Assembly (NCBI GenBank): GCA_028284905.1
Contig: JANQQU010000093.1
Span: forward strand, 62,001-126,000
Direction of reading: 5' to 3'
Origin: Calditrichia bacterium
GTDB taxonomy: Bacteria; Calditrichota; Calditrichia; RBG-13-44-9; J075
DNA: 64,000 nucleotides
The translations under genes and the position numbers were made by a program. The notes under the pieces were generated by a model. The model saw nothing but the letters and a program-made list of their open reading frames with translations, was not told where the DNA came from and did not search any database. Positions within the stretch are counted from its first letter, which is position 1, and every line of letters begins with the position of its first letter. Positions 1-64,000 of the stretch are shown here, in pieces.

Positions 1-818
1 ACGTCCGGTTCGCGGGGGAGTGGCTCTCCCATTTCATAGAGCGCGGCTGCGCTATCCGGTTTTTTAGTTGCTTCCGGGGGCGCTGCTTCTGCGATTGTTT
101 CTACGGGTTGAGGGGGCTCGGGCGTTGGAGGTGCAACTTCTACTTCGTTCGGTAATTCTGGTGTTTCGACTGCTGGCGGCGTTTCTTCTGCCGAAGGTGT
201 TGCTGGCTGTAATACTTTCCGAATGGCTGCCAATTGAGGGCGATTCAATCCGTAGGCGTTGATAAAAACCGGTTCGCGGCGATGCATTAAAGCATTTTCC
301 ACTGTGGATTCATTTACCATAGGATTCCGCACAATATCAGAAGTAATAATGTGTTGCTCAGGAAATGTCTCCTCCAGCTGACGAAGGTTGATATCCGAAT
401 CATTGATATTGATCAGCACCGCGAGATGGTGAACGGCAAAAAGTAATTTCTCTTTATTGCTGCCGCTGTTTTCACTGAGCAGCGCCGGTTCGCCTTCCAA
501 AAGCATTTTTAAAAGAATCGATTTCTCATATGCCCGGCGAAGCGGGTTACGAACCGCGCTTTCTTTCCCGTCAATAAAGAGTTGGCATTCTTTCAAATTG
601 CCGCTGAGAACCTGTTCAATTTCCCATACTTCCAGTTCAATCACCCAAAGACCATAATTAGGGTGAAGAATGACGAAATCTATTCTTTGATTTCCCTTGG
701 GCAGAATGACATCATGCCATATATAAAACTGATCCGACAGCTTCGTCCAGAGAAAATGATAGAGAAACTCCTTGCTCTGGATTTCACTGCCGTGAAGTGC
801 TGTCACCATTACTGCCAT
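1..818 (-). CDS. NERD-domain protein, partial (C-terminus beyond left edge)
   Basis: An open frame of 272 codons runs off the left edge, starting at an ATG at 818 with an AGGA ribosome site about 7 bases upstream. Residues about 10-110 look like a nuclease-related domain (NERD): a conserved RIDFVILHP strand, then GLWVIELEVW, then a PLRRAYEKS helix where NERD proteins usually have PLxQA. The usual ExK catalytic pair reads ELE here, so the lysine is missing. After about residue 205 the chain becomes a proline, alanine and glutamate-rich linker. NERD domains of this GLxVIEVKDW type are often fused to UvrD-like helicases, so a helicase may follow outside the window; this is inference. The family is certain only at the fold level. 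Confidence 0.6.
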   Translation of the reverse strand, partial: MAVMVTALHGSEIQSKEFLYHFLWTKLSDQFYIWHDVILPKGNQRIDFVILHPNYGLWVIELEVWEIEQVLSGNLKECQLFIDGKESAVRNPLRRAYEKSILLKMLLEGEPALLSENSGSNKEKLLFAVHHLAVLININDSDINLRQLEETFPEQHIITSDIVRNPMVNESTVENALMHRREPVFINAYGLNRPQLAAIRKVLQPATPSAEETPPAVETPELPNEVEVAPPTPEPPQPVETIAEAAPPEATKKPDSAAALYEMGEPLPREPD

Positions 819-890
819 GAAAGGTCCTGTAATTTTTTAGGCTTAACTGCTAAAGAATAATACGTTTATCATGAAAATCAAAACAATATT

Positions 891-1643
891 CTAAATCTGT
901 CGTTGGCGGGTAATTTCCGCAAGAACGATCCCGGCAGCTACAGAAGCATTCAGTGATTGGGTTTTGCCACTTTGCGGGATGTAAAATAGCTCATCACATT
1001 TTTTTTGTAGTAACGGCCGCAATCCTTTTTCTTCGTTACCAACGATAAATGCACAGGGGCGCCGAAAATCCATTTCCCAGATCGGTTTACTGCCCTCCAG
1101 GGAGGTGCCGTATATCCAGACACCGTTTTCTTTCAATTGATCGACCGCCCGGGAAAGACTATCAGCTTTGTAGAGCGGGCAATGCATTGCTGCGCCGGCA
1201 GATGCTTTCACAACGGTGTCGGTAACCGGCACGTTTTCCCGGTCCGAAAATAGCACACCTTCCACAGAAAAAATTTCTGCACTCCGAATGATCGCCCCCA
1301 TGTTGTGGGGATCCTGAATTCTGTCCAGAATGACAATCGAGGGCGGGATATTATGCTCGCCTTCAGTTGTCATGCGCCAGGTAACCAGGTCCAGCAAAGC
1401 TTCCATAGGAAGGATTTCCACCGGGGCAATCAAGGCGACAATTCCCTGGTGATTTCCATTCCCTGCCAGCTGTTTCAGCTTACGGGCATCGGCGTTGGTT
1501 ATCGAGACGTTTTGCGCCCGGGCAATCCGGTAAATGTGGCGGATTTTATTGCCCTGCAGGCCATGTTGCACATAAATTTTCTGAACAGCGTCTTCTTGTT
1601 CCAACGCTGAAATTACCGGATTTCGGCCGTAAATGTAGGGCAT
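891..1643 (-). CDS. rlmB: 23S rRNA (guanosine-2'-O)-methyltransferase RlmB
   Basis: SPOUT-class (TrmH family) methyltransferase expected to methylate the ribose of G2251 in 23S rRNA using S-adenosylmethionine. Length 250 residues is typical. Residues 1-75 form the L30e-like RNA-binding domain. The SPOUT domain carries motif 1 (NMGAIIRSAE, residues 114-123, with N114 and R120), motif 2 (GNEEKGL, 202-208) and motif 3 (SLNASVAAGI, 230-239), which form the trefoil-knot cofactor site. It lies downstream of the EIIA gene on the same strand with about 130 bases between, and a heptamer repeat fills part of that gap. TrmH paralogues with other targets cannot be excluded, but the domain order fits RlmB. 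Confidence 0.9.
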   Translation of the reverse strand: MPYIYGRNPVISALEQEDAVQKIYVQHGLQGNKIRHIYRIARAQNVSITNADARKLKQLAGNGNHQGIVALIAPVEILPMEALLDLVTWRMTTEGEHNIPPSIVILDRIQDPHNMGAIIRSAEIFSVEGVLFSDRENVPVTDTVVKASAGAAMHCPLYKADSLSRAVDQLKENGVWIYGTSLEGSKPIWEMDFRRPCAFIVGNEEKGLRPLLQKKCDELFYIPQSGKTQSLNASVAAGIVLAEITRQRQI

Positions 1644-1743
1644 TTTATCTGACCTGGGTCAATGGGTAAATGTTCTTATAAAAAATGAATCAATAAAATT
1701 ATTAAAACAGAAAAATAACCAGCTAAATCTTTCCTCGTAGTTT

Positions 1744-1771
1744 GAACAACGCAAAACGAACAACGAACATC
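1744..1771. repeat. Heptamer array, 4 units, abutting the EIIA stop codon
   Basis: Four consecutive 7-base units (GAACAAC, GCAAAAC, GAACAAC, GAACATC) end exactly at the base before the stop codon of the EIIA gene (stop at 1772-1774 on the minus strand). The GAACAAC unit recurs at 11420, 16622, 40254 and 40340 in this window. Confidence 0.75.
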
Positions 1772-2149
1772 CTATTCCAGCCAAATTCCCCGGTGCGCAT
1801 CGGTCTCCAGGCGTTCGGCAAGCTCTTCTGCATCAAGGTCCGCCCGTTTGGTAAGGAATGATATCAACATTGGAAGATTTACGCCGGAGAGCACTTTTAT
1901 ATCGGGAAATTCCCGGGTAAGCATTTTGGCCGCGGTCCAGCAACTGCCTCCCCGGAGGTCAACCATTATCAATGAACGGTTGAGGCTGTTATCGCGAATA
2001 ACTCCCGCTACATTCTCGGTCAGGGTTTTTGTATCCAGGCCTTCATTGCTAAAGGCAAAGATTTGCTCTGCCGGGCCGACAATCTTTCTGGCAGCAGCAA
2101 CGATATTTTCCGCCAGTTCGCCATGGCAAATGACAATACCGTTGATCAT
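1772..2149 (-). CDS. PTS mannose-family EIIA protein
   Basis: A 125-residue single-domain EIIA of the mannose/fucose family (ManX N-terminal-like). The phosphorylatable histidine is H9 in the IVICHGELA strand, and the MVDLRGGSCWTAA and VLSGVNLPML segments are the usual core strands. It would accept phosphate from HPr. No EIIB, EIIC or EIID is seen in the window, so a regulatory role together with the neighbouring HprK is more likely than sugar uptake. The start codon overlaps the hprK stop in a TAATG junction, showing translational coupling. A heptamer repeat begins immediately after its stop codon. Confidence 0.88.
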   Translation of the reverse strand: MINGIVICHGELAENIVAAARKIVGPAEQIFAFSNEGLDTKTLTENVAGVIRDNSLNRSLIMVDLRGGSCWTAAKMLTREFPDIKVLSGVNLPMLISFLTKRADLDAEELAERLETDAHRGIWLE

Positions 2150-3147
2150 TATTCAAAATCCTTGTCGAGAAAATTGCGGGTTTTTAACTGCTTCATGTAT
2201 TCACGCTCCTGGCGCTTCATTTTTTCCATCAGGCGGCGATTAAATTCTTTCGGTGTATGATGACCATGAACCTCTTTCAGGAGTTGGTTCATCGCGATGG
2301 TTTCTGCAATTACGGTAATGTTCTTTCCGGGGTTAATCGGCAGAACAATCAGCGGAATTTCTACGCCGAGAATATTGCGGGTTTGCTCATCCAATCCAAT
2401 GCGGTCGTAGTTGGCAGATTTGTCAAAATCCACCAGCTGAACTTCCACTTCGATCCGTTTGTGCACGCGCACGCCCCGCACTCCGAATATCTGTCGGACA
2501 TCGATCAAACCGACCCCGCGTATTTCGATCAGGTATTCGGAAATATCGCGCCCCTCCCCCATAAGAATCTCATCGGCCTTTTTGGTAATGATTACCATGT
2601 CATCCGCTACCAGGCGATGTCCTCTTTCTACCAGGTCCAATGCGATTTCGCTTTTACCAATGCCACTCCGCCCGGTAAACAAAACGCCGATTCCGTAAAC
2701 ATCCACCAGGGTGCCGTGCACTGTGGATCGGGGCGCATAGATGTTATGAAGGTAATCGCTGATGAGATGCGAAAACATGGTTGTGTTATAGGAAGTGTGA
2801 AAAACGCAAATGTATCGGCGGGTCGCTGTCTGGATCAATTCCTTTGGAACGTCATTGCCATCTGTGATAATAATACAGGGGATTTCAAACTGCAGCACCC
2901 GTTCAATGGCTTCCCGTCGCCGGGCCGGGGTAAGACTGGCCAGGTAACTGATTTCGGTATTTCCAAGGATTTGAATCCGATGAAACGTAAAGAGTTCGCT
3001 AAAACCGGCGAGTGCCAGTCCGGGACGATGTAATTCACTCTCTTCAATTTCCCGGGAAAAACCGGCATCGGAATTCATTAATTCCAATTTAAGCTTTACA
3101 CGAATATCCCGGTATAATTTGCCAACATTCAGAGATTCTTTTAACAT
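2149..3147 (-). CDS. hprK: HPr kinase/phosphorylase
   Basis: Bifunctional serine kinase/phosphorylase that modifies HPr on a serine and links carbon status to regulation. Length 332 residues, slightly above the usual 310-320. An N-terminal regulatory domain (1-130) is followed by the catalytic domain with H144 (STVHGTLV), Walker A GRSGIGKS (159-166), the ADDMV strand and the family signature EIRGVGLIDVRQIFG (208-222). It is coupled to the EIIA gene by a 1-base overlap. Upstream on the same strand lie hpf and xerC. In other phyla hprK and hpf also sit beside PTS regulators, so the block has a conserved logic. No ptsH is present here. Confidence 0.95.
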   Translation of the reverse strand: MLKESLNVGKLYRDIRVKLKLELMNSDAGFSREIEESELHRPGLALAGFSELFTFHRIQILGNTEISYLASLTPARRREAIERVLQFEIPCIIITDGNDVPKELIQTATRRYICVFHTSYNTTMFSHLISDYLHNIYAPRSTVHGTLVDVYGIGVLFTGRSGIGKSEIALDLVERGHRLVADDMVIITKKADEILMGEGRDISEYLIEIRGVGLIDVRQIFGVRGVRVHKRIEVEVQLVDFDKSANYDRIGLDEQTRNILGVEIPLIVLPINPGKNITVIAETIAMNQLLKEVHGHHTPKEFNRRLMEKMKRQEREYMKQLKTRNFLDKDFE

Positions 3148-3250
3148 GAGTGTGTTCTTCTGCCTAAATAAATATTCAACTAAGTATCTGCAATACTAAC
3201 AATCTTTTTGTGTTACAACTTTTTTTAAGTGCCGGAGGGGAAATAAAACA

Positions 3251-3297
3251 GCAGTTGCAACAGCAGAAAATTTTTAATTAACTGCCACTGCAACTGC
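3251..3297. other. Imperfect stem-loop between hpf and hprK
   Basis: Arms at 3251-3266 and 3282-3297 pair over 14 of 16 positions around an A/T-rich 15-base loop. It lies between the hpf stop and the hprK start, so it could be an attenuator or an mRNA processing or stability site. There is no clear T-run, so a simple terminator is not proven. Confidence 0.4.
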
Positions 3298-3338
3298 GAC
3301 ATTTATTATGTGTTTAACATATGGCTTGGATAAAAGCA

Positions 3339-3650
3339 TCAGGCGCTGTTAATCACATCTTTCTCATTATTCCTTCGTTTGTCCTTATACTTTTTCAGCT
3401 GACGTTCGGCTTTGTCCATCAGCAAGTCAAAAGATTTTCGCAGGTCATCACTTTCTTCTTTTACCACTATCGTAGAGTTTGATAAACCCAATTTTAACTC
3501 GGCATATCGGCTTTGCTTCTCCCATCCCAAAATCAATTCTGCGTTGGTAATATTATCACTAAACCGGTTTAATCGCTCCAGTTTGCTCAACATGTAATCG
3601 TGTAATTCGTCTTCCAACTGAAAATGCCGTGCTGTGATAGTGGTTTTCAT
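3339..3650 (-). CDS. hpf: Ribosome hibernation promoting factor (short HPF/RaiA type)
   Basis: A 103-residue protein of the sigma-54-modulation/S30EA family that binds the decoding region of the 30S subunit in resting cells. The sequence opens MKTTITARHFQLEDELHDY, followed by the beta-strand AELILGW and the basic helix KAERQLKKYKDKRR. There is no C-terminal dimerisation domain, so it is the short form. The ATG at 3650 was chosen over a longer reading because it has a perfect GGAGG 5 bases upstream and matches family starts. A small hairpin with a GAAA tetraloop sits just before the ribosome site. Confidence 0.92.
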   Translation of the reverse strand: MKTTITARHFQLEDELHDYMLSKLERLNRFSDNITNAELILGWEKQSRYAELKLGLSNSTIVVKEESDDLRKSFDLLMDKAERQLKKYKDKRRNNEKDVINSA

Positions 3651-3668
3651 AACTACCTCCTTGGTTGA

Positions 3669-3682
3669 GTCCTTTCGGACTG
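3669..3682 (-). promoter_or_regulatory. GNRA-tetraloop hairpin in the hpf leader
   Basis: On the minus strand this reads AGTCC-GAAA-GGACT, a perfect 5-bp stem closed by a GAAA (GNRA class) tetraloop. It ends about 10 bases before the GGAGG of hpf, so it may affect ribosome access or RNA stability. A role is inferred only. Confidence 0.4.
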
Positions 3683-3742
3683 ATTCATGAAACAACTCTC
3701 AGATAATGTAATAATTCCTGCTGTTTTCTTGAGCTCCTTTTA

Positions 3743-4687
3743 TCAAGATTCGGGTTCTTCTGTTTTCGGGAAAGATTTCCTTTCCGCACGGGGATGCGCC
3801 TGGCGATATACTTTTTTCAGGCGATCCATACTCACGTGGGTATATATTTGTGTGGTGGATAAGCTCTCATGCCCGAGTAATTCCTTAACAACCATCAAGT
3901 CTGCTCCCCGATCCAGCAGATGCGTCGCGAAACTATGCCGCAATACATGCGGGCTTAAGTGTGCTTGTTCGGAAAGTTCCTGCATGTAGCGATGCACCAT
4001 TTTCTGTACCTTGACGGGATACAGCGGTTTTCCTTTGCTATCGACAAATACAATGGATGGATCTTCCAGGTGCGGTATTTCTTCATCCCGGATTTTTAAA
4101 TAATTTTCCAGGGCGATACGGGCATACTTCCCAAATGGGATTAAGCGCTCCTTTTGCCGTTTTCCCAGCACCCGAATCAATTCCCGGGAAAAATCCAAAT
4201 CGGCTATCTGCAAATTGAGAAGTTCACTCAGTCGAATGCCGCAGCCATAAAATAGTTCGAGAATCGCCCGGTCGCGCAGTCCCTGGAAACTATCATCTGG
4301 CGGCAGGGACATTAATTGAAACGTTTGCGCCTCGCTAAGTACTGTTGGTAAAGGTCGGTCCAGACGTGGTGCCGAAACCACCCCTGCTGGATTCACCGGA
4401 ATAATATCATTCCGTAACATATAACGAAACCAGGACTTTACTGCGGAAAGTTTTCTGGCAATACTGCGTTTTCCGAGTCCGGACTTAAGCATAAAGCCTA
4501 AAAAACTACGAATATCTTCTGTTTTTACTTTCAGGGGATTTATAGATTGAGCTTCATGGCGCGCTTCCAGGAAATCAACGAATTGTGAAAGGTCATTCCG
4601 ATAGGAAATGATCGTGTGTGCGGAATACAATCGTTGATGTTCAATGTAGTGTAAAAACTGGTCGAGTGCCGCCCACATATTATCCAT
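3743..4687 (-). CDS. xerC: Tyrosine recombinase XerC/XerD
   Basis: A 314-residue site-specific recombinase of the Xer type, used to resolve chromosome dimers at dif. The N-terminal SAM-like core-binding domain spans about 5-90. The catalytic domain shows all expected residues: R152 (GCGIRLSELL), K176 (GKRQKER), H247 and R250 (HVLRHSFATHLL), H273 (LGHESLSTTQIYTH) and the nucleophile Y282. The length and gap-free alignment fit housekeeping Xer proteins rather than phage integrases, and no attachment site or phage genes are nearby. No strong ribosome site is visible before the ATG. XerC versus XerD cannot be settled from this gene alone. Confidence 0.9.
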   Translation of the reverse strand: MDNMWAALDQFLHYIEHQRLYSAHTIISYRNDLSQFVDFLEARHEAQSINPLKVKTEDIRSFLGFMLKSGLGKRSIARKLSAVKSWFRYMLRNDIIPVNPAGVVSAPRLDRPLPTVLSEAQTFQLMSLPPDDSFQGLRDRAILELFYGCGIRLSELLNLQIADLDFSRELIRVLGKRQKERLIPFGKYARIALENYLKIRDEEIPHLEDPSIVFVDSKGKPLYPVKVQKMVHRYMQELSEQAHLSPHVLRHSFATHLLDRGADLMVVKELLGHESLSTTQIYTHVSMDRLKKVYRQAHPRAERKSFPKTEEPES

Positions 4688-5435
4688 GCTTGTTTTTTTG
4701 AAATTTAGAAAAAAAAATACTCAAAATAAATGAAAATATCGTAGAGTAGTAATTTTTCTAAAATATCGAGTGCATCCAACCGCACCAGTACGAATATTTT
4801 ATCGGGATTACTGTCTAAATCTGCAAAATTGCCCCATTAACTATCCCTTTTCAGGTTTTTACTAATCATTTATTAGCATATTGCCATTGCGGGTTTTCTG
4901 TTCGGTAATTATTTTTCTCTTGGAAGTTGGGAGTATGAGGAAAGAAGCATTACCATCGTCTTCGGACGCAACATTGCCTGTAAGGAGGGCTGCGGCGTAA
5001 CCTGAGCGGTTATCCTAATAACTGCTTAAATAACGCCACGGATTGATTCATCATAAAGTACTACTCTTTCAACGCTGGAAGCGGGTAAGCTGAGGATTGG
5101 AGAGACTCGGTTTTTTTAATAGGGGAAAACCCGCTTCCGGCGGGGTAGTGCTTCTTACTTTCTTGGTTCGCAAAGCCGTTTTGAAGCATACTCACCACAG
5201 AAACCCTGAACAATTATTTATCGAATTTTCAAGAGATTGTTGGTTTTCCTCAGTCTTAGGCCGTATTTTATAATTAAGGAACAAATACTGGCCCTGGCAG
5301 AGCAGAATTCTGAAAGCTAATTATATCTTCAGGTTGCTTTGGATGATTATCCATCTGATAGTAGCGGCTAATGAACCCTGGTGGCAACTTTGAAAATCTT
5401 CAGATCTTTTTAATTGGATTATCCCGGAGTGAATA
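4688..5435. other. Long intergenic region (748 bases), no gene seen
   Basis: No open frame of note and no tRNA. It separates the divergent xerC and histidine kinase genes and must hold both promoters. Its one structured part is at 5077-5138, listed separately. The sequence around 4921-5040 has short matches to parts of RNase P and c-di-GMP riboswitch consensuses, but not in the right order. Confidence 0.5.
5077..5138 (+). promoter_or_regulatory. Nested stem-loops with a terminator-like core (possible structured RNA)
   Basis: GGAAGCGGGT at 5077-5086 pairs perfectly with ACCCGCTTCC at 5129-5138. Inside it, AAGCTGAG (5087-5094) can pair, with wobble pairs, with CTCGGTTT, followed by a T-run near 5111-5117, as in an intrinsic terminator. 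The arrangement resembles a leader with an outer stem enclosing a terminator hairpin. The next gene downstream on this strand is the histidine kinase at 5436. No known riboswitch class was recognised. Confidence 0.35.
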
Positions 5436-6596
5436 ATGCAGGAAAGTTCAGCAGTTAACGACTGGTGGATATTGATTATAATTATAACAACCATTCTTTC
5501 GCTGTCTCTGTTTGCTCTATTTGTTGTTTTCTTTGCTAATTATCGCTTACGCAGACAACAACGGTTGACAAATATGGTTCTGGATGCAAGTGCTGCACTA
5601 ATTGTCATGCTGGATACAGAGGGCCGAATACTTTCCTTTAATAAAGCCTGCGAAAGAACAACCGGATATAGTCGTACAGAAGTCCTTGAAAAGTACATTT
5701 CCAATCTTAATCTCATCCCCGCCGAAATCCTCGATTTACAATTAAGTGCATTGAATAACAATCAAACGAATTTATTAAATACGGCACGGAATATTATTTA
5801 TACTCCCGATGGAAAATCTCATGCTATTGAATGGCAATTCTCCCGGGATATATTGGGTGAGGATAATGTGCTGATTGCATCCGGACTGGACATGACCGAA
5901 CGGCAGAAAGCGGAAGACCAGGTTGTTGCATACAAAGATGAGCTGCGCAAAATGGCCTCGGAATTATCGCTGGCTGAAGAAAGAGAACGCCGCAATATTG
6001 CTGAAGAATTACATGATTCTATCGGGCAAACACTGGCCATGTCCAATCTGAAAATTGGCGGCTTGAAAAAGAATACAAGTGATCCGAAAATCGTAAAGCC
6101 GCTCGGTGAATTTCATCAGATGATTCAAAAGTTGATTAAATCAGTACGGTCGCTGATATTTCAGTTGAGCCCGCCGATACTCTATGAATTCGGTTTCGAA
6201 TCTGCGACAGAGTGGCTGGCCGAGCAAATGACCAAGCAAAATAAAATTCCGATCAGTTTTTCAACGGACCAACAGGAGAAGCCGCTCAGCGAAGATATGG
6301 CGGTGATGCTTTACAAAGCAGTGCGTGAGCTGTTGATGAACATCGGAAAGCATTCGAAAGCCTCTGAAGCCAGTATTCAACTTGCCCGGAAAAAGGATCA
6401 TCTCTACATTACCGTGAAAGACAATGGTGTCGGTTTTGATCCTGATCGAAAATATTACAATGAAAACGCCACCGGCGGGTTTGGCTTATTTAATATGAAA
6501 GATCGTCTGGATTATCATAATGCCAAGGTAGACATAGAATCGTTGCCCGGTAAAGGAAGTACTTTCATCATCCGGGCACCTTTGTCAGTTAATTGA
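5436..6596 (+). CDS. PAS-domain sensor histidine kinase, NarX/DegS type (HisKA_3)
   Basis: A 386-residue membrane kinase. One transmembrane helix lies at about 10-36, then a PAS domain at 45-155 ending in the typical DMTERQKAED exit helix. The HisKA_3 dimerisation helix has the phosphorylated H193 in RRNIAEELHDSIGQTLA, and the HATPase domain (about 290-386) has an N-box-like ELLMNIGKHSKA and the G-box DNGVGF. The start has a GGAG ribosome site. It precedes its NarL-type regulator by 36 bases, so the two form a two-component pair. The short periplasmic N-terminus suggests that the cytoplasmic PAS domain does the sensing. The ligand is unknown. Confidence 0.9.
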   Translation: MQESSAVNDWWILIIIITTILSLSLFALFVVFFANYRLRRQQRLTNMVLDASAALIVMLDTEGRILSFNKACERTTGYSRTEVLEKYISNLNLIPAEILDLQLSALNNNQTNLLNTARNIIYTPDGKSHAIEWQFSRDILGEDNVLIASGLDMTERQKAEDQVVAYKDELRKMASELSLAEERERRNIAEELHDSIGQTLAMSNLKIGGLKKNTSDPKIVKPLGEFHQMIQKLIKSVRSLIFQLSPPILYEFGFESATEWLAEQMTKQNKIPISFSTDQQEKPLSEDMAVMLYKAVRELLMNIGKHSKASEASIQLARKKDHLYITVKDNGVGFDPDRKYYNENATGGFGLFNMKDRLDYHNAKVDIESLPGKGSTFIIRAPLSVN

Positions 6597-6632
6597 GCAA
6601 ATAAATGATCCTAAATTATTGGAGAAAAAATT

Positions 6633-7280
6633 ATGTCCATATCCATCCTTTTGGCTGATGACCATAAAATTGTGCGGCAAGGATTGCGGTCCCTGCTGGA
6701 AGAATCTCCGGAATTAAAAATTGTAGGAGAGGCTGATAATGGCCGGGATGCAGTACAGCTTGCAGGAGAATTGCATCCGGATATTATAGTGATGGATATT
6801 GGAATGCCGAAGTTGAATGGCATCGAGGCCACACGGAAAATTACCGAACGGAATCGCCGGGCAAAGGTGATCGCACTCTCCATTCACTCTGATCGCCGTT
6901 TTGTTCGTAACATGTTTAAAGCCGGCGCGAAAGGGTATCTCCTGAAAGAATGTGCGGTAGATGAGTTGATTGATGCAGTACAGACAGTTTATGATGACAA
7001 AGTATATATCAGCTCGCATGTCAGCGGCACTTTGATAGAAGATTATGTTCGGGAATTAAATGTGCCACTCCCAAATGTAGAAGTGGAATTGCTGGACCGG
7101 GAAAGGGAGATTTTGCAGCTAATGGCAGAAGAAAATAATACGAAAGAAATTGCCAGCCAACTTAATCTTAGCGGTAAAACGGTCGATCACTATCGCCGCC
7201 AGCTGATGGAAAAACTGGATATTCATTCCGTTGCCGGTCTGGTGAAATATGCCATTCGGGAAGGGATTATTTCGCTCTAG
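6633..7280 (+). CDS. NarL/FixJ-family response regulator
   Basis: A 215-residue DNA-binding regulator partnered with the upstream kinase. The receiver domain (1-120) has the acidic pair D9 and D10, phospho-acceptor D55 (IIVMDIGMP) and K105 (GYLLKECAVD). The C-terminal LuxR-type helix-turn-helix (about 148-212) contains LLDREREILQLMAEE, then KEIASQLNLSGKTVDHYRRQ. A GGAG ribosome site lies 8 bases before the ATG. Target genes cannot be predicted; no nearby inverted repeat stands out as its operator. Confidence 0.93.
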   Translation: MSISILLADDHKIVRQGLRSLLEESPELKIVGEADNGRDAVQLAGELHPDIIVMDIGMPKLNGIEATRKITERNRRAKVIALSIHSDRRFVRNMFKAGAKGYLLKECAVDELIDAVQTVYDDKVYISSHVSGTLIEDYVRELNVPLPNVEVELLDREREILQLMAEENNTKEIASQLNLSGKTVDHYRRQLMEKLDIHSVAGLVKYAIREGIISL

Positions 7281-7433
7281 GATACCCATATTTAGTTTTG
7301 AAAAATTACTCAATACCGGCGGCAAAATCTGCTGCTGGTTACTGCTGTTAGCTCACCAAATCTCCTTTGAATTCATTTGATTTATATTTCATCTTCGTTT
7401 ATCTTAGCAGGCATTTCATAAGCTAAGGTAAAT

Positions 7434-8324
7434 ATGACATTTCGAAATTTTTTGTGGCTAATGCTCCTGGCAGTATTATGGGGACCGTCATTTCTTTTTA
7501 TCAAGGTCGCTGTTCAGGAAATTCCGCCGATTACGCTGGCGAACCTTCGGGTTGGCATTGCAGCGTTGATTCTCTATGTGATTTTAAGGGCGAAAGGCCG
7601 CAAACTGCCGCGATCCCGGGAGATGTGGCGTCATTTTATTACTGCGGGATTTTTTGCCAATGCTTTACCGTTTGCGCTCTTTAGCTGGGGGGAAATATAT
7701 GTGGATAGTGCCCTGGCCTCAATTTTGAATGGCACTACGCCGCTGTTCACAATTATCTTTGCGCATTTTTTTATTCCGGAAGATCGCATCACGCCACCGA
7801 AGTTACTGGGAACGTTCATTGGTTTTATTGGCCTGGTATTATTGGTCGGGCCCTCATTCCTGCAAGGTGCCGAAGCAACTTTTTGGGGATTGCTGGCGAT
7901 AATTGCTGCTGCGGTTTGTTATGGCATTTCAATCGTCTACATCAAAATTTATATGGCAACCCTGCCGCCTTTTGTTGCGCCAACCGGGCAATTGCTTACC
8001 GCTACGCTAATTTTGTTGCCGCTGTCTATTCTGGTTGAAAATTCATTTGTGATGCCGCTACCTTCCTGGCAGGCGACCAGCTCTCTGCTGGCCCTGGCGG
8101 TATTTGGAACAGCGATTGCCTTTATCGTTTATTATCATATTGTGGACAGTTCCAGCGCGACACATCTTTCGATGATTACTTATCTGGTGCCCATTTTTGG
8201 TATCTTCCTGGGAGTTGTTTTTCTAAATGAAAAAATTGGCTGGACGGCCTATATCGGCTGTTTGTTTATTTTGCTGGGGGTGATGGTTGCAAATGGGGTG
8301 TTAAAACGAATTTATTCCCAGTAG
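7434..8324 (+). CDS. EamA-family (DMT) transporter
   Basis: A 296-residue inner-membrane protein with about ten transmembrane helices arranged as two EamA repeats (about 7-140 and 150-290). The first repeat begins LAVLWGPSFLFIKVAV and the second LLAIIAAAVCYGISIVYIK. The family exports metabolites such as amino acids; the substrate here is unknown. The 3' end overlaps the convergent symporter gene by 13 bases. Confidence 0.88.
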   Translation: MTFRNFLWLMLLAVLWGPSFLFIKVAVQEIPPITLANLRVGIAALILYVILRAKGRKLPRSREMWRHFITAGFFANALPFALFSWGEIYVDSALASILNGTTPLFTIIFAHFFIPEDRITPPKLLGTFIGFIGLVLLVGPSFLQGAEATFWGLLAIIAAAVCYGISIVYIKIYMATLPPFVAPTGQLLTATLILLPLSILVENSFVMPLPSWQATSSLLALAVFGTAIAFIVYYHIVDSSSATHLSMITYLVPIFGIFLGVVFLNEKIGWTAYIGCLFILLGVMVANGVLKRIYSQ

Positions 8325-10033
8325 GGCGCACCCCAAATTTTTTCCCAATCCGCGATACCTGCAAGCATATGGCAAATACCGGCAATTCCCAGTACCGCTA
8401 AACAACCAACGACATTATACCACAGGTATGAAATCGTGGAAAAATTGTAGCAAAGCAGCACGATCAATTCTGCTGCAATGGCTGCGGAAAAAACCACGCT
8501 GCCTTTGATAGACTTGTTAAAAAAAGCCAGTATAAATATGCCTAACACTGGTCCGTAAAATAAGGAGCCAACAACATTAACTGCCTCAATTAAAGAGCCC
8601 ATCTGGTTGGCGAATAATGAAAATCCGATTGCAACACTTCCCCAAAAAATAGTGGCTAACCGCAAGGCGAGCAGATAATGCCGGTCGGAGCCATCCTTCT
8701 TGATTAAGCGTTGATACCCATCATAAACCGTTGTCGTTGCCAGTGCATTGAGAACTGCGGCGGCAGCGGCCATCGCTGCAGAGAGAATTGCCGCGACTAT
8801 TAATCCTACCAGTCCAGCGGGTAAATGTCCGGTAACAAAGTGAAGGAATATAAAGTTCGTATCATTGCTATCGGCAGATGGGTTGGAGAGGTGCAATAAT
8901 TCTGCGGCATCTTCCCGTACTTGTTCACCGCGTTGCACGACGCATCTCAATTGACTGCTATAATCATTAATTCTTCGCTGGTCATCCGCCCGTAGGGATG
9001 ATATCAGGGCATCGATAATCAATTGCTTTTCATTAAAAATACTCTCCTGGTGCCTGCTGAGATCATCATACTGCGTAGCATAATTACTATTCTTCATTAG
9101 CGTAGCAGCTGTTGGATTAAAATTGAGCGGCGTGGGATTAAACTGATAAAAGATAAAAATCAGCACACCTATTAAAAGGATGAACGCCTGCATGGGAATT
9201 TTCACCAGGCCGTTGACGAGCAAGCTCATCCGACTGGCCCGAATGCTGCTCCCGGAGAGATAGCGCTGGGTCTGCGATTGGTCTGTGCCAAAATATGCCA
9301 AAGCGAGAAAAAGCCCTCCGATAAGCCCGGACCAGATATTATAGCGTTCTTCCCAATTGAATTCAAAATTCAGTGGTGTCAGGCGGCCCATCTTTTCCGC
9401 AGTGTAGATAACTTCTCCGAAGGACAACTCTGCCGGCAAGAGGGAAAGAATTATACCGAAAACAATTAATAAGCTGAAAAATATCAATCCCATCTGAATG
9501 CTGTGTGTATGCTTAACAGCTCTGGCGCCGCCGAGGGCGGTATATAGGATTACCAGGAATCCGGTAATTATGCAAGTCGCGGAGAGATCCCATCCTAGAA
9601 TTGCAGAGAAAATCAGGGATGGCGCGAGGATTCCCAGGCCGGCAACCAGACCACGCTGAATCAGAAACAAGCAGGTGCCTAAGATTCGGGTCTTCAGATC
9701 AAAGCGCACTTCCAGGTACTCATAAATTGAGTATCCTTTCAGCTTTTGATAAACCGGAATCGCGATCATCGATATTAAAACCATTGCGATTGGTAATCCG
9801 AAGTAGAGCTGTAAAAACGCTACGCCTTCGTTATAGGCGAGGCCTGGCAGGGATAAAAAAGTAATCGCGCTGGCCTGAGTTGCCATTACCGATAGGGTGA
9901 TGGTATGCCAACGCGTTTTCCGGTTTGCCAGCAAATAATCATCGACATTTCGGCAACGACATCCTTTCCAAATGCCGTATCCGACAATCGCCAGTAGCAC
10001 TCCAATTAATATCGTCCAGTCTAAAATTTGCAA
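8312..10033 (-). CDS. Sodium:solute symporter (SSS family)
   Basis: A 573-residue transporter with about 13 membrane segments. Family signatures include the N-terminal DDYLLANRKTRWHTITLSVMATQASAITFLS region and the GALGGAR-like TALGGARAVKHTHSIQ segment. A polar insert at about 335-400 (NEKQLIIDALISSLRADDQ) interrupts the membrane core. Similar inserts occur in Bacteroidota-type SSS proteins whose substrates are sugars, sialic acid or unknown solutes. The reading frame appears to begin with TTG at 10033, because no in-frame ATG is available before the first helix. The substrate cannot be assigned. Confidence 0.88.
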   Translation of the reverse strand: MQILDWTILIGVLLAIVGYGIWKGCRCRNVDDYLLANRKTRWHTITLSVMATQASAITFLSLPGLAYNEGVAFLQLYFGLPIAMVLISMIAIPVYQKLKGYSIYEYLEVRFDLKTRILGTCLFLIQRGLVAGLGILAPSLIFSAILGWDLSATCIITGFLVILYTALGGARAVKHTHSIQMGLIFFSLLIVFGIILSLLPAELSFGEVIYTAEKMGRLTPLNFEFNWEERYNIWSGLIGGLFLALAYFGTDQSQTQRYLSGSSIRASRMSLLVNGLVKIPMQAFILLIGVLIFIFYQFNPTPLNFNPTAATLMKNSNYATQYDDLSRHQESIFNEKQLIIDALISSLRADDQRRINDYSSQLRCVVQRGEQVREDAAELLHLSNPSADSNDTNFIFLHFVTGHLPAGLVGLIVAAILSAAMAAAAAVLNALATTTVYDGYQRLIKKDGSDRHYLLALRLATIFWGSVAIGFSLFANQMGSLIEAVNVVGSLFYGPVLGIFILAFFNKSIKGSVVFSAAIAAELIVLLCYNFSTISYLWYNVVGCLAVLGIAGICHMLAGIADWEKIWGAPYWE

Positions 10034-10147
10034 ATGGCGCTGCTTTCTTTCTTCATGAGTTGGGGCAATCGATTATCTAAGGTGTATTCGCTGTAATATC
10101 TTTATCTTCTTTAAGCTGAAAATGGATTTTTGCTGACCGCTTATAAA

Positions 10148-10190
10148 CCGCCAGGGGGCGGCACGTGAGGGGACGCACCACCCCCGGTCG
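10148..10190. other. GC-rich hairpin region between symporter and DUF2911 genes
   Basis: CCGCC (10148-10152) pairs with GGCGG (10157-10161), and a run of G near 10154-10172 can pair with the C-run near 10180-10185. It is much more GC-rich than its surroundings and sits downstream of the DUF2911 gene (minus strand). There is no T-run on the minus side, so it is not a canonical terminator. Confidence 0.3.
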
Positions 10191-10224
10191 GAGGAGATAA
10201 GTGATACCGGAGAGAAATGATTGA

Positions 10225-11268
10225 TTACAATTCTGCGAGGATGTTTTCGATGCGGGACTTATGTCCCTGGGGATCCTCTGCGGGTAATTTGGCCAAGGCC
10301 TGTTTGTAGGCTTTTTTAGCCGATTTTTTGTCACCTTTCATTGCCAGTGCTTCTGCATAACTGTCATAAACATTCCAGGAATCAGGGTATTTCTCGACAT
10401 TCATTTTGAAAATTTTCACTGCTTTGTCGAGCTTTTTGTTGTTGACCAATGCATATCCGTATTGGTTTAACATCCACTCCTGATTGGCATACTGAACAGC
10501 GTTATCCATTACTTTTTCCGCTTTGTCCAGGTGCCCACTGGCATTAAGCAATCCGGCTTTAACAAAGTGGTTGCGGAAATTGGCGTTCAGTGCAATGGAT
10601 TTATCTACCCAGCCTAATGCCTCATCCATATGGGTTTTCTTCTGCAGGCAATAATTGGCTGCCTGGTTCAGTTCCTGCCAGGTTGTGCCGGGGTTTGCCC
10701 GAACGGCTGTCATGACGATATTATCGACATCTACATCGATCTTCAGCGGAAGGCGAATCTTCTCCCATTGCAATTCTACGGTTGCGCTATTTTCGCTGCG
10801 ATCCACAAAGGTATAGCTGAGCCATTCCTGGTAATCGCCGGATTGCGGACGTGCCTTTACCCGCACCTGATCTTCTGCCTGCTGGTAGGAGAAACTGCCC
10901 CAGGAAGTAGAATTCTTTGAGAAAATAACCGTAAACTCGTATTTGTCTGGAATCATATGTAATCCATATGTGCCGGCCGGTAAGTCTGTGCCGTTCACTT
11001 TCACCGGATGAGTGAATGAAATGACGGTATTCTCATTTGCACCTGCCCGCCATACCTGACCATACTTCACTAACTGTCCCCAGACAGCTCTCCCTTTTAC
11101 TGCCGGGCTGTGATACACAATGGAAATATCAGTTGAGCCGATTCGCTGAATCACTTCCGAGCGCTGACTGGCTCTGGGAAAATAGGTGCCCTCTGCCAAT
11201 AAGGCACCTGAAAGCAACAGCACTAAAATGACCACGAATCCTCTCGAAACGATTTTGGATACCTGCAT
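10225..11268 (-). CDS. DUF2911 domain protein with C-terminal TPR
   Basis: A 347-residue exported protein. The signal peptide is at 1-25 (IVLVLLLSGALLA-type core). DUF2911 spans about 28-190 and includes the characteristic SPAVKGRAVWGQLV and VWRAGANENTVISF segments and a beta-rich core. TPR-like helices follow at 200-345 (GYALVNNKKLDKAVKIFKMN and similar). DUF2911 has no established biochemical function and is common in Bacteroidota and relatives. The start has GAGGAG upstream. It is separated from the LytTR regulator upstream by a 200-base gap that carries the composite heptamer array. Confidence 0.85.
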   Translation of the reverse strand: MQVSKIVSRGFVVILVLLLSGALLAEGTYFPRASQRSEVIQRIGSTDISIVYHSPAVKGRAVWGQLVKYGQVWRAGANENTVISFTHPVKVNGTDLPAGTYGLHMIPDKYEFTVIFSKNSTSWGSFSYQQAEDQVRVKARPQSGDYQEWLSYTFVDRSENSATVELQWEKIRLPLKIDVDVDNIVMTAVRANPGTTWQELNQAANYCLQKKTHMDEALGWVDKSIALNANFRNHFVKAGLLNASGHLDKAEKVMDNAVQYANQEWMLNQYGYALVNNKKLDKAVKIFKMNVEKYPDSWNVYDSYAEALAMKGDKKSAKKAYKQALAKLPAEDPQGHKSRIENILAEL

Positions 11269-11391
11269 ATAAAGCTCCTCTAATGTTGATTAAAAATTGC
11301 TTGCGAGGGTCTTTACGGGGCGAGTTTCAAAAGGATGACAAGGTTGTGATGGAAAGAAAATTTAGTGATGAATTGCAGGTAGGGGAATTAA

Positions 11392-11471
11392 GTTACTGGT
11401 TACTGGTTACTGGTTTCTAGTTGTTCGTCTTTGCTAAAGCCTAAGGCCTTAGGCCTAAAGTCTGCAGCCTA
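11392..11471. repeat. Composite heptamer array running into the LytTR regulator stop codon
   Basis: Eleven successive 7-base units in one uninterrupted register. They comprise GTTACTG three times, GTTTCTA, GTTGTTC and GTCTTTG, then CTAAAGC, CTAAGGC, CTTAGGC, CTAAAGT and CTGCAGC. The next unit begins with CTA at 11469-11471, which is the TAG stop codon of the minus-strand regulator gene. It contains the perfect 16-base palindrome at 11439-11454. Three different unit families are joined in phase. Confidence 0.8.
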
Positions 11472-12242
11472 GTACTGTGCTTCCGCCAAATACTCACCAA
11501 TTTTCCCCTTATAAGAACGGCCGGAGACAAGCTCATTGCCATTCTTTAGTTTGAAGCGGTATTCATTGGTATTGAGGTAATTTACTTCCGCGATAAAATG
11601 GCGATTGATAATGAAGGAACGGTGGATCCGTAAAAATAGCTGCGGGTTTAATTCGCTTTCAATGGCATTCATTGTCGCCCGATAAAGATAGCTGCCCCGA
11701 TCGGTGTTTAAGTTGAGATAATTACCATCAGCTTCAATCCAAATAATATCCTCCGTGAAGACTTTTATCTGGCGGCCATTTTTCTTGATCTCAAATGCGC
11801 TGAGGAATTCATTCTCTGCCTGTTGAAATTCCCGCATCAGCGACATCAGCTTATGATTGAAACTAGAGGTTTTCTTCAGTTTGATTTGCTCTTTTGCCCG
11901 GGAGAGCGCTTCGTTAAAACGTTCATTGTCGAATGGCTTTAGCAAATAATCGATGGCGTGCACTTCGAAGGCTTTAAGGGCATATTGATCGTATGCGGTG
12001 GCAAAAATGATGAATGGATCGTAATCCAGCTTCAATTTGCCTAAAACGGCGAAGCCATCCATATCCGGCATCTGAATATCCAGAAAGATCAGGTCCGGAC
12101 GTTTTTTGGTAATAAAGCTGATAGCTTCCTTGCCATTGCGACATTCTCCGATAATGGCAATCTCGTCCTGCTCGCTTAGGCGGTTGACAATGCGGGATCG
12201 TGCCAGCGGTTCATCATCTATTACAACAGTTCTTATTTTCAT
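11469..12242 (-). CDS. LytTR-family response regulator
   Basis: A 257-residue regulator of the LytT/AlgR type. The receiver domain has D9 and D10, phospho-acceptor D55 (LIFLDIQMPDMDG) and the conserved lysine in YLLKPFDN. A linker of about 30 residues leads to a LytTR DNA-binding domain (about 150-255) with IIWIEADGNYLNL and FLRIHRSFIINRHFI. Its start overlaps the upstream kinase stop by 4 bases (ATGA), so the two are co-translated. The regulon is unknown. Confidence 0.93.
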   Translation of the reverse strand: MKIRTVVIDDEPLARSRIVNRLSEQDEIAIIGECRNGKEAISFITKKRPDLIFLDIQMPDMDGFAVLGKLKLDYDPFIIFATAYDQYALKAFEVHAIDYLLKPFDNERFNEALSRAKEQIKLKKTSSFNHKLMSLMREFQQAENEFLSAFEIKKNGRQIKVFTEDIIWIEADGNYLNLNTDRGSYLYRATMNAIESELNPQLFLRIHRSFIINRHFIAEVNYLNTNEYRFKLKNGNELVSGRSYKGKIGEYLAEAQY

Positions 12243-13567
12243 CCGATTCCCTCTCCCTGGGCAAGCTGAAACGGAATAACAATGCGGGCGATAAAGCCTT
12301 CCTGGTTGGGAGAAGCAATCACAAATTGAAAATCACCTTTATACATCTCTTTTAAACGCCCCTTTACATTCTTAATGCCAATGCCGGAACAATCCTGAAT
12401 TGATGCCGGCTCGGCAATTCCCTTACCATCATCTTCGACGGTCAGTATCAGACGGTCGCCATCCCGATGACTGGCCACCCGAATTTTTCCGGCATCCGTT
12501 CGCCGGGAGAAACCATGTTTAACGGCATTTTCCACCAGAGGTTGCAGAATCAGATTGGGCACAGCAGCTTTAAGCGTATCCGCTGGAATTTCGTAGACAA
12601 CTTTCAGGCGATCATTAAAACGCACTTGCTCAATGTCCAGATAGCTGCTAATGTATTTGATCTCATCTGCGAGGGGAATTGTATTTCGTTGATCCTGCTC
12701 GAGGATATTACGAAGCAAATGTCCTAATTTGGAGACAACACTTTGCGCATCTTCAATGTTTTTTTCCATCAGCGAAGAAATCGTATGCAAGGTATTAAAC
12801 AGAAAATGGGGATGAAGCTGCATCTTCAGGGCGTTTAATTGTGCCTTGGATAATTCCCGCTCTACCGTCAGTAACTCCAGCTGTTTGCTCCGAAATTGCC
12901 GGTAATAACTAATTGCGATCAGAACTCCGATGATCAACCAATATTCCACAAAGCGACTGATCACACCCGCAGGCAAGCCGGCAGTAACATGACTCATAAA
13001 TTCCGGTGTTAAGGTTAAGTAACCGGAAAGATACATTGGAAAGAAATAAATGAACGTTGAAAAAACCTCATGGAATGCAGAAACCAATACACTAAGAAGT
13101 AGGTGAATGATTTTCTGAGTCCAGCTACCACTTTTATCCAATGGAAACAAGGTAAGTAAATAATAGGTGAGCGGTGTCAGAAATGCCCAAAGGATATAGT
13201 TGGATGCCGTAAACTGGATATTTGCCAGCCAATTAAACGGTTCGGGGGCTCTCCGGGAATATTTAAGAATCATCGATGTATAAGCCATCGCCTCATCTTC
13301 GGAAAGAAATTTCATCAAGGCGTTAAGAAAATCCCGCTCGCCCCAAAATTCCTCGTTTTGCAGCGGTTCCAATTTCGCTGCAATGCTATCCGGCATTCCC
13401 TCTTCTATATAAGAAGTAAAGGAATTTTCGTTTATCTGAAAGCTTTCCCGCTGGCGCATACTGTAGGAAATGAATGCTTGTAATACGAATATGAAGATTA
13501 ACAGCACTGCGGTTAGTAGCACGTAGCGAAAGGGGATAGGTAAAGCTTTAAATCGTTTTTCAGGCAT
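12239..13567 (-). CDS. LytS/YehU-type sensor histidine kinase
   Basis: A 442-residue membrane kinase of the His_kinase (LytS) class. Several transmembrane helices occur at about 15-35, 115-215. The extracytoplasmic segment at about 40-110 is rich in charged residues and may be the sensor. The H-box reads LHPHFLFNTLHTIS near residue 255, followed by an HATPase with NLILQPLVENAVKHGF and DDGKGI. It is encoded immediately upstream of, and overlapping, its LytTR regulator. Such pairs often control envelope or carbon responses; the signal is unknown. Confidence 0.9.
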   Translation of the reverse strand: MPEKRFKALPIPFRYVLLTAVLLIFIFVLQAFISYSMRQRESFQINENSFTSYIEEGMPDSIAAKLEPLQNEEFWGERDFLNALMKFLSEDEAMAYTSMILKYSRRAPEPFNWLANIQFTASNYILWAFLTPLTYYLLTLFPLDKSGSWTQKIIHLLLSVLVSAFHEVFSTFIYFFPMYLSGYLTLTPEFMSHVTAGLPAGVISRFVEYWLIIGVLIAISYYRQFRSKQLELLTVERELSKAQLNALKMQLHPHFLFNTLHTISSLMEKNIEDAQSVVSKLGHLLRNILEQDQRNTIPLADEIKYISSYLDIEQVRFNDRLKVVYEIPADTLKAAVPNLILQPLVENAVKHGFSRRTDAGKIRVASHRDGDRLILTVEDDGKGIAEPASIQDCSGIGIKNVKGRLKEMYKGDFQFVIASPNQEGFIARIVIPFQLAQGEGIG

Positions 13568-13906
13568 CGGTCTCGTATCAGTCCAATATTAGTAATAAAG
13601 TGAAGGCGATTTCTCAGGAGATTGATAAATATCGGTAAGCGGATTAACGCTGGCTGACAAAAAAGATATTAAAAAAATCTCCGGTAATTTCTAAATAATT
13701 TACGTATACCAAGGTAGTATAATAACTGATTTATACGAAAAACAAATTCTGAAGTGACAAAAAGAATTTCTTGGGATACCGCTAAATATTGTGCTTCAGA
13801 AAGCAGCTTTTTTTGAATGTTTGCGGATATTCGGTTATCTTACTTGCGAAACCGGATCTTAATTCATTAAAGCGCAAATTGTAAACTAATTCCGGAGATG
13901 ACAGAA
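13568..13906. other. Intergenic region (339 bases), no gene seen
   Basis: Lies between the divergent LytS-type kinase and a small membrane protein. It is A/T-rich and must contain promoters for both. No repeat array or strong hairpin was recognised. Confidence 0.4.
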
Positions 13907-14260
13907 ATGGAAAAACATGTTCAGATTTTAGGCGGTTTATATATCGCCTTTTCAATTTTAGGAATTTTACTGGGAGCCCTGGCGTTTATCTTAATCGCAG
14001 GTGGGGGATTTCTTTCCGGCGATCGGGATGCGATTATAATTACTTCGTTTGTCGGCGGCATTATCGGGGTGTTTTTAGTTGTTACTTCAATTATTGGTAT
14101 CATTGGCGGAATGGGCTTGCTGAAGCATAAATCCTGGGCAAGAGTCCTGGTTTTAGTGCTTAGCTTCCTGAATTTGCTCAGTGTTCCCTTCGGCACACTG
14201 TTGGGGATTTATGGCATTTGGGTACTCTTCAATGATGAGGTTACGGAAGTGTTTGCCTGA
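13907..14260 (+). CDS. Small multi-pass membrane protein, unknown function
   Basis: A 117-residue hydrophobic protein with three or four predicted transmembrane helices (GLYIAFSILGILLGALAF, then VGGIIGVFLVVTSIIGII, then VLVLVLSFLNLLSVPFG). The ATG at 13907 has GGAG 9 bases upstream. An in-frame ATG at 13898 is possible, but it sits directly against that GGAG. It resembles generic DUF4064-like small membrane proteins; no function can be given. A nested stem-loop follows the gene. Confidence 0.7.
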   Translation: MEKHVQILGGLYIAFSILGILLGALAFILIAGGGFLSGDRDAIIITSFVGGIIGVFLVVTSIIGIIGGMGLLKHKSWARVLVLVLSFLNLLSVPFGTLLGIYGIWVLFNDEVTEVFA

Positions 14261-14301
14261 TTTTCCGTTCATCCTTTTCCCCAAGTGTATAAAAATCTAT
14301 G

Positions 14302-14378
14302 CGAATATCGTAACACCCGAAAGCTTTGTTTAATAATGTGTTAGCAAAGTTAATCTTAATCAGATGCTACGATATTCG
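14302..14378 (+). terminator. Long-range stem-loop, possible terminator
   Basis: CGAATATCGTA (14302-14312) pairs perfectly with TACGATATTCG (14368-14378). A shorter CTTTG/CAAAG stem lies inside the loop. The distal arm is followed by a T-rich stretch, so termination of the small membrane protein gene is plausible, but the 55-base loop is unusually long for an intrinsic terminator. Confidence 0.4.
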
Positions 14379-14442
14379 TTTTCCTGTTTTATCACCTTCC
14401 CGGTCTATTATATCACAATTTTTTTGCTACTGGATTTTTTGC

Positions 14443-14485
14443 TTGACAAGTGACTACAAATGTAATACAATTGACTACAGATGTA
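14443..14485 (+). promoter_or_regulatory. blaI promoter with two BlaI/MecI-type operators
   Basis: A -35 box TTGACA (14443-14448) and a -10 box TACAAT (14466-14471) are separated by 17 bases. Two palindromes match the BlaI/MecI consensus TACANNTGTA: TACAAATGTA at 14455-14464, inside the spacer, and TACAGATGTA at 14476-14485, over the expected start of transcription. Their centres are 21 bases apart, two helical turns, so two repressor dimers would bind the same DNA face. This supports autoregulation of the blaI operon. Confidence 0.8.
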
Positions 14486-14522
14486 ATCGATGTGGGGTTG
14501 AATTAATCGGGTGGTCAATAAG

Positions 14523-14921
14523 ATGACAAAAGATATTAACATTACCGAAGCCGAATGGGCGATCATGAAAGTGGTTTGGGCAGCGCCTTCTGTGCCGGCA
14601 AGTCACATTGTGGCAGCACTGGCAGATGAGAAAGACTGGAATCATCGCACAGTGAAAACGCTATTGGCGAGATTGGTGAAAAAGGGCGCGTTGAATTATT
14701 CTCAGGAAGGGAATCGCTATCTTTACAGTCCGGCACTCTCCCGTGATGAGGCAGTGCTACAGGAAAGCCAATCTTTTATCGAAAGGGTTTTCGATGGTAT
14801 ATCTCTGCCGATGCTCGCTCAACTGGTGAAAAAAACTCGCATGTCTCCGGAAGAAATTGAGGCGCTGAAAGCCTTGTTAGCAAGCAAGGAAAAGGAATAC
14901 GATGATGACGGCGATGCTTGA
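14523..14921 (+). CDS. blaI: BlaI/MecI/CopY-family repressor
   Basis: A 132-residue winged-helix repressor. It opens with the family-typical DINITEAEWAIMKVVW, followed by a recognition helix region (HRTVKTLLARLVKKGAL) and the wing NRYLYSPA. The C-terminal helical dimerisation part contains the segment usually cleaved after BlaR1 signalling. The ATG at 14523 fits family starts; a GTG at 14511 is also in frame. Two operators in its own promoter indicate negative autoregulation. The gene overlaps the M56 protease gene by 20 bases, the classic blaI-blaR1 arrangement. Confidence 0.92.
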   Translation: MTKDINITEAEWAIMKVVWAAPSVPASHIVAALADEKDWNHRTVKTLLARLVKKGALNYSQEGNRYLYSPALSRDEAVLQESQSFIERVFDGISLPMLAQLVKKTRMSPEEIEALKALLASKEKEYDDDGDA

Positions 14922-16476
14922 GCCCATCGAATGGTTTGGCAGCTGGCTCCTGGAAAATTCCTGGCAGGCTGCGATTCTCGCCATTTTGATTTTCGCAGTG
15001 CAATTGATTTTTCGCCGCTGGTTAACACCATTTTGGCGCCATGCCCTTTGGTTACTGCTTATCCTTAAATTACTGATTCCGGTCGGCCTTGAGAGCAATT
15101 TCAGCATTTTTAATGTTGCATCGCCAGACTATCTTTTCCCGGTGACTCAATCTGGCAAAGAAGTTAAAAACGGCGCTGCAGCAGAAGATATTTTTAAAGA
15201 GCCGGTGCCGAAAATATCCATCCAGTCTTTACAAGCTCAAGGCTTTCGCTGGACGCCACTACGGATATTTATGGTCGTCTGGCTCCTGGTAAGTCTTGGC
15301 TTATTCGGGCGAATCCTTTATCTGAATAATCGCCTGCTATCCATTACCCGAAAAACCCGTCCATTGATAGATAAAGATATTCTCAATCTTCTTGAAGATT
15401 GTAAACCACGTCTGCGCATCTTTATGCCGATCAATGTTGTCATTACCAATCAGATTGCGACACCGGCAATGCTCGGTTTTATCCGCCCGCGTCTACTTAT
15501 TCCGGAATCAATGCTCAATGCTTTTACGCGGGAAGAGTTGCGTTGCATTTTTCTCCACGAGCTTGCTCATATCAAACGGATGGACATTGTTAGCAGTTGG
15601 TTGATGACCTTCCTGCAGGTGCTTCATTGGTTTAACCCGCTCATTTGGCTGGCCTTCCGGCGGATGCGGGCAGATATGGAAATTGCCTGTGATGCAGCAG
15701 CGCTCTCGGCAGCAGAAGCGCCACAGCATCGTAATTATGGAGAAACGATTATTAAGGTATTATCGCTGGCATCAGCGCCGCAGGCAGTGCCAGGAATGGC
15801 AGCCATTTTGGAAGACAAACAGGATTTGCAACGCCGTATCAAATTAATCGGAAATCCCTTTCAATATAAACGTCATCATACTGTCGCCGGCTGGTTACTC
15901 CTGCTCTTGCTTAGCTGCACTGCATTTACCGATGCCAGTATTGCCATGCATCCGGAAAAAATTCTCGACAAATTTAAAACAGCCTATGACCAGCGAAATT
16001 TAAGAGAATTGATGGCGTTGTATGCAGAAGATGCCGTCTACCGGGAATTAAATGAAAGCGGTGAGCCGATCAATAAATTAAACAAAATGGATGTTTCAGG
16101 TATCTATCGCTACAGCTTTCTGGATAATCCACAATTCAACTATTACGATGTTCGGGTGAAGAACGATACCGTTCTCTTTACTGGTGCCTTCCGTAACAGC
16201 CTTTTTGAAATTATCGGTATGCACGAGCTGAAAGGGAAGGGAACATTCGTTTTGGAAAATGGCAAAATTATCGCTGCGACCTGGCAGGAGAATATCGCGT
16301 TGCGTAATCGTCGTGTCGCCATTTTCGATACTTTCCTGAACTGGCTGAAAACAGATCGGCCGGAGACATATAAAGAGATGTTTGGCAACGATCTTTTTAT
16401 TCATCATCGCGCGAAGGGAGATGCCGTGAATGAATTGTTTTTGGAGTGGATTGCGAGTAGGATTGGTGGGCAGTGA
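14902..16476 (+). CDS. BlaR1-like M56 metalloprotease with C-terminal NTF2/SnoaL-like domain
   Basis: A 524-residue membrane protease. N-terminal transmembrane helices lie at about 20-60 and 120-140. The zinc motif HELAH at 219-223, with downstream E260 (RADMEIACDAAA), marks the M56 peptidase that cleaves BlaI-type repressors. A helix at 328-346 then places residues about 353-475 outside the membrane. That part reads as an NTF2/SnoaL-like fold (LDKFKTAYDQRNLRELMALY, then a beta-rich core), not the penicillin-binding sensor domain of BlaR1, so the signal is probably not acylation by a beta-lactam. A long heptamer array starts within its stop codon. Confidence 0.85.
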   Translation: MMTAMLEPIEWFGSWLLENSWQAAILAILIFAVQLIFRRWLTPFWRHALWLLLILKLLIPVGLESNFSIFNVASPDYLFPVTQSGKEVKNGAAAEDIFKEPVPKISIQSLQAQGFRWTPLRIFMVVWLLVSLGLFGRILYLNNRLLSITRKTRPLIDKDILNLLEDCKPRLRIFMPINVVITNQIATPAMLGFIRPRLLIPESMLNAFTREELRCIFLHELAHIKRMDIVSSWLMTFLQVLHWFNPLIWLAFRRMRADMEIACDAAALSAAEAPQHRNYGETIIKVLSLASAPQAVPGMAAILEDKQDLQRRIKLIGNPFQYKRHHTVAGWLLLLLLSCTAFTDASIAMHPEKILDKFKTAYDQRNLRELMALYAEDAVYRELNESGEPINKLNKMDVSGIYRYSFLDNPQFNYYDVRVKNDTVLFTGAFRNSLFEIIGMHELKGKGTFVLENGKIIAATWQENIALRNRRVAIFDTFLNWLKTDRPETYKEMFGNDLFIHHRAKGDAVNELFLEWIASRIGGQ

Positions 16477-16589
16477 ACAGTTATCAGTTGACAGTTATCA
16501 GTGAACAGTTATCAGTTGACAGTTATCAGTGAACAGTTATCAGTGATCAGTGATCAGTTATCAGTGATCGGTTATCGGTTGACATTGAT
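16471..16589. repeat. 17-unit heptamer array starting in the M56 gene stop codon
   Basis: Seventeen consecutive 7-base units with no indel. They are built from CAGTTAT, CAGTGAA, CAGTTGA and CAGTGAT variants and drift to CGGTTAT, CGGTTGA and CATTGAT at the distal end. The first unit (CAGTGAA) contains the TGA stop codon of the M56 gene at 16474-16476. The first units alternate as a higher-order 28-base repeat. Confidence 0.85.
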
Positions 16590-16621
16590 TTAGTGGTGAG
16601 AGTAGTGGGGATGCAAAAATT

Positions 16622-16649
16622 ACGAACAACGAACAACGAAGAACGAGGA
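16622..16649. repeat. 4-unit heptamer array forming the ribosome site of the VOC gene
   Basis: Units ACGAACA, ACGAACA, ACGAAGA and ACGAGGA. The last unit supplies the GAGG ribosome-binding sequence 7 bases before the ATG at 16655, so the array has been co-opted for translation initiation. The unit is the GAACAAC family in another phase. Confidence 0.7.
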
Positions 16650-16654
16650 ACATT

Positions 16655-16987
16655 ATGGATTTAGGAGAATTTTCAATCAGTTTGGCAGTGAAGGATATTA
16701 AGGCATCGCGGGAATTTTACAGTCATCTTGGATTCGAATCTATTGGTGGCGACGAAACGCAGGGCTGGCTGGTGTTGCAAAACGGCAAGGCAAAGATTGG
16801 TTTATTTCAGGGAATGTTTGAGGAAAACATCATCACTTTTAATCCTAAAGATGCCCGTAGTATCCAGAAGCATCTGAAGTCCCACGGCGTTCAGCTCGCT
16901 TCGGAAGCAGATGAAGATGGCAGTGGCCCGGCGCATTTTGCATTGAAAGATCCGGATGGTAACCAAATCCTCATCGACCAATTCTAA
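16655..16987 (+). CDS. VOC-family (glyoxalase/bleomycin-resistance fold) protein
   Basis: A 110-residue single VOC domain with two beta-alpha-beta-beta-beta halves: [23 protein letters not shown] and the C-terminal [21 protein letters not shown] proteins include glyoxalases, dioxygenases and antibiotic-binding or thiol-transferring resistance proteins; the exact role is not inferable. It is the first gene after the array region, 18 bases before the metallo-beta-lactamase homologue, so the two are probably co-transcribed. Confidence 0.85.
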
Positions 16988-17005
16988 ACCGAAAGCAGCT
17001 GATTA

Positions 17006-17770
17006 ATGAAAAAGTTTGTATACATCTTTTTATTGCTAGGCAGTGCATTTCTCTCCGGCCAGGGCGAGTGGCAGAAAATTACCGATGATCTGGACATTCG
17101 CCGCCTTTCTGACCAGATCTGGCAGCATCGCTCTTTTCAGGTAGTTGGCGACATTCGCTTTCCCTCTAACGGATTGCTGGTAGTCGGTGAAGAATCACTT
17201 TTTATGATCGATACTGCCTGGGGAGAAGAATCGACGGATGCGCTGTTGATCTGGATAAAGGAGAAGTTCGGCAAGCCGGTAAAGCAGGCGGTGGTTTCCC
17301 ATTTTCATCCGGATCGGATGGGGGGGATTAATAATCTGCATCAAATAAAAACGGTGGTATTTGCCGGGGAAAAGACTGTCGAATTAGCCCGGGAAAATAG
17401 TCTGCCGCTTCCGGACACATTATTCAAAAGTAGTCAACACTTTGATGTCGATGGCACCAAGTTCGAGGCGTACTATCCCGGTCCTGGTCATTCTCCGGAT
17501 AACATCGTCGTATGGTTCCCGGAAGAGAAACTGCTTTTCGGCGGTTGCCTGATCAAATCTTTGGAAGCGCCAAACCTTGGCTATATCGGAGATGCGGTAA
17601 TCGAACAGTGGGCCGCAACGATGGAAAATCTGAAAAGCCGATACGGGGAAGAGCTCCGCATCGTTCCCGGTCATGGAAAGATTGGTGATGTTGCCTTAAT
17701 CAATCACACCATCGCACTTGTAGAAGCATATTTGGAAAAAAGCAGTAAAACTCTGAACTATAAACTTTGA
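17006..17770 (+). CDS. Subclass B1-type metallo-beta-lactamase homologue
   Basis: A 254-residue protein with a signal peptide (1-18), so exported to the periplasm. The B1 zinc ligands are all present: H99, H101 and D103 in HFHPDRMGG, H162 in YPGPGHSPDNIVVW, C181 in LLFGGCLIKS, and H223 in VPGHGKIGD. The substrate-binding lysine is K184. The PSNGL and DTAW segments also match the family. The asparagine usual at standard position 233 (LGN-DA) is a tyrosine here (LGYIGDA). This is much closer to B1 enzymes such as BcII or CcrA than to generic MBL-fold hydrolases. Catalytic activity is inferred. It lies downstream of the blaI-blaR1-like pair, and its last five codons belong to a heptamer repeat. 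Confidence 0.85.
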   Translation: MKKFVYIFLLLGSAFLSGQGEWQKITDDLDIRRLSDQIWQHRSFQVVGDIRFPSNGLLVVGEESLFMIDTAWGEESTDALLIWIKEKFGKPVKQAVVSHFHPDRMGGINNLHQIKTVVFAGEKTVELARENSLPLPDTLFKSSQHFDVDGTKFEAYYPGPGHSPDNIVVWFPEEKLLFGGCLIKSLEAPNLGYIGDAVIEQWAATMENLKSRYGEELRIVPGHGKIGDVALINHTIALVEAYLEKSSKTLNYKL

Positions 17771-17784
17771 ACGTTGAACTTTAG
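17750..17784. repeat. 5-unit heptamer array spanning the metallo-beta-lactamase stop codon
   Basis: Units ACTCTGA, ACTATAA, ACTTTGA, ACGTTGA and ACTTTAG. The first units encode the C-terminal residues of the preceding protein, and the third contains its TGA stop codon. The array ends just before the AGGAG ribosome site of the next gene. It belongs to the TGAACTC family also seen at 38944-39018. Confidence 0.75.
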
Positions 17785-17795
17785 CAGGAGTAAAC

Positions 17796-18215
17796 ATGGA
17801 AAAAGTACAAGGTATTGGCGGCGTATTTATTTATGCCAACGATCCGGAAGCATTAGCCGCATGGTATACAGAACACCTTGGTATCGAAACGGAGAACTAT
17901 GGGAAAACTTATTATCATGCCTTTGCATATCGGTATCTCGATGATCCCGAGCGGCGAGCGAGCACGACCTGGTCAATCATGCCGGCGAAGAAAAAACCGC
18001 TGCCGAAAGCGCGAAAAGCGATGGTCAATTACCGGGTAGAGGATTTGCAAAAGCTGCTGGATCAGCTAACGGATGCTGGTATCGAAATTGAATCTGTAGA
18101 GGACTACGATTATGGTCGTTTCGCCTGGATCTATGATCCGGAAGGAAATCGTATCGAGCTTTTTGAGGATCATTTCGACTATGCCGAAATGTTAAATGAT
18201 GGGGCTGGAGAATAA
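17796..18215 (+). CDS. VOC-family protein
   Basis: A 139-residue VOC domain: GGVFIYANDPEALAAWYTEHLGIE at the N-terminus and FAWIYDPEGNRIELFED at the C-terminus, the latter containing the usual metal-ligand glutamate. It has no signal peptide. The gene lies 25 bases after the metallo-beta-lactamase gene and overlaps none, with an AGGAG ribosome site. Substrate unknown; glyoxalase-like or small-molecule binding are both possible. Confidence 0.85.
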   Translation: MEKVQGIGGVFIYANDPEALAAWYTEHLGIETENYGKTYYHAFAYRYLDDPERRASTTWSIMPAKKKPLPKARKAMVNYRVEDLQKLLDQLTDAGIEIESVEDYDYGRFAWIYDPEGNRIELFEDHFDYAEMLNDGAGE

Positions 18216-18216
18216 T

Positions 18217-19080
18217 ATGCACCAGAAAAGCAGTCTCTTGTCTTTCCTGGGCATCATTGCACTCATTTTTTTAGCCTGTAATGATACCGCACCGCCGTCG
18301 GAGTCGCCGTTAGAAGCAGAATTTGCCGCCGCCGGCAAGCCTTCTTTTCTGGGAGAAGGGCTGGAGTTCAGATTGTCGGTAAAAAATATTGATACGACAG
18401 CGGCATTCTTTCAGCAACTGGGATTTGCGCCAACGGCTGCCCATCCGGAGGCGCATCCGGTCCGGGCTTTTACCGACGGTAGTATTGTCATTTCTTTGCA
18501 TCAGAAAGATTTCCCTTCACCGACGATCGCTTATTACGAAAGTGACTTAAAAGCGTTGGAAAATGGATTAAAAGCTGGCGCTGTTCCTTATGAAAGCATC
18601 ACGGACAGTGCGGGCGTTCCAGAGGAAATTACCTTCAGCGATTATAACGGGCAACGGTATGTTTGTAATGCTGCAGCGCCGGTGGATCGCCCGGATGTCC
18701 GCCTGGTAATGATGGATCCCACTGGCGCCCGGATGGAAGAACAGACCTTTTCCCGCTGTGGGATGTTTGGAGAATATGCAATTCCCACGGCCGACCGGGA
18801 TAGTTCTGCAGCTTACTGGGCTTCGCTTGGATTCCGGAAAATGTTTGCCAGCAATGTGCCGTATCCCTGGGGAATTTACTTTGACAATCAGCTGGTGATG
18901 GGCTTGCATCAAACGACGGAATTCCAGAATGGCATGATCACTTTTTTCAGTAACCGGGCGGAAGCAGTGATTGCAGAATTAAAAGTGGATGGATATAAGT
19001 TTGCCGCGGAAATAGATCCTGCCAATGCCGTGCTGGAAACGCCAGATGGCATCTATTTAAACATCTTTAACTGGCAATAA
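18217..19080 (+). CDS. VOC-fold lipoprotein
   Basis: A 287-residue protein with a lipoprotein signal (LIFLAC lipobox, cysteine near residue 21), so it is anchored in the envelope. The mature part holds two VOC-like modules: EGLEFRLSVKNIDTTAAFFQQLGF with VRLVMMDPTGARMEE, then DSSAAYWASLGFRKM with VLETPDGIYLNIFNW. The ATG at 18217 was chosen because it has GGAG 6 bases upstream and begins the signal sequence directly. An extracytoplasmic VOC protein is unusual and could bind or modify a small molecule outside the inner membrane; the ligand is unknown. Confidence 0.75.
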   Translation: MHQKSSLLSFLGIIALIFLACNDTAPPSESPLEAEFAAAGKPSFLGEGLEFRLSVKNIDTTAAFFQQLGFAPTAAHPEAHPVRAFTDGSIVISLHQKDFPSPTIAYYESDLKALENGLKAGAVPYESITDSAGVPEEITFSDYNGQRYVCNAAAPVDRPDVRLVMMDPTGARMEEQTFSRCGMFGEYAIPTADRDSSAAYWASLGFRKMFASNVPYPWGIYFDNQLVMGLHQTTEFQNGMITFFSNRAEAVIAELKVDGYKFAAEIDPANAVLETPDGIYLNIFNWQ

Positions 19081-19135
19081 TTTTACTGTTCTGAAACATC
19101 TCTACTTTTCAAAATAAAGGTTTAAAGGAGGCTTT

Positions 19136-19516
19136 ATGGGTAAAGGCATCATTTCCGTTATTGGCGGTTATTTGATTATGGCTGTACTGGTTGTGTTTGG
19201 TTTTGGCGTAATATCATTAGTAGCACCGGCAGATGTTTTTGGTTCCGATGGTATGCAAATGCCGGGCACCACTTGGATAATTATTATCCTGATTATGGGA
19301 TTTTTAGCTGCTGTCGCAGGTGGATTTGTAACTGCCCGCTTTGGCAAAGATGCACCATTTAATACCGGTTCTGCCCTGGTTGGCTTAATCATCCTGATGG
19401 GACTTTTAACCGCATTTTCCACCGGCAATGGTCAGCCGATTTGGTATCAAGTGTTACAGACGCTGCTGGGAGCCGCCGGCGCATGGTATGGGGCGAATTT
19501 TAGAAGGCAGGCTTAA
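19136..19516 (+). CDS. Small membrane protein, unknown function
   Basis: A 126-residue protein with four predicted transmembrane helices (VIGGYLIMAVLVVFGFGVI, IIIILIMGFLAAVAGGF, ALVGLIILMGLLTAF and a C-terminal helix). A strong AAAGGAGG ribosome site precedes the ATG. No known family was recognised with confidence. It is the last gene of the plus-strand cluster that includes the lactamase homologue. Confidence 0.7.
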   Translation: MGKGIISVIGGYLIMAVLVVFGFGVISLVAPADVFGSDGMQMPGTTWIIIILIMGFLAAVAGGFVTARFGKDAPFNTGSALVGLIILMGLLTAFSTGNGQPIWYQVLQTLLGAAGAWYGANFRRQA

Positions 19517-19526
19517 GGTAGTTAGA

Positions 19527-19555
19527 CTAATGGCCTAAAGGTCCACGGCCATTAG
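19527..19555. terminator. Hairpin between convergent genes
   Basis: CTAATGGCC (19527-19535) pairs perfectly with GGCCATTAG (19547-19555) around an 11-base loop. It sits between the convergent membrane-protein and permease genes. It lacks a T-run on either strand, so termination is only possible. Its GGCCTAAAG core resembles the CTAAAGC heptamer family. Confidence 0.4.
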
Positions 19556-19573
19556 CCTGATTAATGATTTCAA

Positions 19574-21964
19574 TTATTCATACTTGAGCGCTTTAATCGG
19601 ATTGGTCAGCGCTGCTTTCACTGCTTGATAGGTGATGGTGCCAATCGCGATAATCAGTGCTGCGATCCCGGCGGCGATCAGGGTCAGCCAGCTGACATCA
19701 ATCCGGTAGGCAAAATTCTGCAGCCAATTGTTCATAATCCAGTAGGCCAGCGGACTGGCCAGGACAATAGCCAGAACGATAAGACGGCCAAAGTCTTTCG
19801 ATAACATCAAAATAATACTACCGACAGAAGCCCCAAGTACTTTCCGGATACCGATTTCCCGGGTGCGCTGTTCCGCCGTAAAGGCAGCCAGGCCAAACAA
19901 GCCCAGGCAGGCAATTACAATAGCCAGTAAGGTAAAAACAGTCAGCAATTGACCGCTGCGGACTTCGGCACGATAAAGCCCTTCATATTCCTGATCGAGG
20001 AATGTGTATTCGAATGGCCGGTAAGGCACTAACTTTGCCCAGACCCGATCGATATGGCCCATCGTAGCAACAATATTCTCCGGGGCAATTTTCACCATTA
20101 AATATTCAAAATTACGGGGGGAAATAAAAAGCGCCAGTGGGCCAATTTCGTTATGCAGCGAACGGAAATGAAAATCCCGGGCAACGCCAATCACCCGACC
20201 CATCCGGTTACCAAGGACATTTAGCCATTTGCCGACAGCCTCCTCCGGCTGCCAGCCGATTCGTCTGGCCAAAGACTCGTTGATGACGTAGTCATATCCC
20301 TTTTCCGGAATAAATGTCTCCTGGAAAGTATTCCCGGCAATTAATTCCAAATCGAGCACACTGGGAAAATCTTTGTCGACGATCCAGCCGGTCGTGGGAG
20401 GATTTTCACCTTCCGGCAAGCCTTCTGCGGCGACGCTGTATCCGCCCATCACTTTACCGGGGATGGAAGAAGAGGCGGTAACACCTAAGACCCCGGCATC
20501 GCGCATTAGCTCGTTTTTAATCGTGGATAAATTTCCGATTGTTTCCCGATCGCCAATCGGCACGATTACCATCTGCTCTTTGGCCAAACCAAGCTTTTTA
20601 TTTCGCAAAAAACTTAATTGACTGTCGACGACCAGGGAACCGACGATTAAAAAGACCGAAACACCAAACTGGAAGACCACAAGTGCTTTGCGGAATAGCA
20701 CAGCGCCCCCGCTTCTTTTTACTTCCCCTTTTAAAACCGCTGCTGGTTGAAATCTGGAAAGGAATAATGCCGGATAACTACCGGCGACGATGCTCACCAA
20801 AAATCCGACAACAAGCACTAAAACTAACACTTCAGGATTATTTATAAAGTTAAAAGAGAGTGTTTTTCCAATGAACAGGTTAAAAGCCGGCAGGAACAAC
20901 TGAACAAGTATTAGTGCCAGTAACATGGAAATGCCGGTAATAATCATCGATTCGCCGAAGAATTGCGATATGAGTGTGTTACGCTGAGCGCCGAGCACCT
21001 TACGCATTCCCACCTCTTTCGCCCGGCGGGAAGATCGGGCCGTTGCCAGGTTCATATAATTGATACAGGCGACAACCAGAATCAGCAAGGCGAGCACGGA
21101 GAAGCCATATATATATCCGATATCTCCCTTTGCCCGGGCACCGCCATCGAGATGTTTGGAATGCAGGTAAACATCGCTTAACGGCTGTAGCTTGACGATT
21201 GGCACCGGATTGCTACCACTCATTTCCTTGGTATATTCTGCAATGCGTTCCGCAATTTTTTTGTTCAAAGCAGCAGTATTGCCGGGAGAATTGGTGAGAA
21301 CATAGGTGAAATAATTGGCACTCCCCCAAATTTCTCTTTGAGACTGACGCAGCGTGGAAAAAGAGGCCATGTAGTCAAATTGCAGGTGCGAGTTTGATGG
21401 TAAATCCGCAACGACGCCGGTAATCTCAAAATCCCGGGTGTTATCTACCTTCAGCGTTTTTCCCAGTGGATTCTCGCTGCCAAAGATCTTACGCGCTGTC
21501 GATTCTGTCAGGACGATCGTGCCGGGTCGGCTGATTGCCGTTTCTGGATCTCCCTGCACAAATGGAAAGCTGAAAATTGAAAACATGGTGGAATCGCCAA
21601 ACATAAAACGGGATTCCTGAAACTTTTTACTGCCATAGCTGACGATGGAAGGACCAAAATTATTGACCTCGAAAACCCGTACCATTTCCGTCACTTCCGG
21701 AAAATCCCGTTTTAACATCGGGCCGACAATCGTCGGGGTCACCGATATTTCCCGGGCCTGGCTACCCAGCTGAAATCCATAGGTGACCCGGTAAATACGC
21801 TCAGCCTTCTCGTGAAAGCGATCATAATTCAGTTCATTCTGCACAAAGAGGAGGATTAACAAGCAACAGGCGATCCCAACGGCCAATCCACTAATACTGA
21901 TTAGCGAATACATTTTACTGTTGCGGATGTTTCGCCAGGCAATTTTCAAGTAATTTCCAAACAT
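19574..21964 (-). CDS. MacB/FtsX-type ABC transporter permease
   Basis: A 796-residue permease with the Bacteroidota-type start MFGNYLKIAWRNIRNSKMYS. An N-terminal transmembrane helix (about 20-40) is followed by a large periplasmic MacB_PCD domain, an FtsX block with three helices near 285-430, a second periplasmic domain, and a final FtsX block near 675-790 containing EIGIRKVLGASV. The two-FtsX layout is usual for this subgroup, which exports antimicrobial or lipid-like substrates or couples ATP hydrolysis to periplasmic events. No ATPase gene is adjacent, so its partner is encoded elsewhere or is shared. A paralogue lies at 44685. Confidence 0.9.
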   Translation of the reverse strand: MFGNYLKIAWRNIRNSKMYSLISISGLAVGIACCLLILLFVQNELNYDRFHEKAERIYRVTYGFQLGSQAREISVTPTIVGPMLKRDFPEVTEMVRVFEVNNFGPSIVSYGSKKFQESRFMFGDSTMFSIFSFPFVQGDPETAISRPGTIVLTESTARKIFGSENPLGKTLKVDNTRDFEITGVVADLPSNSHLQFDYMASFSTLRQSQREIWGSANYFTYVLTNSPGNTAALNKKIAERIAEYTKEMSGSNPVPIVKLQPLSDVYLHSKHLDGGARAKGDIGYIYGFSVLALLILVVACINYMNLATARSSRRAKEVGMRKVLGAQRNTLISQFFGESMIITGISMLLALILVQLFLPAFNLFIGKTLSFNFINNPEVLVLVLVVGFLVSIVAGSYPALFLSRFQPAAVLKGEVKRSGGAVLFRKALVVFQFGVSVFLIVGSLVVDSQLSFLRNKKLGLAKEQMVIVPIGDRETIGNLSTIKNELMRDAGVLGVTASSSIPGKVMGGYSVAAEGLPEGENPPTTGWIVDKDFPSVLDLELIAGNTFQETFIPEKGYDYVINESLARRIGWQPEEAVGKWLNVLGNRMGRVIGVARDFHFRSLHNEIGPLALFISPRNFEYLMVKIAPENIVATMGHIDRVWAKLVPYRPFEYTFLDQEYEGLYRAEVRSGQLLTVFTLLAIVIACLGLFGLAAFTAEQRTREIGIRKVLGASVGSIILMLSKDFGRLIVLAIVLASPLAYWIMNNWLQNFAYRIDVSWLTLIAAGIAALIIAIGTITYQAVKAALTNPIKALKYE

Positions 21965-22368
21965 GCGGTCATCTCCCGGATAAAGATAGATTTTTCTGCC
22001 TTTTTTCTATCAGACAGTGTAATGCCAAAAATGTTCACAAGAAAATTAAAGGAGAGGAAATGGGGCATGAAATTTAGGTTAAAGGAGTAGGATTCTTATT
22101 ATGTGAGTTAACGAAAGCTAAGGCTCCGCTCCCGTTGGTCGCTCATGGTTCCACTCACTGCGGTCGTTGATGGTTGGCCTTCGGCAGGAAAAAAAATAAC
22201 CATTAGCGACCAGCGGGAGCGGAACCATTAGTGAGCCAACAGGCGAACGGAACCTGCGAGCCCCGCGAGCCAACCATTAGCGACGTAAGGAGCGGAATCA
22301 TAAAAAATTAGTGGGTTTACATAGAAAAAAGGAAAGCACAAATACGAACCGGCACCCCAACCGCCTTC
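21965..22368. other. Intergenic region (404 bases) with a large inverted-repeat element
   Basis: Separates the permease and amidase genes, both on the minus strand. It contains no gene. Most of 22120-22300 is a repeated, self-complementary element listed separately. Confidence 0.5.
22125..22296. repeat. Extragenic inverted-repeat element
   Basis: The arms at 22125-22150 and 22198-22223 are complementary at 24 of 26 positions; one of the two differences is a G-T wobble in RNA. A further direct copy of the second arm, with several changes, occurs at 22272-22296. The core motif AACCATTAGCGAC ends in GGAGCGGA. The sequence is GC-richer than its flanks, and it may be a REP-like or MITE-like element. 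Confidence 0.6.
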
Positions 22369-24012
22369 CTAAATCGCATTCTCATAATCACGTTTAAACT
22401 GACGCAATCCGCTGAAAATACCTTCGGCGATTTTTTGCTGGTGGCTATTGGTTTTGATAATCCGGGCTTCGTATTTATTGGTAACAAATCCGACTTCAAC
22501 GAGAATAGATGGCATTGCCGCCCCAATCATCACCCAAAAGCCAGCTTGCTTAACACCGCGATTCTTCATATTCAGGCTGCGCAGACGCTTGGCCATTTCT
22601 TCCTGAACGCCGCTGGCGAGCTGCTCACTTTGTTTCATAAATGCGGATTGCGCCATGGTTGCCAGAATTGCGTTGATTCCCTGGTAATGTTTTTGGGCAC
22701 CGGCGGTTTCGAATTGAATAACGGAGTTTTCCCGGGCAGCAACATTACTTGCTTCTTTGTCTTTGTGGGGACCGAGAATATAGGTCTCAAATCCCTTGGC
22801 GTTGCGATTCCGATTAGCATTCGCGTGGATGCTGATAAATACTTTCGCATTGTTCTCATTGGCAATCTGAGTGCGGCGGCGTAATTCGACAAAGGTGTCA
22901 TCTTTTCGGGTATAGACAACCCGCACGCCAGGCATATTTTTATTGATCAATCGCCCAAGCTTCAGGGCAACGGATAAAACGACATCTTTTTCCTTCAAAT
23001 TGCCGACACCAACGGCACCGGGGTCTTTGCCGCCATGCCCGGCATCGATGACAACTGTATCAATCAGCCAGCGCTTCTTCTCCTGCTCAAGCTGCTTTTG
23101 CAGATCATTGCCGGCGGAGTTATCGACTTGCGATTGATTGGTTGGCTCAGGTAATTCGGAATCAGCTAAATTTTCGTCATAGCGTAAAATAATTACCACA
23201 TCGCGATTGGATTCATCCTGGTAGATGCTGGTAGAGATGGGATTTTTACTCAAGCGAAAACCGATAGAAAGGGTACGATCGAGCAATAAGGCTTTTATTT
23301 CCCGCACCGGGCCCCGTCGCGTGGTATTGTTTAATTCCTCCACATTGGCAGTTGCTCCGTAGAGATCAACATGCAGCCAGTTGTAGCGGGTATTAATGCG
23401 CATTTCATTATCCCGGAACCGCCGAGATGTTTTAATGCGGATGACCGTGCCATTGGATTTCTGCTCGATCACCATGTCCCTGGCATAACCGGTGGTACTG
23501 CGATTTGTGCGATCATAAGAAGAATTATTGCTGACCGGTTTTAGCTCGCTGCTCACACGCAGTTCATGCTCCGTGCTGTTATAAACCAGTGGTAAATTGG
23601 TATAACGTTGTATTAATACGCTGAGATGTTGCACCGGCACAATAATCTCATTTTTCTCCCAGAGGCATTTCATTGGCATTTGAAAGGCTTTATGATCAAT
23701 AATCACAAATGGATTATCGGCGGTTACCACAACCTTGTTTTGGGGAAGATAAATGACCAGTTTACGTTTTTCTTCATTGAAGTAAACGCCATAGCGGAAT
23801 ACGCCGGCAAATGCCTTGGCGCTCATATATGGCGTTTTATTTCGCCACCAGAGGGAAATCTTTTCCGGTGCGGTATTTCCTCCGCGGAAAATAGTTAGTT
23901 TTTCTTGCAGGTTAAAAATCTTAGGGAGGGCTCTGCCGAAGAGTGACTGGGTTTCTACAAGGAGAATGCCGACACTCGGTAATAACTTCTTTAAAAATTC
24001 ACGTCTAATCAT
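22369..24012 (-). CDS. N-acetylmuramoyl-L-alanine amidase (Amidase_3) with AMIN domain
   Basis: A 547-residue peptidoglycan hydrolase that cuts the bond between muramic acid and L-alanine. The N-terminus has a twin-arginine-like signal (RREFLKK at 3-9, then a hydrophobic stretch). A copper-amine-oxidase-N-like domain (about 45-155) and an AMIN domain (about 175-280) precede the Amidase_3 domain (318-540). The latter has zinc ligands H326 (DAGHGGKD), E341 and H396 (ISIHANAN) and catalytic E506 (LVEVGFVTN). Tat export is known for some E. coli amidases, so the signal is plausible. It probably acts in cell separation. Confidence 0.92.
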   Translation of the reverse strand: MIRREFLKKLLPSVGILLVETQSLFGRALPKIFNLQEKLTIFRGGNTAPEKISLWWRNKTPYMSAKAFAGVFRYGVYFNEEKRKLVIYLPQNKVVVTADNPFVIIDHKAFQMPMKCLWEKNEIIVPVQHLSVLIQRYTNLPLVYNSTEHELRVSSELKPVSNNSSYDRTNRSTTGYARDMVIEQKSNGTVIRIKTSRRFRDNEMRINTRYNWLHVDLYGATANVEELNNTTRRGPVREIKALLLDRTLSIGFRLSKNPISTSIYQDESNRDVVIILRYDENLADSELPEPTNQSQVDNSAGNDLQKQLEQEKKRWLIDTVVIDAGHGGKDPGAVGVGNLKEKDVVLSVALKLGRLINKNMPGVRVVYTRKDDTFVELRRRTQIANENNAKVFISIHANANRNRNAKGFETYILGPHKDKEASNVAARENSVIQFETAGAQKHYQGINAILATMAQSAFMKQSEQLASGVQEEMAKRLRSLNMKNRGVKQAGFWVMIGAAMPSILVEVGFVTNKYEARIIKTNSHQQKIAEGIFSGLRQFKRDYENAI

Positions 24013-24320
24013 AGCTTAAACCAAAAGATTCTGTGCACAATATCATAAGCTAATACGGTTACTGAATATATTCAAGCGTTAAATCACTCATCTGTTAAAG
24101 ACCGTCTAGATTAAATTGTTCAGAATAAAATTAACTTGTGGTGATTTTTTTGACAATTTTAGCGAAACAAAAAATTCTTATGGGGAAAGTTGAAAGATTA
24201 TCCAGTAATCCATGGGTAAATTGTATAAAACAATAAAAAAGCCCATGCCTTGGATAAGCATGGGCTCGGTAGTGATTTTTTTTTGCTCAGGTCACTACGG
24301 GAGACGCGTTAGTCGTTTCC
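24013..24320. other. Intergenic region (308 bases)
   Basis: Holds the promoter region of the amidase gene and, at its end, the terminator of the upstream HEAT-like gene. No other gene or repeat was seen. Confidence 0.4.
24234..24266 (-). terminator. Intrinsic terminator of the HEAT-like gene
   Basis: AGCCCATGC (24240-24248) pairs with GCATGGGCT (24258-24266). On the minus strand the hairpin is followed by a run of T (A-run at 24235-24240), which is a canonical Rho-independent terminator. Confidence 0.85.
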
Positions 24321-24710
24321 TTATTTTGTTGCTGAAATTGCTTCCAATTGTTTGCGAATGACCGGATCGGCTTCAAACTTGATCTGGCGTTCCAGTAAAT
24401 AGTTTACTTGATCGTTGTTGATTTTCGCGAGGGTGGACAATGCCAATTGACGAACTTTCTGATTTTCATCAGTGCGGAATACATATAATACATCATAAGC
24501 TGCGTCATTTACATCCACTTTATCACCATGCTTAATAACCATCTGCATTGCAGATTTTTGAATACCGTTGTTCTCAGATGTAAGTGCTTTTACGAGATTT
24601 TTACTAAAATCATCCCATTTTTCTTCGCTTTCTTCAGTTGCAAATGCATTAAATGTGAACATTGCCAAAACGGCTAAAATAACGCTGAATCGAAAGGTTG
24701 AATGTTTCAT
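24321..24710 (-). CDS. Small exported helical (HEAT-like) protein
   Basis: A 129-residue protein with a signal peptide (1-24, ending NAFA-TEES). The mature part is all-helical, with two or three repeats of HEAT-like pattern (VLYVFRTDENQKVRQLALSTLAKI and VNYLLERQIKFEADPVIRKQLEAI). Function unknown; such repeats usually mediate protein contacts. A GGAG ribosome site and a strong terminator mark it as a single-gene unit. Confidence 0.75.
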   Translation of the reverse strand: MKHSTFRFSVILAVLAMFTFNAFATEESEEKWDDFSKNLVKALTSENNGIQKSAMQMVIKHGDKVDVNDAAYDVLYVFRTDENQKVRQLALSTLAKINNDQVNYLLERQIKFEADPVIRKQLEAISATK

Positions 24711-25174
24711 GATGTTTCTCCTAATCCCTGATTTTTTGATAGATAGATTTTTGATAGTTCTTGGCCCGGATGTAGTTATCCGATGCCGGGTATTACCGGT
24801 AATTTCTTTTTTTACAACAGTTTATTCACGCGAATCTCCTTAGCCTTTACGGGAGCAATTTCCGGGAAGTTGCAAAAAAAAATCGGGAGCTTAAATTTGT
24901 TGTTATTCGCGGGAGGAAGCGGTTTCTTTCACAAAGCGTAGTAACTGACCGATAAAATTGTGACTGTTCAGCATTAGATTAAGTGCTCTCCGGGGCTTAT
25001 CTCCGCTTTAACTCCCGTTTCAGATTTTTTATTTTTGAACAGGCTACCACTTCATTAATTCGATATTTTTTTGTATATTTATGCAGAAGGGAAGATTTGC
25101 GCACTGGAACCATAGTGCCGGGTGAAGCGTCTTTTATTAAGATGCATTTTTAACTAAACGCACGGAAATATTCT
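24711..25174. other. Intergenic region (464 bases), no gene seen
   Basis: Lies between the divergent HEAT-like and ParA genes. It is A/T-rich before the ParA start and holds both promoters. No repeat array, operator or RNA fold was recognised. Confidence 0.4.
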
Positions 25175-26011
25175 ATGACCAAAGTGATCGCTATATCTAA
25201 TCCCAAGGGCGGTGTGGGTAAAACAACAACAGTCATTAATTTGGCTGCCAGTCTCGCGATTGCAGAAAAACGGGTATTGATTATCGACCTGGATCCATCT
25301 GGTGGGGTTAGTGATGGATTAGACATAAAACAGGAAGATATTCAACACGGTGTTTTCGAAATATTTTCCGGCACTGCGACCCTTGCGGAATCTATTATTT
25401 CCATGAACTATTTGTCCATGGATGTAATACCTGCCAATGTTTACAACAGCGAAGCAGAAATCCGTTTAAATGAGATGGCGAAAAATCGTATTCGCCTGAA
25501 GAGATTGCTTGACCAGTTTATTGCTTCCGATAAAAATACCTACGATTATATTTTGTTTGACACGCCGCCTGCCCTAAATGATTTAACGATTGGTGTATTG
25601 ATGGCTGCTAACTCGGTCGTTGTACCGCTACAGTGCAGCTTTTATGCGCTTAATGCAGTGGAGCGCTTGCTTCATATGATCAAGCGTATCAAGCGGAGTG
25701 CTAATCCTGAGTTGGGCATTCTCAGCATACTGCTCAATTTTTATGAAAGAGGTACCCGGGTTTCTTATCGCAGCGCATCACGGGCCCGGGAAATTTTTAA
25801 TGATTATCACATTAGTATTATTCCGAAAAATGCGGCGATTGGATTTGCTGCTTTTGAACAGCGCCCCATTGCACTTGTCGACGTTTCTGCTCCCGGAACG
25901 CAAGCTTATTTTGAGTTAGCGAGAAAAGTAATGTCTGCAGAGAAAAAACATCTCCCGAATTACCAGGTCGAAAATTTACCAACGCCTCGTTCAGAGATTT
26001 TTCCCCAATAA
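25175..26011 (+). CDS. ParA/Soj-family ATPase, no ParB alongside
   Basis: A 278-residue deviant-Walker ATPase. The signature lysine motif is KGGVGKTTT at 11-19 and the Walker A' aspartate lies in VLIIDLDPSGG. The ILFDTPPALNDLTIG and AANSVVVPLQCSFYAL segments are typical of Soj/ParA. ParA proteins form dynamic ATP-dependent dimers on DNA and segregate chromosomes or position complexes. No parB gene or parS-like palindrome was seen nearby, so it may be an orphan positioning ATPase or have its partner elsewhere. Confidence 0.88.
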   Translation: MTKVIAISNPKGGVGKTTTVINLAASLAIAEKRVLIIDLDPSGGVSDGLDIKQEDIQHGVFEIFSGTATLAESIISMNYLSMDVIPANVYNSEAEIRLNEMAKNRIRLKRLLDQFIASDKNTYDYILFDTPPALNDLTIGVLMAANSVVVPLQCSFYALNAVERLLHMIKRIKRSANPELGILSILLNFYERGTRVSYRSASRAREIFNDYHISIIPKNAAIGFAAFEQRPIALVDVSAPGTQAYFELARKVMSAEKKHLPNYQVENLPTPRSEIFPQ

Positions 26012-26156
26012 TACCAGTATTTTATCAATTCTGTAAATATTTCTTGAATTCCCTTTTCTCTCTCTTTATTCTTATGACGCTAGAGAATTTCTATTGATTG
26101 TCAAATAGTATCTCTAAAGGTCAGAAGCGATAACGATATTAGACAAAGGAATGCTT

Positions 26157-26879
26157 ATGAAGCGAATCTTGATTGGCATTTTCGTTTGCTTTCTGTTCAC
26201 ATCCTGTAATCAGGAGCAAATGGAAAAGCTCAATGCCCAGCTGGAAAAACAGAAAACGGAGATTGCCGAATTAAAGCAGGAAAACCAAAAACTGCGCAGC
26301 GATTTTAAACGCGTTGAAGCGGCCGGCGGTAATCTGGTAGAATTGAGCAAAAAACTAAAAGATATTAAGGCGCGCCTCGTAACCAGTATGGGCGATATAG
26401 AGCTCCAGTTCTTTCCGGATAAGGCCCCTATCCACGTCTTCAATTTTCTCGCCCGGGCGGAGAGTGGCTATTATGATGGCGTACAATTCCATCGGGTGAT
26501 GAAAGGATTTATGATTCAGGGTGGCGATCCGAACTCGAAGGACGACGATCCGAAAGATGATGGTATGGGGGGCCCATTCGTGAAAATTCCTCACGAATTT
26601 AACAACGTCCAGCATAAGCGTGGTATTTTATCCACGGCGCGGCCGCCCAATGTTACGATGGGCGCTGGGAGTCAGTTCTTTATTATGCATGGCGACAGCC
26701 CGCATTTGGACGGCCAGTACACTGCTTTTGGCGAAGTTACCAAAGGGATGGATGTTGTTGATGATATCGCCAATGTTCCGAAGATGAAAACCAACGATCC
26801 GAACTTGCGGAACCATCCGATTAAACCAGTGCGGATAAAGCGTGTGGAAATTTATCGTTACGGAGATGGGCGTCAATAA
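26157..26879 (+). CDS. Cyclophilin-type peptidyl-prolyl isomerase lipoprotein
   Basis: A 240-residue envelope protein. The signal ends in a lipobox (LFTSC, cysteine near 17). Residues 20-60 form a coiled coil (EKLNAQLEKQKTEIAELKQE), and the cyclophilin domain follows at about 70-238. It has the FHRVMKGFMIQGGDP active-site segment and the GSQFFI motif. The ATG at 26157 has AAAGGA 6 bases upstream; an ATG at 26151 would be too close to that site. It is an N-terminally tethered prolyl isomerase for folding in the periplasm. Confidence 0.9.
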   Translation: MKRILIGIFVCFLFTSCNQEQMEKLNAQLEKQKTEIAELKQENQKLRSDFKRVEAAGGNLVELSKKLKDIKARLVTSMGDIELQFFPDKAPIHVFNFLARAESGYYDGVQFHRVMKGFMIQGGDPNSKDDDPKDDGMGGPFVKIPHEFNNVQHKRGILSTARPPNVTMGAGSQFFIMHGDSPHLDGQYTAFGEVTKGMDVVDDIANVPKMKTNDPNLRNHPIKPVRIKRVEIYRYGDGRQ

Positions 26880-26935
26880 AGATTGTGAAGTTATGCTGCT
26901 CCACTTCGTTGGCGCTTAACAAATTTTAAGCATTT

Positions 26936-26991
26936 AAAAATGCCGGATAGCAAGGATGGGTAATCGCCTGTTCTAATCCGGCATTTTTTTT
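26936..26991 (+). terminator. Intrinsic terminator of the cyclophilin gene
   Basis: ATGCCGGAT (26940-26948) pairs with ATCCGGCAT (26976-26984), followed by a run of eight T. A run of A precedes the left arm, so it may act on both strands; the convergent AIM24-like gene ends at 27063. Confidence 0.8.
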
Positions 26992-27062
26992 GATCGTTTT
27001 TCGGAGGTTACCAGCAGCAGTTATTACTACTGCTGGTAGATTACTTTGCTAACTAAACTTGA

Positions 27063-27851
27063 TTAATCACCACCGATCAAGTCACCCAATCCGCCGAGCA
27101 CCGAGCCTTCGCCCTGTCGGGAACCGCCCGCTTTCGGCGCATGCATCAGGATGCGGTCTGCCAGACGGGAGAAAGGCAGGCTTTGCAGATAGACGGTACC
27201 AGTGCCACGCAGCGTTGCCAGGAACAATCCTTCGCCACCGAAGAACATTGATTTTAATCCCCCGGCCCGTTCGATATTGTAATCGATTCCCGGTGAAAAT
27301 GCCACTATACACCCGGTGTCAATACGTAAAGTTTCCCCGCGCAATTCTTTCTTTATCACGGTACCACCGGCATGAACAAACGCCATTCCATCGCCACGCA
27401 GGCGCTGCAGAATAAATCCCTCACCACCGAAAAAACCGGCGCCGAGGCGTTTGTTAAAAGCGATACTAATTTCTGTTCCCAGGGCAGCACAGAGAAAAGA
27501 ATCCTTCTGACAAAGAATATCCTCGCCGATTTCCGCCATGTTGATCGGAATGATTTTTCCCGGGTAGGGCGCAGCAAAGGCAACCCGGCTTTTCCCGCTG
27601 CCATTATTGCTAAAGTGGGTCATGAAAATGGATTCGCCGGTAAGGACGCGTTTTCCAACATTAATCAGCTTACCAAGAAGGCCTTCATTGGCACGAGAAC
27701 CATCGCCCATGCGAGTTTCAAAATGTATTGACTCTTCCATCCAGTTCATTGCACCTGCTTCGGCAACGACTGTCTCACCAGGATCCAGTTCCACCTCAAC
27801 AATTTGCATATCATCACCGTAAATTTCATAGTCCACTTCATGACATTTCAT
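27063..27851 (-). CDS. AIM24/TIGR00266-family protein
   Basis: A 262-residue all-beta protein of the DUF124 family, related to the mitochondrial AIM24 proteins. Conserved parts include [43 protein letters not shown] and the repeated AFVHAGG and VYLQS strands. The two halves of the chain look like an internal duplication. There is no signal peptide. The biochemical function is not established for bacteria. The start has AAAGGAG upstream. Confidence 0.88.
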
Positions 27852-28006
27852 AGGGGCTCCTTTTTAAAAGATGTGTGTTCGTAAGTTGTTTGGCGCCGAG
27901 TGCAGCCAATAGAATCTTATCAAAATCGATCAGAATTTTTGACAGTTGAAATAAAATATTAAGGGATTACGCGAATTGAAAGAGGAATGTTAGGAAAGTA
28001 ATTCAA

Positions 28007-28034
28007 ATTCGGAATGCCGAATTCGGAATTCCGA
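28007..28034. repeat. Heptamer array (ATTCCGA family), 4 units
   Basis: Units ATTCGGA, ATGCCGA, ATTCGGA and ATTCCGA. It is followed by the same ATTTATTTCTT tail as the array 112 bases downstream at 28119, so the two arrays may be duplicates. Confidence 0.65.
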
Positions 28035-28118
28035 ATTTATTTCTTTCATTACGAAATTAAGAACAAACAGAAATAATAATGATCGAAAGAGATACTCGGA
28101 AATTGAGGGGAATGTCAA

Positions 28119-28146
28119 ATTCCGAATTCCGAATTCGCCATTCCGA
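28119..28146. repeat. Heptamer array (ATTCCGA family) next to the VWA gene stop codon
   Basis: Units ATTCCGA, ATTCCGA, ATTCGCC and ATTCCGA end 2 bases before the stop codon of the minus-strand VIT-VWA gene (28149-28151). Confidence 0.7.
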
Positions 28147-28148
28147 AT

Positions 28149-31100
28149 TTATTTCTTCCGTCCCCAGGCAGGAACGAGCAAAAAGAGTACCGCTAGCAGT
28201 GCCAGTAACCAGGGGCCGGCGAGCTTACGAAAATCCGGACGATAATTGGCGAAACGGACACGCGCAAAATATTCTGCCATTTCTTTGTCTGTTTCAAAAT
28301 GCTGGCCGATGTCCGGTCCGTAGCCGGGCACGAAATAGAAGCTGCCCGCATCGATAACTGCTTCGACATTTTCCAGGCGCAAAGTGGTTTCCTGGCGGCG
28401 CATAAACTCTGTTCCCCAGCCGATAAAGAATTGCACCTGCACCGTGGTTTCTCCGGTAAGAATTTGCTGATTATTGCCATAATAGTTGATTTGCACGGAA
28501 TACTTCCCCGGTTTAGCGCGTCGGGCAGAGAAGGTTTCCGGTCCGTAGCCACCGGTAAAATCGCGGGATATATGTCCGCCAATCCGGGTTTGCGCATTGT
28601 CGTAATAACATTTTTCGCCGTCCGGGTCGGTAACCCATAAATCCATATCACAATTATCTGCATCCCAATTGAGGACGACCCGAATGTCTAATGGCATGTT
28701 GACCAGGAATCGTGAATCTATTCCGGCAAGATCAAGCGACGCTTTTTGTAGCGCAACGATGGCATTCATTTCATCCAGGGCAATTTGCTCGATTTCCGGA
28801 AAACGGTCATCCCAGGGGCGCTGAACTATTTCGTAGAGCAAGTCTATCGCCTGCTGATGCTCACCGATGCGGCTCAATACCAGGGCAAGATCGCGGTATG
28901 ATTGCGGCTCTTCTTCCCGCATAGCAAGAACATCTTCGAATACTTTTGCCGCCAGTTTCACATGACCGAACTGGGAAAGCCGGTGACCGAGAATACGCAG
29001 TAGCTGATGATTTTCCAATTCCATCTCGGCAAGATTGGAAAGAATGCGCAGGGAGATGTTGTGGCGTTGCCGTTCAGAAAAGAAATCTGCCACATCGAGA
29101 AAGAATGCTGAACTGTTCGAATACTTGGCTTTCTCGACGAAATAGACCGTTAGCCACTGGCTGGAGTCCGCCTGCAATAATTCCCGCAGATAAGGCGTAT
29201 CTGGCTGCCAACGGGCTAGTTCAATACTACCGGCCGGCGCATCTTCGCCACTGATACTTTTTGTTTCACCCGAGGCACTGCCAGCGCTACTGGCACTATA
29301 CCCGGCACTACCTGCGCCGGCTGACATTTCTTCACTGACTGCATCGTCGCTGCTTAATGCGGGTGTTATGCCAGAAAGCATCCGCGAAAAACGTTCAATC
29401 ATGCCCTCACTGGTGTCTGTTGGCACATGTTTAGGCTTTTCAAAATAGGGTCGAAAGTCTTTTTCCCACCAGCTTTGCCGCTCCTGAAAGCGGGAAAGCA
29501 CATTTGCGAGATGTTCTTCCCGGGTGGTTTTTTCAATTTCCGTGGCACTTTCAATCGCTGCATAATAGTCCTCACGCATTTCGGCCGGCGGCACAATCCG
29601 GTGAGTGATATAATCTTCCAGACGATCAAGAACGATTAGAGAAGTATAGGGAGTAACAACACTGTATTTGAGCGCTGTATTGGTAATCCGCTCGCGATTC
29701 TCTTTCGGGCGAATATTCAGGCTGGCAATCTTCTTTTGTGCCCACATTCGCTGAATCAAACCGTTGGTAGCATAATCACCGTAAAAATCCGGCGCCAGAT
29801 AGATGCGATGATAAACCGTTTTCCCCACGCCAAATTTCAGCGTTATGTCTGGCCGCTCATCATGGAGTTTGCCGGCAATAGAGAATTCACCGTTGACGAT
29901 CTCGGGCTGTGCGGGGTAGACATCGCTAATCTCGTCCTTGCTATAATCAGCACCGAGAAAAGTGAGTGAGTGATATTGCAACTGCCGCAGGGCTTGATCG
30001 AGCGTTAGGTTTTCCAGGTTAAGGTAATGTCCACCGGTTTGATTCGCGATGTTTTTCAGATAACCATGTCCCGCACTTACCTGGGAATTGATAATCTGTA
30101 CCGGGGCATTACCGGGAATAAATTTGTCATCTCCGAAGTTGGAAATACCATCGCTGCAAAGGATAAATTCATCGCAGCGGTAATTTTTCAGATTAAGGCT
30201 GCCGAATTGGGTCGCGCCGTCATAATTGACGGAAAGCAGCCGTTGGCGCAGCGCAAACCATTTCCCTTTTCGAAGCTGATATTTTTCTGTCGAATGAACT
30301 TCATTGCTAAAGGTAACCAGGGTAATTTCTGCGGTGCCGATTTCCTTAAAATAGCGATCCAGCAGCGCCAGCTCCCGGGTGGTATCCCGTCCGGCTGCAG
30401 AGCCGGATACATCCCAAAGCAAGCAGATCTCTTCCGGAATTTCTTTCTCCGGCAAGCTAACCGCCGGGGGCGTAATAGTAAGATAAAACCAATCTTCTCC
30501 CTGATGACTTTCTTTAAAATAACGGGGCTGATCCTTAATTTTCGGCACCGTAAAGGATAGGGTTTTATTCGGGAGATAATACCATTTTTCTGCCTCGGCA
30601 AGGAACGATTCCCGCCAGCGGTTAAATTTCAGATTCGCCATCTCATTGATTTGATTCCATTGCGGCTGCAACGGCTGTTTGATGATTTCTACTTTCAGGT
30701 AGAACCTTTCCACTTTCTCCTGGAAACGCAAAGGCAGTTGATAGATGAAACCCACGGTATTGCTGCTTAATTCGTGTTCGTAGGCAACAAGCACTTTTTT
30801 ATAACCGCGCGCGGGAATCGGATATATCCGGGATTTAAAAGTGTTGCCGCTGGTGTATTCCAGTAAACCGGGATCGATGGCCTGACGAACGATCGATTCG
30901 AATATCTCCCGCCCCCGGTTTTTTTCAATAACGACACCTTCACGTAATTTGCCATTAATATCCATCGCAAAACGGGAAACCGTTTGTCCTTCTCCTAATG
31001 GAAAATAGAGTTGGCCTTCCAATACCCGGTCCAGATCATTTTGAAAAGTCATTGTCATTGTCGTTGTGGCGATGTTACCGACGATTTGCACATTAATGTC

Positions 31101-31247
31101 CAATTCATATAAGCCGAGGGGAAGAGACCGCCCGTTCTGATTGTCTTTAATCATGACTGCAGGAGACGTTTGCGCAACCGCCAGGGTAGTCAATAAGAAA
31201 ATTACCCCTATTATAAATTTGAAATTGATGAAGTATTGCTTTCCCAT
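28149..31247 (-). CDS. VIT-VWA-TPR-DUF2135 membrane-anchored protein
   Basis: A 1032-residue exported protein. A signal segment (about 1-25) is followed by a VIT domain (about 30-160, VLEGQLYFPLGEGQTVSRFAM), a von Willebrand A domain (about 250-420) with the MIDAS-like DVSGSAAGRD, a linker rich in serine, alanine and glycine near 640-690, and TPR-like helices at about 740-860. A DUF2135 beta-domain (DNCDMDLWVTDPDGEKCYY) and a C-terminal transmembrane helix close the chain. The MIDAS serine pattern is DxSGS instead of DxSxS-ideal but usable. The ATG at 31247 has GGAG 5 bases upstream. It probably acts as an envelope scaffold; the ligand is unknown. Confidence 0.85.
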   Translation of the reverse strand: MGKQYFINFKFIIGVIFLLTTLAVAQTSPAVMIKDNQNGRSLPLGLYELDINVQIVGNIATTTMTMTFQNDLDRVLEGQLYFPLGEGQTVSRFAMDINGKLREGVVIEKNRGREIFESIVRQAIDPGLLEYTSGNTFKSRIYPIPARGYKKVLVAYEHELSSNTVGFIYQLPLRFQEKVERFYLKVEIIKQPLQPQWNQINEMANLKFNRWRESFLAEAEKWYYLPNKTLSFTVPKIKDQPRYFKESHQGEDWFYLTITPPAVSLPEKEIPEEICLLWDVSGSAAGRDTTRELALLDRYFKEIGTAEITLVTFSNEVHSTEKYQLRKGKWFALRQRLLSVNYDGATQFGSLNLKNYRCDEFILCSDGISNFGDDKFIPGNAPVQIINSQVSAGHGYLKNIANQTGGHYLNLENLTLDQALRQLQYHSLTFLGADYSKDEISDVYPAQPEIVNGEFSIAGKLHDERPDITLKFGVGKTVYHRIYLAPDFYGDYATNGLIQRMWAQKKIASLNIRPKENRERITNTALKYSVVTPYTSLIVLDRLEDYITHRIVPPAEMREDYYAAIESATEIEKTTREEHLANVLSRFQERQSWWEKDFRPYFEKPKHVPTDTSEGMIERFSRMLSGITPALSSDDAVSEEMSAGAGSAGYSASSAGSASGETKSISGEDAPAGSIELARWQPDTPYLRELLQADSSQWLTVYFVEKAKYSNSSAFFLDVADFFSERQRHNISLRILSNLAEMELENHQLLRILGHRLSQFGHVKLAAKVFEDVLAMREEEPQSYRDLALVLSRIGEHQQAIDLLYEIVQRPWDDRFPEIEQIALDEMNAIVALQKASLDLAGIDSRFLVNMPLDIRVVLNWDADNCDMDLWVTDPDGEKCYYDNAQTRIGGHISRDFTGGYGPETFSARRAKPGKYSVQINYYGNNQQILTGETTVQVQFFIGWGTEFMRRQETTLRLENVEAVIDAGSFYFVPGYGPDIGQHFETDKEMAEYFARVRFANYRPDFRKLAGPWLLALLAVLFLLVPAWGRKK

Positions 31248-31976
31248 ATCCGCTCCAGGAAAATTGTTTGGGACCATGCCCGGCAGAGTATGGTTACTCG
31301 CAGCCAAAGGCATGAATGTAGAATTTTCGATGTTTCCTATTTACTTATTCGTAATTAGATCAATATTGGTTCAATCGGACAGATTATTTCGTAAAGGAAT
31401 TGGTTAAAAATTTAGCCACAACCGGCAAATATTTCTGGTTAGCTGAAAATTAATGATTAATATTCGAAATGCGCAAATATTGTCCAAAATATTTGTGGAT
31501 GATTTCACAAGTGATAGCTGTCAAAATGACCCGGCCGGGAAGGAATAAAGATGAAAATCCACTTAACTCGACTGGGAATAATTAGTTGCCTTCGAAAAGA
31601 TTTTTTCCTTGACATTTTCATTTTTTGTATGGGAATAATTGGTCGATATGCATGTGAAAAAAAGTGCTCAGGAAAATAATTTCAGTAACTTGTTTGCAGT
31701 CAATTAGTTAACGATTTGCCAAAAAAAATCCAGTTTAGAAATTCACAGATTGTGTCTTAAAACATTGCAATTTTGATGAAAAATTTCTTGATTTGTTCCG
31801 ATTAAAAAAGTATTTTTGACCGGTTCTGCATCATAAACCCAACAACAAAAATATTCGAAAAAATGCCACGTACCCCCGCTGATAACATCTTGTTTTATAA
31901 TAAAATAAATAACCTATGGTAGTTGTATCTTTTTCTGTTTTCTGCAGTAAAAAGGACTTTAATCACGGAGGAGCAT
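31248..31976. other. Long intergenic region (729 bases) before the ribonucleotide reductase gene
   Basis: No gene was recognised. A TTGACA at 31609-31614 has no convincing -10 at the right distance. It was checked for a cobalamin riboswitch because the next gene encodes a B12-dependent enzyme; no B12-box-like sequence was seen. It is strongly A/T-rich. Confidence 0.4.
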
Positions 31977-34295
31977 ATGTCAGCTAAAAAATCGCGCAAG
32001 TCTGCCACACCGCACAAGAATGGCAATAGTAAAAATGGCACCAGCACTACTTATGACGAAAGCGTCGTGCTGGATATAAAACCCCCGATTAATATCGTTA
32101 AAAGAGATGGCCGGGTAGTGCCTTTTGATGTTAGCCGCATCGAAAGAGCGATCCGCCTTTGTTTTAAGAATATTGATCAGGAACCGACCATGCCGGTGGA
32201 AGAAATTGCCCGCCAGGTCGTAAATGTCATTTCAGCCAAATATGAAGAGCCGACCGTCGAGAGCGTTCAGGATAGTGTCGAAATGGTGCTGCAGGCGGCA
32301 GGTGAGTATGTGGCCGCAAAAAGCTACATATTATATCGTGCGGAGCACGCCAAGGAAAGAAAAGAACGGCCGGTGCCGGAGAATGTCCGTCAGGCATTTT
32401 CTGAATCCGATATCTACTTTCCATCTCAGCTGCAGAAATTCCAATTTTATGATAAATATTCCCGTTTTAACTATGAGCTGGGTCGCCGGGAGACCTGGGT
32501 AGAGACGATTGACCGGGCTGTAAACTATCTCCGTGAGCTTTCCGAATATCGTCTGCAACCGACGACCTACGAGCGCATTCGTATGTCTATGCTGGAAATG
32601 AAGGCGATGACCTCGATGCGCCTGTTGGCGATGGCAGGACCGGCAGCGCGACGTAATAATATCTGTATTTATAACTGCTCCTATATGCCTGTAGATTCTC
32701 TCGATTCGTTTGTGGAAGCGCTGATCATCTCAATGTGCGGTTGTGGGGTTGGCTATTCGGTCGAGAGCAAATATATCGAAAATTTCCCCCGCATTCGCCG
32801 GCAACGCAATATTGAACCGATCAAATACGTCGTTGATGATTCTGCCGATGGTTGGGCCGAATCGCTCCGTATGGGTCTGCAGGTTTGGTTTGATGGTGGC
32901 GATATCCGTTTCGATTTTTCCGAAATTCGCCAGGCCGGGGCGCCATTGCGCATTAAAGGTGGCCGTGCATCGGGACCGGAGCCGCTGCGGAAAATGCTCG
33001 AATTTGCTCGTGCTCGTATTCTTGCTCGCCAGGGCAGCTTCCTTCGCCCGATTGATGCCCATGATATTATGTGTGCGGTAGGGAATGCAGCTGTTTCCGG
33101 TGGTGTACGCCGGACGGCAATGATCTCCCTTTTTGACTATGATGACAAAGAAATGCTCTTCTCCAAGAGCGGTGATTTCGAACGCCAAAACAGTCAGCGC
33201 TGGAACGCCAATAACTCGGCAGTATGGCCGGAGCGTCCGCTGACCCAGGCAGAAATCTCCCGCTATATTCTCGATATGGTAGAATCCGGCCGTGGTGAGC
33301 CGGGCATCTTCTCCCGCCATGCAGCGCTGAGTTCCATTCCGGAACGGAGAAAGCCGGCAGAATTCGGCACCAACCCTTGCGGTGAAATTGTATTACGTCC
33401 TTACGAATTCTGTAATCTTTCCATCGCGGTTGCCCGTGAGAAGGACACATTCGAAACCTTGAAAGACAAAGTTGAAGTTGCGACGATTATTGGTACTATT
33501 CAATCGATGGCAACCCACTTCCCGGGATTACGCTCGATCTGGCGGGAAAATTGTGAAGAAGAGCGTCTGCTTGGTGTGGATATCAACGGACAGCTGGACA
33601 GCCCCGCTGCCCAGGATCCGGAAATCCAGCGCAAGCTACAGCAGGTCGCAATTGAGACCAACCGCCAGCTGGCAGAGCAGCTTCACATCAATCAATCCGT
33701 TTCGGTAACCACCGTGAAGCCTTCCGGTAATTCTTCGCAGTTGTTTAATTGCTCTCCGGGAATTCATGCCCGCTGGGCGAAGTATTACATTCGCAACGTC
33801 CGTGTAGGTGCTCATACCCCGATCTTTAAGGTATTGCGGAATAGCGGTGTACCGATGGATCCGGAAAATGGACAAATGCCGGAAAACGCTGATACCTGGG
33901 TCATTCACTTCCCGGTAAAAGCACCGGAAAATGCCATGTTCCGTTCCGCCCGCAGCGCCATTGAGCAATGTAACTACTGGCTCAGTAACAAGGTTAACTG
34001 GACGGAGCATAACCCCAGTGTAACCATTACCTACAAGCCGGAAGAAGTCTTCGATATTATGAATTGGGTTTGGAAGAATCAGGATAAAGTTGGCGGTATG
34101 ACCTTCCTGCCGGCATTCGATGCGCAGTACGATCAGATGCCCTACGAGGAGATCAGCGAGGAAGAGTATACCAAGCTGGCTGCTGAATTTCCGAAGATCG
34201 ACTTCTCGAAGATATATCGTTATGAAGAAGAAGATTTTACCACCGCCGCCCAGGAACTTGCTTGCCTGGCTGGTCAGTGTGAAATTGATTTTTAA
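31977..34295 (+). CDS. nrdJ: Adenosylcobalamin-dependent (class II) ribonucleoside-triphosphate reductase
   Basis: A 772-residue reductase making deoxyribonucleotides with a B12-derived radical, so no oxygen or separate radical subunit is needed. An N-terminal ATP-cone lies at about 35-125 (IVKRDGRVVPFDVSRIERAI). The catalytic core has the radical-bearing cysteine in FGTNPCGEIVL and a partner in EFCNLS. The C-terminus ends CLAGQCEIDF, whose cysteine pair C763 and C768 has the spacing of the monomeric Lactobacillus-type enzyme. The ATG at 31977 follows GGAGG. No nrdB, nrdG or thioredoxin gene is adjacent. Confidence 0.9.
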   Translation: MSAKKSRKSATPHKNGNSKNGTSTTYDESVVLDIKPPINIVKRDGRVVPFDVSRIERAIRLCFKNIDQEPTMPVEEIARQVVNVISAKYEEPTVESVQDSVEMVLQAAGEYVAAKSYILYRAEHAKERKERPVPENVRQAFSESDIYFPSQLQKFQFYDKYSRFNYELGRRETWVETIDRAVNYLRELSEYRLQPTTYERIRMSMLEMKAMTSMRLLAMAGPAARRNNICIYNCSYMPVDSLDSFVEALIISMCGCGVGYSVESKYIENFPRIRRQRNIEPIKYVVDDSADGWAESLRMGLQVWFDGGDIRFDFSEIRQAGAPLRIKGGRASGPEPLRKMLEFARARILARQGSFLRPIDAHDIMCAVGNAAVSGGVRRTAMISLFDYDDKEMLFSKSGDFERQNSQRWNANNSAVWPERPLTQAEISRYILDMVESGRGEPGIFSRHAALSSIPERRKPAEFGTNPCGEIVLRPYEFCNLSIAVAREKDTFETLKDKVEVATIIGTIQSMATHFPGLRSIWRENCEEERLLGVDINGQLDSPAAQDPEIQRKLQQVAIETNRQLAEQLHINQSVSVTTVKPSGNSSQLFNCSPGIHARWAKYYIRNVRVGAHTPIFKVLRNSGVPMDPENGQMPENADTWVIHFPVKAPENAMFRSARSAIEQCNYWLSNKVNWTEHNPSVTITYKPEEVFDIMNWVWKNQDKVGGMTFLPAFDAQYDQMPYEEISEEEYTKLAAEFPKIDFSKIYRYEEEDFTTAAQELACLAGQCEIDF

Positions 34296-34327
34296 GCAAG
34301 ACCAAATACCTGGTCTCTTTCCTTATC

Positions 34328-34356
34328 AAAACGCCCGGAGTTACTTCGGGCGTTTT
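34328..34356 (+). terminator. Intrinsic terminator after the reductase gene
   Basis: AAAACGCCCG (34328-34337) pairs with CGGGCGTTTT (34347-34356) around a 9-base loop, followed by GTTT. It lies 33 bases after the reductase stop codon. Confidence 0.85.
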
Positions 34357-34458
34357 GTTTGTACTGCCCGAATCTTTAAAATTTGCCGGCCGATTTTTAT
34401 CTCTGATAAATATTTGGTTTATTAGAAGACAAGAAAAGAAGCTTTGATCTGGCGACAA

Positions 34459-36207
34459 ATGACAGGGTATTTGATTGTGGTAAGAACGTTCATCCTCGCA
34501 TTGATTTTCATCCCCCTTATAATTCAGGCGCAAATAATTACGTTCACCGATGTCAGTAGCAATATGGGCATCAGCCATACCTATCCCTTTGGATTAGGCG
34601 CTGGTGTCGCTTTCTGCGATTTTGACGGCGATGGTAAAGACGATCTCTCCCTAAGCACAGATGATGGGCTTACCGCTCATCTTTATCGTAATGAAGATTC
34701 TACTTTTACTGAGATGGCCGGGATCTTCGGCATTGATGATCTGTTTGAATCCAATTCCTTGCTATGGGGGGATTATGATAATGATGGCGATAGAGACTTG
34801 TTCATCGCCAATGCCACTGGCGGTAACAGACTGTATCAAAACAATCAATTGATATTTACCGATGTTACCGCTGCTGAAGGAATAACAACCGAAACCCTCG
34901 GCACCACAGCGGTTTGCTGGGTCGATTATAACAACGATGGCTGGCTCGATCTCTACATTACCAATTATGAACCGAGCGTCAATAATTTGCTTTATCGTAA
35001 TGAGCAGGGGAATGGCTTTAGTGATGTTACAGATCAGGCCGGCGTATCTGCGCCCAATAAGCGACCGCTGGCAGCGAGTTTCCTGGATATCGATAATGAT
35101 GGCTGGCAGGATCTCTATCTCGCTCATGACCGCGGCACCGGCAACTCACTCTATCTCAATAACGGCGACGAAACATTTACCGATATCAGTGAAGCGTCGA
35201 ACAGCAACCTGGTCTTTAACGCGATGGGGATTGCCATTGGTGATTATAACAACGATGGCTTTTCCGATATGTATGTGACGAATACTGCCGCCGGAAATGG
35301 CTTTCTGAAAAATAACGGAGACGGAACCTTTAGCGAAATTGCTGATTCTCTCGGTGTCGCCGTTGAGAAATTAAGCTGGGGCGCCAATTTTTTCGATTAT
35401 GATAATGACAGCGATTTGGATCTGATTGTTTCCGTGCAGGATGGCCTGCCCAGTGCGGGAAATGAGTTGTTTGAAAATCTTGGGGATGGCAGTTTTCAGG
35501 AGAATACAAATAGCGGTATTCACCTGGACAGCGATAACAGCCATGGCAATGCAGTGGGGGATTTTAATGATGATGGCTTCCAGGATATATTGATATTGAA
35601 TACGCATCCTACTTCATCGAAGCTCTGGCAGAACAATGGTGGAAATGGAAACTGGGTTAAAGTTTTGTTGGAGGGCACTACGAGTAATCGCGATGGCATC
35701 GGCAGTAGGATTGAAGCTTATTTCGCCGGCGAAAGGATCATCCGCACGACCCACAGTGGGATTAGTTATCTCTCACAGAACAGTTTTGTCCAGACCATCG
35801 GAGTCGGTACATCCGATGTCATCGATTCTTTGGTCGTGCTGTGGCCTTCCGGCATGCGGGATGTTCGCAGGGATATCGCAGTGAGCCAAAAATTAACGAT
35901 TATCGAGGGAACACCTCCGACCGCACTAAATGACGAAGAAGCTGAAATTATTGCCGAAAACTTTACACTTCTTGATAACTATCCCAACCCATTCAATAAT
36001 CAGACAACCATTCGATACATCCTCGGCAAGAGAAGCCAGGTTAATTTACAGATTTATAATTTGCAGGGAGCGCTGTTACAGCAGTTTGATTTGGGATGGC
36101 AGGGACCCGGTAACTATTCGCATCAGGTTCATTTTGATGCTGCTGCCAGCGGTATATTTTTCTACCGGATTGGTAATGCCGTCGGTAAAATGGTACTTCT
36201 GAAATAA
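34459..36207 (+). CDS. FG-GAP/ASPIC-UnbV repeat protein with a type-9-secretion-like tail
   Basis: A 582-residue exported protein. After the signal peptide (1-27) come at least seven FG-GAP/VCBS calcium-binding repeats, each with a D-D-D-G-x-D pattern such as DYDNDGDRDLFIAN and DYNNDGWLDLYITN. An ASPIC/UnbV module follows at about 400-480 (GTTSNRDGIGSRIEAYF). The C-terminal domain (about 500-582) starts NYPNPFNNQTTIRY and ends GKMVLLK, the pattern of type A sorting domains in the FCB group. The protein is probably secreted or surface-bound and built as a beta-propeller. The ATG at 34459 has only a weak ribosome site. Confidence 0.87.
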   Translation: MTGYLIVVRTFILALIFIPLIIQAQIITFTDVSSNMGISHTYPFGLGAGVAFCDFDGDGKDDLSLSTDDGLTAHLYRNEDSTFTEMAGIFGIDDLFESNSLLWGDYDNDGDRDLFIANATGGNRLYQNNQLIFTDVTAAEGITTETLGTTAVCWVDYNNDGWLDLYITNYEPSVNNLLYRNEQGNGFSDVTDQAGVSAPNKRPLAASFLDIDNDGWQDLYLAHDRGTGNSLYLNNGDETFTDISEASNSNLVFNAMGIAIGDYNNDGFSDMYVTNTAAGNGFLKNNGDGTFSEIADSLGVAVEKLSWGANFFDYDNDSDLDLIVSVQDGLPSAGNELFENLGDGSFQENTNSGIHLDSDNSHGNAVGDFNDDGFQDILILNTHPTSSKLWQNNGGNGNWVKVLLEGTTSNRDGIGSRIEAYFAGERIIRTTHSGISYLSQNSFVQTIGVGTSDVIDSLVVLWPSGMRDVRRDIAVSQKLTIIEGTPPTALNDEEAEIIAENFTLLDNYPNPFNNQTTIRYILGKRSQVNLQIYNLQGALLQQFDLGWQGPGNYSHQVHFDAAASGIFFYRIGNAVGKMVLLK

Positions 36208-36214
36208 GTCAAGC

Positions 36215-36805
36215 CTACAACAAACGCTTTTGGCCGTATTTTTTGATCAAAAGGTTTTTCACTGCGGCAAGCGGATAACCATCCCGGTTAATTATCGCAT
36301 GCAAGCCAACACCATCGAAAATTGCCAGCAGCAGCAAGGCTTCCTCCCGGGGATTTTCAACCCCGGCATCCCGGAATAGCCTTTCCATTAAATCCGTAGT
36401 GCTCTCTGCAAACGCCAGAAACTTAGTTTGGAAATCCGCCCATACATCCGGCTGTAATAATAGGCTGATATATAGTCGCCAGAAATGCTCATTACTGTCG
36501 GCGAGTGTCAGGCTGCGTTCAATCAGTACGGCGATATGCTGAAAAGGATCTTCGATAACAGCAGTGTCGGCAAAAAGCGTTTCGATCTCGGCTAGGCCAT
36601 TATAAATAATTGCCTCCAAAATTTTTTTCTTCCCGGCGAAGTAGTGGTAGAGGAGTCCTTTGGAGATCTTCGCATGGGAGGCAATAGCATCAATGGAAGT
36701 GCCATGAAACCCGCGAATGGCAAAAAGCGCAAGGGCGCTCTCCAAAATGGTTGCGCGGGTTTTTTCACGGATTTCTGCGTTTTGACTTTCGGTTCTTGGC
36801 GACAT
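36215..36805 (-). CDS. TetR/AcrR-family transcriptional regulator
   Basis: A 196-residue repressor. The N-terminal helix-turn-helix spans about 15-60 (ILESALALFAIRGFHGTSIDAIASHAKISKGLLYHYF), the best conserved part of the family. The C-terminal half is the variable ligand-binding domain. It is divergent from the LolA-like gene at 36946, with palindromic sites in the 140-base gap, so it probably represses the envelope operon and itself. The inducer is unknown. It ends 7 bases from the convergent FG-GAP gene. Confidence 0.9.
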   Translation of the reverse strand: MSPRTESQNAEIREKTRATILESALALFAIRGFHGTSIDAIASHAKISKGLLYHYFAGKKKILEAIIYNGLAEIETLFADTAVIEDPFQHIAVLIERSLTLADSNEHFWRLYISLLLQPDVWADFQTKFLAFAESTTDLMERLFRDAGVENPREEALLLLAIFDGVGLHAIINRDGYPLAAVKNLLIKKYGQKRLL

Positions 36806-36824
36806 ATGCGTTTTTCGTTAAATG

Positions 36825-36930
36825 ATTGTTCAGTTGAAAACTAAAAATAAAAGCAACTAAAATCAAAAGAAAAATTATTCCTTGACAGCCAAATATTTCT
36901 CGTGTAATTTTTTGTTGAACAATTGGTCAA
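36825..36930. promoter_or_regulatory. Promoter and TetR-type operators of the envelope operon
   Basis: A -35 TTGACA (36882-36887) and a -10 TAATTT (36905-36910) with 17-base spacing face the LolA-like gene. The near-palindrome TTGAACAATTGGTCAA (36915-36930) overlaps the expected transcription start. A related sequence, ATTGTTCAGTTGAA (36825-36838), lies just upstream of the tetR start. Both fit control by the divergent TetR protein; binding is inferred. Confidence 0.65.
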
Positions 36931-36945
36931 TTAAAAGAGGCAAAA

Positions 36946-37686
36946 ATGAAATATCTACTTATAGTCTTATTGATTAGCAGTGCCGCTACCATATTTGGGC
37001 AAAATGCAGAAGAAATTGTCCAGCGGGCAGAGAATGCCGTTAAGGGAAAAACTGCCCATGGGGTTTTTCAGATGACGGTCAGTAATCCGGATTATACCCG
37101 TAAGCTGACCATGGAAAGCTGGTGGGAAGGGAATGAGAAAGCCCTGATCGTGGTAAAGTCGCCGAAGAAAGAAGCAGGCAATAAAACCCTGAAGATCGAC
37201 AATGAAATGTGGAACTACCTGAAGAACACTGAAACGACGATCAAAATTCCTCCCTCAATGATCTTGCAGTCCTGGAACGGCTCCGACTTTACCAACGATG
37301 ATCTCGTGCGGGAATCGAATCTCAATGAAGATTACGAAATGAGTTTGCTTGGCAAGGAAACGATCGACGGTGAAAATTGCTGGAAAATCGAACTGCTGCC
37401 GCATCCCGATGCGCCGGTGGTCTGGGGAAAAATACATTATTGGGTGCGCATCAGCGATAACCTGCCGGCGCGGGTTGCTTATTTCGATGAAAAAGGCGCG
37501 CAGATGCGCCACATGGAATACCTGGATCATCAGACGATGAGTGGCCGAAAAATACCTACCCGCTGGGTAATGATCAATGATGCAAAGCCGGACAGAAGCA
37601 CGGAAATCAAGCTGCTGGAGATGGCGTTTGATATTAAGATCAAGTCGCGTATTTTTTCTTTCCGGGAACTGGAACGGGGTCGATAA
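36946..37686 (+). CDS. LolA-fold outer-membrane lipoprotein-sorting protein
   Basis: A 246-residue periplasmic protein with a signal peptide (1-18). The sequence follows the half-open beta-barrel family related to LolA: AENAVKGKTAHGVFQMTVSNPDYTRKLTMESWWEGNEKALIVVKSPKKEAGNKTLKIDNEMWNYLKN is summarised here by its key pieces YTRKLTMESWWEG and MWNYLKN. These proteins carry lipoproteins or lipids across the periplasm. As the first gene of a TetR-controlled operon with two FtsX permeases, an ATPase and a beta-barrel, it is likely the soluble carrier of the system. Confidence 0.85.
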   Translation: MKYLLIVLLISSAATIFGQNAEEIVQRAENAVKGKTAHGVFQMTVSNPDYTRKLTMESWWEGNEKALIVVKSPKKEAGNKTLKIDNEMWNYLKNTETTIKIPPSMILQSWNGSDFTNDDLVRESNLNEDYEMSLLGKETIDGENCWKIELLPHPDAPVVWGKIHYWVRISDNLPARVAYFDEKGAQMRHMEYLDHQTMSGRKIPTRWVMINDAKPDRSTEIKLLEMAFDIKIKSRIFSFRELERGR

Positions 37687-37718
37687 AAAAACCTGAGTAT
37701 TCAGAAAAGGGGCAACAG

Positions 37719-38942
37719 ATGTTACTGAAATTAGCCTGGCGAAATGTCTGGCGAAATAAACGCCGATCCATTATTACTATCTCGGCAGTGGTTTTTGCAG
37801 TGATGCTCTCCATCGTAATGCGTGGTATCCAACATGGTACCTACGCCCTCAATATCAAATCTGCCGTAGAGATTTTTTCCGGTTATCTCCAGGTTCAAAA
37901 AACCGGCTATCAAAAAAATCGCACCCTGCAAAAAAGTTTTCGGGTTGATGACGATCTACGGAAAATCCTTGATGATACGCCTGCTATCAAAGGATATGCG
38001 CCTCGAATTATGGGCGACGGCCTGATCAGCTTCCGCGATAATTCCCAGGGAGCAGCGATTCTTGCCGTTGATCCTGCTTACGAGAAAGACACCTTTACAA
38101 TAATTGAAAAGGTGCGCGAAGGGGCAATTTTCAGCAGTGATAGTTCCCAGGATATTGTTGTTGGCTACAAGTTGTTGGATAATCTACAAGCATCAATTGG
38201 CGATACGGTGGTAATCCTCTCGCAGGGATTCGATGGTTCTTTGGGAAATCTGAAATTTCGCATCAGCGGGATATTAAAAACCGGTGCAATAGACTTCGAT
38301 CGCCGCGCAGTGCTGATGGGTCTTCGAACCGCTCAGGATCTTTTGACAATGTACGGGCGGATAAATTTATTGGCAATTTCTCTCGATGATCTGGAAGCGG
38401 TACCATCTGTGGAAAAATCGGTTGCGGCAAAACTGCAGGGAAGCGACCGGGAAATTCTAAATTGGAGGGAGATTATGCCCGGGCTGGATCAGAATATGAA
38501 ACTGGATGAAGTCGGTGGCATACTTTTCCTGGGGATTTTAGTATTAGTCGTAGCGTTTGGCATCATGAATACGGTGATGATGTCCGTTACAGAGCGTTTT
38601 CGGGAATTTGGCGTGTCATTGTCGATTGGCATGCCATATCGAAAGCTCGTCGCATTGGTTTTTCTGGAAACTGTATTCATCGTTTTAATTGGGCTAATAA
38701 TCGGAAATTTAATTGCCGGTGGTATCAACTACTATATCGTTGAGAACCCGATCATTTTTACCGGCGATTTTGCCGCACTTTACGAAGAATACGGCTTTTT
38801 ACCCCGACTGGAATCATCATTAAAAAGCAGTGTTTTTCTCGATGCCAGCCTAATGATTTTTATCGTGTCGGTATTAATGAGTTTATACCCGATTTTCAAG
38901 GTTTACAAGCTGGAACCGCTTAAAGGGATTCGATATACTTAA
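37719..38942 (+). CDS. LolC/LolE-like FtsX ABC permease
   Basis: A 407-residue permease: N-terminal helix (LAWRNVWRNKRRSIITISAVVFAVML), a periplasmic MacB_PCD domain (about 45-245), and an FtsX block of three helices (about 265-400). It contains FGIMNTVMMSVTERFREFGVSLSIG and ends with YKLEPLKGIRYT. This is the LolC/LolE/MacB layout. It pairs with the next permease (about 30% similar by eye), so the transporter is likely a heterodimer. A heptamer array begins 1 base after its stop codon. Confidence 0.9.
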   Translation: MLLKLAWRNVWRNKRRSIITISAVVFAVMLSIVMRGIQHGTYALNIKSAVEIFSGYLQVQKTGYQKNRTLQKSFRVDDDLRKILDDTPAIKGYAPRIMGDGLISFRDNSQGAAILAVDPAYEKDTFTIIEKVREGAIFSSDSSQDIVVGYKLLDNLQASIGDTVVILSQGFDGSLGNLKFRISGILKTGAIDFDRRAVLMGLRTAQDLLTMYGRINLLAISLDDLEAVPSVEKSVAAKLQGSDREILNWREIMPGLDQNMKLDEVGGILFLGILVLVVAFGIMNTVMMSVTERFREFGVSLSIGMPYRKLVALVFLETVFIVLIGLIIGNLIAGGINYYIVENPIIFTGDFAALYEEYGFLPRLESSLKSSVFLDASLMIFIVSVLMSLYPIFKVYKLEPLKGIRYT

Positions 38943-38943
38943 G

Positions 38944-39018
38944 GAAGTTCAAAGTTACAAGTTCAGAGTTCAAAGTTAAAAAACTACTAACTCTGAACTT
39001 TGAACTCTGAACTCTGAA
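38944..39018. repeat. Two inverted heptamer arrays forming an 18-bp perfect stem
   Basis: Five units (GAAGTTC, AAAGTTA, CAAGTTC, AGAGTTC, AAAGTTA) at 38944-38978 are followed by four inverted units (CTCTGAA, CTTTGAA, CTCTGAA, CTCTGAA) at 38991-39018. The segments 38960-38977 and 38996-39013 are exactly complementary over 18 bases, around an 18-base loop. The array starts 1 base after a stop codon and ends before the GAGG ribosome site of the second permease. An RNA hairpin here could regulate relative expression of the two permeases. Confidence 0.85.
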
Positions 39019-39033
39019 CCAAAGAGGATAATC

Positions 39034-40248
39034 ATGTTGTTGAAACTGGCCTGGCGGAATATTTGGCGAAATTCCCGGCGCTCGATTCTGGTGCTTATAT
39101 CGGCAATCGTAGGCTTAATCGCTATTTTACTCTACGAAAGCCTTTCCATGGGAATGATTCACCAGATGCTCGGCAATCAGATAGGCTCCCACGTAACCCA
39201 TATTCAAATACATAAAAATGGCTTTAATGATAACAAAATCATTCAAAATAATATTGCTGATGCGCAGGAAATAACAGCGGCGCTTGATTCGGAAAACCGG
39301 ATTAAACATTACAGTGAAAGAGTGCTATCCTACGGTATTCTGAGTAGCGCCAGCAGCGCCTCGGGCATCCTTCTGGCAGGTGTTGTGCCGGATCAGGAAG
39401 CGCAAGTGACAATCATTAAGCAGTCCCTGGAGGAAGGGCGTTATCTCAGCGGTGAGAAGCATGAGATCGTTATTGGGCAAAAACTGGCGGAGAAGCTCGA
39501 AGTAGGGCTCGGAGACAAGGTGGTTGCCATGGCTTCATCGCTTGATGGGGATATCGGTTCCGATGTTTTCCGGGTGGTTGGCATCTACCGCACTTTCAGT
39601 TCCGATTTTGATCGGGTGCACGGCTTTGTTGCATTGGAAAACCTGCAGGAGATGCTCGACTTTGGGACGCGAATTTCCGAGGTCGCTATACTGCTGGAAA
39701 ATGCTAACGCCAGCCAATCGGTTGCCAGCATACTTAAAGAAACCCTGGGAGATAGATACGAAGTGCTCCCTTATCAGGAGTTGCTGCCTTTGCTGGTGAT
39801 GCAGGTGGATGTCTCCAGGCAGGCAATGTTTGTCTTCTATGCCATTATCGGCATCGCGATGATCTTCGGCATCATCAATACGATGTTAATGTCGGTGCTG
39901 GAACGCATCCAGGAATTCGGGGTGTTGATGGCAGTAGGGATGAAAAATCGCCGCCTCTTTAACATGGTTTTACTGGAAGCGCTTTTATTAGGGATAACCG
40001 GCACTATCATCGGATTGATACTCGGTTACCTCTGTTATTTGCCGCTAGCTACCAATGGCATGGATTTACGGAATTTCTCCGACGGACTGGGTGCATTGGG
40101 TATCGGGGCGATCATCTATCCGGAATTAACGCCGCAAAGCGTTGTGAATGCAGCATTGATAGTGCCAATATTTTCAGTACTCGGCGCCATTTACCCGGCA
40201 ATTCGGGCCGTGCGCCTGAATCCAATCAGCGCCATCCGCCATGTGTGA
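39034..40248 (+). CDS. LolC/LolE-like FtsX ABC permease
   Basis: A 404-residue permease with the same plan as the preceding one: start helix LAWRNIWRNSRRSILVLISAIVGLIA, periplasmic domain, then an FtsX block with FGIINTMLMSVLERIQEFGVLMAVG and end RLNPISAIRHV. It would form the second half of a heterodimeric LolCDE-like transporter with the ATPase encoded next. A GAGG ribosome site lies 9 bases upstream of the ATG. Its stop is followed within 6 bases by another heptamer array. Confidence 0.9.
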   Translation: MLLKLAWRNIWRNSRRSILVLISAIVGLIAILLYESLSMGMIHQMLGNQIGSHVTHIQIHKNGFNDNKIIQNNIADAQEITAALDSENRIKHYSERVLSYGILSSASSASGILLAGVVPDQEAQVTIIKQSLEEGRYLSGEKHEIVIGQKLAEKLEVGLGDKVVAMASSLDGDIGSDVFRVVGIYRTFSSDFDRVHGFVALENLQEMLDFGTRISEVAILLENANASQSVASILKETLGDRYEVLPYQELLPLLVMQVDVSRQAMFVFYAIIGIAMIFGIINTMLMSVLERIQEFGVLMAVGMKNRRLFNMVLLEALLLGITGTIIGLILGYLCYLPLATNGMDLRNFSDGLGALGIGAIIYPELTPQSVVNAALIVPIFSVLGAIYPAIRAVRLNPISAIRHV

Positions 40249-40253
40249 AAAAC

Positions 40254-40357
40254 CGTTGTTCGTTGTTCGTTCCTCGTAGAGACGGATCACGATCCGTCTC
40301 AAACCACGATCGATCTCAAACACCAAAAATCAAACGGTCAACGAACAACCAACAACG
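40254..40357. repeat. Inverted GAACAAC-family arrays flanking a perfect palindrome
   Basis: The GTTGTTC-type units at 40254-40271 and the GAACAAC-type units at 40340-40357 are complementary at 17 of 18 positions. Between them lies a perfect 10-bp palindrome with a 2-base loop (40279-40300; GAGACGGATC pairs with GATCCGTCTC). The element fills the gap between permease and ATPase genes and has the look of a small mobile hairpin element. Confidence 0.75.
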
Positions 40358-40385
40358 ATCAACGAAAATGAGATTTGAGGATAAA

Positions 40386-41066
40386 ATGTCAACAATCAGA
40401 ACAGTAGATCTGGAAAAAACCTATTCGGACAACGGCGTCCCGGTGCATGCCCTGCGCGGCGTCTCAATCGAAGTGGAAGAGGGCGAATTTACGGTAATTG
40501 CCGGCCCATCCGGCTCGGGGAAAACAACCTTGTTAAATATGATCGGCGCCTTGGATACACCAACCAGGGGAAAAGTTTTTCTGGACGGCGAGGACATCAG
40601 CGAACTGAATCGTAATGAGCTTGGTGAACTGCGTCTGAAGAAAATCGGTTTTGTTTTTCAAGCCTATAATCTAATCCCGGTATTAAGTGCACTGGAAAAT
40701 ATTGAATTTACCATGATGCTAGCCGGCGTTCCGGAAAAAGAGCGGCATGAGCGGGCGTTCGCGGCGATGGAGAAGCTCCACATTGCCGAATTAGCGAAGA
40801 AACGCCCGAATGAAATGAGCGGTGGTCAACAGCAGCGAGTGGCTGTTGCCCGGGCGGTCGTCAACAATCCCACTATTATTCTGGCGGATGAACCAACTGC
40901 CAATCTGGATTCGGAAACCGGTGCGGACTTACTGGATATGATGGAAACAATGAACCGGGAGCATAATATTACTTTCATCTTTTCTTCGCATGATCCACAA
41001 GTCATCGACCGGGCGCGCCGCCTGCTGATCCTCAAAGATGGCAAAATTGCCGAGGACCGGCGGTGA
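40386..41066 (+). CDS. ABC transporter ATPase, LolD/MacB type
   Basis: A 226-residue ATPase. It has Walker A GPSGSGKTT (near 40-48), the Q-loop (VFQAYNLIPVLSALENI), the signature SGGQQQRVAVARA, Walker B (IILADEPTANLDS) and the H-loop (SSHDPQVIDRA). This is the LolD/MacB subclass. The ATG at 40386 was preferred to a longer GTG-started frame because it has GAGG 5 bases upstream and matches family starts; the longer frame would translate the repeat element. It overlaps the beta-barrel gene by 4 bases. Confidence 0.92.
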   Translation: MSTIRTVDLEKTYSDNGVPVHALRGVSIEVEEGEFTVIAGPSGSGKTTLLNMIGALDTPTRGKVFLDGEDISELNRNELGELRLKKIGFVFQAYNLIPVLSALENIEFTMMLAGVPEKERHERAFAAMEKLHIAELAKKRPNEMSGGQQQRVAVARAVVNNPTIILADEPTANLDSETGADLLDMMETMNREHNITFIFSSHDPQVIDRARRLLILKDGKIAEDRR

Positions 41067-42223
41067 AACGAGATATGTTCAAGTCAGCGATTTACTATTG
41101 TTTATTTCTTCTTCTCTGCCTGTTTTGCAATGTTCTCTATGGACAGAATGAACTAACATTCTCCGGATATAGCGCCACATTACCCGTCTACCAAAATGTT
41201 GACAGTGGCTTTGAAGGAGAAAGCGACGGCCTTTGGTTAACCCTTAATCGAACCCGCTTCCGTCCGACACTTTACCTGGGGGGCAATACTTTAGTCGCGC
41301 TGGAATATGAAGTCGACGCTTTAATGCTTTCCGGGCCATTATTGTTTAGTCCGGATATTGGGCAAACGAACCGGCAAATGTTTAACCTGCGCTGGAATTA
41401 TGCGCTAAATGATAATATTCTGTTCAGCCATTTTCTCGACCGATTCTATCTGCGTCATGAATTATCATTTGGGGAAATCACCATCGGTCGCCAGCGGGTC
41501 GCCTGGGGCACCGGGCGGGTCTGGAATCCTACCGATCTCTTTAGCCCCATCAACCCTGCGACTTTTGATAAAATTGAAAAAGATGGCGCGGACTTGCTAA
41601 CTATGAAATTCTTCCTGGGGAATTTTACCGATCTAACCCTGGTGTACAATCCCCGCCCGCGCGGAGAGGCGCATAATGCCGGAATGCGATTCCGCAGCAA
41701 TTGGCAGACGTACGATTTTTCCCTGATAGCAGGACGCTTTGATCGAAGATCAGTGCTCGGGGGGGATTTTGCTGGCAATATCTTTCTCGCCGGTTTTCGC
41801 GGGGAAGCGATTTATGCCTATGACAATGACCGTGATGAGCGCTTTTTTAAAGGCATTTTGGGGCTGGATTACCAATTTACCAGCAAACTTTACGCGCTGT
41901 TGGAATACCAGCACAATGGGCAGGGTAGCCGCCAGCCGCGTGACTATGACATTCCTGCTTTGCTGGAGGGAGAAGTCATCAACCTGGGGAAGAATTATCT
42001 GATTGGACAGGCGGTTTATCAGATTCATCCGCTGATATCCGGGAGCGTCGGCTACAGTCAAAACCTGGATGATGAAAGCGGCTTCGTCAACCTCTCCCTG
42101 CAATATGCGATGAAAGACTATCTCGATTTTAATCTTGGCGGACAGATGTTCAACGGGCAGGCGTTTTCTGAATATGGGTTTTATCCAAATGCCATCTATT
42201 TGCGGGGAACGGTATATTTTTAA
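41063..42223 (+). CDS. Outer-membrane beta-barrel protein (porin-like, DUF1302-like)
   Basis: A 386-residue protein with a signal segment (about 10-28, ending VLYGQ). The mature part has many alternating beta strands and a C-terminal aromatic end (LRGTVYF), typical of barrels inserted by BamA. The GRQRVAWGTGRVWNPTDLFSPINP segment resembles DUF1302-like barrels often found with lipid carriers. It overlaps the ATPase gene by 4 bases, starting with GTG at 41063; an ATG at 41075 is an alternative start. Its place at the end of the operon suggests that it is the outer-membrane end of the system. Confidence 0.75.
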   Translation: MKRDMFKSAIYYCLFLLLCLFCNVLYGQNELTFSGYSATLPVYQNVDSGFEGESDGLWLTLNRTRFRPTLYLGGNTLVALEYEVDALMLSGPLLFSPDIGQTNRQMFNLRWNYALNDNILFSHFLDRFYLRHELSFGEITIGRQRVAWGTGRVWNPTDLFSPINPATFDKIEKDGADLLTMKFFLGNFTDLTLVYNPRPRGEAHNAGMRFRSNWQTYDFSLIAGRFDRRSVLGGDFAGNIFLAGFRGEAIYAYDNDRDERFFKGILGLDYQFTSKLYALLEYQHNGQGSRQPRDYDIPALLEGEVINLGKNYLIGQAVYQIHPLISGSVGYSQNLDDESGFVNLSLQYAMKDYLDFNLGGQMFNGQAFSEYGFYPNAIYLRGTVYF

Positions 42224-42284
42224 GGAAGTGCGATTACAAATTTTAGTGGAATGATGTTATCCTGGAGAGACACTGCCATTTTTT

Positions 42285-42340
42285 GCAAATGGGCAAATGA
42301 GCAGATGAGCATTTTTGCCCATTTGCCCATTTGCCCATTT
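42285..42340. repeat. Octamer arrays in inverted orientation between convergent genes
   Basis: Three units of period 8 (GCAAATGG, GCAAATGA, GCAGATGA) are followed by three inverted units of GCCCATTT (42317-42340). AAATGGGCAAATG at 42287-42299 pairs perfectly with CATTTGCCCATTT at 42320-42332. This is the only array here with period 8. It ends 7 bases before the stop codon of the second LolA-like gene. Confidence 0.75.
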
Positions 42341-42346
42341 CTTCCA

Positions 42347-43081
42347 TCAATTCTCTTCCGAAGCAGCAACAACCGGCATAGTAAACAGCGAATCCGCTAC
42401 TTCTGTATTTACCACCACATCGGTAATCTCATACACTCGATGTCGGGTATCGTATTCGATCTCAATCAGGTGAGGCACCTTTACGCCGGACACTTCCCGG
42501 TAATCATCAAAGAATGCTTCTAAAATAGCCGGGCGGCCGAAGTCGTAGGAGCTGGCTTTTTGTAATACTTCCAGATGAGTTTCCGCATCTATAAACCAGG
42601 TTTCTTCCTGGCCATTTTTTAACGTCATCTTAATTTTATAACAGTCGATGCCATCAACATCTTCTTTACCCAAAAGTTCTGCTTTGTGGCCTTTTGCTTT
42701 GTAGTCAAAGAAGATGCTCTCAATGGGTGTCTCCCGCTCGACAACCAAACTATCCGCATTGGGAATCTTCATCGGATTCGGATTACCATAAAATGGATGT
42801 ATCTGCCATGCCTGCTTTCCATCATAAACCAGGACGACATTCTGAGAGCTCAGGGTATGCTCAAAGCGATACATCTGTGGGCGCTTACGATAAATAGTAA
42901 ATGGATGGGTAAGGCTGAAGGCGGTATAATCCCCGGAAATTGTCATGCTCTTGACCGCTTGCCAGTTTTCCATGCCACCGCGGGCTTCGATATTTTTAGC
43001 AATGACTTCGTCGACGGTTTGGGCATGCAGAGATGATACGGATAAAGCGCAAAATAATAACATCGCCAGTAGCGTGCGCAT
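42347..43081 (-). CDS. LolA-like outer-membrane lipoprotein-sorting protein
   Basis: A 244-residue exported protein (signal 1-21, ending LHAQ). The pattern EVIAKNIEARGGMENWQAVKSM, followed by strands such as YRKRPQMYRFEH and FIDAETHLEVL, is that of LolA/LppX-fold carriers of FCB bacteria. The ATG at 43081 follows AGGAGG with 8-base spacing. It is convergent with the envelope operon and downstream of the PQQ-propeller gene on its own strand with only a 44-base gap, so it may be co-transcribed with that gene. Confidence 0.8.
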   Translation of the reverse strand: MRTLLAMLLFCALSVSSLHAQTVDEVIAKNIEARGGMENWQAVKSMTISGDYTAFSLTHPFTIYRKRPQMYRFEHTLSSQNVVLVYDGKQAWQIHPFYGNPNPMKIPNADSLVVERETPIESIFFDYKAKGHKAELLGKEDVDGIDCYKIKMTLKNGQEETWFIDAETHLEVLQKASSYDFGRPAILEAFFDDYREVSGVKVPHLIEIEYDTRHRVYEITDVVVNTEVADSLFTMPVVAASEEN

Positions 43082-43125
43082 ATGTTGACCTCCTGAAAAA
43101 GTTTCTCTCTTCAATGTTTTCATTT

Positions 43126-44400
43126 TTACTGATTGAGCGTCGCATTTAAATCATAACAGGCCATTTCGGTCAGATTGCGGAGATAGATTTTACCGCCGAC
43201 CAGGGTTGGCGCTGTCCAGGATTTGCCTTTCAAAGCCGGAAAACGGCTGACTTCAGTATAGGCATCCGGATTCGCTTCGACGAGCACTAACTTACCCTTG
43301 TCGCTCAGTACATACAAATGGGTATCAGTTGCGATTAAGGAGCCTTTTCCCAGTCCCCGTTTCCGCCAGTGGGTTTTCCCGGTTTCCGCATCGATGCACT
43401 TCAGTGTAGCGTTACTAAAGCCATATAGTTTGCCGTTAACCGCCAGGGTGCTGTTGAAGTGGTTTTTCATATCGCGATTTGCCCAAACTTCTTCGGTGCG
43501 AATGGAATCGCTGTCGTTAATGATCCGAAACATTACACAGCCTTCGTCAGTCGCGCTGGAAATGAATACTTTATTCGGCGCAATAAAAACCGGCATGCCA
43601 ACCACGAAGGGGAGGGTAGAATGACGCCAGAGAATTTCACCCTCCATGGATACGCCGATTGCCTGACGAGAGGTATGAAACAGATATTGGCGAACATCAT
43701 TCGCTGTGATAACCATCGGCGATGAATAGCCGGTGCCGCCGGGATTGATATTATGTTTCCAGAGCAACGAGCCATCTTTTTTGCTAAATGCGGCAATGTT
43801 GGAGTTAAAGATGGAATCCTGTGGTTGAACCAATCCACCCACTTCGACAATCAGGCGATCGCCGTCGATAAGCGGGGACATGCTGAAGCCCCGGCGAGGG
43901 ACAGTGCTTTCGAACATCTCTGGAAAGGAGACTTGCCAGGCAGACTTGCCGTCGTTTTTATCAATTGAATAGAGGAAACCCATCGACCCCAGGGCGTAAA
44001 TGGTGTTGCCATCAATCACCGGTGTAGAGCGCGGGCCATTCCCGAATTCATCCACGAACATTTTGCCTAATTCGAAGCGCCAAAGCTCTTCAGCATCTGC
44101 CTGGTTGAAGCAGCCGAGAAACTCGGTGCTATCCTCTGCGAAAAGCGTGTAAAAGCGATCGCCATCGACAGCAAAGCCAGAAAAGCCGGTACCGATTGGT
44201 TTCCGCCAAATCTCTCTGGGACCGTCCTCCGGCCAGGATTGAAGCAGGTTCTTCGAATTGGAAATGCCGTCCCGCGCCGGACCGCGGAACTGTGCCCAGG
44301 AATCTTCTCCTTCGTCGCCACCATATAGCGGCAAACAAAGCCCGATGAGTAAAAGCGTAGATAGTAATTGAATCACTCGCTGCTTAGTAATGATATGCAT
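43126..44400 (-). CDS. PQQ-like beta-propeller protein
   Basis: A 424-residue exported protein (signal about 5-27). The start of the mature part, DSWAQFRGPARDGISNS, is the classic opening of quinoprotein-like WD propellers in bacteria. Repeated strands such as GFLYSIDKNDGKSAWQVSF, GSLLWKHN and LKCIDAETGKTHWR form the blades. No haem or clear cofactor site was seen. Related proteins include BamB-like scaffolds; function otherwise unknown. It is the first gene of a two-gene minus unit with the LolA-like gene. Confidence 0.85.
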   Translation of the reverse strand: MHIITKQRVIQLLSTLLLIGLCLPLYGGDEGEDSWAQFRGPARDGISNSKNLLQSWPEDGPREIWRKPIGTGFSGFAVDGDRFYTLFAEDSTEFLGCFNQADAEELWRFELGKMFVDEFGNGPRSTPVIDGNTIYALGSMGFLYSIDKNDGKSAWQVSFPEMFESTVPRRGFSMSPLIDGDRLIVEVGGLVQPQDSIFNSNIAAFSKKDGSLLWKHNINPGGTGYSSPMVITANDVRQYLFHTSRQAIGVSMEGEILWRHSTLPFVVGMPVFIAPNKVFISSATDEGCVMFRIINDSDSIRTEEVWANRDMKNHFNSTLAVNGKLYGFSNATLKCIDAETGKTHWRKRGLGKGSLIATDTHLYVLSDKGKLVLVEANPDAYTEVSRFPALKGKSWTAPTLVGGKIYLRNLTEMACYDLNATLNQ

Positions 44401-44684
44401 ATGACCCTCATGTGATATGTATAAACAATAAATGATGACGTCTTTCAGTTTCTTTAAATACTAAAATTTCTAAACAAGTCCAACAATTTAAACCAACAGA
44501 TTTGATAAAATTGACCCCGGAAATTTGCTGGGAAAATAAAAATGCAACATTTACCAAGATAGCCCTGTCAATTTGCTAATAATAGAGGAAAGAAATTGGA
44601 AAGGATTCAGTGAACTTTTCAATTGCAACATTCTCTTGCGAAATACAAAAGCGATTTTATCACCAGCATTGACAAGGAGAACCT

Positions 44685-47054
44685 ATGTTTAAAAGTTATT
44701 TAAAGTTGGCATATCGTAACCTTTTCAAGAATAAACTTTATGCATTCATTAACATTTTTGGGCTGGCAGTGGCCATCGGATGTACGATGGTAGTTTTTAC
44801 TTTTGTTGATGACCAGTATGGCCGGGATTCTTTCCATGAGAATGGGGAAAATATCTTTCTCGTCGGGAATATTATTGACCGCAATGGTAATCAACAGCTC
44901 TGGGGAGATGCCCCGCTACCGCTGGGTGCAGCGATGCAGGCAGATTTCCCGCAGATCAAACGGATGGCCCGGGTACGGGAACGGGGTGGTGCCTTTCGAT
45001 ATGGTGATAAAGTTTTTAATGAAGGCGCCTGGTTCGTCGATCCGGTTTTCCTTGATATGTTCACTTTCCCGTTAAAGGAAGGGGAAAAGGAGGTACTGAA
45101 AGAGCCATCAGCGATAATTATCAGCGAAGAGATGGCAACGAAATATTTCGGGGAAGAATCTCCAATTGACAAACAGGTAACAATTTCTTTTCAGGAGGAT
45201 AAGGTTGAGACTTTCTTTGTCAAAGGCGTGGCGGAAAAATTCTCCCGGAAAGCGTCTTTTAGTTTCGATGTCCTAATAACTATTGATAAGCTTCCTGCTA
45301 CTGGTGTTAAGGATATGAATAGCTGGAATGAGTGGGCCCGGGCAACATTTATCGAAATGCACGATCCTGCTGACGTGTCGATTTTACAGGGGAAAATGGA
45401 AAAATACAAAGAATTGCAGCACGCCGTAAACCAGGATTGGCCAATCGCCGATTTTACCTTCGATAATCTCTATAACCTTTCTATAAATTCTCATCAGGTG
45501 CGGGGAGATATCTCCCGGGGGAGTCAGCCGACCGCTCGCCTGGTATTGCTGATTATCGGTGCTGCGCTGCTGTTATTGGCTTGTTTTAATTATATGAATA
45601 TTGCCATTGCCTCGGCGACGCGTCGTTTAAAGGAAATTGGTATTCGTAAGGTAGTTGGTGGCCGTCAATTTCAATTGATTTATCAATTCCTCGGAGAAAA
45701 TTTGCTAATTTGTTTGATCGCGCTGACGATTGGCGTCGCTCTGGGGTATACCGTCTTTTTACCGGCTTTCAATAGTTTGTTCGATGGCACCGGTCTGGAA
45801 CTTGATCTTTTCGGGAATATTAATACCTGGCTCTATTTCCTTGGGTTGCTGATTTTTACAGCTGTTGTTGCCGGCGCTTACCCGGCGTTCTTTGTCTCTT
45901 CTTTTCGCCCGGTGGCGATTTTTAGCGGTAAACTGAAGATCACCAGTAAAAGTATATTCACCCGCGTGCTCCTCACTATCCAGTTTGTTTTCGCTTTTAT
46001 TCTGATATCCGCCGCAATTCTCTTTACGCAAAATTCCGAGTATCTGAAGAATATGGATTGGGGATATGATCAGTCGCAGACCATTATGACTCGCCTTGAT
46101 GGGAAAAAGCACTTTGAGTTATACCGTGATGCGCTGCAGGCAAATCCGGATATAGAAATGCTCGCCGGTTCGCAGAATCATTTTGGACAGTCCTGGGGAA
46201 CTTCGGTGATTGAGATTGCCGCGAAAAAATACGAGGTGCATCGTTTTGACGTCGGCGAAAATTACCTGGAAACGATGAGTGTGCCACTGAAGTCCGGTAG
46301 AAATTTTGATGTGAACCTCAAGACGGATGAACATGTTGTTCTGGTTAACGAAACCTTTGTGAAAAGCATGGAGTGGGAAGAACCGCTGGGACAAGAGTTT
46401 CGCACAGACAGTACGCTTTACAGCGTGATTGGCGTCGTATCGGATTTTCATTATGACAATTTTCATGATGCGATTGAGCCGACAATGTTCCGCATTCGCA
46501 ATGAGAGTGAGATGATGCGTTTTATCACTGTGCGCGCCAAAGCCGGAAAGGTTTTTCAAACGGCTGATTTTATGAAAGAGACCTGGAAGGGATTGTTTCC
46601 TGATGCACCATACAATGGTATGATTCAGGATGAAATTTATGAAGCGTTTTACCGAGAAGAGACTAATATAAGCAAGTTGTTTTCATTTATCGCCTTTGTT
46701 GCGACGATGCTTTCCTGTATGGGATTGTTTGGCTTGGTCTCTTTGAATATAGCCAAGCAGATGAAAGAGATTAGTATCCGAAAAGTGCTCGGTGCCAGTG
46801 TTGCTAATATTGCTCACTTGGTGAACCGGCAATTTATCTGGTTGATAGTGATAGCAGTATTTGTTGCAACGCCGCTCAGTTTTGTCGCACTTAGCGCATT
46901 ATTGGATGATATCTATGAATACCATATTCCTATAGGGAGCAGTCCATTTTTACTAGCTGGCATCATCTTTTTGATAACCGCCCTGGTGACGGTATCCAGC
47001 CAAATTTATAAGGCGGTGGTTGCCAATCCGGTAGATGCATTGCGTAATGAATAG
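44685..47054 (+). CDS. MacB/FtsX-type ABC transporter permease
   Basis: A 789-residue paralogue of the permease at 19574-21964. It has an N-terminal helix (YAFINIFGLAVAIGCTMVVFTFV), MacB_PCD domain, an FtsX block with LKEIGIRKVVGGRQFQLIYQFLGEN, a second periplasmic domain, and a final block with EISIRKVLGASVANIAHLV, ending NPVDALRNE. The ribosome site AAGGAG lies 6 bases before the ATG. No ATPase is adjacent. A series of hairpins follows the gene. Confidence 0.9.
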   Translation: MFKSYLKLAYRNLFKNKLYAFINIFGLAVAIGCTMVVFTFVDDQYGRDSFHENGENIFLVGNIIDRNGNQQLWGDAPLPLGAAMQADFPQIKRMARVRERGGAFRYGDKVFNEGAWFVDPVFLDMFTFPLKEGEKEVLKEPSAIIISEEMATKYFGEESPIDKQVTISFQEDKVETFFVKGVAEKFSRKASFSFDVLITIDKLPATGVKDMNSWNEWARATFIEMHDPADVSILQGKMEKYKELQHAVNQDWPIADFTFDNLYNLSINSHQVRGDISRGSQPTARLVLLIIGAALLLLACFNYMNIAIASATRRLKEIGIRKVVGGRQFQLIYQFLGENLLICLIALTIGVALGYTVFLPAFNSLFDGTGLELDLFGNINTWLYFLGLLIFTAVVAGAYPAFFVSSFRPVAIFSGKLKITSKSIFTRVLLTIQFVFAFILISAAILFTQNSEYLKNMDWGYDQSQTIMTRLDGKKHFELYRDALQANPDIEMLAGSQNHFGQSWGTSVIEIAAKKYEVHRFDVGENYLETMSVPLKSGRNFDVNLKTDEHVVLVNETFVKSMEWEEPLGQEFRTDSTLYSVIGVVSDFHYDNFHDAIEPTMFRIRNESEMMRFITVRAKAGKVFQTADFMKETWKGLFPDAPYNGMIQDEIYEAFYREETNISKLFSFIAFVATMLSCMGLFGLVSLNIAKQMKEISIRKVLGASVANIAHLVNRQFIWLIVIAVFVATPLSFVALSALLDDIYEYHIPIGSSPFLLAGIIFLITALVTVSSQIYKAVVANPVDALRNE

Positions 47055-47109
47055 ATAGGCGATGCATTATTCCGGATGTTTTTACCTGGAGGATATATCG
47101 ATGGAGACT

Positions 47110-47219
47110 ACCCCGGTGTTCGATTGCGGATACCGGGGTTTTGTTGTACGCCTTTGGCGTGCCTCCGAGGATGCCGTCTTTGACGGGTCCTCGGTTTTGC
47201 TTTGGAACGCCTTTGGCGT
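47110..47219 (+). terminator. Serial hairpins after the permease gene
   Basis: ACCCCGGT (47110-47117) pairs with ACCGGGGT (47132-47139), followed by TTTTG, as in an intrinsic terminator. CCGAGGA (47165-47171) pairs with TCCTCGG (47188-47194), followed by TTTTG. Two identical small hairpins, ACGCC-TTT-GGCGT, lie at 47148-47160 and 47207-47219. Four hairpins in 110 bases is unusual. The first and third are the likely terminators. Confidence 0.7.
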
Positions 47220-47228
47220 AAGAAGGTA

Positions 47229-48071
47229 CTATTTTATGCGGGCTTTTTTTGAGGCTTCGCGGACGGCGGCGAAATTGTCGACGAAGTCCATGTTGCCAGC
47301 GATGCCTTTACCCAGCCAGGCGCCTCCGTCGATTACTACGCACTCGCCGGTAATGTAACTGGCATAGGGAGAAGTAAGATAGAGAACTGCCTGGGCAACT
47401 TCCTCGGTGCTGGTGAAGCGGTTTAGCGGAATTTTATCGGTGATGCTTTTTTCCAACTCCGGGGTCGGCCAGAGACGAGTGCGAGCGCCTTCAGTATCGA
47501 AAGGACCAGGTGCGACGGCGTTTACGCGAATGCCATAACGGGCCCACTCGACTGCGAGCGTGCGGGTCATAGCAAGCACACCGGCTTTCGCGCTGGCGCT
47601 GTGGATAGTGCCAGGGCCGCCCGCCCAGGCATAAGTCGCCAGGATATTCATAATTTGTCCGCTCTGCTGCTCAATCATCTGGTTACCAATGATCTGCGAA
47701 CAATAGAAGGTGCCATTGAGAACAATATCGATCACCGACTTCCAACCGCGTAAAGGCAGTTTCTCCGCCGGATATATAAAATTACCGGCAGCATTGTTCA
47801 CGAGAATATCGATCTTTCCAAAGCGCTCGACAACAGCGCTGGTAAATGCCTTGATTGCCTGTGGTTCCCGCACATCCAGCGAATAAGTCATTACTTCTCC
47901 ACCCGCTTTGGCGATATCTGCGGCGCCCTTCGCCAGGTGTTCTTCATTACGGCTGCAGATAACAATTTTCGCGCCCTGCTGCGCATAAGCAATAGCGATA
48001 TCTTTCCCTAAGCCAGTGCCGCCACCGGTAATCACTGCAACCTGATCCTGCAAAACTTTTTCTTTAAACAT
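47229..48071 (-). CDS. Short-chain dehydrogenase, 2,4-dienoyl-CoA reductase-like
   Basis: A 280-residue Rossmann enzyme. The NADPH-binding TGGGTGLG lies at 15-22 and NNAAGNF near 92-98. The usual catalytic tyrosine before the lysine is a serine: S158 lies four before K162 (HSASAK). Y147 lies 11 before S158, the same spacing as Y199, S210 and K214 in human DECR1. This supports a 2,4-dienoyl-CoA reductase that removes double bonds in unsaturated fatty-acid breakdown. No other beta-oxidation gene is nearby, so it may act on a related enoyl substrate. Confidence 0.8.
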   Translation of the reverse strand: MFKEKVLQDQVAVITGGGTGLGKDIAIAYAQQGAKIVICSRNEEHLAKGAADIAKAGGEVMTYSLDVREPQAIKAFTSAVVERFGKIDILVNNAAGNFIYPAEKLPLRGWKSVIDIVLNGTFYCSQIIGNQMIEQQSGQIMNILATYAWAGGPGTIHSASAKAGVLAMTRTLAVEWARYGIRVNAVAPGPFDTEGARTRLWPTPELEKSITDKIPLNRFTSTEEVAQAVLYLTSPYASYITGECVVIDGGAWLGKGIAGNMDFVDNFAAVREASKKARIK

Positions 48072-48114
48072 GAATTATCCCGCTTTTAAAATGATGAAAT
48101 AGATAAAAAAGAAA

Positions 48115-48177
48115 AGGCTATAGGCATTAGTAAAATTTATTCCCTAAATACCTACAGCCTAAAGTCTAAAACCTAAC
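48115..48177. repeat. CTAAAGC-family heptamer array with an inverted arm
   Basis: Five units (CCTAAAT, ACCTACA, GCCTAAA, GTCTAAA, ACCTAAC) occupy 48143-48177, ending 16 bases before the tyrS stop codon on the minus strand. AGGCTATAGG at 48115-48124 pairs at 9 of 10 positions with CCTACAGCCT at 48151-48160. The same unit family occurs at 11434-11468. Confidence 0.65.
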
Positions 48178-48193
48178 AGGTAGTTGCCTGCCC

Positions 48194-49465
48194 TTAAACA
48201 ACCTTAACCAAATGATAATTCTTCCGGCCTTTCCGAATTACCAGAAACTTACCTTCAATAGCATCATTACCGGTAACGCTTTGCTGGAAGTCGGCCACCT
48301 TCCGGTTATTCAGATAGACACCGCCACCTTGCAACAGGCGTCGCGCTTCTCCTTTTGATTTGCTGACACCGCTGTTGGCGAGGAGATCGATCATGCCGAT
48401 ACCATCACCGGAAAGATCATCTGCTGCCAGCTCGCTGGAAGGAACGTCTTGAAAGATATCTGCAACTTCCGATGCTTTCAGGCCTTCAATTTCGCCGCCG
48501 AACAGCACTGCAGTTGCTTTCTCTGCGCTTTCGAGGGCATCATCGCCATGAGTCATCCGGGTCAGCTCTTTCGCCAGCGTGCGTTGCGCCTCGCGCTTCT
48601 CCGGCTGGTTTTCCATGGAGGCGGCCAGCGCAGCGATTTCATCCTGGGTTAACCAGGTAAAGTATTTCAGGTAGTTAATAACGTCAGCATCATCGGTATT
48701 CAGCCAGAACTGGTAGTAGCGGTAGGGGGAAGTCAGTTCCGCATCGAGCCAAATTGCACCCGCTTCGGTCTTTCCAAACTTGATACCACTGGCTGTGGTT
48801 ACCAACGGCGAAACAATGCCGTATGCTTTACCACCACGCAGTCGGCGAATGAGATCCGCCCCGGCGATAATATTACCCCACTGATCGCTGCCACCCATTT
48901 GCAGGGTACATTTTTCCTGATCATAGAGGACCAGAAAATCGTAAGCCTGCAGCAGCATGTAGCTAAATTCGGTAAAAGAGATGCCATCTTCGGATTCCAG
49001 GCGGCGTTTTACCGACTCCCGCGCGAGCATACTGTTTATCGTAAAGTATTTGCCGACATCACGGAGAAAATCGATATAGCTGATTTTTCCCAACCAATCG
49101 TAGTTATTAATGATTTTCGCCGGATTATCCTTCGCGTCAAAATCGAGGAAACGGCTCAGTTGTTCCTTAATGCCGCGGAGATTCTCGTCAGCCTTCTCCT
49201 TGGTAAGCAACTGGCGTTCTTTGGTTTTACCACTGGGATCACCAATCAGACCGGTGCCACCACCTACAATTGCCAGGGGTGTATGCCCGGCGCGCTGCAG
49301 GCGGGCGAGGTTCATGATTTGCAACAGGCTGCCGACGTGCAAACTGGCTGCTGTTGGATCAAAGCCGATGTATCCGGTTACTTTTTCTTTATTGACTGCT
49401 TCATCGGCGCCTTCCGTGGCATCATAGAGAATGCCGCGCCATTTTAATTCTTCGTACAGGTTCAT
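48194..49465 (-). CDS. tyrS: Tyrosyl-tRNA synthetase
   Basis: A 423-residue class I aminoacyl-tRNA synthetase that charges tRNA-Tyr. The class signature appears as HVGSL near residue 38 (HIGH motif) and KFGKTE near 230 (KMSKS equivalent, a usual TyrS variant). The Tyr-binding pocket segment GGSDQWGNIIAGADL is present. The C-terminal S4 RNA-binding domain (about 355-420) reads RRLLQGGGVYLNNRKV. No T-box leader was seen. The ATG at 49465 has GGAG 11 bases upstream. Confidence 0.95.
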   Translation of the reverse strand: MNLYEELKWRGILYDATEGADEAVNKEKVTGYIGFDPTAASLHVGSLLQIMNLARLQRAGHTPLAIVGGGTGLIGDPSGKTKERQLLTKEKADENLRGIKEQLSRFLDFDAKDNPAKIINNYDWLGKISYIDFLRDVGKYFTINSMLARESVKRRLESEDGISFTEFSYMLLQAYDFLVLYDQEKCTLQMGGSDQWGNIIAGADLIRRLRGGKAYGIVSPLVTTASGIKFGKTEAGAIWLDAELTSPYRYYQFWLNTDDADVINYLKYFTWLTQDEIAALAASMENQPEKREAQRTLAKELTRMTHGDDALESAEKATAVLFGGEIEGLKASEVADIFQDVPSSELAADDLSGDGIGMIDLLANSGVSKSKGEARRLLQGGGVYLNNRKVADFQQSVTGNDAIEGKFLVIRKGRKNYHLVKVV

Positions 49466-49493
49466 AATGCTTTCGTCTCCGTAACTTTTTTGC

Positions 49494-49958
49494 CTAACGG
49501 GTTTTGTAAGATTTTTCCAGTCGTTTCATTTCCCGATGTTGTTCCCGCTCGGCAATATCTTTTCGTTTATCATATTTGCGTTTACCGGTTGCCAGTCCTA
49601 ATTCCAGTTTGGCCCATCCTCGTTTGAAATAGACTTTCAGGGGTATCAGCGTGACGCCTTTTTCCAGCACTTTCCGGTGAATTTTCCGCAGCTCTTCCTT
49701 TTTCAGCAACAGCTTGCGTTGCGCATTGGGTTTATGGGTGACATAGCCGGCATTTTCATAAAGGCTGATGTGCATCCCGATCACCCAAAGTTCTTCCTTG
49801 ATGAAGCGGGCGTAACTGTCCTGCAAGTTGCATTTGCCAGCTCGCAGGGATTTTACCTCCGTTCCTTTCAGGACCAGGCCAGTTTCGACAGTCTCAATAA
49901 TATGATAATCGAAGCGGGCCTTCTTGTTTGTGGTGATAATCTTAATATTGTCGCTCAT
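49494..49958 (-). CDS. smpB: SsrA-binding protein SmpB
   Basis: A 154-residue RNA-binding protein needed with tmRNA to rescue stalled ribosomes. It has the full family set: KKARFDYHIIETVETGLVLKGTEVKSLRAGK is represented by GLVLKGTEVKSLR, then the LKVYFKRGWAKLELGLATGK core (given by GWAKLELGLATGK), and the C-terminal basic tail KRKDIAEREQHREMKR, ending in lysine/arginine residues. No ssrA gene was recognised in this window. It sits upstream of tyrS on the same strand, 28 bases apart. Confidence 0.95.
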   Translation of the reverse strand: MSDNIKIITTNKKARFDYHIIETVETGLVLKGTEVKSLRAGKCNLQDSYARFIKEELWVIGMHISLYENAGYVTHKPNAQRKLLLKKEELRKIHRKVLEKGVTLIPLKVYFKRGWAKLELGLATGKRKYDKRKDIAEREQHREMKRLEKSYKTR

Positions 49959-50026
49959 GGTGTATTCTCATTGGTGAAACGTTGAAGATAGAACATCACC
50001 ATCCGATTTTCAAGTAAAATGTATGA

Positions 50027-50755
50027 TTATTCTACGTCCGAAACTGGCGCATCGCTTTTCTGAAGCGGGGTAGCGAAAGCAATGCCGATAACCGCTGATG
50101 CGCCATTCTCTTTCAACAGCCAGGCACACTCGTTCATGGTGGCACCGGTGGTGTAAACATCATCCAGTAAGAGTACGGTTTTTTCGCTGAGCTGGGAGGA
50201 TTTGTCGACCTGAAATGCATCCTTCACATTAAATTGACGTTGGGCTCGATTTAAGCGAGTTTGTGTTGCCGTATACTTGTTGCGCTGCAGTATATCGGCT
50301 GTAAGCGAAATTGCCAGCACCTGCCTGAATCCCCGGGCAATATGGAGGCTTTGATTATACTCCCGCTCCAGCTGGCGCTGCGGGTGGATAGGAACCGGAA
50401 TCAACAAGGCCTTTTCCGGAAGTGATAATTCTGATCGTATTTCCGTCGCGAGAAGCCTGCCGGTCGACTCCGCCAGTTTGGGCATTTTCTGGTATTTGAA
50501 TCCATGGGAAATACTTTGAATGACGTCGTTGAAATCGAAAGGAATGAACAGATCATCGAGGTAGCATTCGGTAAGATCAGCCAGAAGAACATTGCGGGTG
50601 TAGCCGGAAGGCAGCGGTGGTAAAGTTGCCAGGCAGCTTAGGCAAATATGTGGAATGATTGTCTGCGTTGTAATGAGCTGCTCGCAATGGAGGCAGATGG
50701 GCGGGAAGATTAAGTCCGTTAAGGCATTGCAAAAATGGCGTAGTGTCTCCCGCAT
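50027..50755 (-). CDS. ComF-family phosphoribosyltransferase-fold protein
   Basis: A 242-residue protein. The N-terminal zinc ribbon has C21, C24, C38 and C41 (CLHC and CLSC pairs). A phosphoribosyltransferase-like domain follows with IPVPIHPQRQLEREYNQS and the PRPP-loop VLLLDDVYTTGATMNECA. ComF family members support DNA uptake or fork recovery, and this fold usually binds DNA instead of making nucleotides. No other competence gene is in the window. Confidence 0.88.
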   Translation of the reverse strand: MRETLRHFCNALTDLIFPPICLHCEQLITTQTIIPHICLSCLATLPPLPSGYTRNVLLADLTECYLDDLFIPFDFNDVIQSISHGFKYQKMPKLAESTGRLLATEIRSELSLPEKALLIPVPIHPQRQLEREYNQSLHIARGFRQVLAISLTADILQRNKYTATQTRLNRAQRQFNVKDAFQVDKSSQLSEKTVLLLDDVYTTGATMNECAWLLKENGASAVIGIAFATPLQKSDAPVSDVE

Positions 50756-50827
50756 ATAGAGATATTGGCAGGATGAGCTGGATTTTAGAAAAAGGGGAGG
50801 ATGTTTTTTGATGATTTTTTATGAAGG

Positions 50828-50970
50828 CCCGGCATTCATCTTCGCTGAATACCGGGGTTCGATGTGGTACTGGTTCCCCCTTTGGGGCCTTGCGGTAAAA
50901 GGTTTTGTTGATGATGACGCTGCCTTGCGGTATAAGGAAATGCCGAAGTAGGATGTTAATACTTCGGCAT
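50828..50970. terminator. Hairpin cluster including a terminator of the beta-barrel gene
   Basis: CCCGGCATTCA (50828-50838) pairs at 10 of 11 positions with TGAATACCGGG (50846-50856). CCCC-TTT-GGGG follows at 50877-50887. ATGCCGAAGTA (50940-50950) pairs perfectly with TACTTCGGCAT (50960-50970); on the minus strand this is followed by TTTCCTT, a terminator for the barrel gene that ends at 51006. The first hairpin resembles that at 47110. Confidence 0.65.
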
Positions 50971-51005
50971 TGGATATTTTACATTCAATATTCGAAATTT
51001 ATCAT

Positions 51006-52343
51006 TTAAAAGTTGTAACGAAGCGTCAACCGCGGTTCGATGCGTTCAACCGGCTTAAATACGCCAGTGCCTTCGCCGGCGTCGTTCTGCAGTTCCCGCC
51101 AGTGCCAGCGGTAAAGCATCGTCATAAAAAGGAAGCTGTTAACCTGATAACCAACTTCTGCAGTCAGCAAAGAATTTGCATCCAGCGTACGAGCATCCTT
51201 GATGCCGTTGATGCCGGCTTTATCGTAATAGGCGCGTAGTTCAAATAGCGGGATAAGATTTGGTGCAGATGCTTCCAAGTGGAGAATACCGCTATTGTCA
51301 ATGCCATTCAGCTTCTGAAAACTGCCCATCAGGCGAATGCGGTTGATGACGTGGCCGGAAAGCTGCCCGAAATATCCCTGTGCTTTCTCCGCACTTTGCA
51401 ATTGATCGAAGATCCCCATTCTTTGCTCGATGAATCCGGAGTTCTGATCAAGCAGACCGGTTTGCCGATACAATTCATACAGTGGTCCAAAAAGTCCGGG
51501 AATGAATTGGCCACCGAGGAAACGTCTTTCAAATTTTGCCGCTAATCCAAACAGGCCGATAAATTCCGGGAATATCAGATTGATCCCTACTGCCTGGCCA
51601 TCGCCGTAATTTTCGAATTTTGAATAATCGCCGTAGATGCTGCTCTTGATAAAGGGGAAATCCAACCAGAATAAATCCGCACCAAACCCATACGCGCTTA
51701 GGGAAGCGAGGGAGTCGGTACCGGCGACTGTGGTGCCGGCGGAAACCTGGCTGTCCCGCACATAGGTGCTATAAATGCGCAGTTTATCCAGCACCGGGGC
51801 GTTTACATTGCCGAGCTTCAGGGGACGAATAAATACGTTAGCGCCGCGCATATTGGAAGTACCAACGGAACTCCAAACCGTTTCAAAACCGGCGAAATCG
51901 AAATCGACATCGGCGGTTAAACCCATTTTCCGCTTTTCATAATTGGAAGCGTTATTGTAATTCCAGACCAGGAATCCATTTCCCAGGGAAGCGCGATCCA
52001 GTGAACCGACCCGGAAATAATAAGAATCATATTTCTGGCCGAGGCGCAAGTAACGAATGGCGCGCAAAATCCCGGCGCCATCTTTATATTCATCTTCCCG
52101 TAATTTCAGGCTGTTTTCATTGTCGAAAAGCAGTTGCAGGTAAATGCCCATACCGAATTTGCCAATGGCGATATCCGGAGCAAGTGTTAAAGTTGTATAG
52201 GATTGCCCGTCGATCCAGGTAACACCGGCACCGCCCAGTATCTGGCTTTGCTCCGGTTCCTGAAAAGGATCGGGGAACTGCGCCTGAATAAACGAACAGG
52301 TCAGCAAAAGAAATAAGAAGGTATATAAAAAAGGCTTCTGCAT
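51006..52343 (-). CDS. Outer-membrane beta-barrel protein, unknown function
   Basis: A 445-residue protein with a signal peptide (1-21, ending SFIQAQ). The mature chain is beta-rich with frequent aromatic girdles (SYYFRVGSLDRASLGNGFLVWNYNN) and ends in LTLRYNF, the aromatic C-terminus of BAM-assembled barrels. No substrate or family could be recognised with confidence. It has an AAAGGAG ribosome site and stands alone between hairpin terminators. Confidence 0.75.
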   Translation of the reverse strand: MQKPFLYTFLFLLLTCSFIQAQFPDPFQEPEQSQILGGAGVTWIDGQSYTTLTLAPDIAIGKFGMGIYLQLLFDNENSLKLREDEYKDGAGILRAIRYLRLGQKYDSYYFRVGSLDRASLGNGFLVWNYNNASNYEKRKMGLTADVDFDFAGFETVWSSVGTSNMRGANVFIRPLKLGNVNAPVLDKLRIYSTYVRDSQVSAGTTVAGTDSLASLSAYGFGADLFWLDFPFIKSSIYGDYSKFENYGDGQAVGINLIFPEFIGLFGLAAKFERRFLGGQFIPGLFGPLYELYRQTGLLDQNSGFIEQRMGIFDQLQSAEKAQGYFGQLSGHVINRIRLMGSFQKLNGIDNSGILHLEASAPNLIPLFELRAYYDKAGINGIKDARTLDANSLLTAEVGYQVNSFLFMTMLYRWHWRELQNDAGEGTGVFKPVERIEPRLTLRYNF

Positions 52344-52610
52344 TAAATGCTCCTTTCAATAAGCATAAGAAGATTCGATAGCATATCTAATACATTGGAA
52401 TGGCAAATATTATGACAAACACCACATAACACAAGGTATTTTTCACCACCTTTTGTCGGAAAATGTTCCCATTTGGCGGTTTTTCCATAGCGGAATTATC
52501 GACGTTTTTTTTCTGAATATGAGAGATTGATTACTTAAAGTACTGGCTCTGCTCCTTTTTTTATCGTATATTTTTCGCTTCCTGGAATTCTTAAGAAACA
52601 AAGGCTACTT

Positions 52611-53084
52611 ATGAAGTTAACTGAGGTCCTTCACGAACAGCTGATAAAATTTCCGTTGACCGGTACAACGAAAACGGAAGTGATTAAGGAATTATTGAGT
52701 AAGCTGTCCGAAGCCGGTGCCATTGGCGATCAGGAAGCTGTATTGGCTGCCGTGCTGGAACGGGAAAATATCATGACCACCGGTGTGGGCAACGGCGTCG
52801 CCATCCCGCATTGTAAATCTGCTGATGCGGAAGATTTTGCCGTGGCGATGGGCGTGCATCCCAATGGTATAGACTTCCAATCTCTCGATCAGAAGCCTGC
52901 CTACGTGATCTTTCTGCTGGTTGGGCCGGAAAATCAGCCTGGCGTTCATATCCGCCTTTTGAGCCGGATTTCCCGGGTTATTTCCAATGAAGCCGTCCGG
53001 GAAAAAATACTGGAAAGTGACTCTGCTGCATCGATGCTGGCGTTACTGAAAGATGAGGAAGATAGCTCTTTCAAAAGTGACTAA
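52611..53084 (+). CDS. PTS fructose/nitrogen-type EIIA (PtsN-like)
   Basis: A 157-residue EIIA of the fructose/Ntr family. The phosphorylated histidine is H67 in GNGVAIPHCKSADA, and the FLLVGPENQPGVHIRLLSRISRV segment is typical. Without EIIB or EIIC nearby it resembles PtsN, which signals nitrogen, potassium or stress status. It is physically far from the hprK/EIIA(Man) block at 1.7-3.1 kb, but it adds a second EIIA to an apparently regulatory PTS. Confidence 0.88.
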   Translation: MKLTEVLHEQLIKFPLTGTTKTEVIKELLSKLSEAGAIGDQEAVLAAVLERENIMTTGVGNGVAIPHCKSADAEDFAVAMGVHPNGIDFQSLDQKPAYVIFLLVGPENQPGVHIRLLSRISRVISNEAVREKILESDSAASMLALLKDEEDSSFKSD

Positions 53085-53432
53085 TACGAATTCCTGAGTA
53101 ATTATTCCTGCTGGAATATTTTTTTCTAAAAAACCTGCCTTTTTGATAATTCCCTTATAGTTATCTAAGATTTCTCGATCAATATGATTGTTCATTGGGA
53201 TAACCGGTTAATCAGATCTAAAGCGCTGAACATGGTCGAGAAGAGCCGCAATTTCGGATAATTGTTGAATTATTTCGAAAATTGTTGTTTCTTAATACAA
53301 CTCCTTACAGACATCGATCAACTCCGTCAGTTTCGATCGCGGATTTGATCAATACGGATATGCTATGTTTTTTGCGTATTTCGCATGCTGCTAATTTTTT
53401 TAATTCATCGATTTAATTAAAAGGGGATTGCT
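53085..53432. other. Intergenic region (348 bases), no gene seen
   Basis: Lies between the PtsN-like gene and the first DUF3857 gene, in the same direction. No terminator, array or known RNA was recognised; promoter sequences for the DUF3857 pair are expected here. Confidence 0.4.
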
Positions 53433-55367
53433 ATGCGTCAGTTGAATTTGGGCCTATGGATCGTTTTAATAATTTCTTTTTCTTTCGGATTATTTGCTCA
53501 GAAGATTCCCAAATTTGGAAAAGTGTCCAAGGAAACTTTGGCAATGACTGAATTGGCGGCGGATCCCGAAGCCGATGCGGTTTATATGTTCGATGTCGGG
53601 GATTTGAGCTTGCGGGAAACTAGTGGCGGTTTTCATGTTGAGGTTTACCGCCATGTTAGAATCAAAGTATTGACTGAAGAAGGAAAAGAATATGCCGATG
53701 TGAGTATTCCGTTTTGGCATGAGGATAAAATTCGGGATTTTAAGGCTCATACCATTCTGCCCAATGGTAAAAAGGTGAAGCTCAAGAAGAAAAGTATTTT
53801 CGAAGAGCGAGTGAAAAATCTCCGTTTCAAAAAATTTACATTTCCCGGTGTGGAAGTGGGATCCGTAATTGAATACAAATATAAACTTGAATCTGAGTAT
53901 ATCCATGAACTGGAACCGTGGTATTTCCAAAACCCTGCTTATACTCTAGTTAGCCGTTATTCTGTTACAGTCCTGCCTCATTTTAGCTATAATGCATTTT
54001 TCCTGAACGAAGAAGAGCAGGAGCCGGTTAAGGAAGACATCATGGATGTCTATACTAAAAAGAGATTGACTAAATTTATTTGGACTTTGACTGACTTGCC
54101 ACCGATTCGTACCGAACCCTATATGCGTTCTTTGAATGATTACCGTGCAGCGTTACATTTCCAGATTGAGAAGTATCGGCATATCGTATTCATTAAAGAC
54201 TGGCCGAGTTTAGTGAAGGAGATTCGGGAGACTTATGATGATTTTCTCGGAAAAGATAAGAGCCTGCAGGCAGTGATTGATACCGAACTGAATGATAGTA
54301 TGAAAACCGACGATAAAATTCGTGCGCTTTATGAATATGTACGCGACAACGTCGAAACAACCAATCAAAGCGGTATTTATATAAAATCGAAAGCGAAGGA
54401 TGTCCTGAAAGAGAAAAAAGGCACTGCCGCTCAGAAAAATTTACTGCTGGTAAACTTGTTGGAAATGGCTGGTTTTAATGCGAATCCTGTGCTGATTAGC
54501 TCTCGCAATAACGGCCGGATGATTCAACGACATGCCCGGCTAAATCAATTTAACCGGATGCTAGCCTATGTGAAATCCGGGATGAAAACTTACATGCTCG
54601 ATACCCGTCAGGAAAATTGCCCGTTTAAAATGCTCCCGGTAGATGATATCGTAGAAAACGGATTAGTCGTTAATCGCGGCGAAGGCGGATTCGTAAAAAT
54701 ACCGATTCCCCGCCAGGTGAATATGGCATTTTGCGAAACTAAAGCCACGCTGGACGATGAAGGAAATCTATCCGCTGAATTGCTGATTCGCTATGATGAC
54801 TACCGGGCAATGTATGTGCGTAATAAAATAGAATCTGACGGCGACAAAGCATTTGTTACCGAACTCCTGAAAGATCGTTACGAGACTGCCGAACTGGATA
54901 CTTTTACAATCGATGGCCTCGACGATGTTAATGGTTCGGTTACTTTTAATATTAATTATGATGTCGAGGGATTTGCCCAGGTGGTTGGGGATATGATTTA
55001 CCTCTCCAGTCCGGCGATTAATCAATTAAACGAGAATCCTTTTAAGCGGGAAAAACGCTACTATCCGGTGGAATACAATTATGCGATAGCTTCGACGGAT
55101 AATGTCTCCTTGAAATTACCAGAAGGGTATCATGTTAATGAATTGCCGCAGGCGATCAATGCGAGAGTGAAACTGCAGAAATTGACTTTCCAGAATGCCT
55201 GGGAAGATGGCGGAGACACTATTAATATTAAACGGCAGGTCATGATCCGGAAGCAAATGTACACACCGAGAGAATATTCGACCTTACGTACTTTTTATGA
55301 TCAGATTGTTAAGGCAGATCAGGGTCAAATTGTACTGAGTAGTGCTGCCCCAACTGCTGGAGAGTAA
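53433..55367 (+). CDS. DUF3857 protein with inactive transglutaminase-like domain
   Basis: A 644-residue exported protein (signal 1-22, ending LFAQ). The N-terminal DUF3857 domain (about 50-220) contains DFKAHTILPNGKKVKLKKKS and VIEYKYKLESEYI. The transglutaminase-like core follows at about 285-390. The usual GDCKD catalytic cysteine reads GTAAQK here, and the histidine (FNHV) is an arginine (FNRM), while the aspartate region (YMLDTRQ) is kept. It is therefore probably a non-catalytic structural homologue. It is followed by an active-looking paralogue. Confidence 0.85.
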   Translation: MRQLNLGLWIVLIISFSFGLFAQKIPKFGKVSKETLAMTELAADPEADAVYMFDVGDLSLRETSGGFHVEVYRHVRIKVLTEEGKEYADVSIPFWHEDKIRDFKAHTILPNGKKVKLKKKSIFEERVKNLRFKKFTFPGVEVGSVIEYKYKLESEYIHELEPWYFQNPAYTLVSRYSVTVLPHFSYNAFFLNEEEQEPVKEDIMDVYTKKRLTKFIWTLTDLPPIRTEPYMRSLNDYRAALHFQIEKYRHIVFIKDWPSLVKEIRETYDDFLGKDKSLQAVIDTELNDSMKTDDKIRALYEYVRDNVETTNQSGIYIKSKAKDVLKEKKGTAAQKNLLLVNLLEMAGFNANPVLISSRNNGRMIQRHARLNQFNRMLAYVKSGMKTYMLDTRQENCPFKMLPVDDIVENGLVVNRGEGGFVKIPIPRQVNMAFCETKATLDDEGNLSAELLIRYDDYRAMYVRNKIESDGDKAFVTELLKDRYETAELDTFTIDGLDDVNGSVTFNINYDVEGFAQVVGDMIYLSSPAINQLNENPFKREKRYYPVEYNYAIASTDNVSLKLPEGYHVNELPQAINARVKLQKLTFQNAWEDGGDTINIKRQVMIRKQMYTPREYSTLRTFYDQIVKADQGQIVLSSAAPTAGE

Positions 55368-55374
55368 TTTTATA

Positions 55375-55403
55375 ATGCCGGGGTCGTTGAAGCATCCCGG
55401 CAT
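55375..55403. other. Hairpin between the two DUF3857 genes
   Basis: ATGCCGGG (55375-55382) pairs perfectly with CCCGGCAT (55396-55403) around a 13-base loop. It lies in the 60-base gap between the tandem genes, without a T-run, so it may modulate coupling or stability of the shared transcript. Confidence 0.5.
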
Positions 55404-55427
55404 CAACTGATATCGACAGGATAGGAA

Positions 55428-57332
55428 ATGCGATCAAAACTATTTTTATATATGATGTTTTGCTGTTTGGCTACATCCTGGCTATATGCGCAAAGCGAAA
55501 GCTGGCAGGAAGATGCAGACGCGCTGATATTAATGGATCAACAGAAGTTTGAAATAGAGAGCCTGGAGAAAGCGCGCTATAAAGTTCGTCAGGTGATACG
55601 CTTTAATAATAATAAAGAGGTTGATGACTTTGCCAGAGTGGTCGTCGAAGAAAGCAATCTGGCAAAGTGTCTGGGGATCTCTGCAAAAATCCGCGATAAA
55701 AATGGTAAAGTAGTTAAGCATCTGAAAAAGAAGTCCGAGTTTGAATCGGCGCAATTTTCCCCGGGCTATGAATTGTATTCTGAATCGAAATACTACTGGG
55801 CAGAATTGGACTGGCCGGATTATCCCTTCGAAATTGAATATGAATATGAGTTGGAATTAACAACGTTGTTTCTCTGGCCACCCTGGTATCCTCAGTCCGG
55901 CATTCCCGTGCAAAAATCGACCTATCAATTGATTTTACCGGATGAGGCATTCAGCTTTAATACTCACACAATAGGTCTTGAAATTGAACCGGTAAAGCGG
56001 CAGAGTAAGAAAGGAAAAGTCGAATGGTTTTGGGAACTGTCCGAGGTTGATCCGCCGGAAAAAGAGGGATATATGTCTCCGGAATCCCGCAATCAGCAAC
56101 GGGCATTGCTCTTTGTTGCGGAAACTTTTAAGTTGGGAAAATATGTCGGGAAATCTGACACCTGGGATAATTTTGGAAAATGGTATCGACGCCTGATTGC
56201 AGATGAAACCACCTTACCACCTGCAATGGTTACGGAAGTAAACCAGCTGTTGAATGATGAACAGACGGTCTATGAAAAGGTAAATGAGATTTACCGCTAT
56301 TTACAGGACAATACCCGCTATGTCGCCATCTATCTCGATATCGGCGGTTGGAAGCCACACTCACTGTCATCTGTCGCGTTTAATAAATACGGCGATTGTA
56401 AAGACTTAACGATGCTGATGATCGCCATGCTGGACATCGCCGGTATTAAAAGCTACCCCGCACTGATGCGAACCCGTGATACCGGGAGAGTGATTGAAGA
56501 GTTTCCCTCCAATCAATTTAATCATGTGCTAACTTGTGTGCCCAGCGAAAGCGACACAATTTGGGTTGAATGTACTGCGGACAATTGTTATGCCGGAGAC
56601 CTCGACTATTCGCGCGAGGATAGTAAAGTGTTGTTGGTAAAAGAAAATGGGGGAGAGATCGTTTACATCCCACCTTCTCCGGCAGAAGAAAATGGGATGA
56701 CCAGCAAGATAAAAGGAAGGTTAACATCGGATGGATTGCTGTATCTGGATGGCTGGGCAAAGAGCAGTGGCAATCAGGCTGATTATGTTCGTGGAAATTT
56801 GATCAGCACGCGGGAAGAGGATCAGTTGGAATGGGTGCGTAATTATGTCGGGCAAAATCTGCCCAAGGTCGATTTGAGTAGCTTCCAGACCTATAATATC
56901 GAGGAAAAATTTAATCAGCCGGTGAAAATCGAATTCTCCGGAAAAGCAAGTAATTTTGCTGCCAGCAGCGGTAGCCGATTGTTTGTCAACCCGACCATTA
57001 TGAACCGGCGGTCGAAGCGAAGTGTGCCGCGCAAGGAATCCCGGGAATTTGATATCTACTTCAAATACGCCTATGCCGATACTGATTCTGTGGAATTACA
57101 AATCCCAATGGGATATGCCCTGGAAGCAGGCCCGAAGCCACAAACCCTGGAAACAGATTTCGGGCGCTATGAAGTTAACTATGAGGCAGAAGGGAATAAT
57201 TTTCGTTACCGGCGGGTATTCCAAATTACTGATAAAATTATCGCTCGGGAAAAATATGATGAATTCAAGAAGTTTCTCAAGGCGGTAAGTAAATCTGACG
57301 GCAGTAAATTTGTCTTCAAAAAAGGGGGATAA
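55428..57332 (+). CDS. DUF3857 protein with transglutaminase domain
   Basis: A 634-residue exported protein (signal 1-21, ending LYAQ). DUF3857 lies at about 40-210 (SAKIRDKNGKVVKHLKKKSEFE and IEYEYELELTTLF). The transglutaminase-like domain (about 280-400) has catalytic cysteine in KYGDCKDLTMLMIAMLDIAGI, histidine in QFNHVLTCV and the aspartate-bearing WVECTADN. The core triad is thus plausible, in contrast to the upstream paralogue. Substrates are unknown; an envelope protease or cross-linking role is possible. Confidence 0.87.
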   Translation: MRSKLFLYMMFCCLATSWLYAQSESWQEDADALILMDQQKFEIESLEKARYKVRQVIRFNNNKEVDDFARVVVEESNLAKCLGISAKIRDKNGKVVKHLKKKSEFESAQFSPGYELYSESKYYWAELDWPDYPFEIEYEYELELTTLFLWPPWYPQSGIPVQKSTYQLILPDEAFSFNTHTIGLEIEPVKRQSKKGKVEWFWELSEVDPPEKEGYMSPESRNQQRALLFVAETFKLGKYVGKSDTWDNFGKWYRRLIADETTLPPAMVTEVNQLLNDEQTVYEKVNEIYRYLQDNTRYVAIYLDIGGWKPHSLSSVAFNKYGDCKDLTMLMIAMLDIAGIKSYPALMRTRDTGRVIEEFPSNQFNHVLTCVPSESDTIWVECTADNCYAGDLDYSREDSKVLLVKENGGEIVYIPPSPAEENGMTSKIKGRLTSDGLLYLDGWAKSSGNQADYVRGNLISTREEDQLEWVRNYVGQNLPKVDLSSFQTYNIEEKFNQPVKIEFSGKASNFAASSGSRLFVNPTIMNRRSKRSVPRKESREFDIYFKYAYADTDSVELQIPMGYALEAGPKPQTLETDFGRYEVNYEAEGNNFRYRRVFQITDKIIAREKYDEFKKFLKAVSKSDGSKFVFKKGG

Positions 57333-57360
57333 TTCCCCTGCATATACTTCGCAAATAAAA

Positions 57361-57388
57361 AAGCACTGTATGAAATTATACAGTGCTT
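57361..57388. terminator. Bidirectional intrinsic terminator
   Basis: AAGCACTGTA (57361-57370) pairs perfectly with TACAGTGCTT (57379-57388) around an 8-base loop. An A-run lies on the left and a T-run on the right, so it works for the plus-strand DUF3857 gene and for the minus-strand small membrane gene. Confidence 0.9.
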
Positions 57389-57418
57389 TTTTTATAGAAT
57401 GAAACTGTATTGTCCGGA

Positions 57419-57667
57419 TCAATAATTACGAACTTTGGCGCGGGAACGATAAGTGCCAAAAAGAACCAGTAATAAACCGAGCGAACCGCTTACACCGGCA
57501 AACGGGGTGAGTGTTTTTGCAACAGCGTGGGATTGCTTCGCCAGTTCCCAATTTTCCAACAGATTTGCTTCTGTGTGCGATTTTAGATACCACGCTACTA
57601 ACATTCCAAGAACAATACCGAGCGTTAGAAAAACGCCGCCGATTTGCATAAATCTTTTTTCGTCCAT
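57419..57667 (-). CDS. Small two-helix membrane protein
   Basis: An 82-residue protein with two predicted transmembrane helices (FMQIGGVFLTLGIVLGMLVAW and FAGVSGSLGLLLVLFGTY). The ATG at 57667 was chosen because a longer frame would run through the SurA terminator into the SurA gene. A weak AAGGG ribosome site lies about 9 bases upstream. No family was recognised. Confidence 0.65.
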   Translation of the reverse strand: MDEKRFMQIGGVFLTLGIVLGMLVAWYLKSHTEANLLENWELAKQSHAVAKTLTPFAGVSGSLGLLLVLFGTYRSRAKVRNY

Positions 57668-57821
57668 GAAAATAGCCCTTACGTTTAGTTGCTGTAAAGA
57701 TCTACCGTTGAGTTCGGTAATTAATGCATCCTTGCATCTTATTTTTATTGAATACAAAAATATATCTATAGCAGGAAAAATGGTTTGTAATGAAAATCTC
57801 ATTTTTTTATGAGCTAAAAAA

Positions 57822-57852
57822 AATCCCGGTATAGTCCAACCATACCGGGATT
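57822..57852 (-). terminator. Intrinsic terminator of the surA gene
   Basis: AATCCCGGTAT (57822-57832) pairs perfectly with ATACCGGGATT (57842-57852) around a 9-base loop. On the minus strand it is followed by a T-run (A-run at 57816-57823). It lies just after the surA stop codon. Confidence 0.9.
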
Positions 57853-57875
57853 TTTTATTTAAAGCTGTATTACAA

Positions 57876-59165
57876 TCAGGACTTAATATCGATGGGGATG
57901 TCCTGCTTGAGTTCTTCCAGCCACTTCTCAAATTTTTGCTTGGTTTTAAAATCAACCGCAAATTGTTCGATGCGCTGCCAGTCGTTTTCCAGAGAAAGCT
58001 TACGTTGATCTACTCGGCTGTGAAGCTTGATAATGTGATAGCCAAATTCGGTTTTGAACGGCTCAGAAATTTCCCCGATCTCCAGAGCTTTCGCTGCTGT
58101 TTCAAATGCCGGTACCTGAAAGTTACCTACAACGAATTCACCTAAACGGCCCCGGTCTGTGGAAACATTCGGGTCGTCGGAATTTTCCAGGGCAGTTTTT
58201 TCAAACTCTGCATCACCACCGAGAAGCTGCTGTCGTAATTCGCTCAGGCGGTCAACGACGCGTCGTTCATCTTCTTCCTGCGGCTGAAGCTGGATGAGAA
58301 TATGGCGGACATGAATTTTATCCCCCTGCTTCTCGATCATTTGAATGATATGAAAACCAAACTGGGTTTGCACGACATCGGAAATTTCGCCCGGCTCTAA
58401 TGCGGATGCCGCTTCGGCAAATTCCTGAACGTAGTCGCTGCGATTGGCCCAGCCGAGATCACCGCTGTTAGATTGCGCGCTGGGATCTTCGGAATATTGC
58501 TTGGCAAGCGTTAGAAAATCGCCACCGGTAAGTGCCGTCTCGCGAATCTTGCTAATCTTCGCATATGCCTCCTGGAAGCTAGCCTCATTGGGCTTCACTT
58601 GCATGAGGATGTGGGAGAGGTCTACCGTTTCGCCAATCGTCGGCAAGCTGTCCGAATATTGTTGGTAGAAGTTCTCCACTTCCCGGCGGGACACTTTAAT
58701 TCCGGAGAAGCGCATCGCGCGTAGTTTTTCGATCACCAGTTGATTTTCAACCTGGCTGCGCAGCTCCTTTTTTATTTTCGGCAGCGGCATACCATAATAC
58801 TTTTCCAGGTTCTCCGTGCTGCCGACCTGTTGTACAAAACCGCTGACTTGTCGATCAACCATTTGATCTACCTGCTCAGGATCAGCAACAATGGTATCTT
58901 CTTCTGCTTTGATCAGCAGCAGTTTTTCCTGGATCATGCGCTGCAGCATCAATGTGCTGAGCTGTTGTAACTGTGCCGGGTTTTGGAAAACATTTTCCTG
59001 GCGCTGCACACTCCATTGCAACAACAGTGTATTAAGATCCGATTGCAGGATGATCTCGTTACCAACTACGGCTAAAATCCGGTCGATTAATTGCTGAGAC
59101 CACATCGGGGAGCTGATGCTGAGAAAGAGTGTTATTAATAAGCTGGATAAAAAATGACGTTTCAT
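57876..59165 (-). CDS. surA: Periplasmic chaperone/prolyl isomerase SurA
   Basis: A 429-residue exported protein (signal 1-23). A SurA N-terminal domain (about 25-170) is followed by two parvulin domains (about 175-275 and 285-385). The second has HIIKLHSRV, and the first FGFHIIQMIE. This is the SurA plan; SurA helps outer-membrane proteins fold on the way to BamA, which fits the several beta-barrel genes here. It is the last gene of a run of three PpiC-type genes on this strand. Confidence 0.92.
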   Translation of the reverse strand: MKRHFLSSLLITLFLSISSPMWSQQLIDRILAVVGNEIILQSDLNTLLLQWSVQRQENVFQNPAQLQQLSTLMLQRMIQEKLLLIKAEEDTIVADPEQVDQMVDRQVSGFVQQVGSTENLEKYYGMPLPKIKKELRSQVENQLVIEKLRAMRFSGIKVSRREVENFYQQYSDSLPTIGETVDLSHILMQVKPNEASFQEAYAKISKIRETALTGGDFLTLAKQYSEDPSAQSNSGDLGWANRSDYVQEFAEAASALEPGEISDVVQTQFGFHIIQMIEKQGDKIHVRHILIQLQPQEEDERRVVDRLSELRQQLLGGDAEFEKTALENSDDPNVSTDRGRLGEFVVGNFQVPAFETAAKALEIGEISEPFKTEFGYHIIKLHSRVDQRKLSLENDWQRIEQFAVDFKTKQKFEKWLEELKQDIPIDIKS

Positions 59166-59249
59166 ACTTCTCTCAATAGTTTGATAAACTTTATACCTTC
59201 AAAATTCAAATTGTGCTGAGTCGATTGCGCTGGCAAACCTCAGCGGTAA

Positions 59250-60101
59250 TTATAGTACATTCTGGTAAAACGTTTCGATCAACATATCCTTCCGCGCTTC
59301 ATCTTTTAGCGTGCGAATTTTACGATGGCGCAGGGCAATTCTCAAATGGTTTACAATTTGTTGCTCAACAAGTTCCAGCCTGCGTGTGGTTCCTTCGGCT
59401 TTTCTGTCCAGCACTTGTAAGAAGTGAAATCCATCGCCGGTTTTGATCGGTCCATAAATAGTGCCGGTCTTCTTCCCGCGAATTGCTTTTTGAAATTCCG
59501 GGCGAAGCTTGTTCACAGCAACATAGCCGAGATCAGCATTCGGTTCGATAACGTACGTGAGCTGCCGCTGATCAAGGAGGTTGTTTTTGATAACATCCAT
59601 CAGGATTTTAGTCTGTCTGATTTCACGGAAAATCGCCTTATCCTGTTGCTCAAAGAAAACATGCACAAGATGAACCTCATCATGCTGACGCACAAATTCC
59701 AATGTGTTATCGCGGTAATAATCCTCGATGTCTTTATCGGTGATGCTAAAATTGCTGCTTAAACGATTCGTAATATATTTTTCGCCAAGTAATCCGGCCT
59801 GAAGCTTGTCAACCTGCCATTTGTCCTCATTAGTGAGGGCGATGCCTTCTGCGATGGCTTTTTGCGCAAGCACCTGGTTGTCGATCCACTGCTCTACGAC
59901 TCTCTTAATATAAGCTTCCCGATCAGTTGCTTGCAGGGCCTTTGGCGTCAGGGATATTACCAGGTCGCGCGTTAAATATTCATTGCCGACCCGGGCAACG
60001 ATGTCTCCCGGTTTCGGCGTGTCGCTTTCGCAACTGGTCAGGCTCAATAAACAAAGCAGGAATACTGACCAGCGGATAAATTTGTTCTTTAGCTGTTTCA
60101 A
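59250..60101 (-). CDS. PpiC-type prolyl isomerase lipoprotein
   Basis: A 283-residue lipoprotein (LLSLTSC lipobox, cysteine at about 24). A SurA_N-like helical part (about 35-130) precedes a parvulin-type domain (about 140-250, FVRQHDEVHLVHVFFEQQ and GDGFHFLQVLDRK), then a C-terminal helix. It overlaps the upstream PpiC gene by 4 bases. It likely assists folding of envelope proteins. Confidence 0.85.
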   Translation of the reverse strand: MKQLKNKFIRWSVFLLCLLSLTSCESDTPKPGDIVARVGNEYLTRDLVISLTPKALQATDREAYIKRVVEQWIDNQVLAQKAIAEGIALTNEDKWQVDKLQAGLLGEKYITNRLSSNFSITDKDIEDYYRDNTLEFVRQHDEVHLVHVFFEQQDKAIFREIRQTKILMDVIKNNLLDQRQLTYVIEPNADLGYVAVNKLRPEFQKAIRGKKTGTIYGPIKTGDGFHFLQVLDRKAEGTTRRLELVEQQIVNHLRIALRHRKIRTLKDEARKDMLIETFYQNVL

Positions 60102-61801
60102 CCGATGCTCCGTAATACAGATTCATTGATGCGAAAAGCGTAATTGGTGCGGATCTTGTCCAGCAATTCATTACGTAATTTGCTCTTTTCGCGATTTAGT
60201 AACTCGGTGCGAATACTTACTGCAACCTCTTCCAGGGGGCGGGTGTATTCCGGGCGAAGGTTGCCGGTTTTAACGATGAAAAATTCGTTACCCACTTTAA
60301 TGGGACCACTCAGCTGGTTGGGGCCTGCTTGATAGGCAAGCTGAATGATTTCCGGAATGTGGTTGCTTTCGCGCGGTTGATAACCGAGGCTGAATTTCCC
60401 TTTTTTACCGCGCAAATTTCCACGGTTATTGCGATTCAGGTCAGCAAAGTCGCTGCCACTTTTCGCCTGGCGCAGAATGTCTTTCACTCTGTCTTCATTG
60501 GTAGAACCGATTTGCCAGATTTCTAATGCTTCCGGCTGAAAGTAGGTCTTTTGGTTTTCATTATAATAAGCGGCAACTTGAGCGTCGCTAATTTCGATTT
60601 GCTCGCCCAAATAGTTCTCAATTTGCTGGGACAGGCGGCCGCTCACATCCTTAGCGACTTTCATTTTAACATCGCTTTTTTGGTCCGTGCCATGCGCTTT
60701 TCCATCCAGATACCAGGCAAAGAGATTCATCTGCTGCTTCACGAAATTGTCGCGTAGTTTTTCCGGCTCTGCGAAATGAACAAAATCTTTCCGTAAATTC
60801 TGCTTGTAAATGGAAATTAGATCCCCGGATGTTATTTCCTGATCACCGATGGAGCCGAGCGTGCGGCTACGCGCTTCATCTGTAAATGCGTTAACATCTC
60901 CATCGCTGCTGTTCCCCCACTGATGTATTTCTCTGGCAAAAGTGGCGATCTGATCGTCGAAAAACTGACCATTGTATTTCTCGATAAATTCTTCGGTATA
61001 TTTGTTGAATAGCTCCTGCTCCATGCCGCGCATCTTACCTCGCAGCATTCGCTTGATCCCTGCTTTAGAAGATTGTTTCGGGTTTTTGTTGGCGGTCGGT
61101 TGGCGGCTCAGCACCCGCATGACCAGGTACGCGCCTTTGTGGTTATAAGGACCAATTATATCTCCCACTTTTGCCTGGTAAATCAAACTGTCTACCGAGG
61201 CGCCAAAGGAGCCCAGCTGGTAAGGATTGTGATGACCCTGCCCAAAACGGGATTCGTTCAGACGGGATGCAGCGCCGGCAGGATTGTTGGTTGCTGCCAG
61301 TTCTGCTTTATGCTTATTGGCAACCTCCAGGGCCTCTTCCAACGTACGGGCGTTCTGCACCTGCTCGGATTGATTAGAGCCGACAGTTATAACTGCCAAT
61401 TCCACATTGGTCTGATTCCACAAGAAATATTGATCGAGCAATGCAGGGGTAATCATCCCATCAACGATTTTTTCATCATAAAAGGCGGTTGCTACGAGGC
61501 GTGCCTTATTAAACAAAGATACTGTCTGAAACTCCGGATCCTGATCCAGACCTTTCTCTTTTGCCCAGATTGTTTTCCGATAATCATCGAGTAGTCTTTC
61601 CAAAGCGTCGGTCTTTTCTTGATCGGTAAGACTATGCAATGGTTTATTGTAATAAATTTCCTTCAACTTCGCCTGAAGTTCACCAGCAGTAATCGACTCA
61701 TTACCGATACGTGCAACCACACGGGCGTCGGGATCTTCACTACAGGCAAGAAAAAGCATCGTTATGCAGATTATTGCCAAAAATATGGGCATGAATTTCA
61801 T
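60098..61801 (-). CDS. PpiC-type prolyl isomerase lipoprotein, long form
   Basis: A 567-residue lipoprotein (TMLFLAC lipobox, cysteine at about 20). A SurA_N-like region at about 30-120 is followed by a first parvulin-like part (about 130-220, AKVGDIIGPYNHKGAYLVMRVLSRQ), a helical linker, and a second parvulin domain at about 430-530 (WQIGSTNEDRVKDILRQAKSG and GPIKVGNEFFIVKTGNL). It starts the three-gene chaperone run that ends in surA, with an ATGA overlap to the next gene. The duplication of parvulin domains suggests that one may be structural. Confidence 0.85.
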   Translation of the reverse strand: MKFMPIFLAIICITMLFLACSEDPDARVVARIGNESITAGELQAKLKEIYYNKPLHSLTDQEKTDALERLLDDYRKTIWAKEKGLDQDPEFQTVSLFNKARLVATAFYDEKIVDGMITPALLDQYFLWNQTNVELAVITVGSNQSEQVQNARTLEEALEVANKHKAELAATNNPAGAASRLNESRFGQGHHNPYQLGSFGASVDSLIYQAKVGDIIGPYNHKGAYLVMRVLSRQPTANKNPKQSSKAGIKRMLRGKMRGMEQELFNKYTEEFIEKYNGQFFDDQIATFAREIHQWGNSSDGDVNAFTDEARSRTLGSIGDQEITSGDLISIYKQNLRKDFVHFAEPEKLRDNFVKQQMNLFAWYLDGKAHGTDQKSDVKMKVAKDVSGRLSQQIENYLGEQIEISDAQVAAYYNENQKTYFQPEALEIWQIGSTNEDRVKDILRQAKSGSDFADLNRNNRGNLRGKKGKFSLGYQPRESNHIPEIIQLAYQAGPNQLSGPIKVGNEFFIVKTGNLRPEYTRPLEEVAVSIRTELLNREKSKLRNELLDKIRTNYAFRINESVLRSIG

Positions 61802-61884
61802 AAAGTCTCCTTCATACTGCTGCCGCTCTGCCGCGGATATATGTGATTTTCTTCTCTTTCAAAATCCGAAAAGTTAGGTTCGCC

Positions 61885-64000
61885 TCAAATGTTTAGCAAG
61901 AAGTATTTTGCAAAAGCGAGTTTGTCAAAATCTGTCTTGCCTTTCAGGGAAATGATCGCTTTCAATTTCTCTGTTTGCACAAATTTCAGATGCGCCATAT
62001 TCTGATTGACATATTTCGGCAGTTCTTTCTCGATAAACTCACTCTTTTCAGTCGCTTTTCCATCGAAAGAGAGGGTCATCTGACCTTTGCGAATCTTCAC
62101 CTGTTTAATGAATAAACGGCTGGCAAGTTTCTTGATTTTTACCATCTCGATAAGGTTCTCCGCCGGTACTGGCAGCGGACCGAAGCGGTCTTTTAATTCT
62201 TCGACCAGATTGTCGATCATGTGCATCTCTTCCAAATTCAGCAGGCGATGGTAAATAACCACTTTCTCATTTGGGGAAACAATGTAGCCATCGGGCAAGT
62301 GCATTTCTGCGTCGATCTCCACAGCGGCATCGACCCGCGGCATGCGATCCTGGATGAATTGCTCCGGTAATGTTTCGGCCTGAATGGCTTCCACCATCTC
62401 GTGGAGAATCTTCTGGTAGAGATCATACCCAACAGCATTGATAAAGCCGCTCTGGTTATGCCCCAGCAAATTCCCCGCACCGCGAATTTCCAGATCCCGC
62501 ATGGCGATCTTTAATCCGGCGCCGAGGTCGGAGAACTCTTCAATGGCGTAAAGACGTTTGATGGCAGTGCTGTTGAGGCGTTCCTGGGGAGGTATGATCA
62601 GGTAAGCAAATGCCTGGCGATCCGAACGACCCACCCGGCCGCGTAACTGGTAGAGCTGGGCGAGGCCGAGGCGATCCGCACGGTCGATAATAATGGTGTT
62701 GCAATTGGGAATATCTAGACCGTTTTCAATGATCATCGTGGCAACGAGAACATCATATTTTTTATGATGGAAGTTGTCCATGATCTTTTCCAGTTGCGTT
62801 TCCTTCATTTGACCATGGCCAACCCCGATGCGTGCTTTCGGGACGATTGTTTTTAGCATACCGGCAACGGCATCGATCGTTTGCACCCGGTTGTGCACGA
62901 AAAATACCTGCCCGCCCCGGCTCATCTCATAAGTGATCGCCTTGTAAATCAGCTGCTGATCCCAGGTGGTAATTTCCGTTAAAATCGGCAGGCGGTTGCC
63001 GGGCGGTGTATCGACAATGGAGAGGTCGCGGGCGCCCATCAGGGACATATGTAAGGTGCGGGGGATCGGCGTAGCGGTAAGCGTTAGCGTATCGACGGAA
63101 ACTTTCATTTCCTTCAGTTTTTCCTTGTGGCGAACCCCGAAGCGTTGTTCTTCATCGATCACCAATAAGCCCAGATCTTTGAACTGCACATCTTTCGAGA
63201 GCATGCGATGGGTACCGATGATAATATCTACCTGTCCGGTGGCGAGTTGCTCCAGGGTCGCTTTCTGCTCCGCCCGGGTTCTGAATCGTGAGATCACATC
63301 AACTGTGACTGGGAAGTTGATCATTCGTTCCTGAAAAGTAATAAAATGCTGCTGGGCGAGAATCGTGGTGGGCACCAATACAGCCACCTGCTTGCCGTCC
63401 ATTACTGCCTTGAAGGCGGCCCGCACCGCCACTTCTGTTTTGCCATAACCGACGTCCCCGCAAACGAGGCGATCCATTGGCTTGGTAGATTGCATATCTT
63501 CCTTGACGTCTTTGGCTGCTTTCGCCTGATCGGGGGTGTCTTCGAAGGGAAAAGAAGCTTCCATTTCTTTCTGCCAGAGCGTGTCTTCCGGATAGGCATG
63601 ACCTTTTTCGGAAAGGCGTTTCGCATAGAGTTCAACCAGTTCGCGGGCGATCTTTTCCACCGATTTACGGGTCTTACTCTTTGCCCGCTCCCACTCCACG
63701 CTGCCCAGTTTGGTCAGCTTTGGCTGGAAGCCTTCTTCACTGACGTAGCGCTGGATGCGATTGAGCTTATCCAGGGTTACGTAAAGCACATCTTTATTCT
63801 GATAAAACAGTTTAATGCATTCTTTTTCGAGCCCGGCAATTTTGATCCGTTCCGTGCCAACATATTTACCAACCCCATAATCCACATGGACGACAAAATC
63901 ACCATATTCCAACGTCTGCAGATTACGGATCAGGCTACCGGAGACGCGCAGCTTGCGCTTTTTCCGGCGCATTTTCAGACGATTAAAGATTTCGTGGTCG
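61885..64000 (-). CDS. mfd: Transcription-repair coupling factor Mfd, partial (N-terminus beyond right edge)
   Basis: The C-terminal ~705 residues of Mfd, the translocase that removes RNA polymerase stalled at DNA lesions and recruits UvrA. The frame is open through the right edge; the visible protein begins in the TDHEIF-like segment. It contains the RNA polymerase-interacting domain (FVVHVDYGVGKYVGTERI), the helicase core with Walker A GDVGYGKTE, DEEQRFG and TATPIPRTL motifs, the motif VI QLRGRVGRS, and the TRCF C-terminal domain (about residues 580-690). The UvrB-like N-terminus is outside. It is the upstream neighbour of the PpiC cluster. Confidence 0.95.
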   Translation of the reverse strand, partial: DHEIFNRLKMRRKKRKLRVSGSLIRNLQTLEYGDFVVHVDYGVGKYVGTERIKIAGLEKECIKLFYQNKDVLYVTLDKLNRIQRYVSEEGFQPKLTKLGSVEWERAKSKTRKSVEKIARELVELYAKRLSEKGHAYPEDTLWQKEMEASFPFEDTPDQAKAAKDVKEDMQSTKPMDRLVCGDVGYGKTEVAVRAAFKAVMDGKQVAVLVPTTILAQQHFITFQERMINFPVTVDVISRFRTRAEQKATLEQLATGQVDIIIGTHRMLSKDVQFKDLGLLVIDEEQRFGVRHKEKLKEMKVSVDTLTLTATPIPRTLHMSLMGARDLSIVDTPPGNRLPILTEITTWDQQLIYKAITYEMSRGGQVFFVHNRVQTIDAVAGMLKTIVPKARIGVGHGQMKETQLEKIMDNFHHKKYDVLVATMIIENGLDIPNCNTIIIDRADRLGLAQLYQLRGRVGRSDRQAFAYLIIPPQERLNSTAIKRLYAIEEFSDLGAGLKIAMRDLEIRGAGNLLGHNQSGFINAVGYDLYQKILHEMVEAIQAETLPEQFIQDRMPRVDAAVEIDAEMHLPDGYIVSPNEKVVIYHRLLNLEEMHMIDNLVEELKDRFGPLPVPAENLIEMVKIKKLASRLFIKQVKIRKGQMTLSFDGKATEKSEFIEKELPKYVNQNMAHLKFVQTEKLKAIISLKGKTDFDKLAFAKYFLLNI

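Follow-up and report, generated by a model that had tools for sequence, protein, structure and literature searches.

The blaI-blaR1 and mecI-mecR1 systems of staphylococci and Bacillus combine a repressor, an M56 protease and TACANNTGTA-type operators, their target being a serine beta-lactamase or PBP2a, and their BlaR1 and MecR1 proteins carry a penicillin-binding sensor. A BlaR1 homologue described as having no equivalent penicillin-sensing domain is known from Mycobacterium tuberculosis (PMC9834060). A further point of comparison is the blaNDM-bleMBL pair, in which a gene of the VOC superfamily (bleomycin-binding) follows the gene for a subclass B1 metallo-beta-lactamase.

Here we describe a locus of a Calditrichia bacterium that shares features with each of these. 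It lies in the window, by which we mean the whole stretch of 64,000 nucleotides analysed (contig JANQQU010000093.1, positions 62,001 to 126,000). The locus has the repressor, protease and operator type of the staphylococcal and Bacillus systems, but carries a B1 gene; its M56 protein lacks the penicillin sensor, as does the M. tuberculosis homologue, but has a SnoaL-like domain instead; and its B1 gene is followed by a VOC gene, as in blaNDM-bleMBL.

Organization of the locus

All of the open reading frames proposed in an earlier note on this DNA were confirmed, and all lie on one strand. The features are as follows.

14443..14471, + strand: sigma-70-type promoter, TTGACA-17-TACAAT (11/12 consensus positions)
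14453..14466, + strand: BlaI-type operator 1, ACTACAAATGTAAT, within the spacer of the promoter, adjoining the -10 hexamer
14474..14487, + strand: BlaI-type operator 2, ACTACAGATGTAAT, just downstream of the promoter, 21 bp after operator 1
14523..14921, + strand: BlaI/MecI-type repressor (PF03965, E 1.3e-33; alignment)
14902..16476, + strand: M56 BlaR1-type membrane zinc protease, 524 aa (PF05569, E 3.1e-64; blaR1_generic)
15946..16473, + strand: C-terminal SnoaL/NTF2-like domain in the sensor position (E 1.4e-5 to L144)
16471..16590, no strand: tandem repeat (CAGTTAT; 7/14/28 bp) lying between the M56 gene and VOC1 (repeat search)
16655..16987, + strand: VOC1, glyoxalase/VOC-fold protein (PF00903, 5.8e-10)
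17006..17770, + strand: subclass B1 metallo-beta-lactamase with a probable signal peptide (NF033088.2, structure model, tree)
17796..18215, + strand: VOC2, glyoxalase/VOC-fold protein (PF00903, 3.9e-11)
18196..19080, + strand: VOC3, probable exported VOC-type lipoprotein, overlapping VOC2 (VOC1 match, E 2e-10)

The earlier note had also proposed a BlaI-BlaR1-type pair upstream of the B1 gene, and the PF03965 and PF05569 matches support a pair of BlaI and M56 genes there; the three VOC proteins of the note hold up as well, VOC1 and VOC2 by Pfam and VOC3 through its match to VOC1, a Pfam search with VOC3 itself having returned no match. The locus is plausibly chromosomal, as it sits on a 392-kb contig, and we saw no sign of recent foreign DNA (GC content 46.4% for the locus and 45.6% for the window). 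No RNA elements were detected at the gathering threshold within 9000-24000.

The B1 enzyme

On sequence and modelled fold, the product of 17006-17770 can be firmly identified as a bona fide subclass-B1 enzyme, because it scores 259.1 bits against NCBIfam NF033088.2 (bla_subclass_B1; cut-off 200), has all Zn1 (H99, H101, H162) and Zn2 (D103, C181, H223) ligands, and yields a confident structural prediction. The AlphaFold model, built with 30 aligned B1 relatives, has a pLDDT of 94.8, and its top match among solved structures is 6xfr, the B1 enzyme of Pontibacter korlensis, at 1.0 Å, followed by CcrA at 1.3 Å. The protein also matches PF00753 (Lactamase_B) in Pfam and keeps K184, the equivalent of K224, and N190. 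The earlier note's reading of the six zinc ligands and K184 as those of a B1 enzyme was thus correct, and in the phylogeny against B1 families the protein falls among B1 enzymes. It would be exported and would hydrolyse beta-lactams; of 21 predicted B1 genes in a published survey, 18 conferred hydrolysis of imipenem (PMC5637372).

Within the B1 tree, the window enzyme pairs with those of loci L012 and L135 (93/84), separate from VIM, NDM, IMP and VMB, while a different clade (98/92) unites the enzymes of L032, L119, L127 and two more; the branches of two non-B1 metallo-beta-lactamase rows are very long (4.3 and 8.2), and the deep branching order is weak. The B1 fold and zinc site are common to the window enzyme, the P. 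korlensis enzyme, CcrA and VMB-1, but identity to these is 35-41%. Identity of 33-40% to mobile B1 enzymes and the separate branch with L012 and L135 give no support to the suggestion that the locus might be an environmental ancestor of resistance loci.

B1 genes are uncommon in the phylum, with matches at E <= 1e-30 in only 4 of 40 genomes, and these four sit in different branches; we therefore rejected the idea that the phylum inherited the B1-BlaI linkage vertically. A search of viral contigs for B1 genes found none.

The BlaI repressor, its promoter and its operators

The blaI open reading frame was listed from a GTG at 14511, and the ATG at 14523 gives the best alignment with relatives. 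Its product carries a Penicillinase_R domain (PF03965, 116 bits against a cut-off of 22.6). The TTGACA-17-TACAAT sequence upstream of blaI is the best promoter match within 13500-20000, and the promoter of blaI itself holds TACANNTGTA-type operator cores at 14455 and 14476. Two exact ACTACANATGTAAT operators spaced 21 bp apart in this promoter are beyond chance. Exact ACTACANNTGTAAT occurs at three sites in the 8.55-Mb genome, two of them before the window blaI and one upstream of another blaI (contig 71). Autoregulation of blaI through these predicted operators is well supported by the sequence. We also considered a wider BlaI regulon defined by the operator motif and rejected it, as one-mismatch sites were no commoner than those of a reversed-pattern control.

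The Asn-Phe cleavage site of staphylococcal BlaI and MecI is absent from the window BlaI by alignment: the position corresponding to the N-F dipeptide of S. aureus is Q-L here, and other BlaI proteins have Q-F or S-F.

An M56 protease with an exchanged sensor

The earlier note had called the second protein BlaR1, a name that suits the protease core but not the sensor. The core has the motifs H219ELAH, E260xxxD and R311R312, and its spacings (H219-E260 = 41, H219-R311 = 92) are identical to those of S. aureus BlaR1 (H201-E242, H201-R293), for which reference positions H201, E242 and R293 are published (PMC9834060). Against blaR1_generic, the first ~320 residues of the window M56 score 183.5 bits, the match covering positions 10-321 of the 585 in the profile; this is below the cut-off of 400 bits, with the N-terminal half alone matched, and the genome's six further M56 proteins score 22-105 bits. 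In contrast, Pfam and NCBIfam profile searches gave the window M56 no match to PF00905 or a class D-like penicillin-binding sensor, whereas a comparable search with the true BlaR1 of another locus returned PF00905 at 1.5e-33. The missing penicillin sensor is the real peculiarity of the locus, one that the earlier note overlooked.

In the sensor position, residues 349-524 match L144, a free-standing lipoprotein found in the same phylum (E 1.4e-5), in an alignment that extends into a helical tail. L144 exceeds the Pfam cut-off for SnoaL_2 (35.6 against 27 bits), and L145 is alike. Scored directly against SnoaL_2, the window domain reaches just 18 bits, and an AlphaFold model of the C-terminal domain alone has a pLDDT of 55.6, at which structure matches are meaningless; the SnoaL assignment thus rests on the linking homologues. 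By this sequence comparison, a predicted SnoaL/NTF2-like domain replaces the penicillin-binding sensor, so that direct acylation by a beta-lactam is not expected, and the signal that the protein answers to is probably not directly bound penicillin. SnoaL/NTF2-like folds often bind small molecules. A shared origin of this domain and the DUF4440 gene beside the L012 B1 gene was considered and received no pairwise support.

Exchange of the M56 tail is common here: the other M56 proteins of the genome end in TonB-C, M23-peptidase, HEAT-like or coiled-coil tails, and one in genome G026 ends in a GyrI-like domain, the blaI there being preceded by operators of the window type. No close M56 relative was found within the phylum except in G026, whose M56 gene has no adjoining B1 gene. 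The M56 tree joins the window with G026 and L032/L119 (91/86, 81/87), a grouping that is suggestive only.

BlaI and BlaR1 beside other B1 genes

We scanned 84,980 species genomes for B1 genes and examined the best 80 loci with their flanks. BlaI/M56 genes were seen in the flank of only one (L032), which is a lower bound due to several contigs being short; none were seen near the closest B1 relatives, L012 and L135. L032, from Bacillota UBA8346, has the order double operator, B1, BlaI, BlaR1 with a penicillin sensor, and a second genome of its class (G069, locus L119) has the same order and a penicillin-sensing BlaR1. On the Metabacillus dongyingensis plasmid NZ_OK052578.1 (L127), an annotated B1 gene is divergent from BlaI-BlaR1, with operators between them. 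The BlaR1 proteins of L032 and L119 contain a penicillin-binding sensor, and that of L127 is placed in the BlaR1 family by annotation.

A B1 gene beside BlaI/BlaR1 is therefore nothing peculiar to the window, as these three further loci have it too, and the premise that BlaI-BlaR1 pairs control serine beta-lactamases or PBP2a was too narrow. An incomplete literature search found no paper describing this linkage. Like the window, the three loci combine B1, BlaI and M56 genes with a TTGACA-type promoter, one operator in its spacer and one downstream; this layout before the B1 gene suggests that BlaI control of B1 genes recurs. They differ in that their operators immediately precede the B1 gene, where the window has them only before blaI, and in having a penicillin-binding (class-D-like) sensor and a B1 enzyme of the other clade, where the window has the SnoaL-like domain and the L012/L135 branch. 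The reading that fits the sequences best is that B1 genes joined BlaI/M56 modules separately in the window and in these loci.

Proposed mechanism and alternatives

We propose that the locus is a self-repressed inducible system with a changed sensor, in which the B1 gene comes under BlaI by read-through, a reading that we regard as evenly poised. BlaI dimers on the two promoter operators would repress blaI and the M56 gene and, via read-through across the gap that follows them, VOC1-B1-VOC2-VOC3. The M56 protein would work in the manner of BlaR1, as a membrane metalloprotease facing the cytoplasm with an outer SnoaL/NTF2-like domain; a ligand meeting that domain would lead the protease to inactivate BlaI, the operon would be expressed, and the exported B1 enzyme would then hydrolyse beta-lactams. 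That the SnoaL-receptor M56 controls the B1-VOC operon and induces it in response to something other than a beta-lactam, or to a beta-lactam that binds without acylating, is a tentative suggestion that we would not favour over its negation.

Allowing three mismatches, no BlaI operator was found before VOC1 or the B1 gene, so that BlaI could act on the B1 gene only by read-through. Transcription would have to cross the repeat-rich 178 bp that separate the M56 gene from VOC1; the gaps further on are 18, 25 and -20 bp. The main rival divides the locus in two: the operator-promoter would serve blaI and the M56 gene alone, and a separate operon, VOC1-B1-VOC2-VOC3, would lie there by chance and be either constitutive or otherwise controlled. 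The repeat-rich gap and the missing operator speak for this division, as do the numbers in the genome, seven BlaI loci against a single B1 gene, and a B1-BlaI/M56 linkage that is not conserved in L012, L135 and G026. Nevertheless, no promoter-like site and no terminator were found in the gap, all genes lie on the same strand with short later gaps, and BlaI-linked B1 genes were found independently elsewhere; we give the division a real but minority chance. The proposed read-through mechanism also has against it the Q-L dipeptide at the N-F site of BlaI and the poor model of the SnoaL domain.

Beta-lactam induction might instead be indirect, with wall damage releasing a peptidoglycan fragment that loosens BlaI while the M56 protein only assists. 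A peptidoglycan-fragment response is possible by analogy, as BlaI/MecI of other species binds gamma-D-Glu-m-A2pm or gamma-D-Glu-L-Lys, upon which the operator complex dissociates (PMC3305447), and the M. tuberculosis BlaR1 homologue likewise has no sensor domain (PMC9834060). The window M56, however, has an outer domain of another type and an intact protease core, and we consider this route unlikely.

Least probable is that the B1 protein has a different natural substrate and that the locus, together with its VOC proteins, serves detoxification or a stress response rather than resistance: three VOC genes surround the B1 gene, the typical beta-lactam sensor is missing and some B1 homologues carry fused GH113-type or sulfatase-modifying-factor-like domains, but all B1 ligands, K184 and N190 are intact, the model is close to active enzymes, most tested B1 predictions are active (PMC5637372), and blaNDM too has an adjoining VOC-type bleomycin-binding gene. 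The likeness to blaNDM-bleMBL has its bounds, as the window VOC proteins did not reach the cut-offs of the bleomycin and fosfomycin NCBIfam families and the adjacency of VOC and B1 genes is not conserved across other B1 loci.

Implications

Elsewhere, B1 genes occur with complete BlaI-BlaR1 systems that sense penicillin, in one case on a Metabacillus plasmid. If the B1 gene of the window is controlled as proposed, M56/BlaI signalling would be re-targetable through a swap of the outer domain, and a metallo-beta-lactamase would answer to a cue that is not direct acylation by penicillin. This would bear on the purpose of environmental B1 enzymes and on what sets off BlaR1 homologues that lack a penicillin sensor.

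BlaI-linked M56 proteins and their surroundings

Between the M56 protease gene and the first VOC gene (VOC1) of the window, at 16471-16590, CAGTTAT/CAGTGAT units are repeated in tandem, and no other copy of this repeat was found within the 64-kb window.

The window's own genome holds six more BlaI/M56 pairs (L002-L007), and the C-termini of their M56 proteins differ, comprising a TonB C-terminal domain, an M23 peptidase, a HEAT-like region and a coiled coil, as if the M56 tail were exchangeable. A further BlaI-M56 pair, in genome G026 (L134:4395-7023), has three operator-like sites in its promoter and an M56 protein ending in a GyrI-like, small-molecule-binding domain; no B1 gene was found near this pair.

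B1 genes in other settings

Complete BlaI-BlaR1 systems with a penicillin sensor adjoin a B1 gene in Bacillota UBA8346 (L032:2498-5645), in genome G069 (L119:4875-8105) and on a Metabacillus dongyingensis plasmid (L127:131-3952, where the sensor is assigned from the BlaR1-family annotation), and double BlaI-type operators precede the B1 gene in all three. On a Sphingomonas plasmid (L132:1752-4680), consecutive genes encode BlaI, an M56 protein and an MBL-fold hydrolase, the last being distant from B1. The two genomes whose B1 genes are most closely related to that of the window each carry a gene for a DUF4440/SnoaL-type lipoprotein directly 5' of the B1 gene (L012:6485-6979 and L135:4976-5470).

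Within the window's family, a single ORF of genome G004 (L121:4322-5938) encodes a sulfatase-modifying-factor (FGE) domain followed by a B1-type domain. In two Acidobacteriota genomes (L013:7860-9701 and L015:7917-9638), single ORFs combine a B1-type domain with a GH113-like glycoside hydrolase domain, and these GH113-like fusions hint that some B1 homologues have roles other than resistance.
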